A DNA stretch of 64,000 nt from Sphingosinicella sp. LHD-64 (GTDB lineage: Bacteria > Pseudomonadota > Alphaproteobacteria > Sphingomonadales > Sphingomonadaceae), in assembly GCF_031157375.1 (NCBI RefSeq), contig NZ_JAVIFV010000003.1, forward strand, positions 248,001 through 312,000. The letters are read 5' to 3'. Shown here piece by piece: positions 1 through 64,000 of this stretch. Position 1 is the first letter of the stretch, and each line of letters begins with the position of its first letter. The notes beneath the pieces are model-generated. The model did no database searches. It saw nothing but the letters and a program-made list of their open reading frames with translations, and was not told where the DNA came from. A program made the translations under genes and the position numbers.

Positions 1-200
1 GTCAGCCAGCCCATCACGCTGGTGAAGGTCGCATAGGCCTCCGCGCCCGTCGCCGCGGCGACCAGCCACCAGACGAGCAAAGCCGCGGCGAGCGCGAGGC
101 CGGAGCCGGTGACCCGGTGCAGGATCGACACCAGCATGTGCGGGCCCCAGCGCCAGATAGAGAGATGCGGCGACAAGGGCCGGGACGGATTACGATGCAT
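1..200 (-). CDS. sdhC: succinate dehydrogenase cytochrome b556 subunit, N-terminal part (cut by window edge)
   Basis: About 66 N-terminal residues are present; the gene runs off the left edge. It encodes the SdhC membrane anchor of complex II, which binds heme b and ubiquinone. The sequence shows the family N-terminus RPLSPHLSIWRWGPHM followed by SILHRVTGSGLA, where the SxxHRxTG motif marks the quinone/heme region, and then the start of the first membrane helix. ATG at 200 is preceded by a GGGGAGCT ribosome binding site about nine bases upstream. The remaining sdh genes would lie beyond the window. Confidence 0.9.
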   Translation of the reverse strand, partial: MHRNPSRPLSPHLSIWRWGPHMLVSILHRVTGSGLALAAALLVWWLVAAATGAEAYATFTSVMGWL

Positions 201-455
201 GAAGCGAGCTCCCCTTCGCTGGGGTCGCTTCTAATCCGAATGCGTGCGGTTGCAAGATCGGCTTTACCCCTCCGGCGATGCCGAACGCTCAACGTCCAAC
301 ATGAACCTTCCCCTCCCTGCAACGGAGGGGCCAGGGGTGGGTAGGCGCACAGCGCCTTTCTGATAATTTCATGCAGTGAACTGCCGGATCGAACGAAGAA
401 TTATGCTCGTAACAATCGCAGCATCACTATAGGTCGACGTAATAAGGGGGCAACT
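201..455. other. intergenic region between sdhC and a small secreted gene
   Basis: This region should carry the sdhC promoter on the minus strand. Near 308-355 it holds a short palindromic repeat (CCCCTCCC, loop, GGAGGGG) followed by a GGGGTGGGT tail. A similar CCCCTCCC/GGGGAGGGG stem occurs near 27288-27310, so it looks like a dispersed element. No gene is seen. Confidence 0.5.
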
Positions 456-824
456 ATGCGGAAAGGTCTTGTCGGGTTTCTATTCGCGGGGTTTCTTGCG
501 GCGCTGGCGCCTGCTTCGGCAGAAGCCCAGCCGTCGGCAAACGCCAGAGCAGAGTGGACACCGCGAGAGCACGGGGTCGTCATCGCCGACACTTGGGTTC
601 CGCTGAGACTCTGCTGGATCGGCGAAGGAGGATATCCCGATCCTGGTGCGATATGGACTCCGGACCACCACACCGCGATTCGGGACCTGAACGTTATGAG
701 CTCCTGCTACGATCGCGAAGTGAGGTTTACCGAGCCCGGCACGCGCTCCATCACCTTTACGGACGAAGCCCCCGCTACCGTTGGGATACCGTTGGCAGAT
801 TTCGGGTTCGATGGGCGAGGTTGA
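456..824 (+). CDS. small secreted protein of unknown function
   Basis: 122 residues with a clear Sec signal peptide (MRKGLVGFLFAGFLAALAPA, likely cleaved after SAEA). The mature part is short, with two cysteines (LCWIG and SSCYD), and resembles no family I recognise. A purine-rich AAGGGGGC lies just upstream of the ATG. Base composition is clearly lower in GC than the neighbours, suggesting a recently acquired or fast-evolving gene. Another frame downstream (about 815-1066) looks partly protein-like, so a frameshift in a longer gene is possible but unproven. Confidence 0.5.
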   Translation: MRKGLVGFLFAGFLAALAPASAEAQPSANARAEWTPREHGVVIADTWVPLRLCWIGEGGYPDPGAIWTPDHHTAIRDLNVMSSCYDREVRFTEPGTRSITFTDEAPATVGIPLADFGFDGRG

Positions 825-1246
825 GCGAGACCTCCGGCCCCTATCGCATACGATCAGTCGTCATCAGAAATGGAGAACCCTTAGTTCCAACGAGAACGAG
901 GGAGGCCCTACTTTCTCGAGCGCAGGTCGTGACACCGAGTGGCCGCTTCAGGGCAACCGCGCCGAATAACAGGGACGTCATCTGTTCGTCTGTCCGGGAG
1001 GTGTCGTCCGGGCGCCGGGTCAGCGGTAGCAACGGCAGGCTAATCAGACGTTGCTACCTAATCTAAGACGGTTGAGGGTCGAGATTGCCGCCGCCATGGG
1101 TGCGGGAGGGGCGCAGCCGCACTGACGAAAAGGTGCGGGTGCCAACTCAGAACAAAGCCGCCTTCCAACCATAGCGGACATAACTGACAACACAGTTCAC
1201 GCACAACCACTTTCCTATTTTGAACCTTTATGGTTCATACTGTCGA
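825..1246. other. long lower-GC intergenic region
   Basis: No gene with coding-like composition is convincing here. A forward frame from about 815 to 1066 could be the lost 3' part of the upstream secreted protein. The last 100 bases are AT-rich and hold a short inverted repeat, GAACC-N5-GGTTC, at 1222-1236, just before the HTH gene. Confidence 0.4.
1222..1236. promoter_or_regulatory. short inverted repeat before HTH gene
   Basis: GAACC and GGTTC flank five bases, ending 11 bases before the ATG at 1247, in an AT-rich patch. It could be an operator or part of the promoter. The arms are only five bases, so chance is possible. Confidence 0.25.
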
Positions 1247-2350
1247 ATGACAGAGAACCGATTCGCGCACAGCCCTGCGCTCCGTCACGAGGCGGCGACC
1301 GATGAGCCCGCCTTTGCCGAAACCTACCGGCCGCGCCCCGGCGATCCGGCCTATGATCCGGCCAGCGACTTCGAGTTCGCGACCGAGGCCGAGTCCGACG
1401 CCTATTTCGCCGGCCTGTGCGACGGCATCCGCCAGGGCGGCGGGGTGGTCACGCCGCGGCTGGAGGCGCGCGCCCGCGCCGCCTATCCCGAGCTGTTCGG
1501 CGAACCCGCGCCCGCCGAAAGCGGGGACCTGCTGGATTTCGATCCGGCGCCGCTGCGCTACCGCAGCGACGGCCTGACACCGGAGAAGCAGCGCGAATAT
1601 GTCGAAGCGCTGGCCGATTGCGGCGTCGCCCGCGTCGCCGCGGCGCGGATCGGCGTCTCCGAGCAGGCGATCAATCGCGTCCGCCGCCGCGCCGACGCCC
1701 GGTCCTTCGATCTCGCCTGCGAGGCGGCGATGCGCTTCGGCGCCCGGCGGCTGCGCGCCATCGCCTTCGAGCGGGCGATCGAGGGCACGGTGAAGCGCCA
1801 CTATTGGCACGGCGAGCTGAAAAGCGAAGAGCGGGTCTACGACAACCGGCTGCTCGTCTACCTGCTCGGGCGTACTGCCCACCTGCTCGACGAGCCCGAC
1901 GACGCCAAGGCCGTCGCCGACCAATGGGAGCCCTGGGTCGAGGCGATCGGCGCGGGCACGCCGCCGCCCGTGCCGAGCGCGCCTGCTCCAGCCGAAGCCG
2001 GGGCCGAAGCGCCCGCACCGGATCCGGATGATATCGACGAAGACGATGCCGAGGTCTGGCAGCGGGACGGGGTCTGGTGGACCTGCCTCCTGCCGCCGGA
2101 CGGCTTCACGGGCGTCGAGGAGGGCCGGCATGGCGAGTTCGGCTATCGCCGCCGGCTGACCGACGACGAGGAAGCGATCATGGAGGCGCACGCGGCGCGG
2201 CTCAGCGCCATCGGCACGGCCTATGCGGCCCACCGCCGCGACACCTATTTTGCGGACATCTCACAGGCGTTCGCGGCCTTCGGGCCGCTACCGGATTTTT
2301 CGCCCAGGGAAGCCGAAACTTCTGAAACTTCCGGCGGAGACCGCGCTTGA
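1247..2350 (+). CDS. hypothetical protein with helix-turn-helix resembling phage terminase small subunits
   Basis: 367 residues from ATG 1247; a TTG at 1220 is an alternative start. The middle (about residues 120-170) reads YVEALADCGVARVAAARIGV then SEQAINRVRRRADA, a helix-turn-helix like that in small terminase subunits and related sphingomonad proteins. The next stretch (MRFGARRLRAIAFERAIEGT) is helical. An acidic, proline-rich linker (PAPAEAGAEAPAPDPDD) joins it to a C-terminal part with WQRDGVWWTCLLPPDGF. No other phage genes are nearby, so a domesticated or chromosomal role is more likely than an active prophage. Function is unknown. Confidence 0.65.
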   Translation: MTENRFAHSPALRHEAATDEPAFAETYRPRPGDPAYDPASDFEFATEAESDAYFAGLCDGIRQGGGVVTPRLEARARAAYPELFGEPAPAESGDLLDFDPAPLRYRSDGLTPEKQREYVEALADCGVARVAAARIGVSEQAINRVRRRADARSFDLACEAAMRFGARRLRAIAFERAIEGTVKRHYWHGELKSEERVYDNRLLVYLLGRTAHLLDEPDDAKAVADQWEPWVEAIGAGTPPPVPSAPAPAEAGAEAPAPDPDDIDEDDAEVWQRDGVWWTCLLPPDGFTGVEEGRHGEFGYRRRLTDDEEAIMEAHAARLSAIGTAYAAHRRDTYFADISQAFAAFGPLPDFSPREAETSETSGGDRA

Positions 2351-2456
2351 ATGGCAGACACCGCTCTTCGACATGCCTTCGTCGAACCTCCGCACTTGTG
2401 GATAGAACAGGACGGAAATCTTGCCCCCGGGACTCCCCGGCCCCTATAGCTTCGCC

Positions 2457-4481
2457 ATGTCCGATCTGTTCGCTTCGACCGGAGGTCGAGTTCATTCCGA
2501 GCCCAGCCGAGGGGCTTCCCGCACCGGCACCGATTACGACGCCAGCGCCATCGAGGTGCTGGAGGGCCTCGAGCCCGTCCGCCGCCGGCCCGGCATGTAT
2601 ATCGGCGGCACCGACGAGCGCGCGCTCCACCACCTCGCCGCCGAGGTGCTCGACAACAGTATGGACGAGGCGGTGGCGGGCCATGCCAGCCGGATCGAGG
2701 TGACGCTGGAAGCGGTGGAGGGCACGGCGGGGCGCCTGACGATCTCCGACAACGGCCGCGGCATCCCGGTCGACGAGCATCCCAAATATCCGGGCAAGTC
2801 GGCGCTGGAGGTGATCCTCACCACGCTCCATTCCGGCGGCAAATTCTCCGACAAGGCCTATGCGACCTCGGGCGGCCTGCACGGCGTCGGCGTCAGCGTC
2901 GTCAACGCGCTGTCGATCGAGACGATCGTCGAGGTGGCACGCAACAAGCAGGTTTTCCGCCAGACCTTCTCGAAGGGCACGCCGACCTCGCAGCTGGTCG
3001 AGATCGGCGCCACCCAGAACCGGCGCGGCACCAGCACCACCTTCACGCCCGATCCCGAAATCTTCGGCGAGGACGCCAGGTTCAAGCCGGCGCGGCTCTA
3101 CCGGCTCGCCCGCTCCAAGGCGTATCTGTTCGCCGGGGTCGAGATCCGCTGGCGCTGCGATCCCGAACTCGCCAGCGACGACGTGCCGGCCGAGGCGGTG
3201 TTCCAGTTCCCCGGCGGCCTCGCCGATCACCTGAAGGAGCAGCTCGGCGACAAGGAGACGGCGACCAGCACGCCGTTCACCGGTCGCCACGACTTCCCGA
3301 ACACGCAGGGATCGGTCGAATGGGCGGTGGCCTGGCCGGTCTGGGGGGAGGGCGGCCAATCCTATTACTGCAACACCATCCCGACACCCGACGGCGGCAC
3401 GCACGAGGCCGGCCTGCGCATGGCGTTGACCCGCGGCATCCGCGCGTTCGGCGAGCTGGTCGGCCAGAAGAAGGCCAAGGACATCCAGGCCGAGGACGCG
3501 CTTGCGGGCGCGGAGATCATGCTCTCGGTGTTCATCCGCGATCCGCAGTTCCAGAGCCAGACCAAGGACCGGCTGACCTCGCCCGACGCCGCCCGGCTGG
3601 TCGAGACGGCGGTGCGCGACCATTTCGACCATTATCTCGCCGACCATATGGAGCGCGGGCGCGCTTTGCTCGGCTTCGTGCTCGACCGGATGGACGAGCG
3701 CCTCAAGCGACGCGCCGAGCGGGAGATCAAGCGCAAGACCGCGACGTCCGGCCGCAAGCTGCGTTTGCCCGGCAAGCTCACCGACTGCGCCAACGACGAT
3801 CCGGCGGGCACCGAATTGTTCATCGTCGAGGGCGACAGCGCCGGCGGCTCCGCCAAGCAGGCGCGCGACCGCAAGACCCAGGCGATCCTGCCGATCCGCG
3901 GCAAGATCCTGAACGTCGCCTCCGCCACCGCCGACAAGATCCGCGCCAATCAGGAGATCGCGGACCTGGTCCAGGCGCTGGGCTGCGGCACGCGCGAGCG
4001 CTGCAATCCAGACGACCTCAGGTACGAGCGCATCGTCATCATGACCGACGCCGATGTCGACGGCGCCCATATCGCGACCCTGCTGATGACCTTCTTCTTT
4101 CAGGAAATGCCGGAGCTGGTGAAGCGCGGCCACCTCTTCCTCGCCCAGCCGCCGCTCTACCGGCTCTCGGCCGGCGGGACGATCGCCTATGCCCGCGACG
4201 AAGCGCATCGCGCCGAGCTGGAGCGCGAGCTGTTCAAGGGCAAGAAGGTCGAGGTCTCCCGCTTCAAGGGTCTGGGCGAGATGAATCCCGGCCAGCTCAA
4301 GGAAACCACGATGGACCCGAAGACGCGGGGCATGCTCCGCATCACCCTCCCGCCCGAACCCGAGGAGCGGTTCGCGGTCCGCGACCTCGTCGACCGGCTG
4401 ATGGGCCGCAATCCCGAGCATCGCTTCCACTTCATCCAGGCCCATGCCGCCGAGCTGGACGAGGAGGAGATCGACGCATGA
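2457..4481 (+). CDS. parE: DNA topoisomerase IV subunit B
   Basis: 674 residues from ATG 2457 (MSDLFAST). It is the ATPase subunit of topoisomerase IV, which decatenates daughter chromosomes with ParC. The GHKL ATPase domain shows EVLDNSMDEAVAG and DNGRGIPV. The TOPRIM domain shows FIVEGDSAGGSAKQARDRKT and MTDADVDGAHI. The C-terminus has RFKGLGEMNPGQLKETTMDP. Length fits ParE rather than alphaproteobacterial GyrB, which exceeds 800 residues. The stop overlaps the next start (ATGA), so the following oxygenase is probably translationally coupled. Confidence 0.93.
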   Translation: MSDLFASTGGRVHSEPSRGASRTGTDYDASAIEVLEGLEPVRRRPGMYIGGTDERALHHLAAEVLDNSMDEAVAGHASRIEVTLEAVEGTAGRLTISDNGRGIPVDEHPKYPGKSALEVILTTLHSGGKFSDKAYATSGGLHGVGVSVVNALSIETIVEVARNKQVFRQTFSKGTPTSQLVEIGATQNRRGTSTTFTPDPEIFGEDARFKPARLYRLARSKAYLFAGVEIRWRCDPELASDDVPAEAVFQFPGGLADHLKEQLGDKETATSTPFTGRHDFPNTQGSVEWAVAWPVWGEGGQSYYCNTIPTPDGGTHEAGLRMALTRGIRAFGELVGQKKAKDIQAEDALAGAEIMLSVFIRDPQFQSQTKDRLTSPDAARLVETAVRDHFDHYLADHMERGRALLGFVLDRMDERLKRRAEREIKRKTATSGRKLRLPGKLTDCANDDPAGTELFIVEGDSAGGSAKQARDRKTQAILPIRGKILNVASATADKIRANQEIADLVQALGCGTRERCNPDDLRYERIVIMTDADVDGAHIATLLMTFFFQEMPELVKRGHLFLAQPPLYRLSAGGTIAYARDEAHRAELERELFKGKKVEVSRFKGLGEMNPGQLKETTMDPKTRGMLRITLPPEPEERFAVRDLVDRLMGRNPEHRFHFIQAHAAELDEEEIDA

Positions 4482-5209
4482 GCGGCGTGCCGTTGTTCGA
4501 GGTGAATCCGGCGCTCGATCGCCAGGCGCTCGCGCTGCGCTTCGCGCGTGACCGGCGCGTGCAGATCCGCGACGTCCTCACCGAGGAGACCGCCCAGGAG
4601 GTCCGGAAGGTCCTGGCCGGCACCGATTGGGGCGTCGCGTGGGAAGCGGCCGGCGACGGGCCGCACATGATGCGGGCCGCGGAGATGCGGCAAGCCGCTC
4701 CGCAAGACAAGGCGGCGATCGGCCAGAAGCTGATGAAGGCGATGCAGGGCCGGGACTATGCCTTCGTCTACGGTTGCTACCCGCTGCTGACCGCCTATCA
4801 GGAGAAGTGGGACGAAGGCGCGCCGCACGACCTCATCATGGAATATATCAACGCGGAGCCGTTCCTCGATCTGGTGCGCGAGGTCACGGGCTTTTCCGGC
4901 CTCGTGAAGGCCGATGCGCAAGGCACGCTGTACCAGCCGAGCCATTTCCTTTCGATGCACGACGACAGCCATGTCATGGAGGGCTGGCGGGTCGCCTATG
5001 TGCTCAACATGGCGATCGACGACTGGCGGCCCGAATGGGGCGGCTATCTGCAATTCTATGACGACGATGGCGATGTGATCGCCGGCTATCGCCCCCGGTT
5101 CAACGCCCTCAACCTCTTCGCCGTGCCGCAGAAGCACAATGTCACCTATGTGCCGCCGTTCGCGCCCGTGGGCCGCTATGCAATCACGGGCTGGTTCCGG
5201 GATTGGTGA
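4478..5209 (+). CDS. 2OG-Fe(II) oxygenase, proline hydroxylase-like
   Basis: 243 residues. The C-terminal half has the double-stranded beta-helix signature of 2-oxoglutarate/Fe(II) dioxygenases: SMHDDSH supplies the HxD iron ligands, VPQKHNVTYV the distal histidine, and GRYAITGWFRDW the 2OG-binding arginine at the end. EWGGYLQFYDDDGDVIAGYRPRFN is typical of the prolyl 4-hydroxylase-like subfamily found as an orphan in sphingomonads. The N-terminal third is helical and less conserved. The start codon overlaps the parE stop. Substrate is unknown. Confidence 0.8.
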   Translation: MSGVPLFEVNPALDRQALALRFARDRRVQIRDVLTEETAQEVRKVLAGTDWGVAWEAAGDGPHMMRAAEMRQAAPQDKAAIGQKLMKAMQGRDYAFVYGCYPLLTAYQEKWDEGAPHDLIMEYINAEPFLDLVREVTGFSGLVKADAQGTLYQPSHFLSMHDDSHVMEGWRVAYVLNMAIDDWRPEWGGYLQFYDDDGDVIAGYRPRFNALNLFAVPQKHNVTYVPPFAPVGRYAITGWFRDW

Positions 5210-5514
5210 TGCTGCGCCGATGGACGATCCAGCGGGCGACCGGGACCGGGATCGTGGCCGGGATCGCGGCTTTCCTCGCGGCGGCGGCGATCGACAGCTG
5301 GCCCGGCGGGCTGCTCTATCCTTATGCGCTCCTGCTCGCCCTGACCGCCCTGTGCGGCGCCTCCGTGCTGCTGATCACGGCGCGCGACATGCGGGTGCGC
5401 GGCACCAGCCAGCTGATGCGGCCGATCCGCGGCTTCGACATCATGATCGGGCTCGTGCTGCTGCTGCCGGCCGGCTACGCGCTCGCGACTATATGGCCGC
5501 GTCTCGGGCTATGA
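5209..5514 (+). CDS. small integral membrane protein
   Basis: 101 residues, ATG overlapping the upstream TGA (TGATG), hence the third gene of the parE operon. Three hydrophobic segments are visible: GIVAGIAAFLAAAAI, LLYPYALLLALTALCGASVLL, and IMIGLVLLLPAGYALATIW. No catalytic motif or recognised domain. Confidence 0.7.
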   Translation: MLRRWTIQRATGTGIVAGIAAFLAAAAIDSWPGGLLYPYALLLALTALCGASVLLITARDMRVRGTSQLMRPIRGFDIMIGLVLLLPAGYALATIWPRLGL

Positions 5515-5769
5515 GGCGCCGGCTTCCGCCTCATTGAGCGCCGCTTCGATCATCCGTTCCCACACCGCGACGTCGCCCGCCGCCGCCATCGTCGGATCGG
5601 GCTCGCGCAGCGTCCGGATGATCGACAGGGCGTCCTCGCGATAATCGCGCCAGACCGTGTCGACGATATCGGCGGCGGAGGCGTCGCTGCCGCCGGCGTT
5701 GCTGCTGACGACCCGCCCGGCAATCACGCGCGCGATCCGCTCGATCAGGCTGGTGTTCGAAACCGGCAT
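5509..5769 (-). CDS. small conserved hypothetical protein
   Basis: 86 residues from ATG 5769, chosen because AGGAGAGGGAC sits immediately upstream as a strong ribosome binding site. The protein is mostly helical (MPVSNTSLIERIARVIAGRV, ADIVDTVWRDYREDALSIIR) with an acidic C-terminus. No domain recognised. It is convergent with the membrane-protein gene and overlaps its last six bases. Confidence 0.65.
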   Translation of the reverse strand: MPVSNTSLIERIARVIAGRVVSSNAGGSDASAADIVDTVWRDYREDALSIIRTLREPDPTMAAAGDVAVWERMIEAALNEAEAGAS

Positions 5770-5836
5770 GTCCCTCTCCTTTGCTCGGGGAAGGTAACGC
5801 CGCCCCGCGGCCGGGGTTTCCATTCGCCTTAACTCT

Positions 5837-6037
5837 ATGTTCGGCACCTCGGCCGTCGCGCAGGTCTGCCTCTGGTTCATCAGCTGGCTGATGGTCCTGG
5901 GCGGCTTCCTCTTCGGCATCCTGGGGCTGCTCGCCGGTCTGCTGTGGGTGATCGGCGACGCCTTCCTGATGCCCGGGCTCGTCCGCAGCGCGAACGAGCG
6001 GACGCGGCGGAACGCGATCGGCTACACCTTCGCCTGA
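5837..6037 (+). CDS. TM2-like small membrane protein
   Basis: 66 residues with two adjacent hydrophobic segments and a C-terminal GLLWVIGDAFLMPGLVRSAN. This resembles the second half of TM2-domain proteins, where a (D)xFLLPGLVRxxN motif closes the hairpin. No clear ribosome binding site precedes the ATG, so the true start could differ. The 3' end overlaps apaG on the opposite strand by 16 bases. Confidence 0.5.
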   Translation: MFGTSAVAQVCLWFISWLMVLGGFLFGILGLLAGLLWVIGDAFLMPGLVRSANERTRRNAIGYTFA

Positions 6038-6486
6038 GTGACGCCCTCGATCGGCGCAATCAGCGGGAAGCGGGGAATCTCGACGGCGAAGGAGTCGCCG
6101 CCCTCTCCGATCATGAAATAGCGGCCTTCCATGTGGCCGGTCGGCGTGCTGAGCGGGCAGCCCGAGACATAGTCGAACGATCCGCCGGGCTCGAGCACCG
6201 GCTGCTCGCCGACCACGCCCTCGCCGCGTACCTGCTGGGTGATGCCGCGTCCGTCGCTGATGACCCATTCGCGGCTTATCAGCTGGATCGCCGCGGCGCC
6301 CTCGTTCTCGATGCGGATGTGATAGGCCCAGAACCAGCGACCCTTGGCGGGCTCCGACTGCTCGGGAAGGAAGCTGACCGAGACCCGGACGGTGATGTCG
6401 CCGGTCGTGGCGGAATGGGGGAAGAGTTGTTTCACGCTTCTGATGTGTGACGCCGCGGACGACAGGTCAACCATGCAAGGTCGCAT
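6022..6486 (-). CDS. apaG: ApaG family protein
   Basis: 154 residues from ATG 6486, which overlaps the recO stop as TGATG; a GTG at 6489 is alternative. ApaG proteins are small fibronectin-III/immunoglobulin-like beta domains of uncertain biochemical role, linked genetically to Co/Mg handling and Ap4A metabolism in enterics. Visible signature: ITVRVSVSFLPEQSEPAKGR, WAYHIRIENEGAAAIQLISR, WVISDGRG and the glycine-rich GVVGEQPVLEPGGSFDYVSG. Last gene of a minus-strand run from uvrC. Confidence 0.9.
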   Translation of the reverse strand: MRPCMVDLSSAASHIRSVKQLFPHSATTGDITVRVSVSFLPEQSEPAKGRWFWAYHIRIENEGAAAIQLISREWVISDGRGITQQVRGEGVVGEQPVLEPGGSFDYVSGCPLSTPTGHMEGRYFMIGEGGDSFAVEIPRFPLIAPIEGVTQAKV

Positions 6487-7127
6487 CACGAGATGGCCAT
6501 GCGCTTCAGGCGTTCGACCAGGCGCTCCCGGCCCGCCAGCACCTCCGCCCGCCGGTCGACGAGCACGTCGCGGGCAAGGAAGGCTTCGGTGACGCGCAGG
6601 CCCTCGCGGATCGTGTCCCAGGACGGTGTCGCCGTCCCCCGCAACAGCGCCGGCGGCAGGCCGAGGATGCGATCCTCGTCGAGACCGAAGCCGAGCTGGT
6701 CGAGCAGCAGCAGTTCATAGCGTACCAGTGCGGCGCTCCAGCCTCGTGCGCTGGGCGCAGCTTCGATCGCCGCCAGCAATCCCTCCAATCCCGCATGGAG
6801 CGCCGGATAGGGCTGACCTTCAGGCAGTGCCGCGGCGGTCAGCGCACAGGCCCATTCGATCCCGGCGGCTGCCAGCGGTTCCGACAGCAGGAAGGCGCGG
6901 CTGTGCGCCAGCTCGGCGGTCAGATGGGCGAGCTGCTCGTCGGTTCGTGCCCGGAATTCGGCCTGAATGCGATTGCCCGGCATCAGCACGGGCCGCAGCC
7001 GCCGCGAGCGCCCGCCGCGGACGTAGCCCGCCCGAACACCCTCGTCCGGCGTCAGCGCCCGGACGATCGCGCCATGCTCGCCATGCGCGCGGACGGCAAC
7101 GATCACGGCCTCGGTCAGGAGCTGCAT
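6486..7127 (-). CDS. recO: DNA repair protein RecO
   Basis: 213 residues. RecO works in the RecFOR pathway, loading RecA onto SSB-coated gaps and annealing strands. The N-terminal OB fold is seen in [20 protein letters not shown] and [13 protein letters not shown], followed by the helical C-terminal domain ([19 protein letters not shown]). The zinc-binding cysteines of some RecO proteins are absent, as is usual in alphaproteobacteria. Starts 12 bases after the upstream acyltransferase and overlaps apaG. Confidence 0.9.
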
Positions 7128-7139
7128 CGCCCGAGACTA

Positions 7140-8057
7140 TCAATGGAGCGCGCCGCGCACGAGCCTTTCCATCCCGGTGGCGCCTGCGGCTCGCTTTGCG
7201 AACCTGACCGCATGGTCGAAACCGTCGAGCGTGCGACCAAGCAGCAGGTTGGCGGGCGTGCGGCGCAGGAGCAGCAGATCGACGCTGTCGATCGACCCGG
7301 TGGCGAACAGGCGTTTGTGGGCGCCATCCCCTTCGGTAAAATCGAACCAGGCGAAGCGGCGTTCGCCCATGAGCTGACGCATCGCCTCGACCTGGAGCAC
7401 CGTGCCCGGCGAGAAATCGGCGAAATCGGGGTCGTAGCCGAGATGGGCGTAGAGGAGCACCTCTCCCTCTGCCGGCGCGTGGAGATAGCTGATCGGTTCG
7501 TCGTCGACGAGCAGGACCCAGCCGCGCACCGCATCGCGCCGTGCCAACGCCTCCAGTCGCGTCAGCGCTTCCGATCCCTCGGGCAGGCCGGCATCCAGCA
7601 GGCGCTCCTGGTAGGTCCGTGCCGAAACCTGACGGGCCAGGCGATGGAACTCCGCCATCTCGCCGGGCGCGCGGTAGGCTCGCAGATCGAGCGCACCGCC
7701 CGAGCGATCGGCGAGGCGCCGCACCTTCCGGCGCAAGGTCGAGCGGGTCTTGGCGGAGAAGCCGGCGAGATAGGCGTCAAAACCGATGCGAAGATCCGCA
7801 TGGTGACGAGAATAATGCTGACGGACGAACCCATGCAGTTCCGGAAGAGCCGCGCGAAGCGGGGCGACGAGATGGGCCGGCAAGGCAGTGATCAGGTAGC
7901 CCTCGGCACCGCTCGGCAGTGCGGCCAGCCTCGGCACCTCGCCCGTCAGCGCAGCCGCAAGCCCGATATGCGTGCGGATGAGCGGGCGCCGAAAGCGCCA
8001 AAGGGTGCGGGCGCCAACACGCAGCGGCAGGGTGACCGGTATGGCAGAGGGCGCCAT
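7140..8057 (-). CDS. GNAT-fold acyltransferase (BioF2/CelD-like)
   Basis: 305 residues from ATG 8057, four bases past the deacetylase stop. The central part (DAYLAGFSAKTRSTLRRKVR followed by a helical arm) and the C-terminal half (RGWVLLVDDEPISYLHAPAE, LGYDPDFADFSPGTVLQVEA, FDFTEGDGAHKRLFA) match the BioF2-like acetyltransferases found in polysaccharide and exosortase loci. Pairing with a polysaccharide deacetylase suggests the two modify the same glycan or lipid-linked sugar. Substrate unknown. Confidence 0.75.
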   Translation of the reverse strand: MAPSAIPVTLPLRVGARTLWRFRRPLIRTHIGLAAALTGEVPRLAALPSGAEGYLITALPAHLVAPLRAALPELHGFVRQHYSRHHADLRIGFDAYLAGFSAKTRSTLRRKVRRLADRSGGALDLRAYRAPGEMAEFHRLARQVSARTYQERLLDAGLPEGSEALTRLEALARRDAVRGWVLLVDDEPISYLHAPAEGEVLLYAHLGYDPDFADFSPGTVLQVEAMRQLMGERRFAWFDFTEGDGAHKRLFATGSIDSVDLLLLRRTPANLLLGRTLDGFDHAVRFAKRAAGATGMERLVRGALH

Positions 8058-8061
8058 GCAG

Positions 8062-9075
8062 CTATCCGCCAAGCAGGGGCAGCAGCATTTCGACGCCGTG
8101 CATCGAGGAGCCGCAGGTCGCGGTCGCCGCCTCGACGGGCCGCTCGTAACGGGTCCCCGCCCACACCTGTTCGACGACGCGGCGCGCGGTTCGCAGTGGT
8201 CTGGCGGGCATCGGTTGCGCGGCCGAGGAGAGATCGATGTCGCCAAGCTCGGCAAAGGACATGGTGGGATGCAGATCGCGCCTTGCGGCAAGCAATGCGC
8301 ACAGCCGCTCGAAGCGGCGCTGGACCACGCGGTTGGGCCGGAGCCCGTCACGCGAGGCAAGCTCGAAGCTGTGGCTGACGATCGTGGTCAGCGGATGGCG
8401 GTGCTTCGCCGCATGGCGGAGCGCGCCGAGCAGCTCGGCGGCCGACACGGCGCAGATCTGCAGGTGGCGCAGCTGACCGGACCGCTCCTCGAGCTGTCCC
8501 ACCGGGATCTCGGCGATTCCCCCAACACGGACCGGAGCGATCTGACGCGCAGGCAAAGGGATGAGGCTCAACGATCGGTGACTGCCGTTGTGGCTCGCAT
8601 CATAAGCGAAGCCCAGCTCGGCGAGCGCTGACAGCGTGTCGATGTTCGCGGCATAGCTGCCACCGCGGAAGGCGATCGGACGGGGCGCGCCGGCAGTCAT
8701 CAGCAGATCGCGCGCCCGCGCGAGCAGCTCCCGTTGGCCCGTCCGGTCGTAGGATGTAAGCTCGACCCCGACAGGGTCGGAGCCCGCTGCCAAGGCCTGC
8801 CAATGGGCATGAAGGTGCAACTGCACCTCCTGTCCTGCCGCGAGAATCGGCCCGACAATCCGCCGAATCGGTTCGGGGCCATAAAGCAGCGCCGGCATCG
8901 GATCGACAAAGAAGCAGGCCTTGAGACCATGCTTGGCCAGCACCTCGAGCTGCCAGGAGATACCGACGCCTGCCGGCTCGATGCTCCGCTCGAAGTTTGT
9001 ACGCCAGTCGCCGCCCGGCCGATAGTGGCGGGAGGTCAGCTCGGTATCGACCGTGATAAGGACGGGCGCGGCCAT
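8062..9075 (-). CDS. polysaccharide deacetylase family protein (NodB-like)
   Basis: 337 residues, no signal peptide. The NodB fold is seen in ITVDTELT (first motif aspartate), AGQEVQLHLHAHWQALA (HxxxH metal-binding motif), IAFRGGSYAANIDTL (motif 3, RxGSY) and TTIVSHSFEL (late histidine). These enzymes remove N- or O-acetyl groups from sugars. It sits nine bases after uvrC and four before the acyltransferase in one minus-strand run, implying cotranscription. The natural substrate cannot be read from the sequence. Confidence 0.78.
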   Translation of the reverse strand: MAAPVLITVDTELTSRHYRPGGDWRTNFERSIEPAGVGISWQLEVLAKHGLKACFFVDPMPALLYGPEPIRRIVGPILAAGQEVQLHLHAHWQALAAGSDPVGVELTSYDRTGQRELLARARDLLMTAGAPRPIAFRGGSYAANIDTLSALAELGFAYDASHNGSHRSLSLIPLPARQIAPVRVGGIAEIPVGQLEERSGQLRHLQICAVSAAELLGALRHAAKHRHPLTTIVSHSFELASRDGLRPNRVVQRRFERLCALLAARRDLHPTMSFAELGDIDLSSAAQPMPARPLRTARRVVEQVWAGTRYERPVEAATATCGSSMHGVEMLLPLLGG

Positions 9076-9084
9076 CCCGGCGGT

Positions 9085-11028
9085 TTAGCCGCGGGGGTGA
9101 AAATAATCGTAAATGCCCTGCGCCGTCGCGCGGCTGATGCCGGGGACCTTCTCCAGGTCCTCCAGTGCTGCAGCCTTGACGGCGCGGGCGGTGCCGAAGT
9201 GCATCAGGAGGGCGCGCTTCCGGCCCGGGCCGATGCCGGGGACCTCGTCGAGCGGGCTCGTCACCATCGATTTGGCGCGCTTGGTGCGGTGGGCGCCGAT
9301 CGCGAACCGGTGCGCTTCGTCGCGCAGCCGCTGGAGGTAGAACAGCGTGGGCGAGTTGGGCGGCAGCGTGATTTCGCGCCCGTTCGGGAAGTGGAAGGTC
9401 TCGCGGCCGGCATTGCGGTCGGGCCCCTTGGAGACGCCGATCACCGGCACGTCATGGACGCCGGCATCTTCCATCACCTCGCACACCGACGAGAGCTGCC
9501 CCTTTCCGCCGTCGATCAGCAGGAGGTCCGGCCATTCGCCCTTCGAGCGGTCCGGATCCTCCTTCTCGAGCCGGGCGAAGCGGCGGCCCAGCACCTCGCG
9601 CATCATCGCGAAATCGTCGCCGGGGACGGTCTCGGGACGTTTGATGTTGAACTTGCGATAGGCGTTCTTGCGGAAGCCCTCCGGCCCCGCGACGATCATC
9701 GCGCCGACCGCGTTCGTACCCATCACATGGCTGTTGTCGTAAACCTCGATCCGCTCCGGCGGCTCGGGCAGCTCGAACAGGTCGGCCAGCTCGCGCAGGT
9801 TCTTGAGCGTCGTCGAGCTTTCGGCGAGCCGGCGGTCCAGCTCCTCCTCGGCATTGCGGCCGGCCTGGCGGATCATCTTGGCGGTCTCGCCGCGCACCGG
9901 GGTCTTGAGCTGGACCTTGCGCCCCGCACGCTCGGAAAAGGCTTCGGCGAGCAGCGCCGCTTCGGGCAATTCCCGGTCGGTCAGAATCTGCCGCGCCGGC
10001 GGCACCTCCTCGTAGAATTGCGCGAGGAAGCTGGACAGCACCTCGGCCTCCGGCACGTCGCTGGTGTGCGCCGGGAAGAAGCTGCGATGGCCCCAGTTCT
10101 GGCCGCCGCGGATGAAGAAGGCCTGGATGCACATCTGCCCGCCCCTGGAGGCGAGCGCGAACAGATCGGCGTCGCCCAGCTTCTCGGCATGGATCGCCTG
10201 GCTGCCCTGGATGTAGGTAAGCGCGCGGAGGCGATCGCGGTAGATCGCCGCCAGCTCGAAATCCATGGCGTCCGAAGCGGCGCTCATCAGGCCCTGCAGC
10301 TTGGTCTGCACCTTGGTCGAACGGCCGCCGAGATAGTCCTTGGCGTCGCGGACCAGCTCATCATAGCCGGCCGCGTCGATCCGGTCGACGCAGGGCGCCG
10401 AGCAGCGGCGGATCTGGTAGAGCAGGCACGGCCGCGAGCGATTGGCGAAGAAGCTGTCGGAGCAGCTCCGGAGCAGGAACAATTTCTGCAGTGCGTTCAA
10501 CGTCTCGCGCACCGATCCGGCGCTGGCGAACGGCCCGTAATATTGCCCCTTGATCCGCCTCGCGCCGCGATGGAGCTGGACGCGCGGGAAGGCATGATCC
10601 TCGCGCAGCAGGATGAAGGGGAAGCTTTTGTCGTCGCGCAGCAGGACGTTGTAGGGCGGCCGGTAGTGCTTGATGAGCTGCGCCTCGAGCAGCAGCGCCT
10701 CGGCTTCGTTGTGGGTCGTGACGATCTGCATCGAGCGGGTCTGGGAGACCATCCGCTGCAGCCGCTTCGTCAGCCGCGGCACCTGGGTGTAGCTCGTCAC
10801 CCGATTCTTCAGCGCGCGCGCCTTGCCGACATAGAGAACGTCCCCGCGCGCATCGAGCATCCGGTAGACGCCCGAACGCACGGGCAGGGTCTTCACGCAG
10901 GCGCGAATCGCCGCGATGCCCGCCTCGAGATCGGGCGTACCATCGCCACGCACGGTATACGTGGCCTTCTCCTCGTTGAAGCGCGAGGATGCATTGGGTT
11001 GGTCGGGGCGGTCGGCTTTGCTGGTCAC
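9085..11028 (-). CDS. uvrC: excinuclease ABC subunit C
   Basis: 647 residues. UvrC makes both incisions in UvrAB-dependent nucleotide excision repair. GIY-YIG nuclease: SGVYRMLDARGDVLYVGKAR. UVR motif for UvrB contact: DAMDFELAAIYRDRLRALTY. C-terminal RNase H-like nuclease: IEVYDNSHVMGTNAVGAMIV and LLIDGGKGQL. Tandem helix-hairpin-helix: VPGIGPGRKRALLMHFG and VPGISRATAQGIYDYFH. The first 40 residues before the GIY-YIG domain are a sphingomonad extension. Start upstream boundary is a repeat element. Confidence 0.95.
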   Translation of the reverse strand: MTSKADRPDQPNASSRFNEEKATYTVRGDGTPDLEAGIAAIRACVKTLPVRSGVYRMLDARGDVLYVGKARALKNRVTSYTQVPRLTKRLQRMVSQTRSMQIVTTHNEAEALLLEAQLIKHYRPPYNVLLRDDKSFPFILLREDHAFPRVQLHRGARRIKGQYYGPFASAGSVRETLNALQKLFLLRSCSDSFFANRSRPCLLYQIRRCSAPCVDRIDAAGYDELVRDAKDYLGGRSTKVQTKLQGLMSAASDAMDFELAAIYRDRLRALTYIQGSQAIHAEKLGDADLFALASRGGQMCIQAFFIRGGQNWGHRSFFPAHTSDVPEAEVLSSFLAQFYEEVPPARQILTDRELPEAALLAEAFSERAGRKVQLKTPVRGETAKMIRQAGRNAEEELDRRLAESSTTLKNLRELADLFELPEPPERIEVYDNSHVMGTNAVGAMIVAGPEGFRKNAYRKFNIKRPETVPGDDFAMMREVLGRRFARLEKEDPDRSKGEWPDLLLIDGGKGQLSSVCEVMEDAGVHDVPVIGVSKGPDRNAGRETFHFPNGREITLPPNSPTLFYLQRLRDEAHRFAIGAHRTKRAKSMVTSPLDEVPGIGPGRKRALLMHFGTARAVKAAALEDLEKVPGISRATAQGIYDYFHPRG

Positions 11029-11066
11029 GAGGGCAACTTAGGGGCTTCGCCCCGCCCTCGCCACAT

Positions 11067-11143
11067 CGTCATTCCGGCGAAAGCCGGAATCTCAATGCCT
11101 ATTCGGCAGAAAAGAGGGATCCTGGCTTTCGCCAGGATGACGG
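11067..11143. repeat. REP-like palindromic element
   Basis: A bipartite palindrome: CGTCATTCCGGCGAAAGCCG at one end and GGCTTTCGCCAGGATGACGG at the other, each end able to form a hairpin and the two ends also complementary. It lies in the gap between uvrC and the ATP synthase b gene and may terminate the atp operon. Same family as the elements at 57632 and 27942. Confidence 0.8.
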
Positions 11144-11145
11144 AC

Positions 11146-11706
11146 CTAGCGGCGACCCAGTCCCGCAATGGTCGCGTCGACCATCGCCTTGTCGCCCTTG
11201 GCATCCAGCTTGTCGCGGATCAGGCTCTCGGCAGCCACGGCAGCGGCGCGGGCGGCTCTGGCGCGGACCTCGTCGACCGCGGCGCGCTCGGCGGCGGCGA
11301 TCTTGTCCTCGGCCATGCGGGTGCGGCGCTCGATCAGGGCAGCGGCGTCGGTCTCGGCCTGGGCGACGATGCCGGCGGCCTCGGTCCTGGCGCGCTCGAC
11401 CATCATCGCGGCCTCAGCGCTCGCCTGAGCGGACTTCGCCTCATATTCCGCGCGCAGCGCCTCGGCTTCCTTGCGGAGCTGCGTGGCCTCGTCGAGTTGC
11501 TGGCGGATCGTGCCGATCTTCTTGTCCAGCGCCTTGCCGATCGCCGACGGGACCTTCTTCCAGATCATCAGCGCGAACACGGCCAGCATCGCCAGCGCGA
11601 CCCAGCCGTCGGCAGCGAAACCCCAGGCGGTCGGCTGGGCGTAGCCACCGCCATGATCCTCGGTCGAGGCGTGGGCGTCGGTGGTTGCGGGAAGATGATT
11701 AGCCAT
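11146..11706 (-). CDS. atpF: ATP synthase F0 subunit b
   Basis: 186 residues. One N-terminal transmembrane helix (VALAMLAVFALMIW) then a long alanine/glutamate-rich coiled coil, the peripheral stalk that ties F1 to F0. An N-terminal histidine/acid-rich segment (ATTDAHASTEDHGGGY) precedes the membrane helix. The start overlaps the b' stop (ATGGCTAA). Last gene of the minus-strand F0 operon. Confidence 0.9.
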   Translation of the reverse strand: MANHLPATTDAHASTEDHGGGYAQPTAWGFAADGWVALAMLAVFALMIWKKVPSAIGKALDKKIGTIRQQLDEATQLRKEAEALRAEYEAKSAQASAEAAMMVERARTEAAGIVAQAETDAAALIERRTRMAEDKIAAAERAAVDEVRARAARAAAVAAESLIRDKLDAKGDKAMVDATIAGLGRR

Positions 11707-12217
11707 TGGCCAAAGCCTGTCCTGAGCCCTGTCGAAGGGCCGCCTTCACTGCCTGGGCCGCGTCGGCCTTGCTGACGGAAACGCCCGCGAGGCGCGTCAC
11801 CATGTCCTGTGCCGCCTCGGCAGCGACGTTCTCGATATCGGCCAGCGCGGCGTCGGTCGCGGCACGCAGCCGCGCCTCCGCCTTCTCGACCTTGCCCCGG
11901 ATCTTCTCGTCCGCCTTCGCGACCTGTGCCTCGGTGGCGCGGGCGGCGTCCGACTTGGCGGCCGCGGTCAGCTTCGCCGCCTCGGTGCGGTTCTCCAACA
12001 CCCTGGCGCGATAGGCCTCCTCGGTCGCGTCGGCGGCCTCGCGCGCGACCTGGGCGGCGGCGAGATCGTCGGCGATCCGGGAATCGCGGGCGTCCATCGT
12101 CCCCAGGATCTTCGGGAGCATCGCCTTGCCGATGCCGAAATAGATCACGGCAAGGGTAAGCGCGAGCCAGAAGAGCTGCGAGTAGAGGACGTCGGCGAGC
12201 TGGTTGATCTGAGGCAT
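11699..12217 (-). CDS. atpF2: ATP synthase F0 subunit b'
   Basis: 172 residues. N-terminal membrane helix (YSQLFWLALTLAVIYFGIGK) and IGKAMLPKILGTMDAR, then a long coiled coil. Having b' and b as separate genes is normal in alphaproteobacteria. The last residues (LRQGSGQALANG) are encoded by a copy of a dispersed repeat (plus-strand core CCTGAGCCCTGTCGAAGGGC near 11722), so the natural tail was probably replaced by repeat sequence. Confidence 0.9.
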   Translation of the reverse strand: MPQINQLADVLYSQLFWLALTLAVIYFGIGKAMLPKILGTMDARDSRIADDLAAAQVAREAADATEEAYRARVLENRTEAAKLTAAAKSDAARATEAQVAKADEKIRGKVEKAEARLRAATDAALADIENVAAEAAQDMVTRLAGVSVSKADAAQAVKAALRQGSGQALANG

Positions 12218-12278
12218 TTCGGGCCTTCTTCTCTAGCCTGTGTGGATGCGGCGGGCCGGGGCCCGCCACCGCCTGAAC

Positions 12279-12506
12279 TTAACGGGCGTAGAGAATGATC
12301 ATCGCGACGGCGAACGCGATCAGGCCGAGCAGCTCGGCGGCCGCGAAGCCGATGAAGAGACGGCCCTGCTGGCTGTCGGCCGCAGCCGGGTTGCGCAGCG
12401 CGCCCTGGAGGAACGAGCCGAAGACCGTACCGACGCCCGCCGCGGCGGCGCCGACACCAATGGCGGCGAGACCGGCGCCGATGACCTGAGCAGATGCGAA
12501 GTCCAT
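12279..12506 (-). CDS. atpE: ATP synthase F0 subunit c
   Basis: 75 residues, two membrane helices joined by the polar loop GALRNPAAADSQQGRLF. Helix 1 is glycine/alanine-rich (GAGLAAIGVGAAAAGVG). Helix 2 carries the proton-carrying glutamate at about residue 58 (GFAAAELLGLIAF), without the extra residues of sodium-type rotors. A strong AAAGGAGCTT ribosome binding site lies upstream, fitting the high copy number of subunit c. Confidence 0.95.
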   Translation of the reverse strand: MDFASAQVIGAGLAAIGVGAAAAGVGTVFGSFLQGALRNPAAADSQQGRLFIGFAAAELLGLIAFAVAMIILYAR

Positions 12507-12532
12507 GTTAAGCTCCTTTGTGATTCAATGAC

Positions 12533-13345
12533 TTAGTGAAGATTTTCCGCGTCGTTGATGTACAGCGACGTCAAGAGGGCGAAGACATAGGCCTGGATCG
12601 CGCAGACCAGCAGCTCGAGCGCGCTGACACCGGCGATGAAGACGAAGCTCAGCAGGGCGACGCCCCAGCCCATTGGCCCATCCGAAGAGAGGCCGGAGAC
12701 GACGAAGCTGCCGAATACCTTCACCAGGATGTGGCCGGCGATCATCGCCACGAACAGTCGCAGCGCGAGGCTGAACGGACGGACCAGGAAGGAGAGCAGC
12801 TCGATCAGGAAGATGAGCGGCAGCAGCACCTTCGGCGTGCCATGCGGAATGAACAGCGAGAAGAAGTGGAAGCCGTGCTTCCAGAAGCCGACGATCAGCA
12901 CGATCGAGAAGCTGATGATCGCGAGCACGCCGGTGATCGTGAACTGGCTGGTGATCGTGAACGGGTGCGAGACGAGGCCAACCCCGGGAACATATTCCGC
13001 GACAGGGCTGAGAACGCCGAACGGCATCATGCCCATCAGGTTGGAGAACAGGATGAAGATGAAGACGGTGAACACCCAGGGGAGGTACTTGCGCCCCTCC
13101 GGCCCGATATTGGTGTCGATCAGCGAGCTGATGAAGCCGGTGATCCCTTCCACCATGAGCTGCCAGCGGCCGGGAACGAGCTCGCGCTTCATCCCGCCGA
13201 TCATGAAGACGAGGATCGCGCCGAGCACGATCATCATCCACAGCGCGCTGTTGGTGAAGGCGAACGGGTTGCCCGAGAGCGATCCCGCGAGGGAATCGAT
13301 CTGGAACTGGTGCATCGGGTCGATGGTGGATTGCTCGGCCGCCAC
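12533..13345 (-). CDS. atpB: ATP synthase F0 subunit a
   Basis: 270 residues, about five to six membrane helices. Start MAAEQSTIDPMHQFQIDSLA matches the family N-terminus. The essential arginine lies in SLALRLFVAMIAGHILVKVF and the half-channel helix in SALELLVCAIQAYVFALLTS. Forms the proton path with the c ring. Between atpI and atpE in the usual alphaproteobacterial order. Confidence 0.95.
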   Translation of the reverse strand: MAAEQSTIDPMHQFQIDSLAGSLSGNPFAFTNSALWMMIVLGAILVFMIGGMKRELVPGRWQLMVEGITGFISSLIDTNIGPEGRKYLPWVFTVFIFILFSNLMGMMPFGVLSPVAEYVPGVGLVSHPFTITSQFTITGVLAIISFSIVLIVGFWKHGFHFFSLFIPHGTPKVLLPLIFLIELLSFLVRPFSLALRLFVAMIAGHILVKVFGSFVVSGLSSDGPMGWGVALLSFVFIAGVSALELLVCAIQAYVFALLTSLYINDAENLH

Positions 13346-13375
13346 GCGTCTGTAACCCTTATCCTTTGCCAGCGC

Positions 13376-13696
13376 CTATTTCGGCGGCTGTCTTGAAATC
13401 CAAAGCACGTTCCTGATGGCGATTCCGAACCCGAGGAACATCATCGCCAACATCACCCAGGGCCGGGTCCCCGCCCATCCGTCGATCAGCCAGCCGATGA
13501 GGGCGCTGCCGAGCGGAATGCCGATCAGGTCGGAGAGGATCCGCATCCCCTGGGATCGTCCCCGGTTGGATGCGGGGTCCGTCGTCCCCGTTCGAGCGGC
13601 CTCCTGCGCTTGTGCCTGCCTCAACCGCTTGTCGAGCGATGTCAGCCGCGCATCTTCAGGAAGGCCAGGGTCCTGCCAGGGCTCGTTTTCCTGCAT
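13376..13696 (-). CDS. atpI: AtpZ/AtpI family protein
   Basis: 106 residues from ATG 13696, chosen because GGGAGA lies upstream and the longer frame adds non-conserved residues. N-terminal half is polar (SLDKRLRQAQAQEAARTG); C-terminal half has two membrane helices around GIPLGSALIGWLIDGWAGTR and MLAMMFLGFGIAIRNV. AtpI-type proteins lead the F0 operon and help c-ring assembly or magnesium supply. Confidence 0.85.
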   Translation of the reverse strand: MQENEPWQDPGLPEDARLTSLDKRLRQAQAQEAARTGTTDPASNRGRSQGMRILSDLIGIPLGSALIGWLIDGWAGTRPWVMLAMMFLGFGIAIRNVLWISRQPPK

Positions 13697-13862
13697 GCCG
13701 TCTCCCGTGGAACAAGCCGCCGTAATTGGGACTGATCGGGGCGAGGACATGCCGGCGAACAAACCCGCCAAGGCGGGGTTCCTTTAGGAAGCGGTGGGGG
13801 CCAAGTCAACATATCGCCGCAATGCAGCAACGGCCGGACTTGGCGGGCGCGCCGGAGGCGGT

Positions 13863-14606
13863 ATGAAAACGGACATGATCGTCGTCACCGCCCTGCTCGC
13901 CCTCGCCGCCCAGCCCGGCGATTTCAACCGCACCGAGGAGACCGAGCTGCTCGAGTTCAGCTATGCCTGGCCGGCCGAAGCCGTACGCGATCCGGCGCTC
14001 AACGCCATTCTCGAAGAGCGGATGGAGGCGGCCCGTTTCGAGGCCAGGCGGACGGCCGAGGAAGACCGGCGCACCCGCCCGGCCGAGGCGCCATTCAATG
14101 CGCATCATTACGGCGAATCATGGATCGTCGACGGCGACACGCCGCGACTGCTCAGCCTTTCCTCCTCGGCCAGCACCTATACCGGCGGCGCGCACAGCAA
14201 CCTGCTGTTCGCCGCGATGCTGTGGGACAAGCAGGCGCATCGGGTGCTCGACACGCCCAGCCTGTTCGGATCGGCCCTGGCCGGCCTCGGCGACCGCTAT
14301 TGCGCCGCGCTCGTCGTCGAGCGCGAGGAACGCCGCGGCGAACCCACTCCGCAGGGCGACCTGTTCGGCGACTGCCCGGGGATCGACCAGCAGGTGCTCG
14401 CGCCTGCCGACCGCGACCGGAACGGCCGGTTCGACACGCTGCGCATCCTGCTGCCACCCTATGCGGCCGGACCCTATGTCGAGGGCGACTATGTGATCGA
14501 CGTTGCGTTCGGCGACGCCGATCTCGCGGCCATCGAGGCCGACTATCGCCCCGCCTTCGAAGTGCCTGGGCCGGATTTCCGGCCGGTCAGCGACGAGGCG
14601 GAATAA
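13863..14606 (+). CDS. secreted DUF3298/DUF4163 domain protein
   Basis: 247 residues from ATG 13863. A short signal sequence (MIVVTALLALAAQ) precedes the mature chain. The middle has SSSASTYTGGAHSNLLFAAM, the hallmark of DUF4163/DUF3298 proteins (PdaC/RsiV-like), and the end fits the DUF3298 half (GPYVEGDYVIDVAFGDADLA). Relatives bind peptidoglycan-type ligands or have deacetylase partners, but no catalytic function can be claimed here. Convergent with ydbL, four bases away. Confidence 0.75.
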   Translation: MKTDMIVVTALLALAAQPGDFNRTEETELLEFSYAWPAEAVRDPALNAILEERMEAARFEARRTAEEDRRTRPAEAPFNAHHYGESWIVDGDTPRLLSLSSSASTYTGGAHSNLLFAAMLWDKQAHRVLDTPSLFGSALAGLGDRYCAALVVEREERRGEPTPQGDLFGDCPGIDQQVLAPADRDRNGRFDTLRILLPPYAAGPYVEGDYVIDVAFGDADLAAIEADYRPAFEVPGPDFRPVSDEAE

Positions 14607-14609
14607 GCC

Positions 14610-15002
14610 TTACCCGCAATGGCTCGGCCGCGGCACCGGCTCGTTGCCGTTGCGCTGGCGCCAGACGCCGTCGGGGAGGCGATAATACTGCCCCGCGCCG
14701 ATCCGGCCGGCGAAGATCTGGCAGGCGGTCGCGGCGGCGGCCTCCTCGATCGTCACGCCGCGCTGCTGGGCGAGCTGGGTATAGGCAGCGCGGCGCTGGA
14801 TGTTGATCTGCTCCACCTGCGAGCGGATATTGGCCGGCGCGGAGCCGACCACGCCCATATAGCCGTCGGCCTGCTCGCCGGCCTGGCCGGAGGCGCGCAG
14901 CTGCGCGGCGGCGTCCTGATAGGCATAGGCATAAGCCGCCCCGCCCGCGACCATCGCGAGCCCCAAAGCGGCGGCGACCATCAGTTTCATTTCGCGGGTC
15001 AT
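14610..15002 (-). CDS. ydbL: YdbL family periplasmic protein (DUF1318)
   Basis: 130 residues from ATG 15002, overlapping the ynbE stop (ATGA). A signal peptide (MKLMVAAALGLAMVAGGAAY) is followed by the DUF1318 domain: ADGYMGVVGSAPANIRSQVE, INIQRRAAYTQLAQQRGVTI, and AATACQIFAGRIGAGQYYRL. In E. coli, YdbL modulates assembly of the YdbH-YnbE intermembrane bridge for phospholipid movement. Last gene of a three-gene operon. Confidence 0.88.
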   Translation of the reverse strand: MTREMKLMVAAALGLAMVAGGAAYAYAYQDAAAQLRASGQAGEQADGYMGVVGSAPANIRSQVEQINIQRRAAYTQLAQQRGVTIEEAAAATACQIFAGRIGAGQYYRLPDGVWRQRNGNEPVPRPSHCG

Positions 15003-15250
15003 CAGAATATTCCCTCGTTGTTCCGGATCAGCTCCTGGGCGTCCTGCTGGAGCCTTACCACGACTTCCTGTCGGATGTTGATGTTGAGGTTGATCTCGAT
15101 CGGCCGTTCGGGCGCGGTCACCTGGACGCAGCCGCCAGCCAAGCCCACGCCGGCGAGCGCCACGATCCCCTTCCCCGTTCGTCCCCAAGATCTGGCCATG
15201 AGCCGGTGGGTCGCATCGCGGACCTTCCTCTTCAAACTGTGATGGATCAT
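15002..15250 (-). CDS. ynbE: YnbE family outer-membrane lipoprotein
   Basis: 82 residues from ATG 15250, which overlaps the ydbH stop; an internal ATG at 15199 would give 65 residues, closer to the usual size. A lipoprotein signal ends in LAGGC, and the short mature part VQVTAPERPIEINLNINIRQ is the family signature, a strand that extends the beta-groove of YdbH. The product links YdbH to the outer membrane. Confidence 0.85.
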   Translation of the reverse strand: MIHHSLKRKVRDATHRLMARSWGRTGKGIVALAGVGLAGGCVQVTAPERPIEINLNINIRQEVVVRLQQDAQELIRNNEGIF

Positions 15251-18200
15251 CGCACAGGCTCGCTTTCTTCAGGCTGAACGCCGTTTTCCTGAACGGCGGG
15301 AGTGTTTTGGGTGTCGATCAGGCGGTCGGGCAGGACCGACTGGATGAGCAGGGTCGGGTCGCTGAACGACTGGGCGGTGGCGAACAGGGAGCGGAATTGC
15401 CCCTGGATGCGGATGTTGAACTCGAACGGGATGCGGGCGAGCTGGTTGAGGATACGCCCCGCGACCATCTGCGGGATGCCGCCACCGCCGGGCAATGTGG
15501 TGGCGGACGGGTCGCGGGCGATGCCGTCGAGATCGATGACGGTGATGAACTCGCCGTCGAGCGCGCCGTTCAGGGTGAGATCGAACTTGTCGTAGCGCAG
15601 CGATTTCAGCGCGTTGAAGGCGAGGATGCCGTAGGCGCCGAGATCGCGGTCGGTGAGCTCGCCGACATAGGAGAGCGTGCCGCCCTCCGGCCGCGCCGTC
15701 AGCCGGCCGTCGCGAATCTCGCCGGTGCCGTTCGCGTCGAACTGCATCGGCACGATGCCGTCGAACGTGCCGGTGGCGGCGATGTTGCCGAACTCCATCT
15801 GCGCGATGAAGCTGGCGGCATCGAGTCCCTCGACCCGGAAGGTCAGATATTTCGTCGTCTCACGGCTGAAATCGAGCACGGTCGGCTCCAGCGACAGCGT
15901 GCCGCCGGAGAAGGGCCAGCGCGCGCCATCGACGGCGACGCGGTAGTCGGGCTGGAGCTGATAGGTGACGCGGCCGTCATAGACGTCGATGCCGGCCTGA
16001 ATCAGGCGGACCTCGGCGGTCTGGCCCGGCGCGGTGACGAGGCCGAGCAGATCGGTGAAGTTCAGGGTCGTGGTCAGCCCCTCGACCGGGCCGAACGGCG
16101 CGGCGAGATTCATGTCCTGGGTGGCGAAGGTCCCGCTGCTGCGCGTCCCTTCGGCGTCCCACGCGATCCGGCCCCGGCCGGTGACGGTCCCGTCGACGAG
16201 CGCGACGACGCCGACGGTGAGCGGGGTCAGCGCGTCGGGCTGGAAGCCGCGGGGCTGGAAGCGCAGGCCGGCGACGTCGAGCACCGCGCCGCCGGCGCCG
16301 GTGCCGAGATCGTGGTCGATCGTCGCGCGCATCACCCGCGTGCCGCTTTCGGGATGATCGAGCCCGCCGGCGGCACGAAGGTCGTTGCCGGCGATGGCGA
16401 GGCGGAAATCGCGCGTGACGAGCGGCTGGAAGCGCAAGGGATCCTGCCGGTCGGCGACGGTGAGGGCACCTTCGGCATTCAGCGTGCCACCCGCGAACCG
16501 CCAGCGTCCGCTTCCCTCCGACACCAGCAGCGGGACGCCGGCCAGATCGCCAGCAAGGCCGGTGAACCCCCCCGCGACCCCGCCGCCGGCGAGGCGTCCG
16601 TCGAGCCCGGCGATGTCGAGGCGGCTCTCGCCGGACGAGGCGCCCAGCCGCGCGGCGAGGTCGGCGGCGGTGAAACCGTCGAGGCCGACCCGGAGCCGGC
16701 TCGCGGCCAGCGTGATCGGGGAGCTGCCGAGGCGGCCCGCGAATCGCGGCGCGCGCACCTCGGCGCCGCCCTGCAATGCGCCGCCCGGCTGCTGCGAGAC
16801 GAGGGCACGGCCGACCGGACAGAGCGGCAGGCGCGTCGCGCCGAGGCGGAGGTTCTGGACCTCCAGCGCCTGGAACGAGGCGGCGACGCAGGATTCGCCG
16901 AGCGCGAGGCCGCCGCGCCCGAACCGGCCGCTGAGCGGCAGCAGCAGCCCTTCGACGCGGCCGCCGCTGAATGGCCCGTCGAGCCTTGCGGTGGTCGAGA
17001 AGCGGGTGTTGCCGCCGGATGCGGAGGCGAAGTCGATCGCGCCAAGCGCGAGACGCGCCCCGGCGGCCTCGAGCGGCGCGACCCGGCCGGTACCCCGGAT
17101 CGGGCCGCCCGCACGCGCCTGGCGCAGGGTGAAGCGGGCGTCCGGGAAGCCGCCGCCGGTCAGTGCGAAATCGCCGTCGAGCGCGAGTCCGCCGCCGGGC
17201 CAGCCATAGGTCGCGCCGCTGCCGCCGTCGACGAGCAGGCGCGCGCCGCTTGCCGTGGTGAGTCGCAGCCGGCCGATACCGAGGCCACCCCGATCTGGTG
17301 CGACCGCAAGGCGAACACCCGCATTCACGATGGCGCCGCCCTGTCCGGCGCGCACCAGCGCCCGGGCCAGGTTGTCGCCGATCGGGCCCAACGGGGTGCC
17401 CTGCATCGCCCGCAAGGAGCCCGCAGCGCCGGCCAAAGTGCGCTCCGGCAGCACGACACCCGTCGCCTGCAGGTCGCCGGTCATCACCAGCTCGCTTCGA
17501 CGCAGGGAGAGGACATAGGGTCCCGCGATCCGCGCCCGCCGGGTACGCACAGCATCGGCCTCGACCGATCCGGCGGAGAGATCGGCGCGGCCCTGGGTGC
17601 GCAGCGCATTGCCGTCGAGGGTCAGGCGGGCGTCGACGTCGTTGAGCCGGCCGGCACGCGTGACCAGCGTCGGAATCCGCGCCGCCGCACCGCCCTGCCA
17701 GATGTCCAGCGACCGGCCCAGCCGGGTGTTGACGGCCAGCAGCGGGCGTTCGACGACGAGATCATCACCGCAGCCGAACCGCGCGGCGGAGACCGGCCCA
17801 CGCACGGCCGGATGCCGATCGTCGACCGCCGCGGCAAGATCGGCGCGGGGCCCCTCGACGGTGCAGCCGCCCAGAGTCAGCCGGTTCGCCGCCAGCGCCA
17901 GCCTGCCGGCAAAGCCGTCGGCGAGATTGCCCCTCCCTTCAACCGCGACGGCGAGGAAGCCGGCCGGCGTCTCAAGCGCGATCGCCGCGTCGGCGACGTC
18001 GATGCGCTGGTCCGGCAATTCGAACGGGACGCCGGTGGGGGGCGGAAGCAGCCGGTCGATCTGGCCGAGGCTGAGCCGCCCGTCCTCGTCGATCCGCCCG
18101 CGCAACCGGACGCCGCGCGCGGTGACGAGCCCGATCTCCGGCCCGCCGAGGCCGAGCACGACCTGTACCTCGAGATGGCGGACGGTCGCGTCGGGACGGG

Positions 18201-18477
18201 CGCGATCGCCGATCACCACATTTTCGAGGATCTGGCTGCCGAGCCCGATCCGCTTCACCTCATAGGTCGCATCCACCCCGCGCCGGGCGAGCTCGCCTTC
18301 GATATAGTCCGTCGCCAGCCGCTCGCGCAGGATCCAGGCAACGGCGAGCGCGACGAGCAGCAGGACGAGCAGCACCGCGAGGCCGCGTCGCAGCCGTCGT
18401 GGCCACCGCCGCACCCCCACCGTTTCTCCGATGTCCTCAGATTCTTCCACGCGTCGGTCCGAAACTCGCCCGTTCAA
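15247..18477 (-). CDS. ydbH: YdbH family AsmA-like intermembrane transport protein
   Basis: 1076 residues. One N-terminal inner-membrane anchor (RRGLAVLLVLLLVALAVAWI) is followed by a very long periplasmic beta-rich body of the AsmA/TamB/YhdP superfamily, ending in the conserved YdbH segment (TLSYVGELTDRDLGAYGILA, ALKSLRYDKFDLTLNGALDG, EFNIRIQGQFRSLF). Family members form hydrophobic grooves that carry phospholipids between membranes. Its operon with ynbE and ydbL is intact, as in enterics. The longest gene in the window; start uncertain by a few codons. Confidence 0.9.
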   Translation of the reverse strand: MNGRVSDRRVEESEDIGETVGVRRWPRRLRRGLAVLLVLLLVALAVAWILRERLATDYIEGELARRGVDATYEVKRIGLGSQILENVVIGDRARPDATVRHLEVQVVLGLGGPEIGLVTARGVRLRGRIDEDGRLSLGQIDRLLPPPTGVPFELPDQRIDVADAAIALETPAGFLAVAVEGRGNLADGFAGRLALAANRLTLGGCTVEGPRADLAAAVDDRHPAVRGPVSAARFGCGDDLVVERPLLAVNTRLGRSLDIWQGGAAARIPTLVTRAGRLNDVDARLTLDGNALRTQGRADLSAGSVEADAVRTRRARIAGPYVLSLRRSELVMTGDLQATGVVLPERTLAGAAGSLRAMQGTPLGPIGDNLARALVRAGQGGAIVNAGVRLAVAPDRGGLGIGRLRLTTASGARLLVDGGSGATYGWPGGGLALDGDFALTGGGFPDARFTLRQARAGGPIRGTGRVAPLEAAGARLALGAIDFASASGGNTRFSTTARLDGPFSGGRVEGLLLPLSGRFGRGGLALGESCVAASFQALEVQNLRLGATRLPLCPVGRALVSQQPGGALQGGAEVRAPRFAGRLGSSPITLAASRLRVGLDGFTAADLAARLGASSGESRLDIAGLDGRLAGGGVAGGFTGLAGDLAGVPLLVSEGSGRWRFAGGTLNAEGALTVADRQDPLRFQPLVTRDFRLAIAGNDLRAAGGLDHPESGTRVMRATIDHDLGTGAGGAVLDVAGLRFQPRGFQPDALTPLTVGVVALVDGTVTGRGRIAWDAEGTRSSGTFATQDMNLAAPFGPVEGLTTTLNFTDLLGLVTAPGQTAEVRLIQAGIDVYDGRVTYQLQPDYRVAVDGARWPFSGGTLSLEPTVLDFSRETTKYLTFRVEGLDAASFIAQMEFGNIAATGTFDGIVPMQFDANGTGEIRDGRLTARPEGGTLSYVGELTDRDLGAYGILAFNALKSLRYDKFDLTLNGALDGEFITVIDLDGIARDPSATTLPGGGGIPQMVAGRILNQLARIPFEFNIRIQGQFRSLFATAQSFSDPTLLIQSVLPDRLIDTQNTPAVQENGVQPEESEPVR

Positions 18478-18548
18478 CCCAGCCGCGCCCGATGCGTTCC
18501 GGCGCCGTCACGTTGCCTAACCGCTACGTCGGGCTTAATCCAACCCTG

Positions 18549-19232
18549 ATGGCCGACGCCGCACCGGACGGCAGCGGGCACCGTGCCCGGCTGCGCCAGC
18601 GCCTGTTCGAGGGCGGCCCCGACGCGCTGCTCGATCACGAGCTGGTCGAATATCTCCTCGCCCTCGCCATCCCGCGCCGCGACACCAAGCCGCTCGCGAA
18701 GAAGCTGCTGCGGGACTTCGGCGGCTTTGGCGGGCTGATGACAGCCGACGCCGAAGCGATCATGCGCGTCGGCGAGATCAGCGAGCCCGCAGTTGCCGCG
18801 CTGAAGACCGCACATGCCGCGGCGCTGCGGCTGCTCAAGGACGATGTGCGTCAGCGCCCGGTCCTCGGCTCCTGGCAGGCGCTGCTCGACTATCTCCACG
18901 CCGACATGGCGCACGAGGGGATCGAACGGGTCCGGGTGCTTTTCCTCAATGCCAAGAACGTCCTCATCCGCGACGAGCCGATGTGGGAGGGCTCGGTCGA
19001 CGAATCCGCGGTCTATATCCGCGAAATCATGCGCCGGGCGCTCGATCTCCACGCCACCGCGATCATCGTCGTGCACAACCATCCGAGCGGCGATCCCAGC
19101 CCGAGCCAGCAGGACATCCGCCTCACCCGCGATCTCGCCGAGGCCGGGCGGCATCTTCGCATCACCTTGCACGATCACATCATCATCGGCGCGAGCGGCC
19201 ATGCCAGCCTGCGCGCGATGGGATTGATCTAG
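18549..19232 (+). CDS. radC: RadC family JAB-domain protein
   Basis: 227 residues from ATG 18549. N-terminal helix-hairpin-helix region (ELVEYLLALAIPRRDTKPLA, LLRDFGGFGGLM) and a C-terminal JAB/MPN metalloprotease-like domain with VVHNHPSGDPSPSQQDIRLT (HxHPSG...D metal site). Named for a supposed repair role, but function is unsettled. Divergent from ydbH. A second RadC-like protein lies near 46.5-47.1 kb. Confidence 0.9.
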   Translation: MADAAPDGSGHRARLRQRLFEGGPDALLDHELVEYLLALAIPRRDTKPLAKKLLRDFGGFGGLMTADAEAIMRVGEISEPAVAALKTAHAAALRLLKDDVRQRPVLGSWQALLDYLHADMAHEGIERVRVLFLNAKNVLIRDEPMWEGSVDESAVYIREIMRRALDLHATAIIVVHNHPSGDPSPSQQDIRLTRDLAEAGRHLRITLHDHIIIGASGHASLRAMGLI

Positions 19233-19304
19233 CTTTTTCCCCGCATTTGCCGGAGGCGGAACTCCCGGTTGCGCCCCCGCCCTCCCGGCCATAAAGCCGC
19301 GCGC

Positions 19305-20618
19305 ATGATCCCCCGCTATTCACGCCCCGCCATGGCCGCCATCTGGGAACCGGAGAACCGCTTCCGCATCTGGTTCGAGATCGAAGCGCACGCGCTCGAC
19401 GCGATGGCCGAGCTCGGGGTCGTGCCGAAGGATGCCGCGAGGGCGGTCTGGGACTGGTGGGCGACCAAGCCGGCGATCGGCGTCGCGCGGATCGACGCGA
19501 TCGAGGCGGTCACCAGGCATGACGTGATCGCCTTCCTGACCTGGGTGTCGGAGAATGTCGGGCCGGAAGCACGCTTCCTCCATCAGGGCATGACCAGCTC
19601 GGACGTGCTCGACACCTGCCTCGCGGTGCAGCTGAAGCAGGCCGCAGACATATTGCTTGCCGATCTCGACGAGTTGCTCGCCGTGCTGAAGCGGCGGGCC
19701 GAGGAGCACAAGCTCACCCCGACGATCGGCCGCAGCCACGGCATCCATGCCGAGCCGGTCACCTTCGGCCTGAAGCTCGCCCAGGCCTATGCCGAGTTCG
19801 CCCGCAACCGCGCCCGCCTCGCCGCGGCGCGCGACGATGTCGCCACCTGCGCGATTTCCGGCGCGGTCGGCACCTTCGCCAATGTCGATCCGCGGGTGGA
19901 GGCCCATGTCGCCGGAAAGCTGGGTCTGGCCGTCGAGCCGGTCTCGACGCAGGTGATCCCGCGCGATCGTCATGCGATGTTCTTCGCGACGCTCGGCGTC
20001 GTCGCCTCGTCGATCGAGCGGCTGGCGACCGAGGTCCGTCATCTGCAGCGCACCGAGGTGCTGGAGGCGGAGGAATATTTCTCGCCGGGCCAGAAAGGCT
20101 CGTCGGCGATGCCGCACAAGCGCAACCCGGTGCTGACCGAGAATCTCACCGGCCTCGCCCGGATGGTGCGCGGCTATGTGACGCCGGCGCTGGAGAATGT
20201 GGCGCTCTGGCACGAGCGCGACATCAGCCATTCGTCGGTCGAGCGCTATATCGGCCCCGACGCGACGGTGACGCTCGACTTCGCCCTCGCCCGCCTCACC
20301 GGCGTGATGGACAAGCTCCTCGTCTACCCGGAGCGGATGCAGAAGAATCTCGACCGGATGGGCGGGCTCGTCCACTCGCAGCGGGTGCTGCTCGCCCTTA
20401 CCCAGGCGGGCGCGTCGCGCGAAGGCGCCTATGCGATGGTCCAGCGCAATGCGATGAAGGTGTGGGAATCGGACGGGCGGCTTTCGCTGCTCGACCTGCT
20501 CAAGGCCGATGCCGAGGTGACCGCCTTGCTCACCGCGGCGGAGCTCGAGGAGAAATTCGACCTCGACTACCACCTGAAGCACGTCGAGACGATCTTCGCG
20601 CGGGTGTTCGGCGCATAG
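19305..20618 (+). CDS. purB: adenylosuccinate lyase
   Basis: 437 residues from ATG 19305 (MIPRYSRPAMAAIWEPENRF). Catalyses two fumarate-releasing steps of purine synthesis, SAICAR to AICAR and adenylosuccinate to AMP. Fumarase/aspartase superfamily motifs: TSSDVLDTCLAVQLKQAADI, GRSHGIHAEPVTFGLK with the catalytic histidine, and the signature loop PGQKGSSAMPHKRNPVLTEN. Length and start agree with the short bacterial PurB form. Confidence 0.95.
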   Translation: MIPRYSRPAMAAIWEPENRFRIWFEIEAHALDAMAELGVVPKDAARAVWDWWATKPAIGVARIDAIEAVTRHDVIAFLTWVSENVGPEARFLHQGMTSSDVLDTCLAVQLKQAADILLADLDELLAVLKRRAEEHKLTPTIGRSHGIHAEPVTFGLKLAQAYAEFARNRARLAAARDDVATCAISGAVGTFANVDPRVEAHVAGKLGLAVEPVSTQVIPRDRHAMFFATLGVVASSIERLATEVRHLQRTEVLEAEEYFSPGQKGSSAMPHKRNPVLTENLTGLARMVRGYVTPALENVALWHERDISHSSVERYIGPDATVTLDFALARLTGVMDKLLVYPERMQKNLDRMGGLVHSQRVLLALTQAGASREGAYAMVQRNAMKVWESDGRLSLLDLLKADAEVTALLTAAELEEKFDLDYHLKHVETIFARVFGA

Positions 20619-20698
20619 AATTTGCCGCTTGGCGGGCGTTGCTTGCCGGGCGTTGCGGTCACCCTATCTACCGGCTCAGCACCCAGCAGGAGCCCGTC

Positions 20699-21403
20699 AT
20701 GGCCGACCTCTCCGCCTTTCCGATCACCAAGCGCTGGCCGGCGCAGCATCCCGACCGCATCCAGCTCTACTCGCTGAACACGCCCAACGGGGTGAAGGCG
20801 TCGATCATGCTGGAGGAGACCGGCCACGCTTACGAGCCGCACCTCGTCGACATCGGCGCGAACGAGACCTGGATCCCGGAATTCCTCTCGCTCAATCCCA
20901 ACGGGAAAATCCCCGCAATCATCGATCCTGACGGCCCCGGAGGAAAGCCGTTCGGCCTGTGGGAATCGGGCGCGATCCTGATTTATCTCGCGGAGAAGAG
21001 AGGCCAATTCCTTCCCGCCGATCCGGCGCGGCGCTACGAGACCATCCAGTGGATGATGTTCCAGATGGCGGCGATCGGGCCGATGTTCGGCCAGGTCGGC
21101 TTCTTCCACAAATTCGCCGGCCGCGAATATGAGGACAAGCGGCCGCTCCAGCGCTACGTCACCGAGAGCAAGCGCCTGCTCGGCGTGCTCGAAGACCGGC
21201 TGGCGACGCGCGCGTGGATCATGGGCGACGACTATACGATCGCCGACATCGCAACCTTGGGCTGGGTCCGCAACCTCATCGGCTTCTACGAGGCCGGCGG
21301 CCTGGTCGACTATGCCAGCCTGAAGAACGTCCCCGCCTGGCTTGAACGCGGCCTAGCCCGGCCGGCGGTCCAGCGCGGTCTCGAAATTCCCGCCAAGCCC
21401 TGA
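20699..21403 (+). CDS. glutathione S-transferase, YghU/YfcG-like
   Basis: 234 residues from ATG 20699. Thioredoxin-like N-terminal domain begins IQLYSLNTPNGVKASIMLEE, with the Asn-rich active-site region seen in the nu-class/Ure2p-like GSTs (TPNG). GSH-binding elements: NPNGKIPAI and WESGAILIYLAEK. C-terminal helical domain: GDDYTIADIATLGWVRNL. Nu-class enzymes often act as disulfide-bond reductases. The substrate is not evident. Confidence 0.88.
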   Translation: MADLSAFPITKRWPAQHPDRIQLYSLNTPNGVKASIMLEETGHAYEPHLVDIGANETWIPEFLSLNPNGKIPAIIDPDGPGGKPFGLWESGAILIYLAEKRGQFLPADPARRYETIQWMMFQMAAIGPMFGQVGFFHKFAGREYEDKRPLQRYVTESKRLLGVLEDRLATRAWIMGDDYTIADIATLGWVRNLIGFYEAGGLVDYASLKNVPAWLERGLARPAVQRGLEIPAKP

Positions 21404-21407
21404 CCGG

Positions 21408-22328
21408 TCAGCGCCGCGCCGGCAGGACGTGGACGAGGCCGCGGGTGAAGCCCGACGGGAAGACGGTCAGGTGGTTCTCGTCGGGCAGCACGACCGAGGC
21501 CATGCGGAGGCCCGGATAATTGCGCGCGCGCAAGCGTTGTTCGAATGTCGCGAGGTCCGCGACCAGATCGACCTCCTGATTGTAACGCCGGTCGCCGGGT
21601 CGGATCGCTTCCAGCGCGCCGACATAGAAGAAGAGGTTGGCCGGCAGGTCGCGGTGATTGCGGGCATAGGCCGCCTCGACGTCGAGCATGTGGCGCCGGT
21701 CGTACCAGAGCGACGGGCTGCCCAGGATATAGTCGTGGAACAGCGTCGGCTCGGTAAACAGGATCTGCGTGCCGAGCAGCGCGCCGTAGGAATGGCCCAT
21801 GAAGACGCGGCGGGCGGGATCGGAGCGGAAGCGCTGCTCGACGAAGGGCAGCACCTGTGTCCTGATGTAGGTCTGGTAGGCGGCGCCCGCGCCGTGCAGC
21901 GCGTTGCCCGCGCTGCGCGGACCGTTGGGGGTCGGCGTGTAGTCGCGGCGGCGGCTGTCCGCGCCGTCCTCGCCCACGGCGTAGGACAGGCCGACCAGGA
22001 TGAAATCCTCGACCGCCGGGCCTTCGAGATTGACCCGCCTGGCGATCGACCGGATGAGCGGGAAGCCGTAATCCGCGTCGGCGACGTACATCACCGGATA
22101 GCGCCGGGCGGCATCCGCCTCATAGCCGGCCGGCAGGCTGACGAAGACCTGATAGCTGCGCCCCGACGCGGGATCGGGCACGGTCCAGACCTGGGTGCCG
22201 GCCAGTTCATAGGGCCGGCCTTCCGCGGGCCGCTCCTGCGCGGCTTCGGCATCGGCGGCGTTCGTGCAGCCGGCCAGTATCGCCGCCAGCAAGGCGGCGA
22301 CGCAGATCATGTTCGTTTTCAAGGACAA
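21408..22328 (-). CDS. alpha/beta-hydrolase lipoprotein, IroE/Fes-like esterase fold
   Basis: 306 residues. Lipoprotein signal with lipobox LAGC (cysteine at about residue 21). The alpha/beta-hydrolase body shows YPVMYVADADYGFPLIRSIA, the nucleophile elbow GHSYG, FHDYILGSPSLWYD and a late acid/histidine pair with DENHLTVFPSGFTRGL. This pattern matches the putative esterase (esterase D-like) family that includes siderophore esterases, though no iron genes are nearby. Substrate unknown. Convergent with the GST gene. Confidence 0.8.
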   Translation of the reverse strand: MSLKTNMICVAALLAAILAGCTNAADAEAAQERPAEGRPYELAGTQVWTVPDPASGRSYQVFVSLPAGYEADAARRYPVMYVADADYGFPLIRSIARRVNLEGPAVEDFILVGLSYAVGEDGADSRRRDYTPTPNGPRSAGNALHGAGAAYQTYIRTQVLPFVEQRFRSDPARRVFMGHSYGALLGTQILFTEPTLFHDYILGSPSLWYDRRHMLDVEAAYARNHRDLPANLFFYVGALEAIRPGDRRYNQEVDLVADLATFEQRLRARNYPGLRMASVVLPDENHLTVFPSGFTRGLVHVLPARR

Positions 22329-22418
22329 TCCCCCGCTGAATAGACGCGGGGACCGTAGGAATCCGCGGGCTGCCGCGCGAGATCGTTGCGCCCGCGCGTG
22401 GCCGGAACGGGCCGACCG

Positions 22419-22904
22419 CTAGGCCGGTCGCTCCATATAGACCTTGTCAGCGGCGAGCGGTCGTTCGGCCTCGCCGGGTTCAAACCCGTGCCGGGACCAG
22501 AAGCGGTCGGCGCCGCCGACGGCGATCAATGTGAGGCGGTCAATGCCGCGGGCACGGGCGGCAACGGCGATCGTTGCCAGCGCACTCGCCGCGAAGCCGC
22601 CGCCACGCGCTTCGGGCGCGATCACGACGTCGTGGACGTACCAGCCGTCGGCGTCGTCCGGGATCGCGCCCAGCAAGGCGTTGATCTCGGGGACGGCGCC
22701 GCGAGGCCAGGGGTGGCTCAGGAAATGGCCGAGGATTTCATCGCCGCGGGCCAGCACGAGGCAACCTTCCGGCGCCAACGCGATTCGTTCGGCATAGATA
22801 GCCGCATCCTCGCCATAAGGCCCGAGCACGGCCGCGGCCAAGGCGGCGATCGCCCCGGCATCCGCGACGCGCGCCGGGCGCCAGCGCGGCGGCTCAGCCG
22901 CCAA
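22419..22904 (-). CDS. GNAT family N-acetyltransferase
   Basis: 161 residues. Acetyl-CoA binding motif A is seen in VHDVVIAPEARGGGFAASAL (Q/RxxGxG/A-like loop), followed by VAARARGIDRLTLIAVGGAD and the C-terminal FWSRHGFE typical of GNAT proteins. The start overlaps the last codons of dnaJ by 11 bases, so it is probably read through from the chaperone gene. The acceptor substrate is unknown. Confidence 0.82.
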   Translation of the reverse strand: MAAEPPRWRPARVADAGAIAALAAAVLGPYGEDAAIYAERIALAPEGCLVLARGDEILGHFLSHPWPRGAVPEINALLGAIPDDADGWYVHDVVIAPEARGGGFAASALATIAVAARARGIDRLTLIAVGGADRFWSRHGFEPGEAERPLAADKVYMERPA

Positions 22905-24024
22905 GCGCGGTCTTGATCTTCTTGAAGAAGCCCTTGGCGTTCGGACATTCGTCGCCGGTCTCGGTTTCCCGGAACGCTTCGAGCAGTTCCTTCTGCTTCG
23001 CCGAAAGCCGGGTCGGCGTCTCGACCTGGATCTCGATCACCATGTCGCCCGCGCCGCGTCCGTTCAGCACCGGCATGCCGGCGCCGCGCTGGCGCAGCTG
23101 CTTGCCGGTCTGGGTCCCGGCCGGAATGGTGATCTGGTGCATTTCCTTGTCGAGGCCGGGAACCTCGATGCACCCGCCCAGTGCCGCGGTGGTGAAACTG
23201 ACCGGCGCACGGGCGAACAGGGTCGTGCCCTCGCGCTGGAAGATCGGGTGCCGGGCCATGTGCAGAAAGATGTAAAGGTCGCCCATCGGGCCACCGCGCA
23301 CGCCCGCCTCGCCTTCGCCGGCGAGCCGGATGCGGGTGCCCTCGTCGACGCCGGCCGGGATGTTGACGGTCAGCGTCTTGCGCTTCTCCACTCGGCCTTC
23401 GCCGCGGCAGGTGGGGCACGGATCGGCGATCGTCTCGCCGACACCGCGGCAGGACGGGCAGGTCTGCTCGACCACGAAGAAACCGTTGCGCGCGCGAACC
23501 TTGCCGTGGCCGCCGCACATCTGGCAGGCGCGCGCGCCGGTGCCGGGCTTCGCGCCCGAACCGGCGCAGGGATCGCAGACAGCGGTCGTGTCGACCTGCA
23601 GCTCCACCTCGCGGCCGGCGAAGGCGTCCTCGAGCCTGATTTCGAGATCATAGCGCAGGTCGGAGCCGCGACGCAGGTCGCCGCGCCGGCCCTGCTGGCC
23701 ACCCATGAACTCGCCGAAGATGTTGTCGAAAATGTCGGCAAAGGAGCCGAAATCCTGCGCCCCGCCATTGCCGCCGCCAAAGCCTCCTGGGCCGCCGTTG
23801 CGGAATGCGGCATGGCCGAAGCGATCATAGGCCGCCCGCTTCTGCGGGTCCTTCAGGCAGTCATAGGCCTCGCTGATCGCCTTGAAGCGGGCTTCGTGAT
23901 CCTTGCAGCCGCCATTGCGGTCCGGATGGCACTCCATCGCCAGCTTGCGATAGGCGGACTTGATCGTCGCCCCGTCCGCGGTGCGCTCAACCTGGAGCAG
24001 CTCGTAATAATCGGTGTCAACCAT
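22894..24024 (-). CDS. dnaJ: chaperone protein DnaJ
   Basis: 376 residues. DnaJ stimulates DnaK ATPase and delivers unfolded clients. J domain with KLAMECHPDRNGG (HPD motif), Gly/Phe-rich linker (FRNGGPGGFGGGNGGAQDFG), and four CxxCxGxG zinc repeats (CDPCAGSG, CQMCGGHG, CPSCRGVG, CPTCRGEG). The client-binding C-terminal domains follow. Separated from dnaK by a repeat element, which may cut dnaJ expression relative to dnaK. Confidence 0.96.
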   Translation of the reverse strand: MVDTDYYELLQVERTADGATIKSAYRKLAMECHPDRNGGCKDHEARFKAISEAYDCLKDPQKRAAYDRFGHAAFRNGGPGGFGGGNGGAQDFGSFADIFDNIFGEFMGGQQGRRGDLRRGSDLRYDLEIRLEDAFAGREVELQVDTTAVCDPCAGSGAKPGTGARACQMCGGHGKVRARNGFFVVEQTCPSCRGVGETIADPCPTCRGEGRVEKRKTLTVNIPAGVDEGTRIRLAGEGEAGVRGGPMGDLYIFLHMARHPIFQREGTTLFARAPVSFTTAALGGCIEVPGLDKEMHQITIPAGTQTGKQLRQRGAGMPVLNGRGAGDMVIEIQVETPTRLSAKQKELLEAFRETETGDECPNAKGFFKKIKTALGG

Positions 24025-24052
24025 GACGGTTCGGCGCCCCCCGGCGACAAGC

Positions 24053-24134
24053 CGTCACCCCGGCGGAGGCCGGGGTCTCAGCGAGCAGGGCCGTGACCTT
24101 TCTCCCTGAGATGCCGGCCTCCACCGGCATGACG
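24053..24134. repeat. REP-like palindromic element between dnaK and dnaJ
   Basis: CGTCACCCCGGCGGAGGCCG at one end and GCCGGCCTCCACCGGCATGA at the other, each a hairpin. Located in the dnaK-dnaJ gap, it could act as a partial terminator or mRNA stabiliser within the operon. Confidence 0.75.
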
Positions 24135-24148
24135 ACCATGATCATGCC

Positions 24149-26083
<1,935 letters not shown>

Positions 26084-26166
26084 ATTCGTCCCTTTTTGGC
26101 CCCTCTAAATAGCGATGGCCCGCGCACCCTCGACAGGAGCCGCGCGCAGGCGCTTCATGGAGGGCG

Positions 26167-26194
26167 ATATAGGGGCCGATTCCGTTGCGACAAG
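26167..26194 (-). promoter_or_regulatory. sigma-32-like heat-shock promoter of dnaK
   Basis: Read on the minus strand, CTTGTCG (26194-26188) is followed after 12 bases by CCCCTATAT (26175-26167). This fits the heat-shock sigma factor consensus of CTTGAAA and CCCCATNT with a suitable spacer. It lies about 85 bases before the dnaK start. Confidence 0.65.
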
Positions 26195-26220
26195 AAGTCG
26201 CGCCGTCTATGGGCAGGCCC

Positions 26221-26673
26221 ATGCGAAACGCCGTCCCGATCCTGGCCGCGCTGCTCCTCGCGACCGGCTGCAACCAGGCCCCTTCGACCGATGTCGAGGT
26301 GACCAATCCGGTGATCCGCCTGCCGGCCGTCCCCGGCCGGCCCGGCGCCGGCTATTTCCACCTCCGCGCGCCGCAGGACCGGGTGGCGCTGACCGCGGTC
26401 ACGACCCCGGCCGCCGAGCGGGTCGAGATGCATGAGACGATGAGCGAGGGGAACATGGCCTCAATGCGCCCGGTGCGACGGATCGAGGTCGGCCGCGAGA
26501 TCGCCTTCGCGCCGGGGGGCCGGCACCTGATGCTGTTCGGGGTCAGTCCGGAGCTCAAGGCCGGCGAGACGACCGACCTCACCTTCCAGTTCGAGCAGGG
26601 CGCGCCGGTGACGGTGAGCGCCCGGGTGATCGGCGCCGGCGATGCGCTCGGCGGAGAGCATGACGGCCACTAG
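26221..26673 (+). CDS. PCuAC-type copper chaperone (lipoprotein)
   Basis: 150 residues from ATG 26221. Lipoprotein signal with lipobox LATGC. The PCuAC domain (DUF461) is shown by the copper-ligand pattern: VEMHETMSEGNM followed by GGRHLMLFGV, matching HxM...HxM. Such proteins shuttle Cu(I) to the CuA site of cytochrome oxidase in the periplasm. Divergent from dnaK. No Sco gene is adjacent here. Confidence 0.87.
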   Translation: MRNAVPILAALLLATGCNQAPSTDVEVTNPVIRLPAVPGRPGAGYFHLRAPQDRVALTAVTTPAAERVEMHETMSEGNMASMRPVRRIEVGREIAFAPGGRHLMLFGVSPELKAGETTDLTFQFEQGAPVTVSARVIGAGDALGGEHDGH

Positions 26674-26691
26674 TCTTTCCCTCCTTCCCGG

Positions 26692-26775
26692 CGTCACCCT
26701 GAACTTGTTTCAGGGTCCAGCTGGCCATCCGTCCGGGCGGTGGAAGCCTGGATGCTGAAACAAGTTCAGCATGAC
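26692..26775. repeat. REP-like element, CCTGAAC family, copy 1
   Basis: Outer arms CGTCACCCTGAACTTGTTTC and GAAACAAGTTCAGCATGACA are imperfect inverted repeats around CAGGGTCCAG and CTGGATGCT. Nearly the same element in the same orientation lies at 28627-28712. Confidence 0.8.
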
Positions 26776-26789
26776 ATTATGGGAAACGA

Positions 26790-27254
26790 ATGACCTCGCG
26801 CCCCCTTACCGCCGGCGAGCGCGCCATCGTGCAGGGCATGTTCGGCGACGCGGTCGATGCGGAGCGCGTGCGCATCCACCGCCGCAAATGGTTCTTCCTG
26901 CATCCGGCGAAGGTGATCATGGCCCCCGACGGCCACATCTGGGTGCCGCCGAAGAGCGACCTGTGGGCCGACGACTATTCCAAGGCGCCGATCAGCCTCC
27001 AGGGCCTGTTCGTCCACGAGATGACCCATGTCTGGCAGGCCCAGCGCAAGGGCCGCTGGTATCTGCCGCTGATGCGCCACCCCTTCTGCCGCTACGATTA
27101 CAGCTTCGTCCCCGGCTGGCCACTGGATCGCTACGGCCTGGAGCAGCAGGCCGAGATCATGCGGCACGTGTTCCTGCAGCGGCGCGCGGTCAGGCCGGCC
27201 GGCGTGACGGAGCTGGCGAGCCTGGAGGGTGCGCTTCCGTTCAGATCGGCTTGA
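26790..27254 (+). CDS. HExxH-containing protein, annotated elsewhere as vgr-related
   Basis: 154 residues. FVHEMTHVWQAQRKG carries an HExxH zinc-peptidase-like motif (HEMTH) in the DUF4157-like context common in sphingomonads, where it is called a vgr-related protein. No signal peptide and no T6SS genes nearby, so the label should not be taken as T6SS function. The rest (KVIMAPDGHIWVPPKSDLWA, YGLEQQAEIMRHVF) supports a small metallopeptidase-like fold. Activity is unproven. Confidence 0.65.
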   Translation: MTSRPLTAGERAIVQGMFGDAVDAERVRIHRRKWFFLHPAKVIMAPDGHIWVPPKSDLWADDYSKAPISLQGLFVHEMTHVWQAQRKGRWYLPLMRHPFCRYDYSFVPGWPLDRYGLEQQAEIMRHVFLQRRAVRPAGVTELASLEGALPFRSA

Positions 27255-27338
27255 CGGCTGTGATGGGTGGGAAGCCGACTTCTGTTCCCCTCCCTTCCGG
27301 GGAGGGGAGTAACGTCCGCAATGGGTCGAATGCAAAGG

Positions 27339-27890
27339 TCACCGCGGCGGCGTCCCATGCGGCCGGTATGTATAGTCGTAGGACGGCGTCCAAATCTGTC
27401 CGCCATCGGTCGAGGTCTCGCCGACCTGTCGGACCGTCTCGCCCTCCCGCCACTGGGTGACCCGGGTCTGGCGGGCTTGCTCGCCGGGACGAGCTGGGCG
27501 CTCGGCGATGAAGACCATCCGGCCGTTCTCCACACGGCCGGTATAGTCGATCCGGTCGGCGGCGGAATCGACCCAGGTCTGCCGCCACACACCGGCCGCG
27601 CGGTCGTAGCTGCTGACGCTGCCGCCGTCGTTCATGTCGAACGGGCGCCACGTCTCCCGGATCGCGCAATCGTTGTAGATCCGCTCGACGGTCGAGCGGC
27701 CGGCCAACCCGAGCGAGCCGGTGTAGTAGACATCCCATTCGCCCACCCAGAAATCGAGCTGGCGGTATTCGGGGGCGGTGCAGTTTTGTGGCGCCGGGCG
27801 TGGCACCGGCGGCGGCAATGGCAGCTGCGCGTCGGCCTGCATGGGTGCCAGCAACGCGGCCAGCGCCAGTCCCCAAAGCCGACCCTTCAT
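27339..27890 (-). CDS. secreted protein, DUF1579-like
   Basis: 183 residues from ATG 27890. Signal peptide MKGRLWGLALAALLAPMQAD, proline-rich start (LPLPPPVPRPAPQ), then YRQLDFWVGEWDVYYTGSLG, where the DFWxGxW motif is typical of DUF1579-type beta-barrel proteins. Later RAAGVWRQTWVDSAADRIDY and VENGRMVFIAE continue the fold. Function unknown. Confidence 0.7.
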   Translation of the reverse strand: MKGRLWGLALAALLAPMQADAQLPLPPPVPRPAPQNCTAPEYRQLDFWVGEWDVYYTGSLGLAGRSTVERIYNDCAIRETWRPFDMNDGGSVSSYDRAAGVWRQTWVDSAADRIDYTGRVENGRMVFIAERPARPGEQARQTRVTQWREGETVRQVGETSTDGGQIWTPSYDYTYRPHGTPPR

Positions 27891-27941
27891 CAGCGCCTCC
27901 CACGATGAGCGGAACAGCATATACAGCCTTTGGCAGATCAT

Positions 27942-28013
27942 CGTCACCCCGGCGCAGGCCAGGTCCAGACTCCTTTCTTGAAGGACTGGATACCGGCCTA
28001 CGCCGGTATGACG
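27942..28013. repeat. REP-like palindromic element
   Basis: CGTCACCCCGGCGCAGGCC at one end and GGCCTACGCCGGTATGACG at the other form complementary arms around AGGTCCAGAC and GGACTGGATA. Located between the DUF1579-like gene and the PH-domain gene. Confidence 0.7.
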
Positions 28014-28085
28014 AAAGGACTGAAAGCCTGCTTCCTTTCGGCCTCGCCCGTGCTAGCCTTTCCGCGACATCGGGGACCCGCGACC

Positions 28086-28604
28086 ATGACCGAACAGCCG
28101 CTCGATACCTTCCGCTCCTCCACCCTGGGCTGGCTGCGCGGGACGTTGGCGGGCCTGGGCACCGGGCTGCTGCTCGTCCTCGGCATCGTGCTCACCGTCG
28201 CCGGCGTCGGAGTCGCGCAGACCGGGATCACGTGGCTGCCGCTGCTGCTCACCCTGGCCGCGCTCGTCATCCTGGCCGTGGTCTGGGTGAAGAACCTCGC
28301 CGCGACTTACGAGATCACGGAAGAGCGGCTGATCATCCGGACCGGCATCCTGTTCAAGGCGGTCGACGAGATCGAGCTCTACCGGATCAAGGACGTGCGC
28401 CTCAACTTCACCCTGCTGAATCAGTGGGCGGGGATCGGCACCCTTTCGATCTCGTCGAGCGACGAGACCACCCGGAGCGGCGATCTCGTCATCCCGCACG
28501 TCGCCAGTGCGCAGGCCCGCCGCGAGCATCTGCGCCGCCTCGTCGACACCGCCCGCCAGAAGCGGCAGGTGCGCGAGATCGACATGGCGCACGAGCACAT
28601 CTGA
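28086..28604 (+). CDS. bacterial PH domain membrane protein (bPH2)
   Basis: 172 residues from ATG 28086. Two membrane helices (GTGLLLVLGIVLTVAGVGVA and LPLLLTLAALVILAVVWVKN) precede a bacterial pleckstrin-homology domain: ATYEITEERLIIRTGILFKA, IELYRIKDVRLNFTLLNQWA and the end RQVREIDMAHEH. Function unknown; family members often sit near membrane homeostasis genes. Confidence 0.8.
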   Translation: MTEQPLDTFRSSTLGWLRGTLAGLGTGLLLVLGIVLTVAGVGVAQTGITWLPLLLTLAALVILAVVWVKNLAATYEITEERLIIRTGILFKAVDEIELYRIKDVRLNFTLLNQWAGIGTLSISSSDETTRSGDLVIPHVASAQARREHLRRLVDTARQKRQVREIDMAHEHI

Positions 28605-28626
28605 TCGTCGCGCCACGCGGCCCTAC

Positions 28627-28712
28627 CGTCACCCTGAACTCGTTTCAGGGTCCAGTTCTCAACCTGCGCCGAGGTCTCCACACTGGATGCTGAAACAAGT
28701 TCAGCATGACGG
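28627..28712. repeat. REP-like element, CCTGAAC family, copy 2
   Basis: Same element and orientation as 26692-26775, with outer arms CGTCACCCTGAACTCGTTTC and GAAACAAGTTCAGCATGACG. It sits just past the 3' end of phhA and may act as its terminator. Confidence 0.8.
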
Positions 28713-28719
28713 TGGAGCG

Positions 28720-29556
28720 TCAGGCCGCCTTTCGCACGTCATCCGCCGCATGCGGATCGAGATCCTCGGTCCCTTCCAGTGCCTCGTAGAGATGGTCGAG
28801 CCCCTCCGACACCGTCTCGAGCAACGCCTCGAAGCTGTCGATGACGAAGTAGCGCGGCTGGAAGCTGTCCGTCCGGTAGCGGGTGCGCAGCACCTGGTTG
28901 ATGTCGAAGCGGGCGCGGTGGGGCACGTCGCTCTCCAGCGAGTAGACGCTCTCGCCGAAGCTGGAGAGGATGCCGGCGCCGTAGATGCGCCGCGCGCCCG
29001 CCTCCATCGTGAGGCCGAACTCGATCGTGTACCAGTAGAGCCGGGCAAGCCGCTGCAGCGTGCCGCCCGCATGCGCCTCGAGGCCGAGCGCGCCGAGATG
29101 CTGGATGAAGTCCGCGGCGACATGGTCGGCGAGGATGGGGACGTGGCCGAACACGTCGTGGAAGACGTCCGGCTCCTCGAGGTAGTCGAGGCTGGTCGCG
29201 GCGCGGATGAAATTGCCGGCCGGGAAGCGGCGGCGGCTCAGATGCTCGAAGAACACCTCGTCGGGGATAAGGCCGGGAACCGAAACCACCGTCCAGCCGG
29301 TGCGGGCGAACAGCCGCTCGTTGAGCTCGTCGAAATCCGGAATGCCGGGCTTGGAGAGCTTCAGCAGGTCGAGGCCTTCGAAGAACTGCTTCACGGCGCG
29401 GCCCTTCAGGCATTCCTGCTGGCGCGCGAAGAGCAGGTCCCACACCCGGTGCTCGACCGGGGTGAACCGCTCCCAATGCTGCGGAATCGTCCAGTCGGCC
29501 GCCGCCCCCAAGGGCGGTTTCGCGGTGTCGAGGCCGATATGGGTATCGGAGGTCAT
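28720..29556 (-). CDS. phhA: phenylalanine 4-monooxygenase
   Basis: 278 residues from ATG 29556, preceded by GGAAGGACCTC. It hydroxylates phenylalanine to tyrosine using tetrahydropterin, oxygen and non-heme iron. Iron ligands are in HDVFGHVPIL (two histidines of the HxxxxH motif) and YTIEFGLTMEAG (glutamate). The pterin region (FIRAATSLDYLEEPDVFHDV) and C-terminus fit the bacterial monomeric enzyme. No pterin dehydratase gene is adjacent. The upstream leader has all parts of a ribosome-mediated attenuator with three Tyr codons, which would raise expression when charged tyrosyl-tRNA is scarce. Confidence 0.94.
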   Translation of the reverse strand: MTSDTHIGLDTAKPPLGAAADWTIPQHWERFTPVEHRVWDLLFARQQECLKGRAVKQFFEGLDLLKLSKPGIPDFDELNERLFARTGWTVVSVPGLIPDEVFFEHLSRRRFPAGNFIRAATSLDYLEEPDVFHDVFGHVPILADHVAADFIQHLGALGLEAHAGGTLQRLARLYWYTIEFGLTMEAGARRIYGAGILSSFGESVYSLESDVPHRARFDINQVLRTRYRTDSFQPRYFVIDSFEALLETVSEGLDHLYEALEGTEDLDPHAADDVRKAA

Positions 29557-29581
29557 GAGGTCCTTCCTTTCGAACACAAAG

Positions 29582-29610
29582 AAAAACCCCGCCCGGAGGT
29601 CCGGACGGGG
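29582..29610 (-). terminator. intrinsic terminator in phhA leader (attenuator 3:4 hairpin)
   Basis: On the minus strand CCCCGTCCGG pairs with CCGGGCGGGG (one G-U pair) over a four-base ACCT loop, then TTTTTC follows. It is a classic intrinsic terminator, placed 26 bases before the phhA start codon, so transcription would stop unless the left arm is captured by the alternative hairpin. Confidence 0.8.
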
Positions 29611-29669
29611 TGCGATCCTGAAACTTGGCTGTTACGCGCGCGTCAGATCGGTCCCGCCCGGGCGGTCCG
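29602..29669 (-). promoter_or_regulatory. phhA leader alternative hairpins (1:2 and antiterminator 2:3)
   Basis: Directly after the Tyr codons, CGGACCGCCC pairs with GGGCGGGACCG (29669-29649), a 1:2 hairpin around a perfect CCGCCCGGGCGG palindrome. Its 3' half, CGGGCGGG (29660-29653), can instead pair with CCCGTCCG (29609-29602), the left arm of the terminator: eight pairs, one of them G-U. The two structures exclude each other, as in trp/phe-type attenuators. Confidence 0.7.
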
Positions 29670-29711
29670 ATAATAATAGACGGTCGAGGCGATCATCGCG
29701 CGCATCGCCAT
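29643..29711 (-). CDS. phhA leader peptide with Tyr-Tyr-Tyr
   Basis: A 22-codon frame from ATG 29711 (20 codons if it starts at ATG 29705), ending VYYYRTARAGPI with TGA at 29645-29643. The three TAT codons occupy 29678-29670, at the base of the 1:2 hairpin. No Shine-Dalgarno is seen. The predicted transcription start lies at about 29705, so the peptide may be translated from a leaderless mRNA, as for trpL in rhizobia. A ribosome stalled on Tyr codons would cover the 5' half of the first hairpin and favour antitermination. Confidence 0.7.
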   Translation of the reverse strand: MAMRAMIASTVYYYRTARAGPI

Positions 29712-29712
29712 A

Positions 29713-29741
29713 AGGATCGGTGAGAAGCGCCGTGCTGTCAA
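29713..29741 (-). promoter_or_regulatory. putative phhA promoter
   Basis: TTGACA (29741-29736) is a perfect -35 box and overlaps the stop codon of the upstream gene. GATCCT (29718-29713), after 17 bases, is a weak -10. Transcription would begin about 29705, at an ATG of the leader frame. The -10 is poor, so this is tentative. Confidence 0.4.
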
Positions 29742-30925
29742 GGGCGGAGCTTGCGGGCCAGCCATTCCTCGATCGCGCGATAGGCGGAGCGGCCGCGCGG
29801 CGGATCGTCGCCATTGCCGACCGAGAAATAGGCGATGCCGGTTCCCGAAGCCGGATCGACCCAGAGGCCGGAGCGCAGGCCGTAGGCATCGCCGGCATGG
29901 CCCGCGACGGCGCGGCCACGCCCAAAAAGGTCGTCGCGGCAGCCCGCGGTGCGGACCGGCAGACTTTGTGACGCGAGCCCATAGGCGCAGTAGAAACCGC
30001 TATCGATCTCGCCATTGGCGCCGTCGAAGGTCCAGACGGGCGCGAGGAGCATGCGAATGCTCGCCTCGCTCACGAAGCGCTGCCCCTGGTGCGTCCCGCC
30101 GTGGAGCAGGAGGCGACCGACGACGGCAAGGTCGCGCGCCGAGATCCTGAGGCCCCCTTGCGGCGAGAACAGGGCGCCGTTGCTGCCGAGCACATAGTTC
30201 GAGAGGTCGCAGGAGGAGCCCTCGGGCGCGTTGACCGCGCAATCGGGCGGCCGCCCGCCGAGATCGTCGCGGATTGGCTGGCCGCCGCCAGAACGCAGCA
30301 CGACGGCGCGGGCGATGGCGGCGTCGCTGCAGGTCGACCAGTTGAAGCAGGCATCGAGGCCGAGCGGTTGCAGCACCAGCCGCGCCATCAGCCGATCGAA
30401 CCGCTCGCCGGTCACCCGTTCCAGCGCGGAGGCGATCACCGGGAAATTGAGGTTCGAGTAGCGAAAGTAGGCGCCGGGCGGATGCGCCGCGTCGAACGCC
30501 GCCGGCGACCCCGCCACCGCGCGCACCTCCGTGCCCAGCGGCACGGCATAGTCGACATTGTCGGTCAGCGAAGAGCGGTGCGACAGCAGCAGCCGGAGCG
30601 TAATCGGCCGGTCCGGAAAAGCGGGATTCCTGAGCGACCAGCCGAGATAGTCGGACACGTCCCGGTCGAGATCGATCTGCCCGTCCTCGACCAGCCGCAT
30701 GACGCCGAGCGCCATCACCAGCTTCGAGATCGACGCGATCCGCACCGGATCGTCGATCGTCAGCGCCCGCCCGCGCCCCGGATCGGCAAGGCCGGAGGCG
30801 CCGGACGCGGTGACCCCGCCCCGGTCGAACGTCGCCCAGACGTAGGCGACGTTCGGGGCGGGCACGTCCGGCACCGTTGCACAGGCCGAAAGCACTGAAA
30901 GGGTGAGTAGGAGCCAAGGCCGCAT
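29738..30925 (-). CDS. serine hydrolase, beta-lactamase/class C-like, lipoprotein
   Basis: 395 residues from ATG 30925. Lipoprotein signal LLLTLSVLSAC. The penicillin-binding/class C fold shows SISK (SxxK nucleophile motif, in IASISKLVMALGVMRL) and YSNLN (YxN motif, in FRYSNLNFPVIASALERVTG). The third motif region is near the end (HAGDAYGLRSGLW). These proteins include esterases and peptidases; beta-lactam hydrolysis is not implied. The stop codon lies inside the -35 box of the phhA leader. Confidence 0.8.
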   Translation of the reverse strand: MRPWLLLTLSVLSACATVPDVPAPNVAYVWATFDRGGVTASGASGLADPGRGRALTIDDPVRIASISKLVMALGVMRLVEDGQIDLDRDVSDYLGWSLRNPAFPDRPITLRLLLSHRSSLTDNVDYAVPLGTEVRAVAGSPAAFDAAHPPGAYFRYSNLNFPVIASALERVTGERFDRLMARLVLQPLGLDACFNWSTCSDAAIARAVVLRSGGGQPIRDDLGGRPPDCAVNAPEGSSCDLSNYVLGSNGALFSPQGGLRISARDLAVVGRLLLHGGTHQGQRFVSEASIRMLLAPVWTFDGANGEIDSGFYCAYGLASQSLPVRTAGCRDDLFGRGRAVAGHAGDAYGLRSGLWVDPASGTGIAYFSVGNGDDPPRGRSAYRAIEEWLARKLRP

Positions 30926-30932
30926 CGCCCTA

Positions 30933-30961
30933 TCGTCATTCCCGCGCACGCGGGAATCCAG
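30933..30961. repeat. short palindromic repeat
   Basis: CGTCATTCCCGCGCACGCGG continuing to GAATCCAG: a half-element of the REP family. It lies just upstream of the serine hydrolase. Confidence 0.6.
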
Positions 30962-30986
30962 CTTTTTCTTTCTTATGAGCCAAGAT

Positions 30987-31068
30987 CGTCACCTCGGGGT
31001 TGACCCCAGGGTCCATCTTGAACACGGCCGCAAAGACAGCTGGATGCCGGATCAAGTCCGGCATGAAG
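30987..31068. repeat. REP-like element downstream of grpE fragment
   Basis: CGTCACCTCGGGGTTGACCC at one end and GGATCAAGTCCGGCATGAAG at the other, with CAGGGTCCA/CTGGATGCC inside. It follows the stop of the truncated grpE copy. Confidence 0.65.
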
Positions 31069-31080
31069 AACCAAGCGCGG

Positions 31081-31310
31081 CTAAGGCTTGTGCGCCATGC
31101 CCACAAGCGCCGGACGCAGCAACCAGTCCTTGATCGTGTAGCCGGCCTGCATCTCCTGGACGATCGTGCCGGGCTCGGCCTCGTCCGACGGGACCTCGAT
31201 CATCGCCTGGTGGAGATGCGGATCGAGCGTCTCGCCCATCATCTCGACACGGGCGATGCCATGGCGCTGGAAGACGCTGTCGATCTCACGGCCGGTCGCC
31301 TCGATGCCGG
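31081..31310 (-). pseudogene. partial second copy of grpE 3' end
   Basis: Read on the minus strand it encodes the last 75 residues of GrpE with its own TAG stop (ends LLRPALVGMAHKP), aligned without gaps to the intact grpE at 32452-32979; by eye nine residues differ. It has no start or N-terminal part. Homology starts sharply near 31310 and interrupts the end of the sugar dehydrogenase gene, whose last codons run into it in another frame. It is best read as the displaced original 3' end, or a transferred one, after insertion of DNA at grpE. Confidence 0.85.
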
Positions 31311-32455
31311 TCGAGCCGGATCACCTTTCCGTCGGCCTCGTCGGTGAGGATGTAGAGGGCACCGTCCGGTCCCTGCGTGACGTTGCGCAGCCGAACCGGC
31401 GCGTCCTCCAGCAGATACTCCACGCCGCGCACTGTGCCATGCTCCACGTCGAGGCGCATCAGGTAACCCCGCCTCAGTCCGGCGACGATCAGATCGCCGC
31501 GCCATTCAGGGAAAACATTGCCTGTATAGAAGGTGAGACCGGTCGGAGCGACGGTGCGTCCGCGCCATTCGTGGACGGGATCGGTGTAGGCGGCGCCCTC
31601 CAACCCGCGCGGACGATAGGCTGGGTCGCGATAACCGCCGCCCGTGCGCACCGGCCAGCCATAATTGGCGCCCGGGGCAAGGATGTTGATCTCGTCCCCC
31701 TGGGTCGAGCCATGTTCGGAAAACCAGATGCGTTCCGTGCCCGGTTCGGCCGCCATACCCTGCGCGGCACGAATGCCGAGCGCGTAGAGCGCCGGATGCG
31801 TGCCGGGCCCGAAATCGGGATTGCCCTCGGCCGGACGACCGTCCAGTTCGAAGCGGAAAATCTTGCCGCGCCGGTCGGTCACGTCGAGGGAAACCGGCAG
31901 CGGCGGATTGTCGCTCTCCATATAATGGCGTTCGCCCACCGTCAGGTACAGCTTGCCGTCCGGTCCGATCAGCAGTCCGCCGCCATAATGGAAGCGGTCG
32001 CCCGAACGCGGCGTCGCCTCGAACAGGGATTCGATGTCGCTCAACCGGTCGCCGTCGAGCCGCGCCCGGATCAGCCGGGTCGTCGTACCCCCCTCGCCGC
32101 GTGACGCATAGGAGAGATAGAGCCGCCCGTTCGCCGCGAAGTCCGGATGCAGCGCGATACCGAACAGGCCCGAATTGTCGCGCGGGTTCTGGCGGACATT
32201 GTCGAGATCGTCGGGAAGACCCGCGATTCGCGTCACCGCGCCGCCCGCGTCGATCCGCACCAGCCCGCCATCCTTCTCGGTCACCAGCATGCCGCCATGG
32301 GGCAGGAAGGCGATGCTCCACGGATGCCGCAGCCCGGCCGCGATCGTCACCCGCTCGATCCGGATCGCGGACACCGGTGAAGGCGGCGCGCTGTCCTCCA
32401 GGAAGCGGGGATCCTGTGCGGCGCCGATCAGCGCCGCCGCGATCAGCCAGCTCAA
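31286..32455 (-). CDS. PQQ-dependent sugar dehydrogenase (Asd/YliI-like)
   Basis: 389 residues from TTG 32455, whose codon overlaps the grpE stop (TTGA). Signal peptide SWLIAAALIGAA. The beta-propeller of soluble aldose dehydrogenases is clear: AAGLRHPWSIAFLPHGGMLV, NSGLFGIALHPDFAANGRLY, RFHYGGGLLIGPDGKLYLTV, YALGIRAAQGMAAEPGT, IWFSEHGSTQGDEINILAPG, NYGWPVRTGGGY. It oxidises aldose sugars in the periplasm with PQQ; no PQQ synthesis genes are in the window. The final HRGDRP comes from reading into the grpE fragment. Confidence 0.85.
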   Translation of the reverse strand: MSWLIAAALIGAAQDPRFLEDSAPPSPVSAIRIERVTIAAGLRHPWSIAFLPHGGMLVTEKDGGLVRIDAGGAVTRIAGLPDDLDNVRQNPRDNSGLFGIALHPDFAANGRLYLSYASRGEGGTTTRLIRARLDGDRLSDIESLFEATPRSGDRFHYGGGLLIGPDGKLYLTVGERHYMESDNPPLPVSLDVTDRRGKIFRFELDGRPAEGNPDFGPGTHPALYALGIRAAQGMAAEPGTERIWFSEHGSTQGDEINILAPGANYGWPVRTGGGYRDPAYRPRGLEGAAYTDPVHEWRGRTVAPTGLTFYTGNVFPEWRGDLIVAGLRRGYLMRLDVEHGTVRGVEYLLEDAPVRLRNVTQGPDGALYILTDEADGKVIRLDRHRGDRP

Positions 32456-32979
32456 GGCTTCTTCGCCACGCCCACCAGCGCCGGGCGGAGCAGGCGGTCC
32501 CTGATCGTGTACCCGGCCTGCATCTCCTGGACGATCGTGCCGGGCTCGGCCTCGTCGCTCGGCAGCTCGATCATCGCCTGATGCAGGTGCGGATCGAGCT
32601 TCTCGCCCATTGCCGCGATGCGGGCGATGCCGTGGCGCTGGAAGACGCTGTCGATCTCGCGCCCGGTCGCCTCGATGCCGGCGACGAGGCCCTTCATCCG
32701 CTCGTCCTCCCGGAGATCGGCGGGGATGGCGGCGAGCGCACGCTCGAGATTGTCCTTCACGCTCAGCACGTCGCGGGCGAAGGCGGTGGCGGCGTAATTG
32801 GCCGCATTGACCTTCTCCTGCTCCAGCCGGCGGCGGACGTTCTGGGTCTCGGCCTGGGCATAGAGCACCTGCTGGCGCACCTCGGCCAGCTCGCCTTCGA
32901 GCGTCGCCAGCGGATCCGACTGGTCGTCGGCCTCCGGAATTTCAGGGGTCTCTTCGATCTTGGTCTCGTCTTCGTTCAT
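32452..32979 (-). CDS. grpE: nucleotide exchange factor GrpE
   Basis: 175 residues from ATG 32979, which overlaps the hrcA stop. GrpE releases ADP from DnaK. An acidic N-terminus and long coiled coil (LEGELAEVRQQVLYAQAETQ) lead to the dimer beta domain with PHLHQAMIELPSDEAEPGTI and VQEMQAGYTIRDRLLRPALV, the family signature. A partial copy of the same 3' end is found at 31081-31310. Confidence 0.95.
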   Translation of the reverse strand: MNEDETKIEETPEIPEADDQSDPLATLEGELAEVRQQVLYAQAETQNVRRRLEQEKVNAANYAATAFARDVLSVKDNLERALAAIPADLREDERMKGLVAGIEATGREIDSVFQRHGIARIAAMGEKLDPHLHQAMIELPSDEAEPGTIVQEMQAGYTIRDRLLRPALVGVAKKP

Positions 32980-34016
32980 GCCATCAATCTCGACAATGCT
33001 TTCGCGGTGAAATCCACCATGGGAACCACCCGCGCATAGTTCAACCGGGTCGGGCCGATCACGCCGACAACGCCGACGAGCCGGCCGTCCGCCCCGCGAT
33101 AGGGCGCGGCAATAACCGACGAGCCGGACAAAGCGAACAGTTCGTTTTCGGAGCCGATGAAGATCTTCATCGCCGCACCGTCGCGGGCGCGATCGAGCAG
33201 GCGCGCGATCTCCGCTTTGCCCTCCAGTTCGTCGAGCAATTGGCGGACCCGGTCGAGATCGGCTGCCGCGCTCTCGTCGATGAGGTTGGCCTGGCCGCGA
33301 ACGATCAGCACCGGGCGGCGGGCACCGTCCTCGGACCACAGCGCCAGGCCGCGGGCGATCAACTCCTGCGCCGCCTTGTCGAGCGCCGCCTGACCGGCGC
33401 GAATCTCCTCGGCGAGCCGCGCCTCGGCATCGCGCAGCGTCAGGCCGGACAGGCGGGCGGACACGTAGTTGCCCGCCTCGGCCAAGGTCGACACGCTTAC
33501 GCCCGGCGGCAAATCGATGACGCGGTTCTCGACGCTGCCGTCGCCGCCCACCACGACCGCGACCGCCTGCCGGGGCGACAACGGCACGAAGGCGAGCTGG
33601 CGAAGCTGCGGCTCCTCCTTGGGCACCAGCACGATGCCGGCGCAGGCGGAGAGGCCGGAGAGCGCGGCGGTGGCGGCGCTGATCGCCTCCTCGATCGGCC
33701 CGCCGCGGTCGATCAGCGCCTCGATCGCGGCGCGGTCCTCGGCGCGTGGCTCGGCGACCTGCATGATCCCGTCGACGAAGAGCCTCAGGCCGCTTTCGGT
33801 CGGCACCCGCCCGGCCGACGTGTGCGGCGCGGCGAGCAGTCCGGTTTCCTCCAGATCCTGCATGACGTTGCGGATCGAGGCGGGCGACAGGTTGAGCGTC
33901 GAGGTCCGCGAGATGGTGCGCGAGCCGACCGGCACGCCGCTCTCGATATAGGCCTCGACGACGAGACGGAACACGTCCCGCGCGCGATCGCTCATTTCGC
34001 CGATGCTTCCGGTCAT
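32976..34016 (-). CDS. hrcA: heat-inducible transcription repressor HrcA
   Basis: 346 residues if ATG 34016 is used; ATGs at 34034 and 34040 are alternatives. N-terminal winged helix: VEAYIESGVPVGSRTISRTS and LSPASIRNVMQDLEETGLLA. GAF-like body and C-terminal VVGVIGPTRLNYARVVPMVD are typical. HrcA represses groESL-type operons at CIRCE elements; no CIRCE palindrome was seen in this window. Overlaps grpE (ATGA). Confidence 0.94.
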   Translation of the reverse strand: MTGSIGEMSDRARDVFRLVVEAYIESGVPVGSRTISRTSTLNLSPASIRNVMQDLEETGLLAAPHTSAGRVPTESGLRLFVDGIMQVAEPRAEDRAAIEALIDRGGPIEEAISAATAALSGLSACAGIVLVPKEEPQLRQLAFVPLSPRQAVAVVVGGDGSVENRVIDLPPGVSVSTLAEAGNYVSARLSGLTLRDAEARLAEEIRAGQAALDKAAQELIARGLALWSEDGARRPVLIVRGQANLIDESAAADLDRVRQLLDELEGKAEIARLLDRARDGAAMKIFIGSENELFALSGSSVIAAPYRGADGRLVGVVGVIGPTRLNYARVVPMVDFTAKALSRLMA

Positions 34017-34050
34017 GGGTCCGAATGTAGGCATCGCCATGCGGATTTGG

Positions 34051-34527
34051 CTAGCGCCGCGGGCCGATCATCTCCGCGATGGGAAGCAGACCCGGCGCCT
34101 CCTCGAGCGCCTGCGCCAACGCCCGGTTCCCCTCGTCGCGGCAGCCGAAATAGAATCCGAGCCGGTCGTTGCGCCCCCCGCCGGCCCAGGTGACGGTCGC
34201 CGACGGATGATCTGTCGCGGCCAATTGGCAGCGCGCATGACCCATGTTGATCTCCTCCGCGCCGCGCGGCCGATAGGGCGCGAGCTTCGCGATGAAGGCC
34301 TGCCATTGCGCGGGCGTCAAGGTGAACCGCCGCTCGCCCTCCACCGCGGTGAACCGCTCGCCCACGAACACACCCGTCCCGTCCGCATTCACCGTCACCC
34401 GGTAGATCGGGCAGGCGCCGAAGCAGGGACCCCGCGTGTAGCTGATCGTCTGGGTCGGCACCTCGTTCGCGGCGGAGCTGGCGCAGGCCGCCAGGAGAAA
34501 GGTTATGGCAAGGACGAGGCGGGTCAT
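34051..34527 (-). CDS. DUF6438 lipoprotein
   Basis: 158 residues from ATG 34527. Lipoprotein signal ending LLAAC. The domain begins ISYTRGPCFGACPIYRVTVN, a conserved double-cysteine motif (CFGxCP) of DUF6438, followed by DGTGVFVGERFTAVEGERRF. Two more cysteines (RCQLAATDH, FGCRDEG) probably form a second disulfide. Envelope protein of unknown role. Its start overlaps the upstream small membrane gene, and hrcA follows after about 34 bases. Confidence 0.75.
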   Translation of the reverse strand: MTRLVLAITFLLAACASSAANEVPTQTISYTRGPCFGACPIYRVTVNADGTGVFVGERFTAVEGERRFTLTPAQWQAFIAKLAPYRPRGAEEINMGHARCQLAATDHPSATVTWAGGGRNDRLGFYFGCRDEGNRALAQALEEAPGLLPIAEMIGPRR

Positions 34528-34724
34528 GGCGCGTTCCTCCCGCGCCGCCCGAGCCAGATCAGCGCCGCCCCGCAGAGCGCCAGCAGGCCTCCCCAGAGCG
34601 TCCAGACGGAGGTGTCGATCATGAAGCTTTCCGCCGGCCAGCGGATCAGCCCGGTCCCCTGCCCCATCCAGAGCAGGCCCATCAGCAGTGCGAGCACGCC
34701 CAGGATCGTGAGCAGGGTCTTCAT
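34524..34724 (-). CDS. small two-helix membrane protein
   Basis: 66 residues. Two membrane helices ([20 protein letters not shown] and [20 protein letters not shown]) with the conserved linker [16 protein letters not shown] between them, as in a family of short alphaproteobacterial proteins. Overlaps the DUF6438 gene by ATGA. Divergent from rph. Confidence 0.75.
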
Positions 34725-34804
34725 CGGGCTTCTCCTGCGACATGACTGGCATGGCGCGCCCGCTTTGGCTAAAGCCCGCCACCAATCATCACCGAGGAGT
34801 TTCT

Positions 34805-35521
34805 ATGCGTCCCTCCGGCCGCGCGCCAGACCAGATGCGCGTCATCACCATGGAACCCGGCTTCACCCGTCATGCCGAGGGCAGCTGCCTGGTGAGCTTC
34901 GGCGACACCCGCGTGCTGTGCACCGCCTCGGTCGAGACCAACCTGCCCGCCTGGCTGCGTGGTAAGGGCAAGGGCTGGGTCACCGGCGAATATGGCATGC
35001 TGCCGCGCGCCACCCATACCCGCGGCCGGCGCGAGGCGGCGGGCGGCAAGCAGTCCGGCCGGACCCAGGAGATCCAGCGGCTGATCGGCCGCAGCCTGCG
35101 GGCGGTGGTTGACCTCGAAGCCTTGGGTGAGCGGCAGATCACGCTCGACTGCGACGTGATCCAGGCCGACGGCGGCACCCGCACCGCCTCCATCTCCGGC
35201 GCCTGGGTGGCGCTGCGCCTCGCCGTCGACGCCCTGCTCCAGAAGGAGCTGATCGCGGCCGACCCGATCCGCCAGAAGGTCGCGGCGGTGAGCTGCGGCA
35301 TCCATGACGGAACCGCCGTGCTCGACCTCGATTATATCGAGGATTCGTCGGCAGGGTCGGACGGCAATTTCGTCCTGACCGGCGACGGCAAGCTGGTGGA
35401 GGCGCAGATCAGCGCGGAAGGCGAGGTGTTCGACGAGGAAGGGCTGCTGCGGCTCCTCCGCCTCGCCCGCATCGGCTGCGCGGAGATCTTCGCGGCGCAG
35501 GACAAGGCGACCGGCCGGTGA
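34805..35521 (+). CDS. rph: ribonuclease PH
   Basis: 238 residues from ATG 34805, with GAGGAGT upstream. Phosphorolytic 3'-5' exonuclease that trims tRNA precursors. Signatures: [60 protein letters not shown] and [20 protein letters not shown]. First gene of rph-rdgB-hemW; its stop overlaps the rdgB start. Confidence 0.96.
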
Positions 35522-36165
35522 CCCACAAGCTCCTGCCGGGCAAGCTGGTCATCGCCAGCCATAATGAAGGCAAGGTCCGCGAGATCCGCGAGCTGCTCGG
35601 CCCCTACGGGATCGAGCCGGTCTCCGCTGCGGAGCTTGATCTCCCGGAACCGGATGAAACCGGCGTCACCTTCATCGACAATGCCGACCTCAAGGCGCGG
35701 CAGGCCGCAGACCTCTCCGGCCTGCCGGCCCTCGCTGACGACAGTGGCCTCTGCGTCGAGGCGCTGGGCGACCGGCCGGGCATCTTCTCGGCGCGCTGGG
35801 CGGTGGTCGACGCGCATGTCGATCCTGCCGCCGATCCGGGCGAGGTGCAGGGCGGCCGCGATTTCGGTTTCGCCATGCGGCGCGTCCATGACGAGCTGGA
35901 AGCGCTGGGCGACGATGCCAGCCGCAACGCCCATTTCGTCTGCGCGCTCGCACTCTGCTGGCCGGACGGGCACAGCGAGTGGTTCGAAGGCCGGGTCGAC
36001 GGCACGATCGCCTGGCCGCCGCGGGGCGACAACGGCTTCGGCTACGATCCGATCTTCGTTCCGGCCGGCCACGACATCACGTTCGGCGAGATGGACCCGG
36101 CCGAGAAGCACGCGATGAGCCACCGCGCCGACGCCTTCCGCAAGCTGGTGGTGGCGCTGCTCTAG
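35518..36165 (+). CDS. rdgB: XTP/dITP diphosphatase (RdgB/HAM1)
   Basis: 215 residues from GTG 35518, overlapping the rph stop (GTGA). Removes non-canonical purine nucleotides (XTP, dITP). Motifs: [53 protein letters not shown] and [11 protein letters not shown]. Length is normal. Confidence 0.95.
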
Positions 36166-37368
36166 GTGGATCATGCGCCCGCCTCGCTGATCCCGAGCGC
36201 CGGTGAGGGACGTCCGGATGCGCAGGCTGCGGGAGAGGAAACCGACCTCGCCCTCTACATCCACTGGCCGTTCTGTGTCTCGAAATGCCCTTATTGCGAC
36301 TTCAACAGCCATGTGCGGGAGTCGATCGACCAGGGGCAGTGGCGCGACGCGCTGCTCGCCGACCTTGCCTATGAGGCGACGCAAACACCAGGCCACAGGC
36401 TGACCTCGATCTTCTTTGGCGGCGGCACGCCCTCGCTGATGCCGCCGAAAACCGTCGCGGCGCTGATCGAGGTGGCACAGCGTCATTGGGAGTTCGCCGA
36501 CGACATCGAGATCACCTTGGAGGCCAATCCCTCCTCGGTCGAGGCACGCCGCTTCGCCGACCTTGCCCGCGCCGGTGTCAACCGCGTCTCGCTCGGTATC
36601 CAGTCGCTCGACCCGGCCGCCCTCAAGTTCCTCGGTCGCGCCCATGACGTGGAAGAGGCGCTGATGGCGCTCGGCACCGCCCAGTCGGCGTTCGCGCGAA
36701 CGAGCTTCGACCTGATCTACGCCCTGCCCGGCCAAAGCGCGGAGACTTGGGAAGCGCAGCTCCGCCAGGCGCTCGACTTCGGCACCGACCATCTCTCGCT
36801 CTACCAACTGACGATCGAGCCCGGCACGCGCTTCGCGGCGCTCGCCGCGAAGGGTGAGCTGGAGTCGATCGATCCGGACCGCGCCGCGGAGCTTTACGAA
36901 CTGACCGGCGAGATCACCGGTGCGGCAGGCCTGCCCGCCTACGAAATCTCCAATCACGCCCAACCGGGTCAGGAGAGCCGGCACAATCTCGCCTACTGGC
37001 GCTACCAATCCTACATCGGTGTCGGGCCCGGTGCCCATGGCCGACGCGGCGGCGCCTCCACCCAGCGCCACAAGAAACCGGAGAACTGGCTCGCCGCGCT
37101 CGGTCGCAACAGCCACGGCATCGTCGAGGAACGCATGATTGCCGCAGAAGAGCGCGGCATCGAGGCCTTGCTGATGGGTCTCCGGCTCCGCGAAGGCGTC
37201 GATCTCTACCGTATCGCCAAGCTGGCCGGGCGTGACCCTGTCGATCGCGCCGCCATTGCGCGGCTCGAAGCGCAGGGTCTTCTTGTCCGCGACGATGAGC
37301 GCCTGCGCGCCACGCCCGGCGGGATGCTGGTGCTCGACGCTCTGCTCGTCGAGATCATTTCCGCCTAG
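36166..37368 (+). CDS. hemW: radical SAM heme chaperone HemW
   Basis: 400 residues from GTG 36166, directly after the rdgB stop. The radical SAM cluster is FCVSKCPYCDFN (CxxxCxxC), which fits HemW, the heme-binding relative of HemN. Other blocks: FFGGGTPSLMPPKTVAALIE, ITLEANPSSVEARRFADLAR, GVNRVSLGIQSLDPAALKFL and DLIYALPGQSAETWEAQLRQ. The C-terminal half shows YEISNHAQPGQESRHNLAYW and GVGPGAHGR. The first 25 residues are poorly conserved, so the start may lie further in. Confidence 0.9.
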   Translation: MDHAPASLIPSAGEGRPDAQAAGEETDLALYIHWPFCVSKCPYCDFNSHVRESIDQGQWRDALLADLAYEATQTPGHRLTSIFFGGGTPSLMPPKTVAALIEVAQRHWEFADDIEITLEANPSSVEARRFADLARAGVNRVSLGIQSLDPAALKFLGRAHDVEEALMALGTAQSAFARTSFDLIYALPGQSAETWEAQLRQALDFGTDHLSLYQLTIEPGTRFAALAAKGELESIDPDRAAELYELTGEITGAAGLPAYEISNHAQPGQESRHNLAYWRYQSYIGVGPGAHGRRGGASTQRHKKPENWLAALGRNSHGIVEERMIAAEERGIEALLMGLRLREGVDLYRIAKLAGRDPVDRAAIARLEAQGLLVRDDERLRATPGGMLVLDALLVEIISA

Positions 37369-37432
37369 CGCTGTCGCGCGATGTCTTCGGGCTCCGCTAT
37401 TGCGGTCAGGTTTGATCAGATCACTGTCGTTG

Positions 37433-37450
37433 TTTGACTAGACAGTCAAA
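37433..37450. promoter_or_regulatory. inverted repeat TTTGACT-N4-AGTCAAA
   Basis: Perfect seven-base arms in the low-GC stretch after hemW. No U-run on either side, so a terminator is unlikely; an operator for the next small secreted gene is possible. Nothing else known. Confidence 0.3.
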
Positions 37451-37486
37451 AATAGGACCCAACCTCGCGACAAATGTGCCGCAACA

Positions 37487-37514
37487 TTGACAGACGCATC
37501 CCATCGAATACTCT
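37487..37514 (+). promoter_or_regulatory. putative promoter of small secreted peptide gene
   Basis: TTGACA at 37487-37492 and TACTCT at 37509-37514, 16 bases apart, about 40 bases before the ATG at 37553, in an AT-rich context. Confidence 0.4.
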
Positions 37515-37552
37515 ATCACTCCCAATATAATGAAGACAGGAAAGAGGATAGC

Positions 37553-37717
37553 ATGAGAGCGATCATTTGTTCAGCGGCATTGATTATTTCTGCGATCTCG
37601 GTTCCGGCTGTCGCTCAGACGGCACCCTCGGCTGGCCCGGTCGCGTACGACGATCTTCCGCCGGGCTGCTATTGGGTGATGGGCAGAATTATCTGCGTGG
37701 ATATGCCGATGGGCTGA
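37553..37717 (+). CDS. very small secreted peptide with two cysteines
   Basis: 54 residues. Signal peptide MRAIICSAALIISAISVPAV, likely cleaved after VAQ. The mature part is only about 33 residues and ends PPGCYWVMGRIICVDMPMG, with two cysteines that may form a disulfide. AGGAAAGAGGAT lies upstream as a strong ribosome binding site. Lower GC than the flanks. No family recognised. Confidence 0.6.
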   Translation: MRAIICSAALIISAISVPAVAQTAPSAGPVAYDDLPPGCYWVMGRIICVDMPMG

Positions 37718-37795
37718 CAGAGATAGAAGAAGCTCCAACCTCTTGGACGGGGTCGATGCTGGGTCCTCGGGTGAGCCACATCGATCCCGTCCTTC

Positions 37796-38998
37796 TTACT
37801 CGAACCCGCGGGGTGCGGGCGAAACGACGCCTACGCCGCTTGCGCCAACCTCACGCACTTCCAGTGCCCGCTCCGCGACATTGTCGCGGCCGAAGCGGAA
37901 GGCGCCGTCGACGCCGGCGAAGCCGGTGGATTCGCGAAGGGTGCGCGCCGGAAAGCGGCGGCCGATCGGCCAGTTTTCGGCGATCCGGACGGTGAGCAGC
38001 ACCGCATCATAGCCGAGGCTCGCGAGCCGGAACGGGTTCGCGTTGTAGCGCGCCCGGTAGCGCCGGCTGAAGGCGCCAAAATTGCCGTCGGAGGGTGCGG
38101 CGAACCAGGACCCGCGCAGCGCGACGTTGCTGCCGAGATTGGCGTCGGTCGCCCACAGCTCGGTGCCGAGGATGCGCGGCTGCGGCGAGGACTGGCGGAC
38201 GATCGGAATCGCCGCCAGCGCGACCTGCGATCCGTCCGCGATCAGCACGGCATCGGCGCGGCCCCGCGCCGTCAGCCGGTTCGCCGCGGTGCGGAGGCTG
38301 GCGGTGCCGCGCTCGTAGCTCTCCATGCCGACCAGCGTTCCCCCGGCGGTTTCGACCGCCCGCGTCAGGGCCTGACCCGTGCGCTGGCCATAGACGCCGG
38401 TCGGCACCAGCGCGGCGAAACGCTGCGCGCCGCGCGAACGCGCATAAGCGACGACGCGCTCGACCGACTGCCCGGGGTTGAAGCCCAGCACATAGACGCC
38501 ATCGCTGGCGATGCTGACGTCGTTCGAGAAGGCGAGGACCGGCACCCGCTCGCGCGCCGCGATCGCCGTCACCGCGCGCACGTCCCCGGCGAGCAGCGGG
38601 CCGAGGAAGAGGCCGCTGCCGTCCTCGATCGCCTCGTTGGCCGCGGCCTGGGCGCCCCGGGCGGTATCATAAGCGGTGATGCGGATGCGCTGGCCGCCGG
38701 TGTCGAGCAGGGCGAGATTGGCAGCGTTGAGGATCGACTGGCCGAGGCCGGCATTCGGCCCGGAAAGCGGCACCAGCACGGCGACGCGATTGCGCGTCTC
38801 GTCCGGCGGCAGGCGCGACGGCCCTTCCGGCTGCTCGATCGGCCCTTCCGGCTCGGGCGGCGGCGCCGGGCGGCTGCGCGGCACGCAGCCCGCGATCACC
38901 ACAGCCAGGAGAAGGAGCAACAGGAGCCGCGCCAGCGACAGCACGGCCTTTCGATCCTGTTCAGGACATGCTTGCGGGCTGAGCGACAGCGATGCCAT
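37796..38998 (-). CDS. penicillin-binding protein activator, LpoA-like lipoprotein
   Basis: 400 residues if started at ATG 38998; GTG 38944 (VLSLARLLLLLLLAVVIAGC) is more likely because the extra N-terminal residues (LSPQACPEQDRK) come from a dispersed repeat. Lipobox VIAGC. The mature chain is a type I periplasmic-binding fold: RNRVAVLVPLSGPNAGLGQS, GPLLAGDVRAVTAIAARERV, VPVLAFSNDVSI and RFAALVPTGVYGQRTGQALT. LpoA-like proteins activate class A PBPs from the outer membrane. Divergent from rsmI, as in many proteobacteria. Confidence 0.85.
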   Translation of the reverse strand: MASLSLSPQACPEQDRKAVLSLARLLLLLLLAVVIAGCVPRSRPAPPPEPEGPIEQPEGPSRLPPDETRNRVAVLVPLSGPNAGLGQSILNAANLALLDTGGQRIRITAYDTARGAQAAANEAIEDGSGLFLGPLLAGDVRAVTAIAARERVPVLAFSNDVSIASDGVYVLGFNPGQSVERVVAYARSRGAQRFAALVPTGVYGQRTGQALTRAVETAGGTLVGMESYERGTASLRTAANRLTARGRADAVLIADGSQVALAAIPIVRQSSPQPRILGTELWATDANLGSNVALRGSWFAAPSDGNFGAFSRRYRARYNANPFRLASLGYDAVLLTVRIAENWPIGRRFPARTLRESTGFAGVDGAFRFGRDNVAERALEVREVGASGVGVVSPAPRGFE

Positions 38999-39854
38999 GA
39001 CGTTACTCCTGATGGACGACCCACTCGAACCCGGCCTCTATATCGTTGCGACCCCGATCGGCAATCTTTCCGATCTTTCGCCGCGCGCCGCGGCGGTGCT
39101 GGCCCGCGCCGATCTGATCGCGGTCGAGGACAGCCGGGTGACCGGCAAGCTGCTCAACCATATCGGCGTGAAGCGGCCGATGACGCCCTATCACGATCAC
39201 AATGCCGACAAGGTCCGGCCCGGCCTGATCGCGCGGATGGCGACGGGAGCGGTGGCGCTGGTCAGCGATGCGGGCACGCCGCTCATCTCCGATCCCGGCT
39301 ACAAGCTGGTGCGCGACGCGCGGGCCGCGGGCGTGACCGTCACTACCATCCCCGGCCCCAGCGCCGTCATCGCCGCGCTGACTTTGGCGGGTCTGCCGAC
39401 CGACCACTTCGCCTTCTTCGGGTTCCTGCCTGCCAAGGGTGGCGCCCGAGCGTCCGCGATCGCCGAGGCGGCCGAGTTCAGGGGCACGCTCGTCTTCTAC
39501 GAAAGCGGGCCGCGTCTCGGCGCCGCGCTTGCCGCGCTACGCGACGGGCTCGGCGATCGCGATGCCGCGGTCGCGCGCGAGATCACCAAGGCCTTCGAGG
39601 AGGCCGTCACCGGCACTCTTGCCGAACTCGCCGCACGCTATGCCGTCGCGCCGCCCAAGGGTGAGATCGTGATCGTCGTCGGGCCGCCGGGCGAAGCGCC
39701 TGCGGCCGATGCCGACACGGTCGATGCCGCGCTTGCCGACGCGATGACCCGCCTCTCCGCCTCGCGGGCCGCCGCCGAGGTGGCCCAGGCGCTCGGCCTG
39801 CCACGTCGCGACGTCTATGCCCGTGCATTGGACCTGAAGGAGCAATCACAATGA
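38997..39854 (+). CDS. rsmI: 16S rRNA (cytidine(1402)-2'-O)-methyltransferase
   Basis: 285 residues from ATG 38997; ATG 39012 is an alternative. SAM-dependent tetrapyrrole-methylase fold: PGLYIVATPIGNLSDLSPRA, ADLIAVEDSRVTGKLLNHIG, LVSDAGTPLISDPGYKLVRD and TIPGPSAVIAALTLAGLPTD. Methylates the ribose of C1402 in the decoding centre. Overlaps the following lipoprotein gene (ATGA). The ATG at 38997 overlaps the longest possible start of the divergent LpoA-like gene. Confidence 0.94.
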   Translation: MTLLLMDDPLEPGLYIVATPIGNLSDLSPRAAAVLARADLIAVEDSRVTGKLLNHIGVKRPMTPYHDHNADKVRPGLIARMATGAVALVSDAGTPLISDPGYKLVRDARAAGVTVTTIPGPSAVIAALTLAGLPTDHFAFFGFLPAKGGARASAIAEAAEFRGTLVFYESGPRLGAALAALRDGLGDRDAAVAREITKAFEEAVTGTLAELAARYAVAPPKGEIVIVVGPPGEAPAADADTVDAALADAMTRLSASRAAAEVAQALGLPRRDVYARALDLKEQSQ

Positions 39855-40231
39855 GAGTGGCCCTCCTGGTTATCCCCGCCCTGTTGCTTGCCGGCTGCGC
39901 GACCACTTCGGGGCCATCGTCGACTCCGTGGCTCTCCGGCCTGTGGATCGGCATGGAGGAGGGCGTCGAATATCCGCTCGCCTGCGCCAGCGGCCTGCCG
40001 ATCCGCTACCTCGCCGGCGGACGCTACGAGATTTTCGAGGAACGGGGCACCTGGCGGCTCGACGGTGACCGCCTGACCGAAACGGCGACCGAGGCCACAG
40101 GCGCGGGCGACGAGGGCACGCCCGAGATCGGCCGGCCCTACGTCTCGCGGATCGCCCGCGACGGCGACGGCGCCTTCGTCAAGACCTATGCGGACGGCGC
40201 CCAGACACGCTTCCGGCGCTGCCCGGAATGA
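39851..40231 (+). CDS. small lipoprotein of unknown function
   Basis: 126 residues. Lipobox LLAGC in MRVALLVIPALLLAGCATTS. The mature part shows LSGLWIGMEEGVEYPLACAS and GRYEIFEERGTWRLDGDRL, resembling lipocalin-like or META-type beta barrels. Overlaps rsmI upstream and yraN downstream by four bases each, so it belongs to this operon. Not usually found between rsmI and yraN outside sphingomonads. Confidence 0.7.
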   Translation: MRVALLVIPALLLAGCATTSGPSSTPWLSGLWIGMEEGVEYPLACASGLPIRYLAGGRYEIFEERGTWRLDGDRLTETATEATGAGDEGTPEIGRPYVSRIARDGDGAFVKTYADGAQTRFRRCPE

Positions 40232-40578
40232 GCCGCCGGGCGGCCGAGCGCGGCGGCCGGCGGGCCGAGACGCTCGCCGCCTGGTGCCTCAGGCTCAAAG
40301 GCTGGCGCATCCTCGCCCGCCGCGTCCGCACGCCCGTCGGCGAGGTCGATCTGATCGCCCGTCGCGGCCGCATCGTCGCCTTCATCGAGGTCAAGGCGCG
40401 TGCAACCAATGCCGGCGCCGAGCTCGCGCTCGACGACTGGCGCCTCAAACGCGTTGCCCGCGCCGCCGAGGCGCTTGCCGCGCGTTATGTGAAACCGGGT
40501 GACGACGTGCGCATCGACGCGGTCTTCGTGGTGCCGCGCCGCTGGCCCCGCCATCTCGAAAATGTCTGGCACGGGTGA
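40228..40578 (+). CDS. yraN: YraN family protein (UPF0102, nuclease-like fold)
   Basis: 116 residues. Motifs GRRAETLAAWCLRLKGWRIL, RVRTPVGEVDLIARRGRIVA (ExD) and FIEVKARA (ExK) make the PD-(D/E)xK nuclease-like core. Cellular role uncertain. Standard neighbour of rsmI; overlaps the upstream lipoprotein gene. Confidence 0.9.
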   Translation: MSRRAAERGGRRAETLAAWCLRLKGWRILARRVRTPVGEVDLIARRGRIVAFIEVKARATNAGAELALDDWRLKRVARAAEALAARYVKPGDDVRIDAVFVVPRRWPRHLENVWHG

Positions 40579-40609
40579 CAGCGGGGGTGTGGCTCTCTAA
40601 TTGGGCGCC

Positions 40610-41557
40610 ATGACATTGCGCGTCGCCGTCCAGATGGACCCGCTCGAAGGTATCAACATCGCGGGGGATTCGACCTTCGCCATCATGCTCGGCGCGCAGG
40701 CGCGCGGGCACAAATTGTGGCACTATACCGCCGATGCGCTGAGCTGGGTCGACGGGCGGCTGTGGACGATGGGCTATCCCGTCACCGTGCAGCCCGTCGC
40801 CGGCAACCACTTCTCCTTCGGCGAACCCGAAATCCTCGATCTCGGCCGCGACACCGACGTGGTGCTGATGCGCCAGGACCCGCCCTTCGACCTCGGCTAC
40901 ATCACCGCCACCCATCTGCTCGAGCGCATCCAGGGCGAGACGCTGGTGATCAACGATCCGGCCAGCGTCCGCAACGCCCCGGAAAAGGTGTGGGTGCTGG
41001 ACTACGCCCGCTTCATGCCGCCGACCGCGGTCACCCGTTCGCTCGGCGTCGCGCGCGAATTCCTCGAGCGGCATGGCGAGATCGTGGTGAAGCCGCTGCA
41101 CGGCAATGGCGGCAAGGCCGTCTTCAAGATCGGCCGCGACGGACAGAATCTCGCCTCGCTGATGGAGGTGTTCAATACTGCCTATCGCGAGCCGCACATG
41201 CTCCAGGCCTTCCTGCCGAGCGTGGCGGAGGGCGACAAAAGGATCGTCTTCGTCGACGGCGAGGTGGTCGGGGCGGTCAACCGCATTCCGGGCGCGGGCG
41301 AGATCCGCTCCAATCTCGCGGTCGGCGGCAAGGCAGCGAAGACCGAGCTGACCCCGCGCGAGGAGGAAATCTGCGCCGCGCTCGCGCCGGAGCTCAAGGC
41401 GCGCGGCCTGTTCTTCGTCGGCATCGACGTAATCGGCGGCGAGTGGCTCACCGAGATCAACGTCACATCGCCCACCGGCATCGTCGCGATCGATCAGTTC
41501 AACGGCACCGACACGCCGGCGCGCATCTGGGACGCAGTCGAATCGAAGCTCGCCTGA
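40610..41557 (+). CDS. gshB: glutathione synthetase
   Basis: 315 residues from ATG 40610. Ligates gamma-glutamylcysteine and glycine with ATP. Signatures: VAVQMDPLEGINIAGDSTFA, VVLMRQDPPFDLGYITATHL, EIVVKPLHGNGGKAVFKI (ATP-grasp), GDKRIVFVDGEVVGAVNRIP and WLTEINVTSPTGIVAIDQF. Follows yraN by about 30 bases. Confidence 0.96.
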   Translation: MTLRVAVQMDPLEGINIAGDSTFAIMLGAQARGHKLWHYTADALSWVDGRLWTMGYPVTVQPVAGNHFSFGEPEILDLGRDTDVVLMRQDPPFDLGYITATHLLERIQGETLVINDPASVRNAPEKVWVLDYARFMPPTAVTRSLGVAREFLERHGEIVVKPLHGNGGKAVFKIGRDGQNLASLMEVFNTAYREPHMLQAFLPSVAEGDKRIVFVDGEVVGAVNRIPGAGEIRSNLAVGGKAAKTELTPREEEICAALAPELKARGLFFVGIDVIGGEWLTEINVTSPTGIVAIDQFNGTDTPARIWDAVESKLA

Positions 41558-41561
41558 GCGC

Positions 41562-42191
41562 ATGACCGACTGGGCCTTCCGCCTGATCGACGCGACCGGT
41601 TACTTCGGCGTCTTCCTGCTGATGATGCTGGAGACGGTCTTCCCGCCGATTCCGTCGGAAGTGATCATGCCGATCGCGGGGGTTCGCGCCGCGCACGGGC
41701 CGATGACCCTGCCCGGCGTGATCGCCAGCGGCACCGCCGGCGCGATGGCCGGCAATCTCGTCTGGTACGGGTTCGCGCGGCGGATCGGGCTGGAGCGCTT
41801 CAAGCGCTTCATCGACCGGTACGGACGCTGGCTGACACTCGACTGGGGCGATGTCGAGAAGGTCCGCCGCGGCTTCCGTCGCTATGGCGGCGCGATCGTC
41901 TTCTTCGCGCGATTGACCCCGAACTTCCGGACCTTCGTCTCGGTGCCTGCCGGCCTCACCAAGATGAAGCTGCTGCGCTTCCTTGCGTGGTCGACGCTGG
42001 GGACTGCGGTCTGGAGCGGACTGCTGGCGGCCGCGGGCTATGCGCTCGGATCGCAGTTCGAGAAGATCGAGCGGATCATCGGTCCGGTCTCCACCGTCAT
42101 CGTCGTCGCGATCGTCCTTTTCTACATCTGGCGGCAGGTCACCTGGACACGCCGGCATGAAAGCTCCGGATCGGACTCCGTAGCGGATTAA
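41562..42191 (+). CDS. DedA family membrane protein
   Basis: 209 residues. VTT/DedA domain: GYFGVFLLMMLETVFPPIPS, EVIMPIAGV, GAMAGNLVWYGFARRIG and FFARLTPNFRTFVSVPAGLT, then two C-terminal membrane helices. DedA proteins are flippases for undecaprenyl phosphate or phospholipids; which type this is cannot be told. Four bases after gshB. Confidence 0.9.
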   Translation: MTDWAFRLIDATGYFGVFLLMMLETVFPPIPSEVIMPIAGVRAAHGPMTLPGVIASGTAGAMAGNLVWYGFARRIGLERFKRFIDRYGRWLTLDWGDVEKVRRGFRRYGGAIVFFARLTPNFRTFVSVPAGLTKMKLLRFLAWSTLGTAVWSGLLAAAGYALGSQFEKIERIIGPVSTVIVVAIVLFYIWRQVTWTRRHESSGSDSVAD

Positions 42192-42282
42192 ACAGTTGAA
42201 ATATCTGGATTTTACTTCCGGTCATTAACCAATTCTTGCCCGCTTGGCCGTATCCGGATCCCCTCACCGAGGAGGACCGGAC

Positions 42283-42738
42283 ATGCACCGCAAGATCCTG
42301 ATCGCTCTCCCGCTGCTCGCGCTCGCCGCGCCCGCCGATGCCGTCGAGATCCGGCTGACCGGCACCCTGCTGTCGAGCTGCGTCCTGTCGCTCGCGACAC
42401 CGGGCCAGCTCGCCCTATCGAGCGACGCGGGCGTCTACGGGTCCGAGCAGGTCGGCGGTCTCGCCGCCACCATGACCGTCGTCGCGATCGGCACGGTGCC
42501 GACGATCACCTTCACCGCCCCCGCCATCGATGCACCGGCCGGCTTCTCGCCGACCGCCCAGGCGCAGATCCGCTACACCTCGCTCGGCGGCTCGAACCAG
42601 GCCTATACCAGCGCGGCCTCGTCGAGCTCGGCCGTCACGCTGCTCGACACCTTCACCATCAACGGCCGCATCCTGAGCAGCGAGGGCTTCAAGGCCGGCA
42701 GCTATGCCGTGCGGACGACGGCGACATGCCAGCAATGA
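42283..42738 (+). CDS. secreted pilin-like protein (SCPU/DUF4402-like)
   Basis: 151 residues from ATG 42283, with GAGGAGGA upstream. Signal peptide MHRKILIALPLLALAAPADA. The mature chain is beta-rich with cysteines near both ends (SSCVLSLATPGQLALSSDAG and YAVRTTATCQQ), like spore-coat-U or DUF4402 pilin-like domains. Overlaps the next gene (ATGA). Likely surface or periplasmic. Confidence 0.65.
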   Translation: MHRKILIALPLLALAAPADAVEIRLTGTLLSSCVLSLATPGQLALSSDAGVYGSEQVGGLAATMTVVAIGTVPTITFTAPAIDAPAGFSPTAQAQIRYTSLGGSNQAYTSAASSSSAVTLLDTFTINGRILSSEGFKAGSYAVRTTATCQQ

Positions 42739-43130
42739 GGCATCTCGGTCTCGCGGTCCTGGCGCTGGCGCTCGCCACAGCGCCCGCCGCCGGAGTCGGG
42801 CTCGGCCCGCTCGCCAAGTCGGGCATCACCGACGGGCCGCGCAAGGCGTTCTACCTGACTCTCATCAATCCCTATCCGACCGCGACGGCCTTCCGGGCCT
42901 ATGCCGTCGGCGAAAGGGATGAAACCGCCCAGCCGAGGGTCACGATCTTCCCGGGCGAGACGACGCTCGGCGGGAACGCCAACCGCCGCCTGCTGGTGAT
43001 CGCCGATGATCTCGCGGCCGGGGAGACCTACGCGTTCCGCGTCTGCGCCGAACGTGCCGAACCGAGCGAGGGACTGATCCATGCACGCGTTTGCTCGCAT
43101 CTCGCTGCTCGCCGCCTGCCTGCTGCCTAG
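42735..43130 (+). CDS. secreted protein, possibly half of a fimbrial-chaperone-like domain
   Basis: 131 residues from ATG 42735. Signal peptide [40 protein letters not shown] and IFPGETTLGGNANRRLLVIA recall the N-terminal Ig domain of periplasmic pilus chaperones, but only one such domain is present. It overlaps the upstream pilin-like gene by four bases and the next gene by 50. Confidence 0.55.
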   Translation: MRHLGLAVLALALATAPAAGVGLGPLAKSGITDGPRKAFYLTLINPYPTATAFRAYAVGERDETAQPRVTIFPGETTLGGNANRRLLVIADDLAAGETYAFRVCAERAEPSEGLIHARVCSHLAARRLPAA

Positions 43131-43476
43131 CGCCGCGGCACTGGCCGGGCCGACCGGCATCTACCTGCCGCCACCGCCGAGCGGACCGGGCGGCGAGGAT
43201 TCGATCGAGACGTCCGGCGGGACCCGATGCCGCCAGAGCATGAACAGCAACGGCGCCTATCTCGACGTCGGCGCCACCGGCAGCGCCGCGAGCCCGCTCG
43301 ACGACGTCTCCCGCCAGTTCGTCACCGACAGCCGCGACCGCGAGGCGACCGCCTACGTCCGCGTCACCATCCCGCTCGGCCGCCGTCCGCAGCGGATCGA
43401 CTGCCAGCAGGTCTACCAGCTCGAAATCCAGCGCCTCCAGCGCGAGATCGAGCTGTTGAGGATGGCGGTGGAATAG
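43081..43476 (+). CDS. small secreted protein with C-terminal coiled coil
   Basis: 131 residues. Signal peptide MHAFARISLLAACLLPSAAA. The end PLGRRPQRIDCQQVYQLEIQ followed by RLQREIELLRM is a conserved block in sphingomonads, with a cysteine and a short helix. RCRQSMNSNGAYLDVGATGS is also conserved. Function unknown. Overlap with the previous gene indicates one operon of three. Confidence 0.65.
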   Translation: MHAFARISLLAACLLPSAAALAGPTGIYLPPPPSGPGGEDSIETSGGTRCRQSMNSNGAYLDVGATGSAASPLDDVSRQFVTDSRDREATAYVRVTIPLGRRPQRIDCQQVYQLEIQRLQREIELLRMAVE

Positions 43477-43478
43477 GG

Positions 43479-44402
43479 TCAGGCGCGCGGATGGGCGTGT
43501 CGATAGACGTCCATCAGGTGCGCTGCATCCACCGCGGTGTAGATCTGGGTCGACGACAGGCTGGCATGGCCGAGCAACTCCTGCAGCGCGCGCAGGTCCG
43601 CGCCACGGCCGAGCAGGTGGGTCGCGAAGCTGTGGCGCAATGCATGCGGCGTCGTTCGCTCCGACAGTCCCAATGAGCGTCGCGCCTTGCGGACGGCACG
43701 CCGCACGATTTCGCCCCGCAGCGGACCACCGCGGGCCCCGCGAAACAGGGGCTGGTCCCTCTCTAACGGCCAGGGGCAAAGCGCAAGGTAGCGCTCGATC
43801 AGCGCCCGGACCTGCGGCAGCAATGGCACGATCCGGGTCTTGTTGCGCTTGCCGGTAACGGTGAGCGCTTCGCCCAGTGGCAGGGCTGCGCCGGCGAGGC
43901 CCAATGCCTCGGCGACGCGCAGGCCAGAGCCGTAAAGCAACATCAGCACCGCCTCGTCGCGCGCCGCGATCCAGGGCAACGAGGCATCCTCGCCCGCTTC
44001 TTCCGCCAGCGATACCGCCTCGTCCGGCGAGATCGGCCGCGGCACGCTGCGCGGCTTCTTCGGCCCCCGGAGCCGCGGCAGCGACGCCTCGCGCCCCTGC
44101 TCCGCCGCGACGAATGCCAGGAATCCCCGGACTGCGGACAACTCCCGCGCTGCCGAAGCGTTGGACAGCCCCGTCGTCCGGCGCCGCGTCAGATAGGCCC
44201 GCAGATCCGTCGGCCGCAGCCTCAGCAGGGCGTCGATCCCGACGCTGCCGCCAAGATGTTCGCTCAGAAAGGCGATCAGACGATGCGCCGTTGCTACATA
44301 GGCACGCACCGTGTGCTCGGACCGGCGCCGTTCACGCGAGAGATGATCGTGCCAGCGCAGCGCCAGCGCCGAAGCCGGATGCAGGCCTAGGGAATCAACC
44401 AC
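43479..44402 (-). CDS. xerC: tyrosine recombinase XerC
   Basis: 307 residues from GTG 44402, overlapping the DUF484 stop by 16 bases; TTG 44414 is alternative. Resolves chromosome dimers at dif with XerD. N-terminal SAM-like domain: LRWHDHLSRERRRSEHTVRA. Catalytic domain: LLYGSGLRVAEALGLAGA (first Arg), GKRNKTRIVPLL (Lys), PHALRHSFATHLLGRGADLR (HxxR), LLGHASLSSTQIYTAVDAAH (His and nucleophile Tyr). Confidence 0.92.
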   Translation of the reverse strand: MVDSLGLHPASALALRWHDHLSRERRRSEHTVRAYVATAHRLIAFLSEHLGGSVGIDALLRLRPTDLRAYLTRRRTTGLSNASAARELSAVRGFLAFVAAEQGREASLPRLRGPKKPRSVPRPISPDEAVSLAEEAGEDASLPWIAARDEAVLMLLYGSGLRVAEALGLAGAALPLGEALTVTGKRNKTRIVPLLPQVRALIERYLALCPWPLERDQPLFRGARGGPLRGEIVRRAVRKARRSLGLSERTTPHALRHSFATHLLGRGADLRALQELLGHASLSSTQIYTAVDAAHLMDVYRHAHPRA

Positions 44403-44947
44403 CGGCCCATGCAACGGGTCAGGACCCGCCCGAGGAAGAGCAGCAATTCGGAGCCATGCGGCGTTTCGAAACATTGCGGCCCGCGCTGGCCGAGCGCCAG
44501 CAGGCCGCTCGGCAAGGGCGGCTCGCTGGCCAGCCGGATCAGCGCCTCGGCCCGGATCAACTCGCAGGCCGGCCCGAACAGAGGATGACCCCGTTCGACC
44601 CCGCGCAGCAGCACCCCATCGAAATCCCGGACCGAACGCTCGATCAGCCGCGGATCGACGAACTGGAGGCCCGAGGCATCCGCGCGCACCCCGGTCTCGC
44701 CCGCCCACAAGGCGACCGCGACCGAATCGAGGCCCAGGACGTGCGGCCATTCCTGGGTGACGATATGGATCAGATGATCGAGCCCCTCGGCCTCGATCGC
44801 GGCGAGCACCGCCGCGTGAATCGAGGCGACCGCGCCCGAATGACCGCGCGCGAAGGCGATGAGGTCCTGATTGGCCTCCTCCGCCGCCGCGATTCGCGCC
44901 CTCAGGGTCGCAACCGCCCGGTCCTCGAAATTGATCACCCTTCCCAT
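44387..44947 (-). CDS. DUF484 family protein
   Basis: 186 residues from ATG 44947. DUF484 is a GAF-like domain that almost always sits next to xerC. Visible blocks: NFEDRAVATLRARIAAAEEA (coiled coil), RGVERGHPLFGPACELIRAE and PLPSGLLALGQRGPQCFETP. Role unknown. Confidence 0.87.
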   Translation of the reverse strand: MGRVINFEDRAVATLRARIAAAEEANQDLIAFARGHSGAVASIHAAVLAAIEAEGLDHLIHIVTQEWPHVLGLDSVAVALWAGETGVRADASGLQFVDPRLIERSVRDFDGVLLRGVERGHPLFGPACELIRAEALIRLASEPPLPSGLLALGQRGPQCFETPHGSELLLFLGRVLTRCMGRWLIP

Positions 44948-45076
44948 GAGGTTGAGCCTAGCCCGGATATGGTTAAGAAGCGATGGCGAAATGACATTCC
45001 GGCTCGCCACGTCCGCGACTCGGTCACTGTTCAAGGGGCACCGAGTCTTCATTTCTCCGCCGGCAAGAGGCGGCTG

Positions 45077-45613
45077 ATGGAACCCGATCGGATCACCCGC
45101 CTGACCGAGATGCAGCGCAAATGCCTGCGGCTCGTCTATGCGCATCTCTCGTCCAAGGAGATCGCGCCACGGCTCGGCGTCGAGCCGGGGACGGTCGATC
45201 AGTATATCAAGGCGGCGATGCGCACCCTGGGCGTCAGCGATCGGCGCAAGGCCGCGCGCATGCTCGCCGAGCAGGAGGGAGCGGTCGCCCAGCCGTTGGT
45301 ATACCAACCGCCGGACATTGCCCGTGGGCATGAACCGGAGAAACTGACCCCATCGATCGGAGAGCGGCCCGAAACTGCGCTCGGCGAGGCGATGCGGGAA
45401 GAACCGGTTCCCTTTCAGGTGACCGCCCCCAGCGCCGCCAGGCTGAGATTGCCGTTCGCCGCGAAAGGAGGAACGCGAAATGACCTAGGCTCGGGGCAAA
45501 GACTGGCATGGATCGCGGCGATCGCGATCCTGGGGGCACTCGCCTATTTCGGCCTGATCGAAGGGGCGGGCAAGATTGCGGAGGTCGTACGGGGGCTCCG
45601 GACGACACCCTGA
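45077..45613 (+). CDS. LuxR-type HTH protein with C-terminal membrane helix
   Basis: 178 residues from ATG 45077. LuxR HTH at residues 5-60: LTEMQRKCLRLVYAHLSSKE then IAPRLGVEPGTVDQYIKAAM. A low-complexity linker leads to one C-terminal membrane helix (LAWIAAIAILGALAYFGLIE), so it is a membrane-tethered regulator. Conserved in sphingomonads. The next gene may be co-transcribed. Confidence 0.8.
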   Translation: MEPDRITRLTEMQRKCLRLVYAHLSSKEIAPRLGVEPGTVDQYIKAAMRTLGVSDRRKAARMLAEQEGAVAQPLVYQPPDIARGHEPEKLTPSIGERPETALGEAMREEPVPFQVTAPSAARLRLPFAAKGGTRNDLGSGQRLAWIAAIAILGALAYFGLIEGAGKIAEVVRGLRTTP

Positions 45614-45672
45614 AATCATCGGAACATCGGCAACTGGAGAGCCGCGTCCATGGGGCGCGGGAGGGGGTATTT

Positions 45673-46020
45673 ATGCTCAAACAACGTCGGGAAGCCGCAG
45701 AGAAGGTGGCCGCGGGCCTGTTCGCGGTAGAGCAGGCGATCGATCTTGCGCTGGCGCGGTCGGCCGAGCTCAATGCGATCATGCCCGCGGCGCGCGCCGC
45801 GGCGAATCTCTCGGCCGTGGTCGGCCAAGGGGCGTTTGACGGCGCCGCCGAAACCTTCGCCGCGCTGGCGCGAGCCCGCCGCCATATCGTCGACACGCAT
45901 CAGCAACTGCAGAGCACGAAGCTGCAGGTCGGGCTCGGCGCGGTCGCCATCGGCGACGGCACCGAAAAACCGCCAATGCCCGCCTTCACGGTGGTGGAGG
46001 ATCGCAGCCTTGCGGCCTGA
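45673..46020 (+). CDS. conserved hypothetical protein downstream of LuxR-type HTH gene
   Basis: 115 residues from ATG 45673. Helical protein (LKQRREAAEKVAAGLFAVEQ, RARRHIVDTHQQLQSTKLQV) with a glycine-rich end (GLGAVAIGDGTEKPPMPAFT). No signal peptide or domain recognised. It commonly follows this HTH gene in sphingomonads. Confidence 0.65.
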   Translation: MLKQRREAAEKVAAGLFAVEQAIDLALARSAELNAIMPAARAAANLSAVVGQGAFDGAAETFAALARARRHIVDTHQQLQSTKLQVGLGAVAIGDGTEKPPMPAFTVVEDRSLAA

Positions 46021-46068
46021 AGGGGGTCGTCCTTGACCGAGGCGCCCTGGGGGTGCTTCGGTCAAGGC

Positions 46069-46560
46069 ATGACGACCCCGCTCTTCTACTGGACGGTGCT
46101 GGCGCTGTGCGGCCTGTACGTCTTCTGGCGCGGGGGCGCCGCCGAGCGGGTGGGGATGGGAATTGTCGTGGTCGGCTCCATCCTCACCACGCTCAGCGCA
46201 TCGGCCAGCCTCACTGTACGCTTTCATTCCATTGAAGTGGGAATGTTCCTTGTCGATGTCGCCGTATTCGTCGCGTTCGCCGCGCTCGCGCTTTTCGCAG
46301 ACAGGTTCTGGCCGCTGTGGGTAGCCGGCCTGCAGCTCGTCGGCACGCTCAGCCACACGCTCGTGTTGGCGAGCAGCCAAGTGGTCGCCTGGGCCTATGC
46401 CGTGACCCAGGCACTCTGGGCCTACCCGATCCTGCTGATCATCGTGATCGGGGCGGCGCGGCACCATCGCCGGCTGAAGCTGAGCGGTGCCGATCCCTCC
46501 TGGACGCGCTCCTCCGTCCCGCCTGGCCTGCCGACGCATCCGCCTGGGCCGACGCCCTGA
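46069..46560 (+). CDS. multi-pass membrane protein of unknown function
   Basis: 163 residues from ATG 46069. Four to five hydrophobic helices up to ILLIIVIGAARHHRR. The last 20 residues (SSVPPGLPTHPPGPTP) are proline-rich and look like out-of-frame reading of the RadC-like gene that overlaps here, so the natural C-terminus may have been shorter or the two genes are fused by frameshift. Confidence 0.6.
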   Translation: MTTPLFYWTVLALCGLYVFWRGGAAERVGMGIVVVGSILTTLSASASLTVRFHSIEVGMFLVDVAVFVAFAALALFADRFWPLWVAGLQLVGTLSHTLVLASSQVVAWAYAVTQALWAYPILLIIVIGAARHHRRLKLSGADPSWTRSSVPPGLPTHPPGPTP

Positions 46561-47102
46561 TCGCCGAGTTCGGCTCCCTGCCGGCGGCGCTGGCGGCGGG
46601 CACGAGCGATCGGGCGCGGGTGATTGGCGCCGCGCCGGCGCGTTTCCTCGCGCAGATCCAGGCGACACTGCTCCATGCCCTGCGCCTCCCGATCGCCGGC
46701 CGGCCAATCATCTCCACTTCGAAGCAACTGCTCGACTATCTGCGGGCGGACACCGCCAATCTCATCACCGAGCGTTTCCGCGTCCTCTTCCTCAGCTCCC
46801 AGAACGAGCTGATCGACGACGATCTCGTCTGGAACGGCACCGTGGGCGAGGCGCCAGCCTATCCCCGCGAGGTGGTGAAGCGGGCGCTCGAGGTCGGCGC
46901 GACCGGCATCATCCTGGTCCACAACCACCCGTCAGGCAGCCACCAGCCGAGCAAGGGCGATATCGAGGCAACCCGGCGGATTGCCGATGCGGCCAGCTTG
47001 CTCGGCATCTGCCTGCACGACCACATCATCGTCTCGCGCGCCGGCTGGGCGAGCTTCCGGATGCTGGGCCTGCTCGACACACCGGCCTCCAAGGCTGCGT
47101 AA
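46500..47102 (+). CDS. second RadC-like JAB-domain protein, start unclear
   Basis: Coding sense is clear from about 46497 (LLDALLRPAWPADASAWADA) to TAA. The JAB domain is intact: LFLSSQNELIDDDLVWNGTV, ILVHNHPSGSHQPSKGDIEA (HxHPSG...D). No ATG, GTG or TTG lies in frame between 46320 and 46619; GTG 46317 would be far inside the membrane gene and GTG 46620 would lose the conserved N-terminus. A CTG start at 46500, or a -1 frameshift from the overlapping gene, is possible. About 200 residues from CTG. Confidence 0.7.
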   Translation: MDALLRPAWPADASAWADALIAEFGSLPAALAAGTSDRARVIGAAPARFLAQIQATLLHALRLPIAGRPIISTSKQLLDYLRADTANLITERFRVLFLSSQNELIDDDLVWNGTVGEAPAYPREVVKRALEVGATGIILVHNHPSGSHQPSKGDIEATRRIADAASLLGICLHDHIIVSRAGWASFRMLGLLDTPASKAA

Positions 47103-47115
47103 GTAAGCGAGCCTT

Positions 47116-47799
47116 TCAGATGCTGCGCTTCCCCGCCGTCCTGCACCGGCTGGCGAGTGGACAGGTGCTGCAGTCGGGCGCCTCGAAGCGGCAGATCGTC
47201 TGGCCGAGCCGCTTCATGTTCCGGAACAGCTGGAACATACCGTCCGCGCCGAGCGCATGGCCCGAGATCGTGACGAGTTCGCTCGCGGCACGGGCGGTGG
47301 CATTATCGGAAACGGTGCCGAACCGGATCATCACGCGATGGACATGGCTGTCGACGATGAAGATCGGTCGCCGCAAAGTACTGGCATTCAGCGTCGACGC
47401 GGCGACCTTCTGCCCGACACCGGGATAACGCTCCAGCGCGGCGCGAGCCGCCTCGACCGGCCATGCGGCCAGCCTGTCGAGCCGGAATCCGGGAAAGTCC
47501 GCTTCGATCCGGCCCAGCGCCGCCGGCAGGTGCTCCGCCTTCGCTTCGGCAAAGGTCACCGCGCGGATTTCCCGCTCGACCTCCGCCGGCGAGGCTCTCG
47601 CCAGATCCCTGGCTTTCGGCCAACGGCGGCCGAGCCGGTGATAGGCGTGCAGGGCGACCTCGTCCCTGGTGCGGCAGCCGAGCATCGAGCGGACGAGCTG
47701 CCCGATCGGCTTGCGCCGCCGAGGCTCGATCACGCGGCCGAAGCTGCGGCTCAGCGCATGATCCCAGAAGGCAAGCTCGCGCGACTCGAAGTCGAACAT
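47116..47799 (-). CDS. endonuclease III-like base-excision DNA glycosylase
   Basis: 227 residues. HhH-GPD superfamily: LERYPGVGQKVAASTLNAST with the catalytic lysine position, FIVDSHVHRVMIRFG with the catalytic aspartate, and a C-terminal 4Fe-4S site CRFEAPDCSTCPLASRC (Cx6Cx2Cx5C). N-terminal region MLGCRTRDEVALHAYHRLGR differs from classic Nth, so this is a paralogue rather than Nth itself. Convergent with the RadC-like gene. Confidence 0.85.
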   Translation of the reverse strand: MFDFESRELAFWDHALSRSFGRVIEPRRRKPIGQLVRSMLGCRTRDEVALHAYHRLGRRWPKARDLARASPAEVEREIRAVTFAEAKAEHLPAALGRIEADFPGFRLDRLAAWPVEAARAALERYPGVGQKVAASTLNASTLRRPIFIVDSHVHRVMIRFGTVSDNATARAASELVTISGHALGADGMFQLFRNMKRLGQTICRFEAPDCSTCPLASRCRTAGKRSI

Positions 47800-47837
47800 G
47801 GAGTGATGGTAGAACGAAAGCAGAACATCCGCAACGC

Positions 47838-48428
47838 TCAGTTGACCTGCTCGATCTCCAGCCTGCCCGCCGGCAAGGATCGGATCACCTCACTGGCCGG
47901 CACCGCCGGATCGAGCCAGCGGACCCAGTCGGCTCGGGCGAGAACGGCCGCCTGGCGATTGTGATAGGGCGCAATGTCCGGGCCGGGCGCGCAGGTCAGC
48001 ATGGTGAAGGCCTCGCCGACTTGCCGATCGGCCCGCCACAGGCCGGCGATGCCGAACCAGCGCTCGCCCGTCAGGGTGAACAGCCATTTGTGCTTGCGCT
48101 TCGATTTCGGGTCGCTGTGGGCGGTGAACTCGTAGAAGCCGTCGGCGACGATCAGGCAGCGGCCGCGCGGAAAATCGCGCCCCTCCGAGCGGAAATTGTA
48201 GACCGGCTTGCCGCCCGGCCCCGGCCAGCTCCAGCGCCGCTGGACCAGCTCGACCGCGCCCGGCGTGTCGGTTGCGGCGCGGACGATCGGGCCCCGGTCG
48301 GTGATGCGGATATCGTCGCGCGGCTCCAGATTCGGGATGCCCTCGGGGTAAAGCAGCCGGACGTTCACGCTGTCGAAGAAGTCGGCGAGCGTCGGCACAT
48401 CGACATGGCTGCGATAATCGTTGCACAT
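47838..48428 (-). CDS. SOS response-associated peptidase family protein (SRAP, YedK/HMCES-like)
   Basis: 196 residues from ATG 48428; Cys2 (MCNDYRS) is the catalytic residue that crosslinks to abasic sites. Other SRAP blocks: NFRSEGRDFPRGRCLIVADG, FYEFT, and MLTCAPGPDIAPYHNRQAAV with the active-site histidine region. Protects single-stranded DNA abasic sites. Neighbour of an Nth-like glycosylase, which is consistent with base-damage repair. Confidence 0.9.
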   Translation of the reverse strand: MCNDYRSHVDVPTLADFFDSVNVRLLYPEGIPNLEPRDDIRITDRGPIVRAATDTPGAVELVQRRWSWPGPGGKPVYNFRSEGRDFPRGRCLIVADGFYEFTAHSDPKSKRKHKWLFTLTGERWFGIAGLWRADRQVGEAFTMLTCAPGPDIAPYHNRQAAVLARADWVRWLDPAVPASEVIRSLPAGRLEIEQVN

Positions 48429-48444
48429 AAGGGGTGTGTACCCC

Positions 48445-49767
48445 CTAGCGCGGGCGCCGGCCGCGCGGTGCTTCCGAGGCGAGCAGCTTGTCGATCTTGC
48501 GGCCGTCCATGTCGACGATCTCGAAGCGCCAGCCGCCATAGCCAAAACGCTCGCCCACCTCCGGCAGGTGCTTCAGCACCGAGAGCGCGAAGCCCGCCGC
48601 GGTCGCATAGTCGCGGTCCTCGGGGAGCCTGAGGCCGAGCCGGTCGGCAAGCATATCGGCCGAGACCGAGCCCGAGATCCACCAGCTGCCGTCGTCGCGC
48701 TCGATCAGCGGCGGATCGGTGTCCTCCTGATCCGAAGCGAAGGCGCCGGCGAGCGCGACGAGCAGATCGGACGGCGTCACCAGCCCCTCGAAATGGCCAT
48801 ATTCGTCATGGACGAAGGCCATCGGCACCTCGGCCGACTGCAGCACGACGAGCGCGTTCATCGCGTCCATCTGGTCGGGAACGATCGGCGCGTCGCGCAT
48901 CAGCGCGCGCAGGTCGAGCGGCCTGCCCTCGAGTGCTGCGGTCAGGATGTCGCGCGCCTGAACCACGCCGACCAACTTGTCGACCGAGCCCTTGGCGACC
49001 GGCAGAAGGCTGTGTGACGAGGCCAGAAGCGCGGCGCGGACTGCTTCGGCGTCGGCGTCGACGTCGAGCCAGGCGACCTCGGTGCGCGGCGTCATCACTT
49101 CGCGCGTCGGCCGGTCGGCGAGACGGACGACGCCGGAGATGATCTGCCGCTCGCTCTCCTCGAGCACGCCCGCCGTCGCGGCCTCGGCGACGACCATGTG
49201 GAGGTCTTCCGCCGTCACCTGGTCGGCCGATTCGCGGTTGAGGCCGACGAGGCGGAAGACGAGCGCCGTGGTGCGGTCGAGGAGCCAGACGAACGGCGCG
49301 GTGATCCGCGAGAGCCAGAGCATCGGCACCGCGACGAGGACCGCGATCGGCTCGGGCGAGCGCAAGGCGAATTGCTTGGGCACCAGCTCGCCGATCACCA
49401 GCGACGCATAGGTGGTGAGCACGATGACCAGCGCGAAGCCAAGATTCTCCGCCGCTTCATGTTGGAGGCCGAGCAGCTCGAGCCGCTGCCCGGTCGGCCC
49501 GCCCAAGCTGGCGCCCGAATAGGCGCCGGCGAGGATTCCGATGAGCGTGATGCCGATCTGCACGGTCGAGAGGAACCGGCCGGGATCGGCGGCAAGATCG
49601 AGCGCGGTCTGTGCGCCGGTGCGGCCGGTCTTGGCCATCGCCCTCAGTCGCGCCCGGCGCGAGGAGACGATGGCGAGCTCCGACATGGCGAAGACGCCGT
49701 TCAGCGTCACCAGGAAGAGGATGATGATGACATCGATCCAGGGGAAGGGTGCGAGGGGGGCGGGCAT
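48445..49767 (-). CDS. CNNM/CorC (HlyC) family transporter with CBS domains
   Basis: 440 residues. DUF21 membrane domain (DVIIILFLVTLNGVFAMSEL, four helices), then tandem CBS domains (VMTPRTEVAWLDVDADAEAV, DAMNALVVLQSAEVPMAFVH, DEYGHFEGLVTPSDLL) and a C-terminal CorC/HlyC domain (WISGSVSADMLADRLGLRLP). Members export Mg or Co or maintain envelope. No haemolysin function should be assumed. Confidence 0.9.
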   Translation of the reverse strand: MPAPLAPFPWIDVIIILFLVTLNGVFAMSELAIVSSRRARLRAMAKTGRTGAQTALDLAADPGRFLSTVQIGITLIGILAGAYSGASLGGPTGQRLELLGLQHEAAENLGFALVIVLTTYASLVIGELVPKQFALRSPEPIAVLVAVPMLWLSRITAPFVWLLDRTTALVFRLVGLNRESADQVTAEDLHMVVAEAATAGVLEESERQIISGVVRLADRPTREVMTPRTEVAWLDVDADAEAVRAALLASSHSLLPVAKGSVDKLVGVVQARDILTAALEGRPLDLRALMRDAPIVPDQMDAMNALVVLQSAEVPMAFVHDEYGHFEGLVTPSDLLVALAGAFASDQEDTDPPLIERDDGSWWISGSVSADMLADRLGLRLPEDRDYATAAGFALSVLKHLPEVGERFGYGGWRFEIVDMDGRKIDKLLASEAPRGRRPR

Positions 49768-49818
49768 GGCCGTCGCTTATCCTCTAGCCTTAATGTTCCG
49801 GGTTCGACAACCGTCTCG

Positions 49819-50271
49819 TCAGCGCCGCTCGCGGAAGAAGGCACGCAGGAGCGCGCCGGCCTCGCCCTCGCCGATGCCCGAATAGACCTCCGGAGCGTGG
49901 TGGCAGGTCGGCTGCACGAACAGCCGCGGCCCATGCAGGACCGCGCCGCCCTTGGGGTCAGGCGCGGCGAAATAGAGCCGGCCGATCCGCGCCAGCATGA
50001 TCGCCCCTGTGCACATCGCGCACGGCTCCAGCGTCACCCAGAGGTCGCAGTCGTCAAGCCGCGAAGTGCCGAGCGCTGCGGCGGCAGCCCTGAGCGCGAC
50101 CATCTCGGCATGGGCGGTCGGATCATTGTCGTCGCGCATCCGGTTGCGCGAGGTCGTGATCACCTCGGTCCCCCGCATGACCACGGCGCCCACAGGTACT
50201 TCGCCCTCGCGCGCCGCGGCGGCGGCCTCATCGAGGGCGAGGCGCATCGGCGGGGGCAGCGGGAAGCTCAT
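49819..50271 (-). CDS. tadA: tRNA-specific adenosine(34) deaminase
   Basis: 150 residues. Converts A34 to inosine in tRNA-Arg(ACG). Zinc/catalytic motifs: DPTAHAEMVALRAAAAALGT (HAE) and TLEPCAMCTGAIMLARIGRL (PCxxC). Further VGAVVMRGTEVI and NRMRDDNDP fit the family. Confidence 0.93.
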   Translation of the reverse strand: MSFPLPPPMRLALDEAAAAAREGEVPVGAVVMRGTEVITTSRNRMRDDNDPTAHAEMVALRAAAAALGTSRLDDCDLWVTLEPCAMCTGAIMLARIGRLYFAAPDPKGGAVLHGPRLFVQPTCHHAPEVYSGIGEGEAGALLRAFFRERR

Positions 50272-50309
50272 GCCCGCCTGCTACCCGCCAGGCAGCCGAC
50301 GGAAAAGAC

Positions 50310-50540
50310 TTACTGCGCGCTGTTGCCGTCGCTCAGGGTGACACTCGGCACTTCGACCTGGCGATTCTCGATCGTCACCGTCGGCAGCTGGACGTTGGCC
50401 GGGGTGGTGCCGACCTCGATGTCCTTGGTCTGGACCGAGACGCCGCTGCTCTCCTGGCGCAGGTTGACGAAGCCGGTCATGACCAGGGCGATGAAGATGA
50501 CGATGACGAGAACGATCAAGAGAAGCAGGGTACGAAGCAT
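50310..50540 (-). CDS. small membrane-anchored protein of unknown function
   Basis: 76 residues from ATG 50540, with GGGGAGGAATCG upstream. One N-terminal membrane helix (LRTLLLLIVLVIVIFIALVM) and a polar tail ending VEVPSVTLSDGNSAQ. No domain known. Separate from tadA by about 40 bases. Confidence 0.65.
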   Translation of the reverse strand: MLRTLLLLIVLVIVIFIALVMTGFVNLRQESSGVSVQTKDIEVGTTPANVQLPTVTIENRQVEVPSVTLSDGNSAQ

Positions 50541-50718
50541 CGATTCCTCCCCTTTTCGGGCAAACTGGATTGCCCTAGCAACGAAGCGGTGCCGGATTGG
50601 TTGCCGGGCCGCAACGATCTTCGCGCCCAAGAGCGGTTGACGAATCTCCCTCTCCCCTCTATCTGCGCCCAGCTTTCAGGGGCAAAACGGCTCCGATTCC
50701 AGAAGAAGAGATTCGATC

Positions 50719-51006
50719 ATGTCGCGCATTTGCGAGCTGACCGGCAAGGGCCGTCAGGTGGGGCACAACGTTTCCCACGCCAACAACAAGACCAAGCGGA
50801 CATTCCTGCCGAACCTGCAGAACGTGACGCTGATCTCGGACGCGCTCGGCCGCAGCGTGAAGCTGCGCGTGTCGACCCATGGCCTGCGCTCGGTCGAACA
50901 TGTCGGCGGCCTCGACAACTGGCTTGCCAAGGCCAGCGACGACAAGCTGAGCCTCAAGGCCCGCCGCCTGAAGCGCGAGATCGCCAAGAAGGCTGTTGCC
51001 GCTTAG
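50719..51006 (+). CDS. rpmB: 50S ribosomal protein L28
   Basis: 95 residues. [20 protein letters not shown] and [20 protein letters not shown] are the family signatures; the C-terminus is lysine/arginine-rich. Monocistronic, with a strong hairpin after the stop. Confidence 0.96.
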
Positions 51007-51009
51007 GGC

Positions 51010-52038
51010 CTACTGGCGCCGCAGTTGCGGCGCCCTTTCCGGAAGCAGCTCGAACTCGAGCAGCAATGTGCGCTGGACGCGCATGAAATTGTCGTCGGAG
51101 GCGATGCGGACGATGGTTCGCCCATTCTCGCGCGCGACACTCAGCGCCTCCATATTGTCGACGGTGAGCGGCGCTTCCAACGTCGCAACCTCCCGTCCTT
51201 CGATCACGGCGCCGGCGCGCCAGGCTGGCAGGTCCGCGATCACCAGCTTGGCCGAGAGGCGCACCGGCCAGTCCACCCGCCGGTTGAGAATCATCAGGCG
51301 GCTGTCGGGAAGCAGCGCCGCATCCGTCGGCCGATAGCCGGTGGGGCGACGATAGCGCGCTTCCACCGATCGTGTGCCGGCCATCGCGGGATCACCCGCA
51401 TATAGCAGCACCCGGCTGGCGGTCCCTCCGCCTTCCGCGAACAGGATGAAGCGGCCGTCAGGCAGCCGCACCATGGCTTCGGCACCGGAATTGCCTCCCC
51501 AGCGCCGCATGGCCTCCGGCCGCTGAAAGGCTTCGAGGCGCCAATCGCTGCGGCGGTAGCGGGCGATCAGATTGTTGCGCTCGAAGCTGACCCAGGCCTC
51601 GCCGCCGGCCACCGCCACGGCCTCGGTGTCGCGATTCCGCTTTCGAAGCGGCGAGCCGTAGGGCACCGGCAGCGCCGTGATCGCAACCCGCCCGGTATCT
51701 CCAGTCCCCGGCAACCGGAATCTTAGCACGTCGCCGACGTCGCTGATCGCTGTTACTGCGCCATTCTCGACGTGCATGGCCGAGAGGCCACCGAACCGCG
51801 GCGCGTCGCTGCGCAGCACCCAGCCGCGCCGATAGATCAGTGCACCGACGCGGCCCCGGGCAGGATCACCCGGGTCGAGTGCCACCGGCTCTGCCGTCAA
51901 CCTCCCCTCCACTCGCGCCGCCCGCGGCGGCGGCGGCGCGGGCTCGACGATCGTGGTCAGCGCGAAGAAGGCGGCGAGCAGAAACAGCAGCCGGCCTGAC
52001 TTGGGCACCGATCGCTTTTTGTTCAGGAAAGTCGTCAC
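51010..52038 (-). CDS. esterase-like activity of phytase family protein (PF13449-like)
   Basis: 342 residues. Hydrophobic N-terminal signal/anchor (LLFLLAAFFALTTIVEPAPP). Beta-propeller-like body: APRFGGLSAMHVENGAVTAI, RDTEAVAVAGGEAWVSFERN, GNSGAEAMVRLPDGRFILFA, TDAALLPDSRLMILNRR and DNMEALSVARENGRTIVRIA, as in the esterase-like phytase family. Phytase activity itself is not implied. Convergent with rpmB; the last codons lie in the rpmB terminator. Confidence 0.82.
   Translation of the reverse strand: MTTFLNKKRSVPKSGRLLFLLAAFFALTTIVEPAPPPPRAARVEGRLTAEPVALDPGDPARGRVGALIYRRGWVLRSDAPRFGGLSAMHVENGAVTAISDVGDVLRFRLPGTGDTGRVAITALPVPYGSPLRKRNRDTEAVAVAGGEAWVSFERNNLIARYRRSDWRLEAFQRPEAMRRWGGNSGAEAMVRLPDGRFILFAEGGGTASRVLLYAGDPAMAGTRSVEARYRRPTGYRPTDAALLPDSRLMILNRRVDWPVRLSAKLVIADLPAWRAGAVIEGREVATLEAPLTVDNMEALSVARENGRTIVRIASDDNFMRVQRTLLLEFELLPERAPQLRRQ
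51015..51040 (+). terminator. rpmB terminator
   Basis: GGCGCCGC, loop AGTT, GCGGCGCC, then CTTTCC. An eight-base perfect stem nine bases after the rpmB stop; it overlaps the 3' end of the convergent phytase-family gene. Confidence 0.7.
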
Positions 52039-52170
52039 TTTTATGAACGAGTCCTGTCAGGTGCATTCAGGGCGGTCTCACCCGAATCATGCGAAAAGCC
52101 CCTCATGTCGAAGGCGGTCGCCGCGCCGATCGGGGCGCGGCAACCGACGGGACCAGAGGAGTTTGAGACC

Positions 52171-52566
52171 ATGTTGAAGACGCTCGTTCTTTCCACTGCG
52201 GTCGCCGCTTCGGCGCTGACCGCTCTTCCGGCCGCGGCGCAGGCCCAGGGCCGCTACGGTTACTACGACAATCGCGGCTATGACTATCGCGACTATGATC
52301 GGCGCTACGACAACCGGCGCTACGACAACAACCGTTATCGCGACCGCGCTTATTATGGGGGCCGGTACAACTATGACCGCCGCTACGGCAATTATTACGG
52401 CCGTCGCTGCAGTGGCGAGACCGGCACGATCATCGGCGCCATCGCCGGCGGCCTGCTCGGCAGCCAGGTCGCAGGACGCGGCGACCGCACCGTCGGAGCG
52501 CTGATCGGTGGTGCGGCGGGCGCCCTCGCCGGCAACGCGATCGACCGGGGCGATTGCCGCCGCTGA
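52171..52566 (+). CDS. glycine-zipper 2TM-domain envelope protein
   Basis: 131 residues from ATG 52171. Signal peptide MLKTLVLSTAVAASALTALP (cleaved near AQA). A striking low-complexity stretch of Tyr, Asp, Arg, Asn follows (RGYDYRDYDRRYDNRRYDNN). The C-terminal glycine zipper (GTIIGAIAGGLLGSQVAGRG, TVGALIGGAAGALAGNAIDR) matches the Rick_17kDa/2TM family of outer-membrane-linked proteins. Flanking cysteines near 81 and the C-terminus (RRCSGET, DCRR). Confidence 0.82.
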   Translation: MLKTLVLSTAVAASALTALPAAAQAQGRYGYYDNRGYDYRDYDRRYDNRRYDNNRYRDRAYYGGRYNYDRRYGNYYGRRCSGETGTIIGAIAGGLLGSQVAGRGDRTVGALIGGAAGALAGNAIDRGDCRR

Positions 52567-52601
52567 ACCAAAGTGGTCCTCCCGTTGCGTATCGAGGACC
52601 G

Positions 52602-52640
52602 GGGCCGGTCGCCTGCAAGGGCGGCCGGCCCTTCTCATTT
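52602..52640 (+). terminator. terminator after glycine-zipper gene
   Basis: GGGCCGGTCGCC pairs with GGGCGGCCGGCCC around TGCAA, followed by TTCTCATTT. A strong GC stem with a partial T-run. Confidence 0.6.
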
Positions 52641-52644
52641 GCAG

Positions 52645-52664
52645 ATATAAACATGTCTTTATAT
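52645..52664. promoter_or_regulatory. palindromic operator candidate upstream of metE
   Basis: ATATAAA (52645-52651) and TTTATAT (52658-52664) are perfect seven-base arms around CATGTC in an AT-rich island. It lies just upstream of the -35 box of metE. It resembles operators of ArsR-family methionine-cycle regulators (SahR/SamR type) that I recall from alphaproteobacteria, but that link is by memory of style only. Confidence 0.5.
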
Positions 52665-52669
52665 TTGCC

Positions 52670-52698
52670 TTGACAGGTCTCCTTGCAGCGCGCATTCT
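52670..52698 (+). promoter_or_regulatory. putative metE promoter
   Basis: TTGACA at 52670-52675 and CATTCT at 52693-52698 with a 17-base spacer. The predicted start near 52705 coincides with the 5' end of the riboswitch P1 stem, which supports it. The -10 is weak. Confidence 0.5.
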
Positions 52699-52704
52699 CT
52701 AGGG

Positions 52705-52885
52705 CGTCGAGGTTCTCCGCCTCGTGCGAGCGTGGCGGAGCTAAGACGGGAAGCCGGTGCGAAGCCGGCGCTGCCCCCGCAACTGTAAGCGGCGAGCGGC
52801 GGTCCATATCGAGTCACTGGCGGTTCTACCGTCGGGAAGGCCGGACCGGCGCTGTGACCCGCGAGCCAGGAGACCTGCCTCGGCG
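52705..52885 (+). promoter_or_regulatory. cobalamin (AdoCbl-type) riboswitch of metE
   Basis: The conserved B12 core is present: CGGGAAGCCGGTGCGAAGCC, then GCTGCCCCCGCAACTGTAA, and GAGCCAGGAGACCTGCC. P1 is formed by CGTCGAGG (52705-52712) and CCTCGGCG (52878-52885). When cobalamin is bound, downstream metE expression should fall, so the B12-independent enzyme is made only when B12 is short. The expression platform probably involves 52886-53002, where GC-rich hairpins (such as CCCC-AAT-CGGGG at 52983-52994) come close to the start codon. Confidence 0.92.
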
Positions 52886-53002
52886 CGATAACGTCCTTCC
52901 GGCGGGGTGCCCGGGCAGGTCGCTTGCAGGACCGTCCGGCATCGCCGTGGCGCTCCTGCCCGCGTCCGACCCGGTCGTCCCGCCCCAATCGGGGTAGAAG
53001 AC

Positions 53003-55273
53003 ATGACCGTCACCGTCGCCACCTTGGGCTTCCCACGTATCGGCCCGCGTCGCGAGCTCAAGTTCGCGCTCGAATCCTTCTGGGCCGGAAAGATCACCGA
53101 AGGCGAACTGTGCGAAGCCGCCGCGGGTCTGCGCGCCGCCGTCTGGGCGCGCCAGCATGCGCTCGGTGCCGACCACATTCCGACGGGAGACTTCTCCTTC
53201 TACGACCATGTCCTCGACACCAGCGCCATGCTCGGCGCGGTTCCGGCGCGCTATGGCTGGACGGGCGATGCCGTCGGTCTCGGCACCTATTTCGCGATGG
53301 CGCGCGGCACGCCGGGAGAGGGCGGCCACATCGCCCAGGAAATGACCAAGTGGTTCGACACCAACTATCACTACATGGTGCCGGAGTTGGCCGCCGGACA
53401 GGCACTGAGGCTTTCGTCGACCAAGGCTCTGGACGACTATCTGGAGGCCAAGGCGCTCGGCTACGACACCCGGCCGGTGCTGCTTGGCCCCGTCACCTGG
53501 CTCAGCCTCGCCAAGGGTCGCGACGTCGACCCGTTCGACCGGCTCGACGACGTGCTCGCCATCTATTGCGAACTGCTCGAGAAGTTGCGGGACGCCGGAG
53601 CGCAATGGGTGCAGATCGACGAGCCGGCGCTCGTCCTCGACCTCGACGGGCGGCAGCGGGCCGCCTTCACCCGCGCCTATGCGCGTTTCGCGCGGCGCGG
53701 GCCGAAGATCATGCTCGCCACCTATTTCGGTGCGCTCGACGACAATCTCGGCCTCGCGACGTCGCTTCCCGTCGAGGGCCTGCATGTCGATCTGGCCCGC
53801 GCCCCGGAACAGCTCGACACCGTGCTCGCCGCCGCCCCGAAGGAGATGCTGCTGTCGCTGGGCGTCGTCGACGGCCGCAATGTCTGGCGCGCCGATCTCG
53901 AGACGCTGCTCGACCGGCTGGAGCCGCTGGCAGCCCGCCGCGACTTCATCGTCGCACCCTCCTGCTCGCTTCTCCACGTCCCGGTCGATCTCGGCCTCGA
54001 AAAGAGCCTCGATCCGGAAGTCGCGCAATGGCTCGCCTTCGCCGTCCAGAAGATCGAGGAGCTGGCGACGCTCAAGCGCGCGCTGAACGGTGGCCGCCAT
54101 ATCGTCGCCGGGGCGCTCGCCGCCTCGTCGCAGGCCGCCGCCAACCGCCGCACCTCGCCGCGCATCCACAATCCGGCCGTTGCCGCGCGTCTTGCCGCCG
54201 TGACCCCGGACATGGCGCGGCGCCGCTCGCCTTATGCGGAGCGGACGTCTGCACAGCGCGCGCAGCTCAACCTGCCGGCCTTCCCGACCACCACGATCGG
54301 CTCCTTTCCACAGACCGAGGCGGTGCGCGCGGCCCGCGCCCGCTTCAACCGCGGCGACATCGACGCCGGGGAATATGAAGGCTTCCTGCGCGCCGAGACC
54401 GAGCAGGCGATCCGCTGGCAGGAGGAGGTGGGTCTCGACGTCCTCGTCCACGGCGAGTTCGAGCGCAACGACATGGTGCAGTATTTCGGCGAGCAGCTTG
54501 CCGGCTTCGCCTTCACCAGGAACGCCTGGGTGCAAAGCTACGGCTCACGCTGCGTCCGTCCGCCGATTCTCTACGGCGACGTGTCCCGTCCGACGGCGAT
54601 GACGGTCGACTGGTGGCGTTACGCCCAGGGGGCGACCGAGCGGCCGATGAAGGGCATGCTGACCGGCCCGGTCACGATCCTCAACTGGTCCTTCGTCCGT
54701 GACGACCAACCGCGCGAGGCGAGCTGCAGACAGATCGCGCTCGCGATCCGCGACGAGGTCGTCGACCTCGAAGCGGCCGGCGCCAGGGTCATCCAGATCG
54801 ACGAGGCGGCGCTGCGCGAGGGCCTGCCGCTCCGCCGCAGGGACTGGGCGCATTATCTCGGCTGGGCGGTCGAGTGCTTCCGCCTGACGGCTTCGGGCGT
54901 CGAGGATGCGACGCAGATCCACACCCATATGTGCTATTCGGAATTCAACGACATCCTGCCGTCGATCGGGGCGATGGACGCCGACGTGATCTCGATCGAG
55001 ACGGCGCGTTCGCAGATGGAGCTGATCGAGGCGTTCGCCGACTACAAATACCCCAACGAGATCGGCCCGGGCGTCTACGACATCCACGCACCACGCATTC
55101 CGGACAGCGAGGAGATGGCGCAGCTGCTCCGCCTCGCCCGCGGGCATCTGCCGCCCGAGCAGCTCTGGGTGAACCCCGATTGTGGCCTCAAGACCCGCAA
55201 GTGGGAGGAAGTGCGCCCGGCGCTGGTCAACATGGTCGCGGCCGCCCGCGCGCTGCGCGAGAGCGCGGCATGA
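53003..55273 (+). CDS. metE: cobalamin-independent methionine synthase
   Basis: 756 residues from ATG 53003, the normal MetE length. Transfers the methyl group of 5-methyl-tetrahydropteroyltriglutamate to homocysteine. N-terminal half starts TVATLGFPRIGPRRELKFAL; C-terminal catalytic half has FPTTTIGSFPQTEAVRAARA and the zinc/homocysteine motifs THMCYSEFNDILPSIGAMDA, with VNPDCGLKTRKWEEV near the end. Controlled by the cobalamin riboswitch upstream. Stop overlaps the thioesterase start. Confidence 0.96.
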   Translation: MTVTVATLGFPRIGPRRELKFALESFWAGKITEGELCEAAAGLRAAVWARQHALGADHIPTGDFSFYDHVLDTSAMLGAVPARYGWTGDAVGLGTYFAMARGTPGEGGHIAQEMTKWFDTNYHYMVPELAAGQALRLSSTKALDDYLEAKALGYDTRPVLLGPVTWLSLAKGRDVDPFDRLDDVLAIYCELLEKLRDAGAQWVQIDEPALVLDLDGRQRAAFTRAYARFARRGPKIMLATYFGALDDNLGLATSLPVEGLHVDLARAPEQLDTVLAAAPKEMLLSLGVVDGRNVWRADLETLLDRLEPLAARRDFIVAPSCSLLHVPVDLGLEKSLDPEVAQWLAFAVQKIEELATLKRALNGGRHIVAGALAASSQAAANRRTSPRIHNPAVAARLAAVTPDMARRRSPYAERTSAQRAQLNLPAFPTTTIGSFPQTEAVRAARARFNRGDIDAGEYEGFLRAETEQAIRWQEEVGLDVLVHGEFERNDMVQYFGEQLAGFAFTRNAWVQSYGSRCVRPPILYGDVSRPTAMTVDWWRYAQGATERPMKGMLTGPVTILNWSFVRDDQPREASCRQIALAIRDEVVDLEAAGARVIQIDEAALREGLPLRRRDWAHYLGWAVECFRLTASGVEDATQIHTHMCYSEFNDILPSIGAMDADVISIETARSQMELIEAFADYKYPNEIGPGVYDIHAPRIPDSEEMAQLLRLARGHLPPEQLWVNPDCGLKTRKWEEVRPALVNMVAAARALRESAA

Positions 55274-55653
55274 GCGAGACGATGCCCGCGGGCGACCCGG
55301 CCATCCGGGTCACTGCGGTGCCCGCCGACACCAACGTCTATGGCGACATTTTCGGCGGCTGGCTGATGGCGCAGATGGACCTCGCCGCCTCCTCGGTGGC
55401 CTCGCGCCATTCGGGCGGCCGGGCGGTGACGATCGCGGTGGACTCCATGACCTTCCACCGCCCGGTCTTCGTCGGCGACGAGGTGTCGGTGTTCGCGACG
55501 CTGGAGAAGGTCGGGCGCACGTCGATGACGGTCGCGGTCGACACCTGGCGCCGCGACCGCCATTCGGACGAGGCCTATCTGGTGACCAAAGCCCATTTCA
55601 GCTTCGTCGCCATCGGTCCGGACCGGAGGCCGAGGCCGGTGCGGCCGCTCTAA
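55270..55653 (+). CDS. acyl-CoA thioesterase, YciA-like hotdog fold
   Basis: 127 residues, ATG overlapping the metE stop (ATGA). Hotdog fold: NVYGDIFGGWLMAQMDLAAS (conserved GDxxGGxL...D), GRAVTIAVDSMTFHRPVFVG and VSVFATLEKVGRTSMTVAVD. Hydrolyses acyl-CoA. Coupling to metE is not a usual functional link. Confidence 0.88.
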   Translation: MSETMPAGDPAIRVTAVPADTNVYGDIFGGWLMAQMDLAASSVASRHSGGRAVTIAVDSMTFHRPVFVGDEVSVFATLEKVGRTSMTVAVDTWRRDRHSDEAYLVTKAHFSFVAIGPDRRPRPVRPL

Positions 55654-55666
55654 ATCCCGACTCCGC

Positions 55667-55785
55667 TCATCCTGAATAGGGACTGAGCTTGGCGAAGGCC
55701 CGTATCGAAGGACGCAGGGCCTTTTCGTCCGGCCCTTCGATACGCCATTTCGACTTCGCTCAATGGCTACTCAGGATGAGCGGAT
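55667..55785. repeat. long inverted-repeat element
   Basis: TCATCCTGAATAGGGACTGA at the left and CTCAGGATGAGCGG at the right are inverted ends, with an internal inverted pair GGCCCGTATCGAAGG/CCTTCGATACG. A different family from the REP elements above. Between convergent thioesterase and cobT genes, so it may terminate both. Confidence 0.75.
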
Positions 55786-55802
55786 GGAGGACTTTCTCGC
55801 GA

Positions 55803-57629
55803 TCAGGACTTGTCGAACAGGCTCGCGAGCTGCTCGATCATCGTCCCGCCGAGCTGCTCGGCGTCCATGATCGTGACCGCGCGGCTGTAGTAACGGGTCA
55901 CGTCATGGCCGATGCCGATCGCGACCAGTTCGACCGGCGAGCGGCCTTCGATCCAGCCGATCATCTGCCTGAGATGCCGCTCCAGATAGGTGCCTGAGTT
56001 CACCGACAGGGTCGAATCATCGACCGGCGCGCCGTCCGAGATCACCATCAGGATCTTGCGCTCCTCGACCCGGCCGATGAGGCGGTTGTGCGCCCAGAGC
56101 AAAGCCTCGCCGTCGATATTCTCCTTGAGCAGGCCCTCGCGCATCATCAGGCCGAGATTCTTGCGGGCATGCCGCCATGGCTCGTCGGCGCGCTTGTAGA
56201 CGATGTGGCGGAGATCGTTGAGCCGGCCCGGCTGGGGCGGCCGGCCGTCGGCGAGCCATTTCTCGCGGCTCTGCCCGCCCTTCCAGGCCCGCGTCGTGAA
56301 GCCGAGAATCTCGACCTTCACCCCGACCCGCTCGAGCGTGCGCGCCAGGATGTCGGCGCTGATCGCCGCGATCGAGATCGGCCGCCCCCGCATCGACCCC
56401 GAATTGTCGATCAGCAAGGTGACGATCGTATCGCGGAACTCGGTGTCCTTCTCGACCTTGTAGGACAGCGAATACATCGGATTGACCACCACGCGGGCGA
56501 GGCGGGCGACGTCAAGCAGCCCCTCCTCCTGGTCGAACTCCCAGGAGCGCGACTGCTGCGCCATCAGCCGTCGCTGCAGCCGGTTGGCGAGCTTGGTGAC
56601 GGCGCCCTGAAGGTGAACGAGCTGCTGATCGAGATAGGCCCTCAGCCGCCCCAGCTCCTCCTCGTCGCAGAGCGCGGCGGCCTCGACGATCTCGTCATAC
56701 TGCTCGGTGAACACGCGATAGTCGAAGGACGGCGGCAGATCAGACAAGGGCCGGTTCGGCCGGAAGGGCATCATCCCCTCCTCGCTCTCCTCGCCGAGCC
56801 CGTCGCCCGAATCGGACGCATCCTCTTCCGACCAGTCGGAGTCCGATTCGTCGTCGCTGTCCTCGGCCTCGCCCCTGATCTCGGCCTCGCCGCGGCCGGC
56901 ATTGTCGTCCTGCGACCCCTCGTCCTCGTCGTCGCCGCCTTCGGACTGGTCGTCGCCCTCGCCTTCGTCGCCCTCCTCGGGCTCGGCCGGCGCCTCGGGC
57001 TCGCCCTCGACCAGCTCGAGATCGCGCAGCAGCTTGCCGACCAGATCGGCGAAGGCCGCCTGGTCGTCGAGCGCGAGGCCGAGCGCATCGAGATCGGCGC
57101 CCGCCTTCTTCTCGATCCAGTCGGCAACGAGATCGAGGCCCGCGCGCGCCTCCTCCGGCACCCCCTCGCCGGTCAGCCGCTCGCGCACCATCAGCCCGAC
57201 CGCCGATCCCAAAGGCACCTCGTCGCGGTTGCGCGCCCGGGTGAGCGGATCGGTGCGCAGCCTGAGCCGGGTCAGGCTCGCTAGATTCTCCCGCACCCCC
57301 GCCATCGACCGCGCGCCCAGCGCCTCGCAGCGCGCCTGCTCGGCTGCGTCGAACACCGCGCGGGCGACTTCGTCGGCTGGCGCGGCCCGTGCGTGGAGCT
57401 TGGCATTGTGGTGCCTCAGGCGGAGCGCCGCCGCATCGGCGAAGCCCCGCGCCTCGGCCACCTCCCCGGCACCGAGCGCCCGGCCCGGCATCGGCGCCTT
57501 CACCCCCTTGCCGGAGACCGAAGGCGCATCGGTGGTGAAAGAGAGCTCGACCTCGGCATCGCCGGCGATCGCGCGCGTCGCGCCGGCCAGCGCGCTGCGA
57601 AAGGCTTCGAGGGGATTGTCTTCCGCCAA
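55803..57629 (-). CDS. cobT: aerobic cobaltochelatase subunit CobT
   Basis: 608 residues from TTG 57629 ([20 protein letters not shown], as in CobT). An ATG at 57674 would add 15 residues, but these are encoded by a REP element and are probably not natural. The long acidic middle ([20 protein letters not shown]) and the C-terminal vWFA domain with MIDAS ([14 protein letters not shown]) are characteristic. With CobS and CobN it inserts cobalt into hydrogenobyrinic acid diamide. CobN is not in the window. Confidence 0.92.
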
Positions 57630-57631
57630 GC

Positions 57632-57702
57632 CGTCATCCCAGCGAAAGCTGGGATCTCCCTTCTTCAGGGGCAAAGAGATTCCAGCTTTCGCCGGAATGA
57701 CG
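57632..57702. repeat. REP-like element between cobS and cobT
   Basis: CGTCATCCCAGCGAAAGCTG at one end and CAGCTTTCGCCGGAATGACG at the other. It fills the whole gap between cobS and the likely cobT start, and if the ATG at 57674 were used would encode the CobT N-terminus. Confidence 0.85.
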
Positions 57703-57716
57703 AAGGATGGGCACCG

Positions 57717-58721
57717 CTACGCCTTCCCGACCACGCTTTCCGGCAGGTCCTTGCCGAACACGCGCTGGTAATATTCGGCCACCGTCGCCCGCTCGGCCTC
57801 GTCGCACTTGTTCAGGAAGGTGAGGCGGAAGGCGAAGCCGATATCGCCGAAGATCATCGCGTTCTGCGCCCAGGAAATGACAGTGCGCGGGCTCATCACG
57901 GTCGAGATGTCGCCGTTGACGAAGCCGCGCCGCGTCAGGTCCGCGACCTTGATCATCTTCTCGACTTCGGCCCGGCCGCCTTCGTGATCATATTCGCCCG
58001 ACTTGGCGAGCACGATCCGCGCCTCGGTCTCGGCTGGCAGGTAGTTGAGCGTCACCACGATGTTCCAGCGGTCCATCTGGCCTTGGTTGATCTGCTGGGT
58101 GCCGTGATAGAGGCCGGTCGTGTCGCCGAGGCCAACCGTGTTCGTCGTCGCGAACAGCCGGAAATAGGGATGCGGGCGGATCACCCGGTTCTGGTCAAGA
58201 AGGGTCAGCTTGCCCTCGGTCTCCAGCACGCGCTGGATGACGAACATCACGTCCGGCCGGCCGGCGTCATATTCGTCGAAGACGAGCGCGGTCGGCGTCT
58301 GCAGCGCCCAAGGAAGGAGCCCTTCGCGGAATTCCGTCACCTGCTGGCCATCGCGCAGCACGATCGCGTCGCGGCCGATCAGGTCGATGCGGCTGATATG
58401 GGCGTCGAGGTTGATCCGGATCAGCGGCCAATTGAGCCGCGCCGCGACCTGCTCGACATGGGTCGACTTGCCGGTGCCGTGATAGCCCTGGATCATCACC
58501 CGGCGGTTCTTCGAGAAGCCGGCGGCGATCGCCAGCGTCGTGTCCGGATCGAAGACATAGGCGGGGTCGAGGTCCGGCACCCGCTCGTCGGCTTCGGAGA
58601 AGGCCGGGACCTCCATGTCGCTGTCGATGCCGAAGAGGTCGCGGACCTTCTTCATCTGATCCGGCGCGTCCATCACCGTCGCGGCGCGGCTGTCGGGGTT
58701 CACGTTGGGAATGTCTGCCAT
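57717..58721 (-). CDS. cobS: aerobic cobaltochelatase subunit CobS
   Basis: 334 residues from ATG 58721. AAA+ ATPase: Walker [10 protein letters not shown], Walker [11 protein letters not shown], sensor [14 protein letters not shown]-terminal block [10 protein letters not shown] and [20 protein letters not shown] are CobS-specific. Works with CobT as a chelatase motor. CobT follows after a repeat. Confidence 0.95.
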
Positions 58722-58909
58722 GGTCGTTTCTCTGGATGTCGGGCAAAGGCCCACCGGCTCCGTGACGTGCCGTATAAGCCTCGCTCACCTGCTGCAACGC
58801 TTCATCGTCCGTTCAGGGCCGGAATGGCGATTTGCGACCCGCATACCGGAGGCCTGTCGCTCATGTCATTGTCGGTCTCCTGTCCCGAAATTCAAGCAGG
58901 AGCCCGCTC

Positions 58910-60409
58910 TTGAGCGCAGGTCGAATCGCGAAACTGGTCGTTGCCGCCGCCCTCCTGTCCGGAAGCGCCACGCAAGCCGCGGCGCAGGACGCCCGTGCCG
59001 CGCCGCCCGATTTCGCGAACGGCCTCCGGCGCGCGATCGTCACCGAAGGCGCGGCGCCCGAGCGCCTGCCGATCGCCGAGCGAATGGCACGCTGGCACGT
59101 CCCCGGCCTCTCCGTGGCGCTCATTGAGGGCTGCCGGGTCGTCGACGTGCGCAGTTTCGGCGTAGTCCGCGCTGGCGGTCCGGCGGTCCGGCCCGAGACG
59201 CTGTTCCAGTCCGCGTCGGTCAGCAAACCCGTCGCGGCACTGGCCGCACTGCGCCTGGTCGAGCAAGGCGTGCTCGATCTCGATGCCGACGTTGCGGCCC
59301 GGCTGCGCAGCTGGACCCTTCCCGCGAGCCCGCTGACCGAGGGCCACCCGGTCACCTTGCGCGGCATTCTCAGCCACAGCGCCGGCCTCGTCCCCGGCGG
59401 CTATGGCGGCTACGCGCGAGGCACGGCGATCCCAACCCCGATCCAGACCCTCAACGGCACGCCACCCGCCCAGCCGAAGCCGGTGCGCGTCAACTATGTC
59501 CCGGGATCGGCCTGGCGCTATTCCGGTGGCGGCTACCAGGTCGCCCAACTGCTGATGACCGAGGCGACCGGCCGGCCGTTTCCCGATATCGTCGGTGACC
59601 TCGTCCTCACCCGGGCCGGCATGACCCACAGCCTGTTCGGCGAACCGCCGACAGGCGCCAGCGTCGCCTCGGGCCACAATGCGGGCGGTCAGATGATCGA
59701 GGGCGGATGGCATATCTTCCCCGAATATGCGGCCGCCGGCCTGTGGAGCACGCCCTCCGATCTCGCCCGCTTCGCGATCGCGGTAATGACCGCCAATCGC
59801 GGCGAACCGAGCGCGATCCTGGGCAGGGCCATGACCGCGGAAATGCTGGAGACGGAGATCGGCCCGCGCAGTCTCGGCTTCGTCGTCGGCGGCGAAGGCC
59901 AGGCGCGCCAGTTCGGCCATGAGGGCGCCAATGAAGGCTATAACGCGATGCTCATCGCCTTCCCGGAAACCTGCCAGGGCGCCGCACTCATGGCGAATTC
60001 GGACAATGCCAAGCCACTGATGTACGAGGTCCAGCGCGCCATCGCGGACGCCTATGGCTGGCCGGACGCGATGGCATCGGCGACCCAGCCCGCCACCGCG
60101 TTCACACCCGCGATCCTCGAACGATTCGCCGGCACCTACCGGTTCACCGAAATCGACGTCCCGCCCTTCCGGATCGTGCGCGACGAAGCCGGCGGCCTGA
60201 CCTTCGATCGCGGCGACGGCCACACCGAGCCGCTGCGTGCCTCGCCCGACGGCTTGTTCGCCCCCGACAGCGGCGTGCTGATCCGCGCCGTCGCCCCGGA
60301 GGCCGGCCCGGCAGGAACGATTACCTATGGTCGGATCGGCGGGCGCGGCCCGGCGGAAGCCCGGCGGGAGCCACCGCAAAAGGCGGCGGACGCCGTCACA
60401 CGCCGTTAA
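58910..60409 (+). CDS. secreted serine hydrolase (beta-lactamase/esterase family)
   Basis: 499 residues from TTG 58910, chosen because GCAGGAG lies eight bases upstream and the next residues form a signal peptide (LVVAAALLSGSATQAAAQ). SxxK motif in LFQSASVSKPVAALAALRLV; YxG-type second motif YSGGGYQVAQLLM. C-terminal beta domain (RFAGTYRFTEIDVPPFRIVR). Belongs to the class C/esterase EstB-like group; substrate not known. Downstream of cobS in divergent orientation. Confidence 0.82.
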   Translation: MSAGRIAKLVVAAALLSGSATQAAAQDARAAPPDFANGLRRAIVTEGAAPERLPIAERMARWHVPGLSVALIEGCRVVDVRSFGVVRAGGPAVRPETLFQSASVSKPVAALAALRLVEQGVLDLDADVAARLRSWTLPASPLTEGHPVTLRGILSHSAGLVPGGYGGYARGTAIPTPIQTLNGTPPAQPKPVRVNYVPGSAWRYSGGGYQVAQLLMTEATGRPFPDIVGDLVLTRAGMTHSLFGEPPTGASVASGHNAGGQMIEGGWHIFPEYAAAGLWSTPSDLARFAIAVMTANRGEPSAILGRAMTAEMLETEIGPRSLGFVVGGEGQARQFGHEGANEGYNAMLIAFPETCQGAALMANSDNAKPLMYEVQRAIADAYGWPDAMASATQPATAFTPAILERFAGTYRFTEIDVPPFRIVRDEAGGLTFDRGDGHTEPLRASPDGLFAPDSGVLIRAVAPEAGPAGTITYGRIGGRGPAEARREPPQKAADAVTRR

Positions 60410-60411
60410 TA

Positions 60412-60428
60412 TCTACTGTGGTAGTAGA
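60412..60428. promoter_or_regulatory. inverted repeat before GRDP-like gene
   Basis: TCTACT-GTGGT-AGTAGA, perfect six-base arms, ending nine bases before the ATG at 60437. Position over the -10/RBS region suits a repressor. It loosely recalls BlaI/MecI operators (TACTACA/TGTAGTA), but no such regulator is in the window. Confidence 0.35.
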
Positions 60429-60436
60429 CTATCCGG

Positions 60437-61009
60437 ATGCACGAGACGGATCGTCCCGGCTCATATGCGGAGCACCCGATCTGGGTGGCGCTCTCCCGTT
60501 ATTCCATCGGACCTGAAGACACGGCGCTCACCTTCGCCGACCGACTGGCGCGCGAGAATGGCTGGAGCAGCGCCGAGGCCGAACGGGTCATCGACGAGTA
60601 CAAGCGCTTCTGCTTCCTCGCGGCAACGGTGGACCACGAGGTCACCCCCTCCGACGCAGTCGACCAGGCCTGGCACCTGCACCTCATCTACACCCGCGAC
60701 TATTGGCAACGCTTCTGTCCCGAGGTGCTGGTGAGGCCGCTCCATCACGGCCCCACCGCCGGCGGCCCGGCCGAGCAGCACCGCTATTTCGCGCAATATG
60801 CCGAAACCTTGAAAAGCTACGAGCGCGTCTTCGGCAAAGCCGCGCCGACCGATCTCTGGCCCGATGCCGCGCGGCGATTGATCGAGGATCCCAAGGCGCG
60901 GCGCGTCCATCCGCGCGACGGGATCGTCATCTCGCACCGGCTGGGCACCATCCTGATGTGGCTGGCCATCCTCGTCGTGCTGGCGCACATCATCTTCTGG
61001 AGGAGCTGA
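60437..61009 (+). CDS. glycine-rich domain-containing protein-like (GRDP/DUF1399-like)
   Basis: 190 residues. VIDEYKRFCFLAATVDHEVT and DQAWHLHLIYTRDYWQRFCP carry the WHxHL/Y motif of GRDP-like proteins, a predicted metal or ligand site. One C-terminal membrane helix (LGTILMWLAILVVLAHIIFW) makes it membrane anchored. It directly precedes a TIGR04222 protein by four bases, a recurrent pair. Confidence 0.8.
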   Translation: MHETDRPGSYAEHPIWVALSRYSIGPEDTALTFADRLARENGWSSAEAERVIDEYKRFCFLAATVDHEVTPSDAVDQAWHLHLIYTRDYWQRFCPEVLVRPLHHGPTAGGPAEQHRYFAQYAETLKSYERVFGKAAPTDLWPDAARRLIEDPKARRVHPRDGIVISHRLGTILMWLAILVVLAHIIFWRS

Positions 61010-61013
61010 TCTT

Positions 61014-61826
61014 ATGTCGCTCGGGCCCTTCGATATGACCGGCGGACCCTTCCTGATCCTCTACGGCGTGCTCTTCGTGGCCACCATCATTGCCGGCTTC
61101 GTCATCCCCCGCGCCATGCGCCCGGACGGGCGGCCGGGCCGCGTCACCGACGAAGACCAGATCGCCTGGCTCGCCGGCGGCAAGGCCCGCTTCGGCGATG
61201 CGCTCGTCGCCCGGCTGCTCGCGGCACGGGACCTTGTGATGACCGGCAAGGACCATTTCAGCGTGCACGGGCGAGGCGGTGGCGCCACGGCGGCGGAGAA
61301 GAGCGTGCTCGCCCTCTACCCGCCGGTCCGCTGGCGCGACATCGAGCAGGCGTTGAAGCCTTATGTCGAGCCGATCGCGCGCAAGCTGGCCAAGGCCGGC
61401 CTGCTGGTCACCGACGGCGAGCATGCGAACCTGCGCTTCTATGCGGTGCTGCCGTACCTGATGCTGTTCGTCTTCGGCGCGACCAAATGGGTGATCGGCG
61501 ACCTGCGCGACAGGCCGATCGGTTTCCTCAGCGTGCTGCTGATCGCCACCTTCGTCTTCGGCATCATCCGCTTCTTCACCATCGATCGACGCGCGCGAAG
61601 CGGCCTCGATGCCCTCGAGAATGCCAAGCTGCAGGCCCAGCGGCTGAAGGCCGCGCCGACCGCTCCAGAAATGGGCCTCGCCGTCGCCCTGTTCGGGACG
61701 GTGGTCCTGGTCGGCTCCGGTTTCGACGACTTCCACAAGCTGCGCAACGCCAGCAGCGGCGATAGCGGGAGTGGCGGCGACGGAGACGGCGGAGGATGCA
61801 GCGGCGGCTGCGGAGGGTGCAGCTAG
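61014..61826 (+). CDS. TIGR04222 domain membrane protein with Gly/Cys-rich tail
   Basis: 270 residues. Membrane helix at the start (FLILYGVLFVATIIAGFVIP), TIGR04222 domain (DEDQIAWLAGGKARFGDALV, TAAEKSVLALYPPVRWRDIE), two central helices, another helix (GLAVALFGTVVLVGSGFDDF) and a tail GGGCSGGCGGCS. The Gly/Cys tail looks like a peptide modification or metal-binding sequence. Paired with the GRDP-like gene upstream. Function unknown. Confidence 0.8.
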   Translation: MSLGPFDMTGGPFLILYGVLFVATIIAGFVIPRAMRPDGRPGRVTDEDQIAWLAGGKARFGDALVARLLAARDLVMTGKDHFSVHGRGGGATAAEKSVLALYPPVRWRDIEQALKPYVEPIARKLAKAGLLVTDGEHANLRFYAVLPYLMLFVFGATKWVIGDLRDRPIGFLSVLLIATFVFGIIRFFTIDRRARSGLDALENAKLQAQRLKAAPTAPEMGLAVALFGTVVLVGSGFDDFHKLRNASSGDSGSGGDGDGGGCSGGCGGCS

Positions 61827-61836
61827 GTCTTCCACT

Positions 61837-61920
61837 CGTCATTGCGAGGAGCGAAGCGACGAAGCAATCCAGACTGCGCCCGAGGCAGCACTGGATTGCC
61901 GCGCTACGCTCGCAATGACG
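61837..61920. repeat. GTCATTGCGAG-type inverted repeat
   Basis: CGTCATTGCGAGGAGCGAAG...GCAATCCAG at the left and CTGGATTGC...TACGCTCGCAATGACG at the right. A widespread type of bacterial palindromic element. Between convergent genes. Confidence 0.85.
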
Positions 61921-61929
61921 GTCTCAAAA

Positions 61930-62517
61930 TCAAGCGAAAGCAGGCCGGCTCTTGAGGGCGGTATAGGCCTCGATCACCTGCTGCAGCGCCTTTTCGTGGC
62001 TGCGGTCGCCGCCATTGTGATCGGGATGATAGCGGCGGAGCAGCACGGTATAGCGCATCCGCAGCTGCCGCCGGTCGGCATCTACCTCCAGCCCCATCAG
62101 CCTCAGCGCCTTGCGGTCGCCCTCGCTCAGCGGTTTGCCGTCCTTGCGCTCCTGCGGCTGCGCGGCGCGGAAGCGCGCGCCGATCGCGTCGAGCGGGTCG
62201 GCGAAGTCCGCCCATTTCGGTGGCCGGTCGGCGCCGTTGGAGGCGAAGGCGCGAGTCTCGCGGTCCCAGCCGCCATAGGGATTCTGCGCCGCGGAGATCT
62301 CCTCCGGCGTCATGCCGTCAAACCAGTTGTAGGCGCTGTTGAACGCGCGAACATGGTCGAGGCAGAGCCAACGCCAGTCGCCCGGCCCGTTGAAGTCGGG
62401 CCGCTGCGCGCCGGGGGCGCGAAACTCCCCGGGCGCCTCGCACCCGGGATGCGCGCAATGCTGCGCCCGCCCCTCGACCCGCCCGTGAAATCGCTGCTTC
62501 CTGCCCGAACTCGCCAA
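61930..62517 (-). CDS. J-domain protein with C-terminal DnaJ domain
   Basis: 195 residues from TTG 62517, chosen because GGAAAGGCAG lies upstream; a longer frame starting at 62571 would overlap bolA. N-terminal region with two cysteines and a histidine cluster (QHCAHPGCEAPGEFRAP, WLCLDHVRAFN), possibly metal-binding. The J domain is at the C-terminus: LMGLEVDADRRQLRMRYTVL then RRYHPDHNGGDR with HPD. A specialised DnaK co-chaperone, separate from DnaJ. Confidence 0.85.
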   Translation of the reverse strand: MASSGRKQRFHGRVEGRAQHCAHPGCEAPGEFRAPGAQRPDFNGPGDWRWLCLDHVRAFNSAYNWFDGMTPEEISAAQNPYGGWDRETRAFASNGADRPPKWADFADPLDAIGARFRAAQPQERKDGKPLSEGDRKALRLMGLEVDADRRQLRMRYTVLLRRYHPDHNGGDRSHEKALQQVIEAYTALKSRPAFA

Positions 62518-62558
62518 ACCCGACTGCCTTTCCCAATCGACCCCTCTATATAGAGCGG

Positions 62559-62846
62559 ATGACCGACACATCCATCGGCCCCGTCGCCGCCGAAATCGAA
62601 AGGCGCCTGCGCACGGCCCTGAATCCCACCCGCCTTGCCGTGATCAACGATTCGGACAAGCATCGCGGCCATGCCGGCCATGACGGCAGCGGCGAAAGCC
62701 ATTTCACCGTCGAGATCGAATCGCCCGCCTTCGCCGGCAAGACCCGCCTGGAGCGCCAGCGCGCCGTCAACGCCGCGATCGGCGACCTGATGCAGGAGCG
62801 GGTCCACGCGCTCGCGATCCGCGCGAAGGCGCCGGGGGAGGCATAG
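62559..62846 (+). CDS. bolA: BolA family protein
   Basis: 95 residues. BolA fold: GPVAAEIERRLRTALNPTRL, INDSDKHRGHAGHDGSGESH (conserved histidine for Fe-S with monothiol glutaredoxin) and KTRLERQRAVNAAIGDLMQE, VHALAIRAKAP. Acts in Fe-S trafficking and stress. Its last 80 bases overlap the 3' end of the opposite gene. Confidence 0.9.
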   Translation: MTDTSIGPVAAEIERRLRTALNPTRLAVINDSDKHRGHAGHDGSGESHFTVEIESPAFAGKTRLERQRAVNAAIGDLMQERVHALAIRAKAPGEA

Positions 62847-64000
62847 CAGGCACCGGGTCCATGATCAGCCGCGCGCCGCGCTCGTAGGTGAGGTAGCGCC
62901 ACAGCCACTGGATGCTGACCAGCACGCGCTTCTGGAAGCCGACCAGCAGATAGACGTGGACGAACGCCCAGAGCAGCCAGGCGAGGCGCCCGGTGAGCTG
63001 GTATCTGCCGAAATCGAACACCGCCGCGCTGCGCCCGATGATCGCGGTGTTGCCGCGGTTGTGGAAGCGGAACGGCGCCGGCGCCTCGCCGCGCGCCACC
63101 TCGCGCGCCAATGCCGTGCCGAGATAGATGCCCTGCTGCTTGGCGACCTGGGCGAGCGCCGGGAGCGGCGCGCCGTCCGCGCCGGCGAGCAGCGCCATGT
63201 CGCCGATCACATAGACGCCCGGCCGCTCCGGCACCGAGAGATCCGGCGTCACGGCGATCCGCCCGAGCCGGTCGCCGGAAAGCCCGAGCCATTCGGCCGC
63301 GGGCGCGGCGCGGATGCCGGCGCCCCAGATCACCGCCGACGCGCCGATCCGCTCGCCCGAGACGGTCACGCCGTCGGGGCCGACATGCTCGACCGCGCGA
63401 TCGAGCAGCACCTCGACACCGAGTTTCGCGAGCCTCGCCTCGGCATAGGCGCCGAGATGCGGCGGAAAAGCGGGCAGCAGCCGCGGCCCCGCCTCGACCA
63501 GCACGACCCGCGCCTCCTGCGGATCGATCCGTCGGAAGTCCCTGGCGAGCGCGTGGCGGGTGAGCTCGGCGACCGCGCCGGCCGTTTCCACTCCGGTCGG
63601 CCCGCCGCCGACCACGATCGTGGTCATCAGCGCGCGCCGCCGATCGGCATCGGCGCCGGCCTCCGCCTCTTCGAGCGCGCGGAGCACCTGCGCCCGCACC
63701 GCCCGCGCATTTTCCAGATTGCGCAGGCCCGGCGCATAACGCGCCCATTCATCATGGCCGAAATAATTGTAGACCGAGCCGGTCGCGATCACGAGCCGGT
63801 CGTAGTCGAGCGCCGGGCCCTCCCCGAGCAGCACCCGCTTCGCCTGCCAGTCGACGCCGGTGACCTCGCCCAGCCGCACCTCGACATTCTCGTAGCGGCG
63901 CAGGATCCGCCGGATCGGCTCGGCGATGTCCGATGGCGACAGCGCCGCGGTCGCCACCTGGTAGAGCAGCGGCACGAACAAATGATAGTTGACGCGGTCG
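62767..64000 (-). CDS. ndh: type II NADH dehydrogenase-like FAD oxidoreductase (cut by window edge)
   Basis: The N-terminus is beyond the right edge; the first visible residues are DRVNYHLFVPLLYQVATAAL. Two dinucleotide-binding sites are expected; the second is TTIVVGGGPTGVETAGAVAE. Other blocks: ALDYDRLVIATGSVYNYFGH, YVIGDMALLAGADGAPLPAL, AQVAKQQGIYLGTALA and the C-terminal helix for membrane binding (WLLWAFVHVYLLVGFQKRVL). Oxidises NADH and reduces quinone without pumping. The C-terminal tail is Arg/Pro-rich. Confidence 0.9.
   Translation of the reverse strand, partial: DRVNYHLFVPLLYQVATAALSPSDIAEPIRRILRRYENVEVRLGEVTGVDWQAKRVLLGEGPALDYDRLVIATGSVYNYFGHDEWARYAPGLRNLENARAVRAQVLRALEEAEAGADADRRRALMTTIVVGGGPTGVETAGAVAELTRHALARDFRRIDPQEARVVLVEAGPRLLPAFPPHLGAYAEARLAKLGVEVLLDRAVEHVGPDGVTVSGERIGASAVIWGAGIRAAPAAEWLGLSGDRLGRIAVTPDLSVPERPGVYVIGDMALLAGADGAPLPALAQVAKQQGIYLGTALAREVARGEAPAPFRFHNRGNTAIIGRSAAVFDFGRYQLTGRLAWLLWAFVHVYLLVGFQKRVLVSIQWLWRYLTYERGARLIMDPVPAMPPPAPSRGSRARGPAPASGRRSRR

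Follow-up and report, generated by a model that had tools for sequence, protein, structure and literature searches.

The window, that is, the whole 64-kb stretch of DNA that was analysed, carries on its minus strand the phenylalanine hydroxylase gene phhA, which is preceded by a short frame with three consecutive Tyr codons and by an intrinsic terminator (Table 1). In the original prediction these parts were taken for a Tyr-codon attenuator, and this is supported by the parts themselves, by their conservation and by the competing helices. Two points of the proposed layout are corrected here: the pause hairpin is conserved only in part, and transcription of the leader probably starts from a promoter that belongs to it.

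Table 1. Features of the phhA leader and its surroundings in the window.
Feature	Position	Strand	Basis or remark
−35 box TTGACA of proposed leader promoter	29736..29741	-	6/6 consensus matches; shares bases with the upstream gene's stop codon
Possible −10 element GATCCT	29713..29718	-	position alone, 3/6 matches; 17 bases past the −35 box
Leader frame MRAMIASTVYYYRTARAGPI + stop	29643..29705	-	Tyr-bearing frame conserved; proposed transcription start at AUG
Three TAT (Tyr) codons, proposed sensor	29670..29678	-	Tyr clusters at equivalent place in relatives
Decoy strand CCGGGCGGG	29653..29661	-	copy of terminator 3' arm; can pair with terminator 5' arm
CCCCGTCCGG, terminator 5' arm and antiterminator partner strand	29601..29610	-	pairing, conservation
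CCGGGCGGGG, terminator 3' arm	29587..29596	-	folding, conservation
T5 run of intrinsic terminator	29582..29586	-	folding / terminator scan
GGAAGGA, likely phhA ribosome-binding site	29561..29567	-	sequence
phhA, phenylalanine 4-monooxygenase	28720..29556	-	TIGR01267 equivalog above cut-off; PF00351
Upstream beta-lactamase-fold gene	end at 29738	-	PF00144

The leader frame comprises 20 codons, from the ATG at 29705 to the TGA at 29645-29643 on the minus strand, and alternative in-frame ATGs lie at 29711, at 29696 and at one more upstream position. The TAT-TAT-TAT run predicted at 29678-29670 on the minus strand is present, and it is the sole occurrence of TATTATTAT in the 64-kb window (shuffle mean 0.00). 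Between the end of the T5 run at 29582 and the phhA ATG at 29556 there is a gap of 25 bases.

A 10-bp terminator with a T5 run had been predicted ahead of phhA. It was found, with a folding energy of −23.0 kcal/mol that was equalled by 1 of 200 shuffles, and its helix is extended by an outer A-T pair (29611/29586). In a 21-row alignment, 95.7% of the cells are paired in this helix (30-64% in slid versions), and compensatory changes are seen at three of its pairs. The predicted antiterminator, a pairing of CGGGCGGG with CCCGTCCG, is possible as proposed, and the helix is kept in relatives, where 81.4% of the cells are paired in the same alignment (29-56% when slid). At its centre, 7 rows have a GC pair, 7 a GU pair and 6 an AU pair, and the pairing is broken in one locus only, L102 (n=21). 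While its covariation score was matched by 9/500 column shuffles, its count of compensatory pairs was matched by 207/500, few of its pairs being variable; the covariation support is therefore real but narrow. In the window and throughout its genus, g1, with L102 as the exception, the antiterminator and the terminator have a strand in common and are predicted to be mutually exclusive. Because of this sharing it is expected that RNAalifold, applied to the alignment, returns the terminator only. The leader as a whole is mildly more stable than its shuffles (z −1.92, 11/200). Locus L089 contains Ns and was left out of the structure counts.

The hairpin placed directly after the Tyr codons (29669-29649) can indeed fold, with −12.6 kcal/mol, but it is unremarkable when compared with shuffles (z −0.93, 39/200). 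Its conservation among the 21 relatives is partial, at 63.4% of cells paired against 33-48% when slid, and five of its pairs are changed on both sides. It was dropped as a fully conserved part of the element.

To describe the distribution of the layout, a detector requiring a Tyr cluster, a stop codon and a terminator was applied to the phhA loci. PhhA was found in 22/26 g1 genomes. With limits that are loose and that were written after leaders had been seen, the detector was positive at 21/22 loci in g1, at 2/2 and 7/9 loci in two further genera with the leader (g45 and g77, respectively), and at 0/125 other phhA loci, namely 0/29 in other TyrA-less genera, 0/19 other loci of the family and 0/77 further loci. 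No positives were obtained in 990 shuffled upstream regions, and on both strands of the window this site alone was detected. The frame with its Tyr codons and the terminator, whose conservation was in question, are thus both kept in all readable g1 leaders (21/22 loci) as well as in g45 and g77, and so are the two competing helices in relatives. The 21 g1 leaders all have a Tyr cluster (YYY, YxYYY, YYxY and similar forms), a tail that encodes the decoy, a stop codon and then the terminator, of which the arm begins 33-39 bases past the first base of the stop codon. The 22nd g1 locus, L089, has Ns across the leader and retains the terminator. Among the other TyrA-less genera, short frames with Tyr codons occur at L189 and L195, but not in this layout.

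For these counts, L084 and L096 were dropped as coming from the same genomes as L002 and L003, and L103 and L104 because they are a copy, with an identical leader, at a contig end of G003; one of 78 further phhA loci was dropped for having too little upstream DNA. Loci L117-L146, which were added by a covariance-model search, stand outside the counts, and the g77 upstream count is given without G168 (weak PDH hit). L103 and L104 lie at the end of contig C1 of G003 and represent a second phhA stretch in two overlapping pieces with different frames, perhaps an assembly overlap.

In g77 the letters are different and the helix, GCGRTGG with CCAYCGC, is kept, with AU for GC in L203 and L205; its covariation score was matched by 38/500 shuffles. 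L175 pairs CGAGGTTGG with CCGACCTCG (read by eye). The helix of L176, L177 and L179 barely overlaps the terminator arm, so that mutual exclusion is no more than a possibility in these loci. The g77 leaders L175, L176, L177, L179, L199 and L202-L205 have a different decoy sequence and no TTGACA box, and several g77 leaders share CCTTC...ATAGG-like bases ahead of the start (by eye).

A covariance model built from the alignment gave hits with E <1e-10 in 11/397 genomes of the family (9 g1, 2 g45), always upstream of phhA. Weaker hits upstream of phhA were obtained in three g77 genomes (2.5e-6 to 9.0e-6), with hits elsewhere equally strong, and weak hits (E ~1e-6 and worse) occurred at many places in the family search. 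Among 289 genomes of the class, E <=1e-6 was reached in the window's own genome only; the model is blind to unrelated Tyr leaders. A search with 4227 Rfam models, which presumably include leader and T-box families, gave no match at the leader with gathering scores. At E up to 10 there were nine weak hits at the leader, all far below the cut-offs and none of them to a leader family.

Comparison of the 23 leaders of g1 and g45 brought out a −35 box. TTGACA lies 35-38 bases ahead of an in-frame leader start in all 23, as an exact match in 19 and with five matches in 4. The score takes the best of several in-frame starts, and among 4600 shuffles treated under the same rule six matches were obtained in 1 and five in 43. 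A consensus promoter scan of the leader region returned none, so that the −35 box emerged through comparison only; the −10 element of the window is weak, and the box was not found in the g77 leaders. By its fixed spacing, TTGACA would put transcription initiation on the leader AUG or no more than a few bases from it. The leader thus probably has a promoter of its own with a start at or next to its AUG, which suggests that the leader peptide is read from a leaderless mRNA; if transcription begins at the AUG, this RNA would be ~124 nt long. At trpL-trpE(G) of S. meliloti the RNA 5' end of rnTrpL has been reported at the leader ATG (PMC7298713, available part), whereas that of the phhA leader is deduced from promoter spacing only. 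For Caulobacter, 375 leaderless mRNAs are given in the available part of PMC4117421.

The original prediction held that the parts are mutually exclusive and spaced as in attenuators, and this was modelled by folding the leader with a ribosome at different positions. For the stalled state the mask covered all bases as far as 11 beyond the opening base of the first Tyr codon, and the score was the energy gained by engaging the terminator 5' arm. Averaged over the 21 g1 loci, it was −11.4 kcal/mol with the ribosome stalled, −1.4 kcal/mol with the ribosome at the stop codon and −7.0 kcal/mol with no ribosome. Stall and stop were at least 3 kcal/mol apart at 20/21 g1, 2/2 g45 and 3/8 g77 loci, L102 being the g1 locus that fails; with the stall placed at the last Tyr codon, 18/21 g1 loci still reached this difference. 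A stalled ribosome is thus predicted to free the antiterminator, and a ribosome at the stop codon to hide it, in 20/21 g1 loci. When the exposed segment was shuffled the mean was −6.7, and 10/21 loci stood out singly, so that the stall signal holds in sum and not locus by locus. The score that the antiterminator retains with no ribosome counts against the model. Since the decoy is part of the coding frame and separates the Tyr codons from the stop codon, one and the same ribosome would expose it when stalled or cover it when at the stop. The switch looks more like such an in-frame decoy arm than one worked by the pause hairpin. The terminator alone is very stable, and antitermination must therefore be kinetic.

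The gene content of the genomes bears on the role of PhhA. A search for TyrA (PF02153) found none in the window's genome, which is 99.98% complete, and none in 17/21 good g1 genomes, with 14/14 controls positive; a search with the TyrA protein of a g1 member again left the window's genome without TyrA. Prephenate dehydratase is present in the window's genome. With the dehydratase present and TyrA not found, phenylalanine should be makeable and PhhA is the probable source of tyrosine, probably the only one in this genome. As part of the attenuator explanation it is very likely that PhhA is biosynthetic here and stands in for prephenate or arogenate dehydrogenase by converting Phe to Tyr. The logic of the original prediction, that PhhA makes Tyr from Phe, is thereby stronger than it was when proposed. 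TyrA is kept in 5/21 g1 leader genomes (G001, G006, G008, G017 and G024). HmgA, an enzyme of tyrosine breakdown, was found in 25/26 g1 genomes, which makes it probable that tyrosine is broken down as well. A switch that responds to Tyr starvation would stop PhhA from feeding degradation when tyrosine is plentiful.

In the family as a whole, 51/397 genomes had no TyrA match, and PhhA was present in 49/51 of these as compared with 297/346 TyrA-bearing genomes (hand tally). The 40 TyrA-less genomes outside g1 were hand-listed from the match table, consistent with the tally of 51, with controls positive in 13/14. Other TyrA-less genera, e.g. g7, g20, g54 and g59, have a divergent phhA in every genome that was inspected, and none of these genes is preceded by a Tyr leader. 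Prephenate dehydratase was not found in g45 and g77 (0/12 genomes), from which we infer that tyrosine is made there from imported phenylalanine. Neither TyrA nor the dehydratase was found in G005, G007, G011, G012, G013, g45 and g77, and phhA with its Tyr leader is kept in them; these are probably phenylalanine auxotrophs, in which imported phenylalanine would be turned into tyrosine.

Starting from the observed parts, their conservation, pairing and spacing, together with TyrA not being found, we consider it very probable that a ribosome-mediated transcription attenuator which senses charged tRNA-Tyr controls phhA. RNA polymerase, we infer, would start on the leader AUG or right beside it, and the leaderless transcript would then be loaded with a ribosome. 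When tyrosine is ample, the ribosome would reach the stop codon and cover CCGGGCGGG, the terminator would form and transcription would end ahead of phhA. When tyrosine is short, the ribosome would stall on the TAT run and leave CCGGGCGGG free to pair with CCCCGTCCGG before the terminator 3' arm is made, and phhA would be transcribed. Several points stand against this model: L102 fails the stall test and g77 passes it at 3/8 loci, the −10 element is weak, TyrA is present in 5/21 leader genomes and HmgA in 25/26 genomes, and 0/29 loci of the other TyrA-less genera have a leader.

A simple possibility is that the hairpin is the terminator of the upstream beta-lactamase-fold gene, that the TAT run is due to chance and that phhA is expressed otherwise. 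Since that gene, which has the same orientation, ends at 29738, some terminator is to be expected hereabouts; the consensus scan, moreover, gave no promoter ahead of the leader. However, in the upstream DNA retrieved per locus the gene stands beside phhA at 2/21 g1 leader loci only (the window and L085). Shared gene order therefore does not account for the conservation of the leader; the Tyr codons, decoy and terminator persist regardless, and a plain terminator needs neither a decoy strand nor a TTGACA at fixed distance. It seems highly improbable that the element is only a terminator of this kind.

It is also conceivable that the leader senses the decoding of Tyr codons, e.g. the queuosine-modified state of tRNA-Tyr, rather than the tyrosine level. 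The pterin-related precursor pathway of queuosine overlaps with the cofactor pathway of PhhA, and the Tyr codons of the 23 leaders in g1 and g45 favour TAT (63 TAT vs 14 TAC) while the adjoining phhA genes favour TAC (54 TAT vs 95 TAC). Since TAT may serve only to keep the stretch free of GC-rich pairing, and since the tyrosine logic suffices for the layout, we regard sensing of this type as very unlikely. Alternatively, the short RNA or the peptide might act mainly in trans, with control of phhA being secondary; products of the S. meliloti trp leader are reported to act in trans, and a leaderless RNA of the length given above would be comparable with rnTrpL (PMC7298713, available part). The peptide body varies widely, however, whereas the features that persist, namely the Tyr cluster, the spacing and the tail encoded by the decoy, suit a role in cis. 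A predominantly trans-acting leader thus appears extremely improbable, and attenuation in response to charged tRNA-Tyr is the explanation that we prefer.

The classical enterobacterial trp, his and phe leaders work by stall-or-proceed attenuation, and the phhA leader is like them in this respect and in its mutually exclusive antiterminator and terminator. It differs from them in that its decoy forms part of the frame, past the sensor codons and ahead of the stop; its separate protector hairpin is only partly conserved, and no Rfam leader family matches it. Ribosome-dependent attenuation via product codons in a short frame is also seen at S. meliloti trpL-trpE(G) (rnTrpL, peTrpL; PMC7298713, available part), with Trp codons ahead of trpE(G) there and Tyr codons ahead of phhA here. 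Putative attenuators have been tabulated at tyrA operons in the available part of PMC1173090. They are likewise proposed for tyrosine synthesis genes, but they sit at tyrA, whereas in the present genome, for which the search gave no TyrA, the element belongs to phhA. In Dyella, Legionella and Echinicola, PhhA has been reported as a tyrosine-biosynthesis enzyme, and according to the available part of that report prephenate/arogenate dehydrogenase was not identified in Dyella and Legionella (PMC7311316). PhhA would supply tyrosine in the present case as it does there, with the difference that a candidate phhA regulator is visible in the sequence here, while the available part of that report gives no account of how phhA is regulated. 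A literature search on attenuation of phhA or phenylalanine hydroxylase and on Tyr-codon leaders, with most subscription papers outside its scope, found none described among the matches listed. The mechanism appears to be of a known kind; its novelty seems to lie in the amino acid that is sensed, in the gene that is controlled and in the link with TyrA loss.

A quick tree of 149 PhhA proteins places the 28 rows of the leader lineage (22 g1 with L089 included, 2 g45 and 4 g77) on one side of one branch with an SH-aLRT of 100; L196-L205 were too short and were left out. The g1 leader genomes that keep TyrA fall in two parts of the PhhA tree. The six g1 TyrA proteins group as one clade (95/95) in a set of 27 rows, 20 of them TyrAs of the family, as expected if TyrA was inherited by descent and lost several times. 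The single branch of the leader lineage, together with TyrA in 5/21 leader genomes, implies that the leader may predate the loss of TyrA. That a sphingomonad lineage first brought phhA under an attenuator responding to Tyr starvation, and that several losses of TyrA followed, is a proposal for and against which we see equal reason. If it is true, the 5/21 g1 leader genomes with both leader and TyrA represent a surviving intermediate state.

Phenylalanine hydroxylase in bacteria is usually described as catabolic. The phhA leader would provide sequence evidence of a bacterial phenylalanine hydroxylase that is run biosynthetically, under tyrosine shortage and not when there is phenylalanine to be burnt, and a Tyr leader ahead of phhA would mark the filling of a tyrosine gap in TyrA-less genomes. 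The leader lineage also allows one to ask whether a change of control preceded the loss of the usual enzyme.

Two other elements were seen in the window. A palindromic element with arms CTGAACTTGTTTCAG, REP- or MITE-like, is present in two copies, 26699-26769 and 28634-28704, of which the second lies directly downstream of phhA; the arm has 4 matches in the window as compared with a shuffle mean of 0.09. A cobalamin riboswitch (RF00174, 124.1 bits) was found at 52693-52896 on the plus strand.
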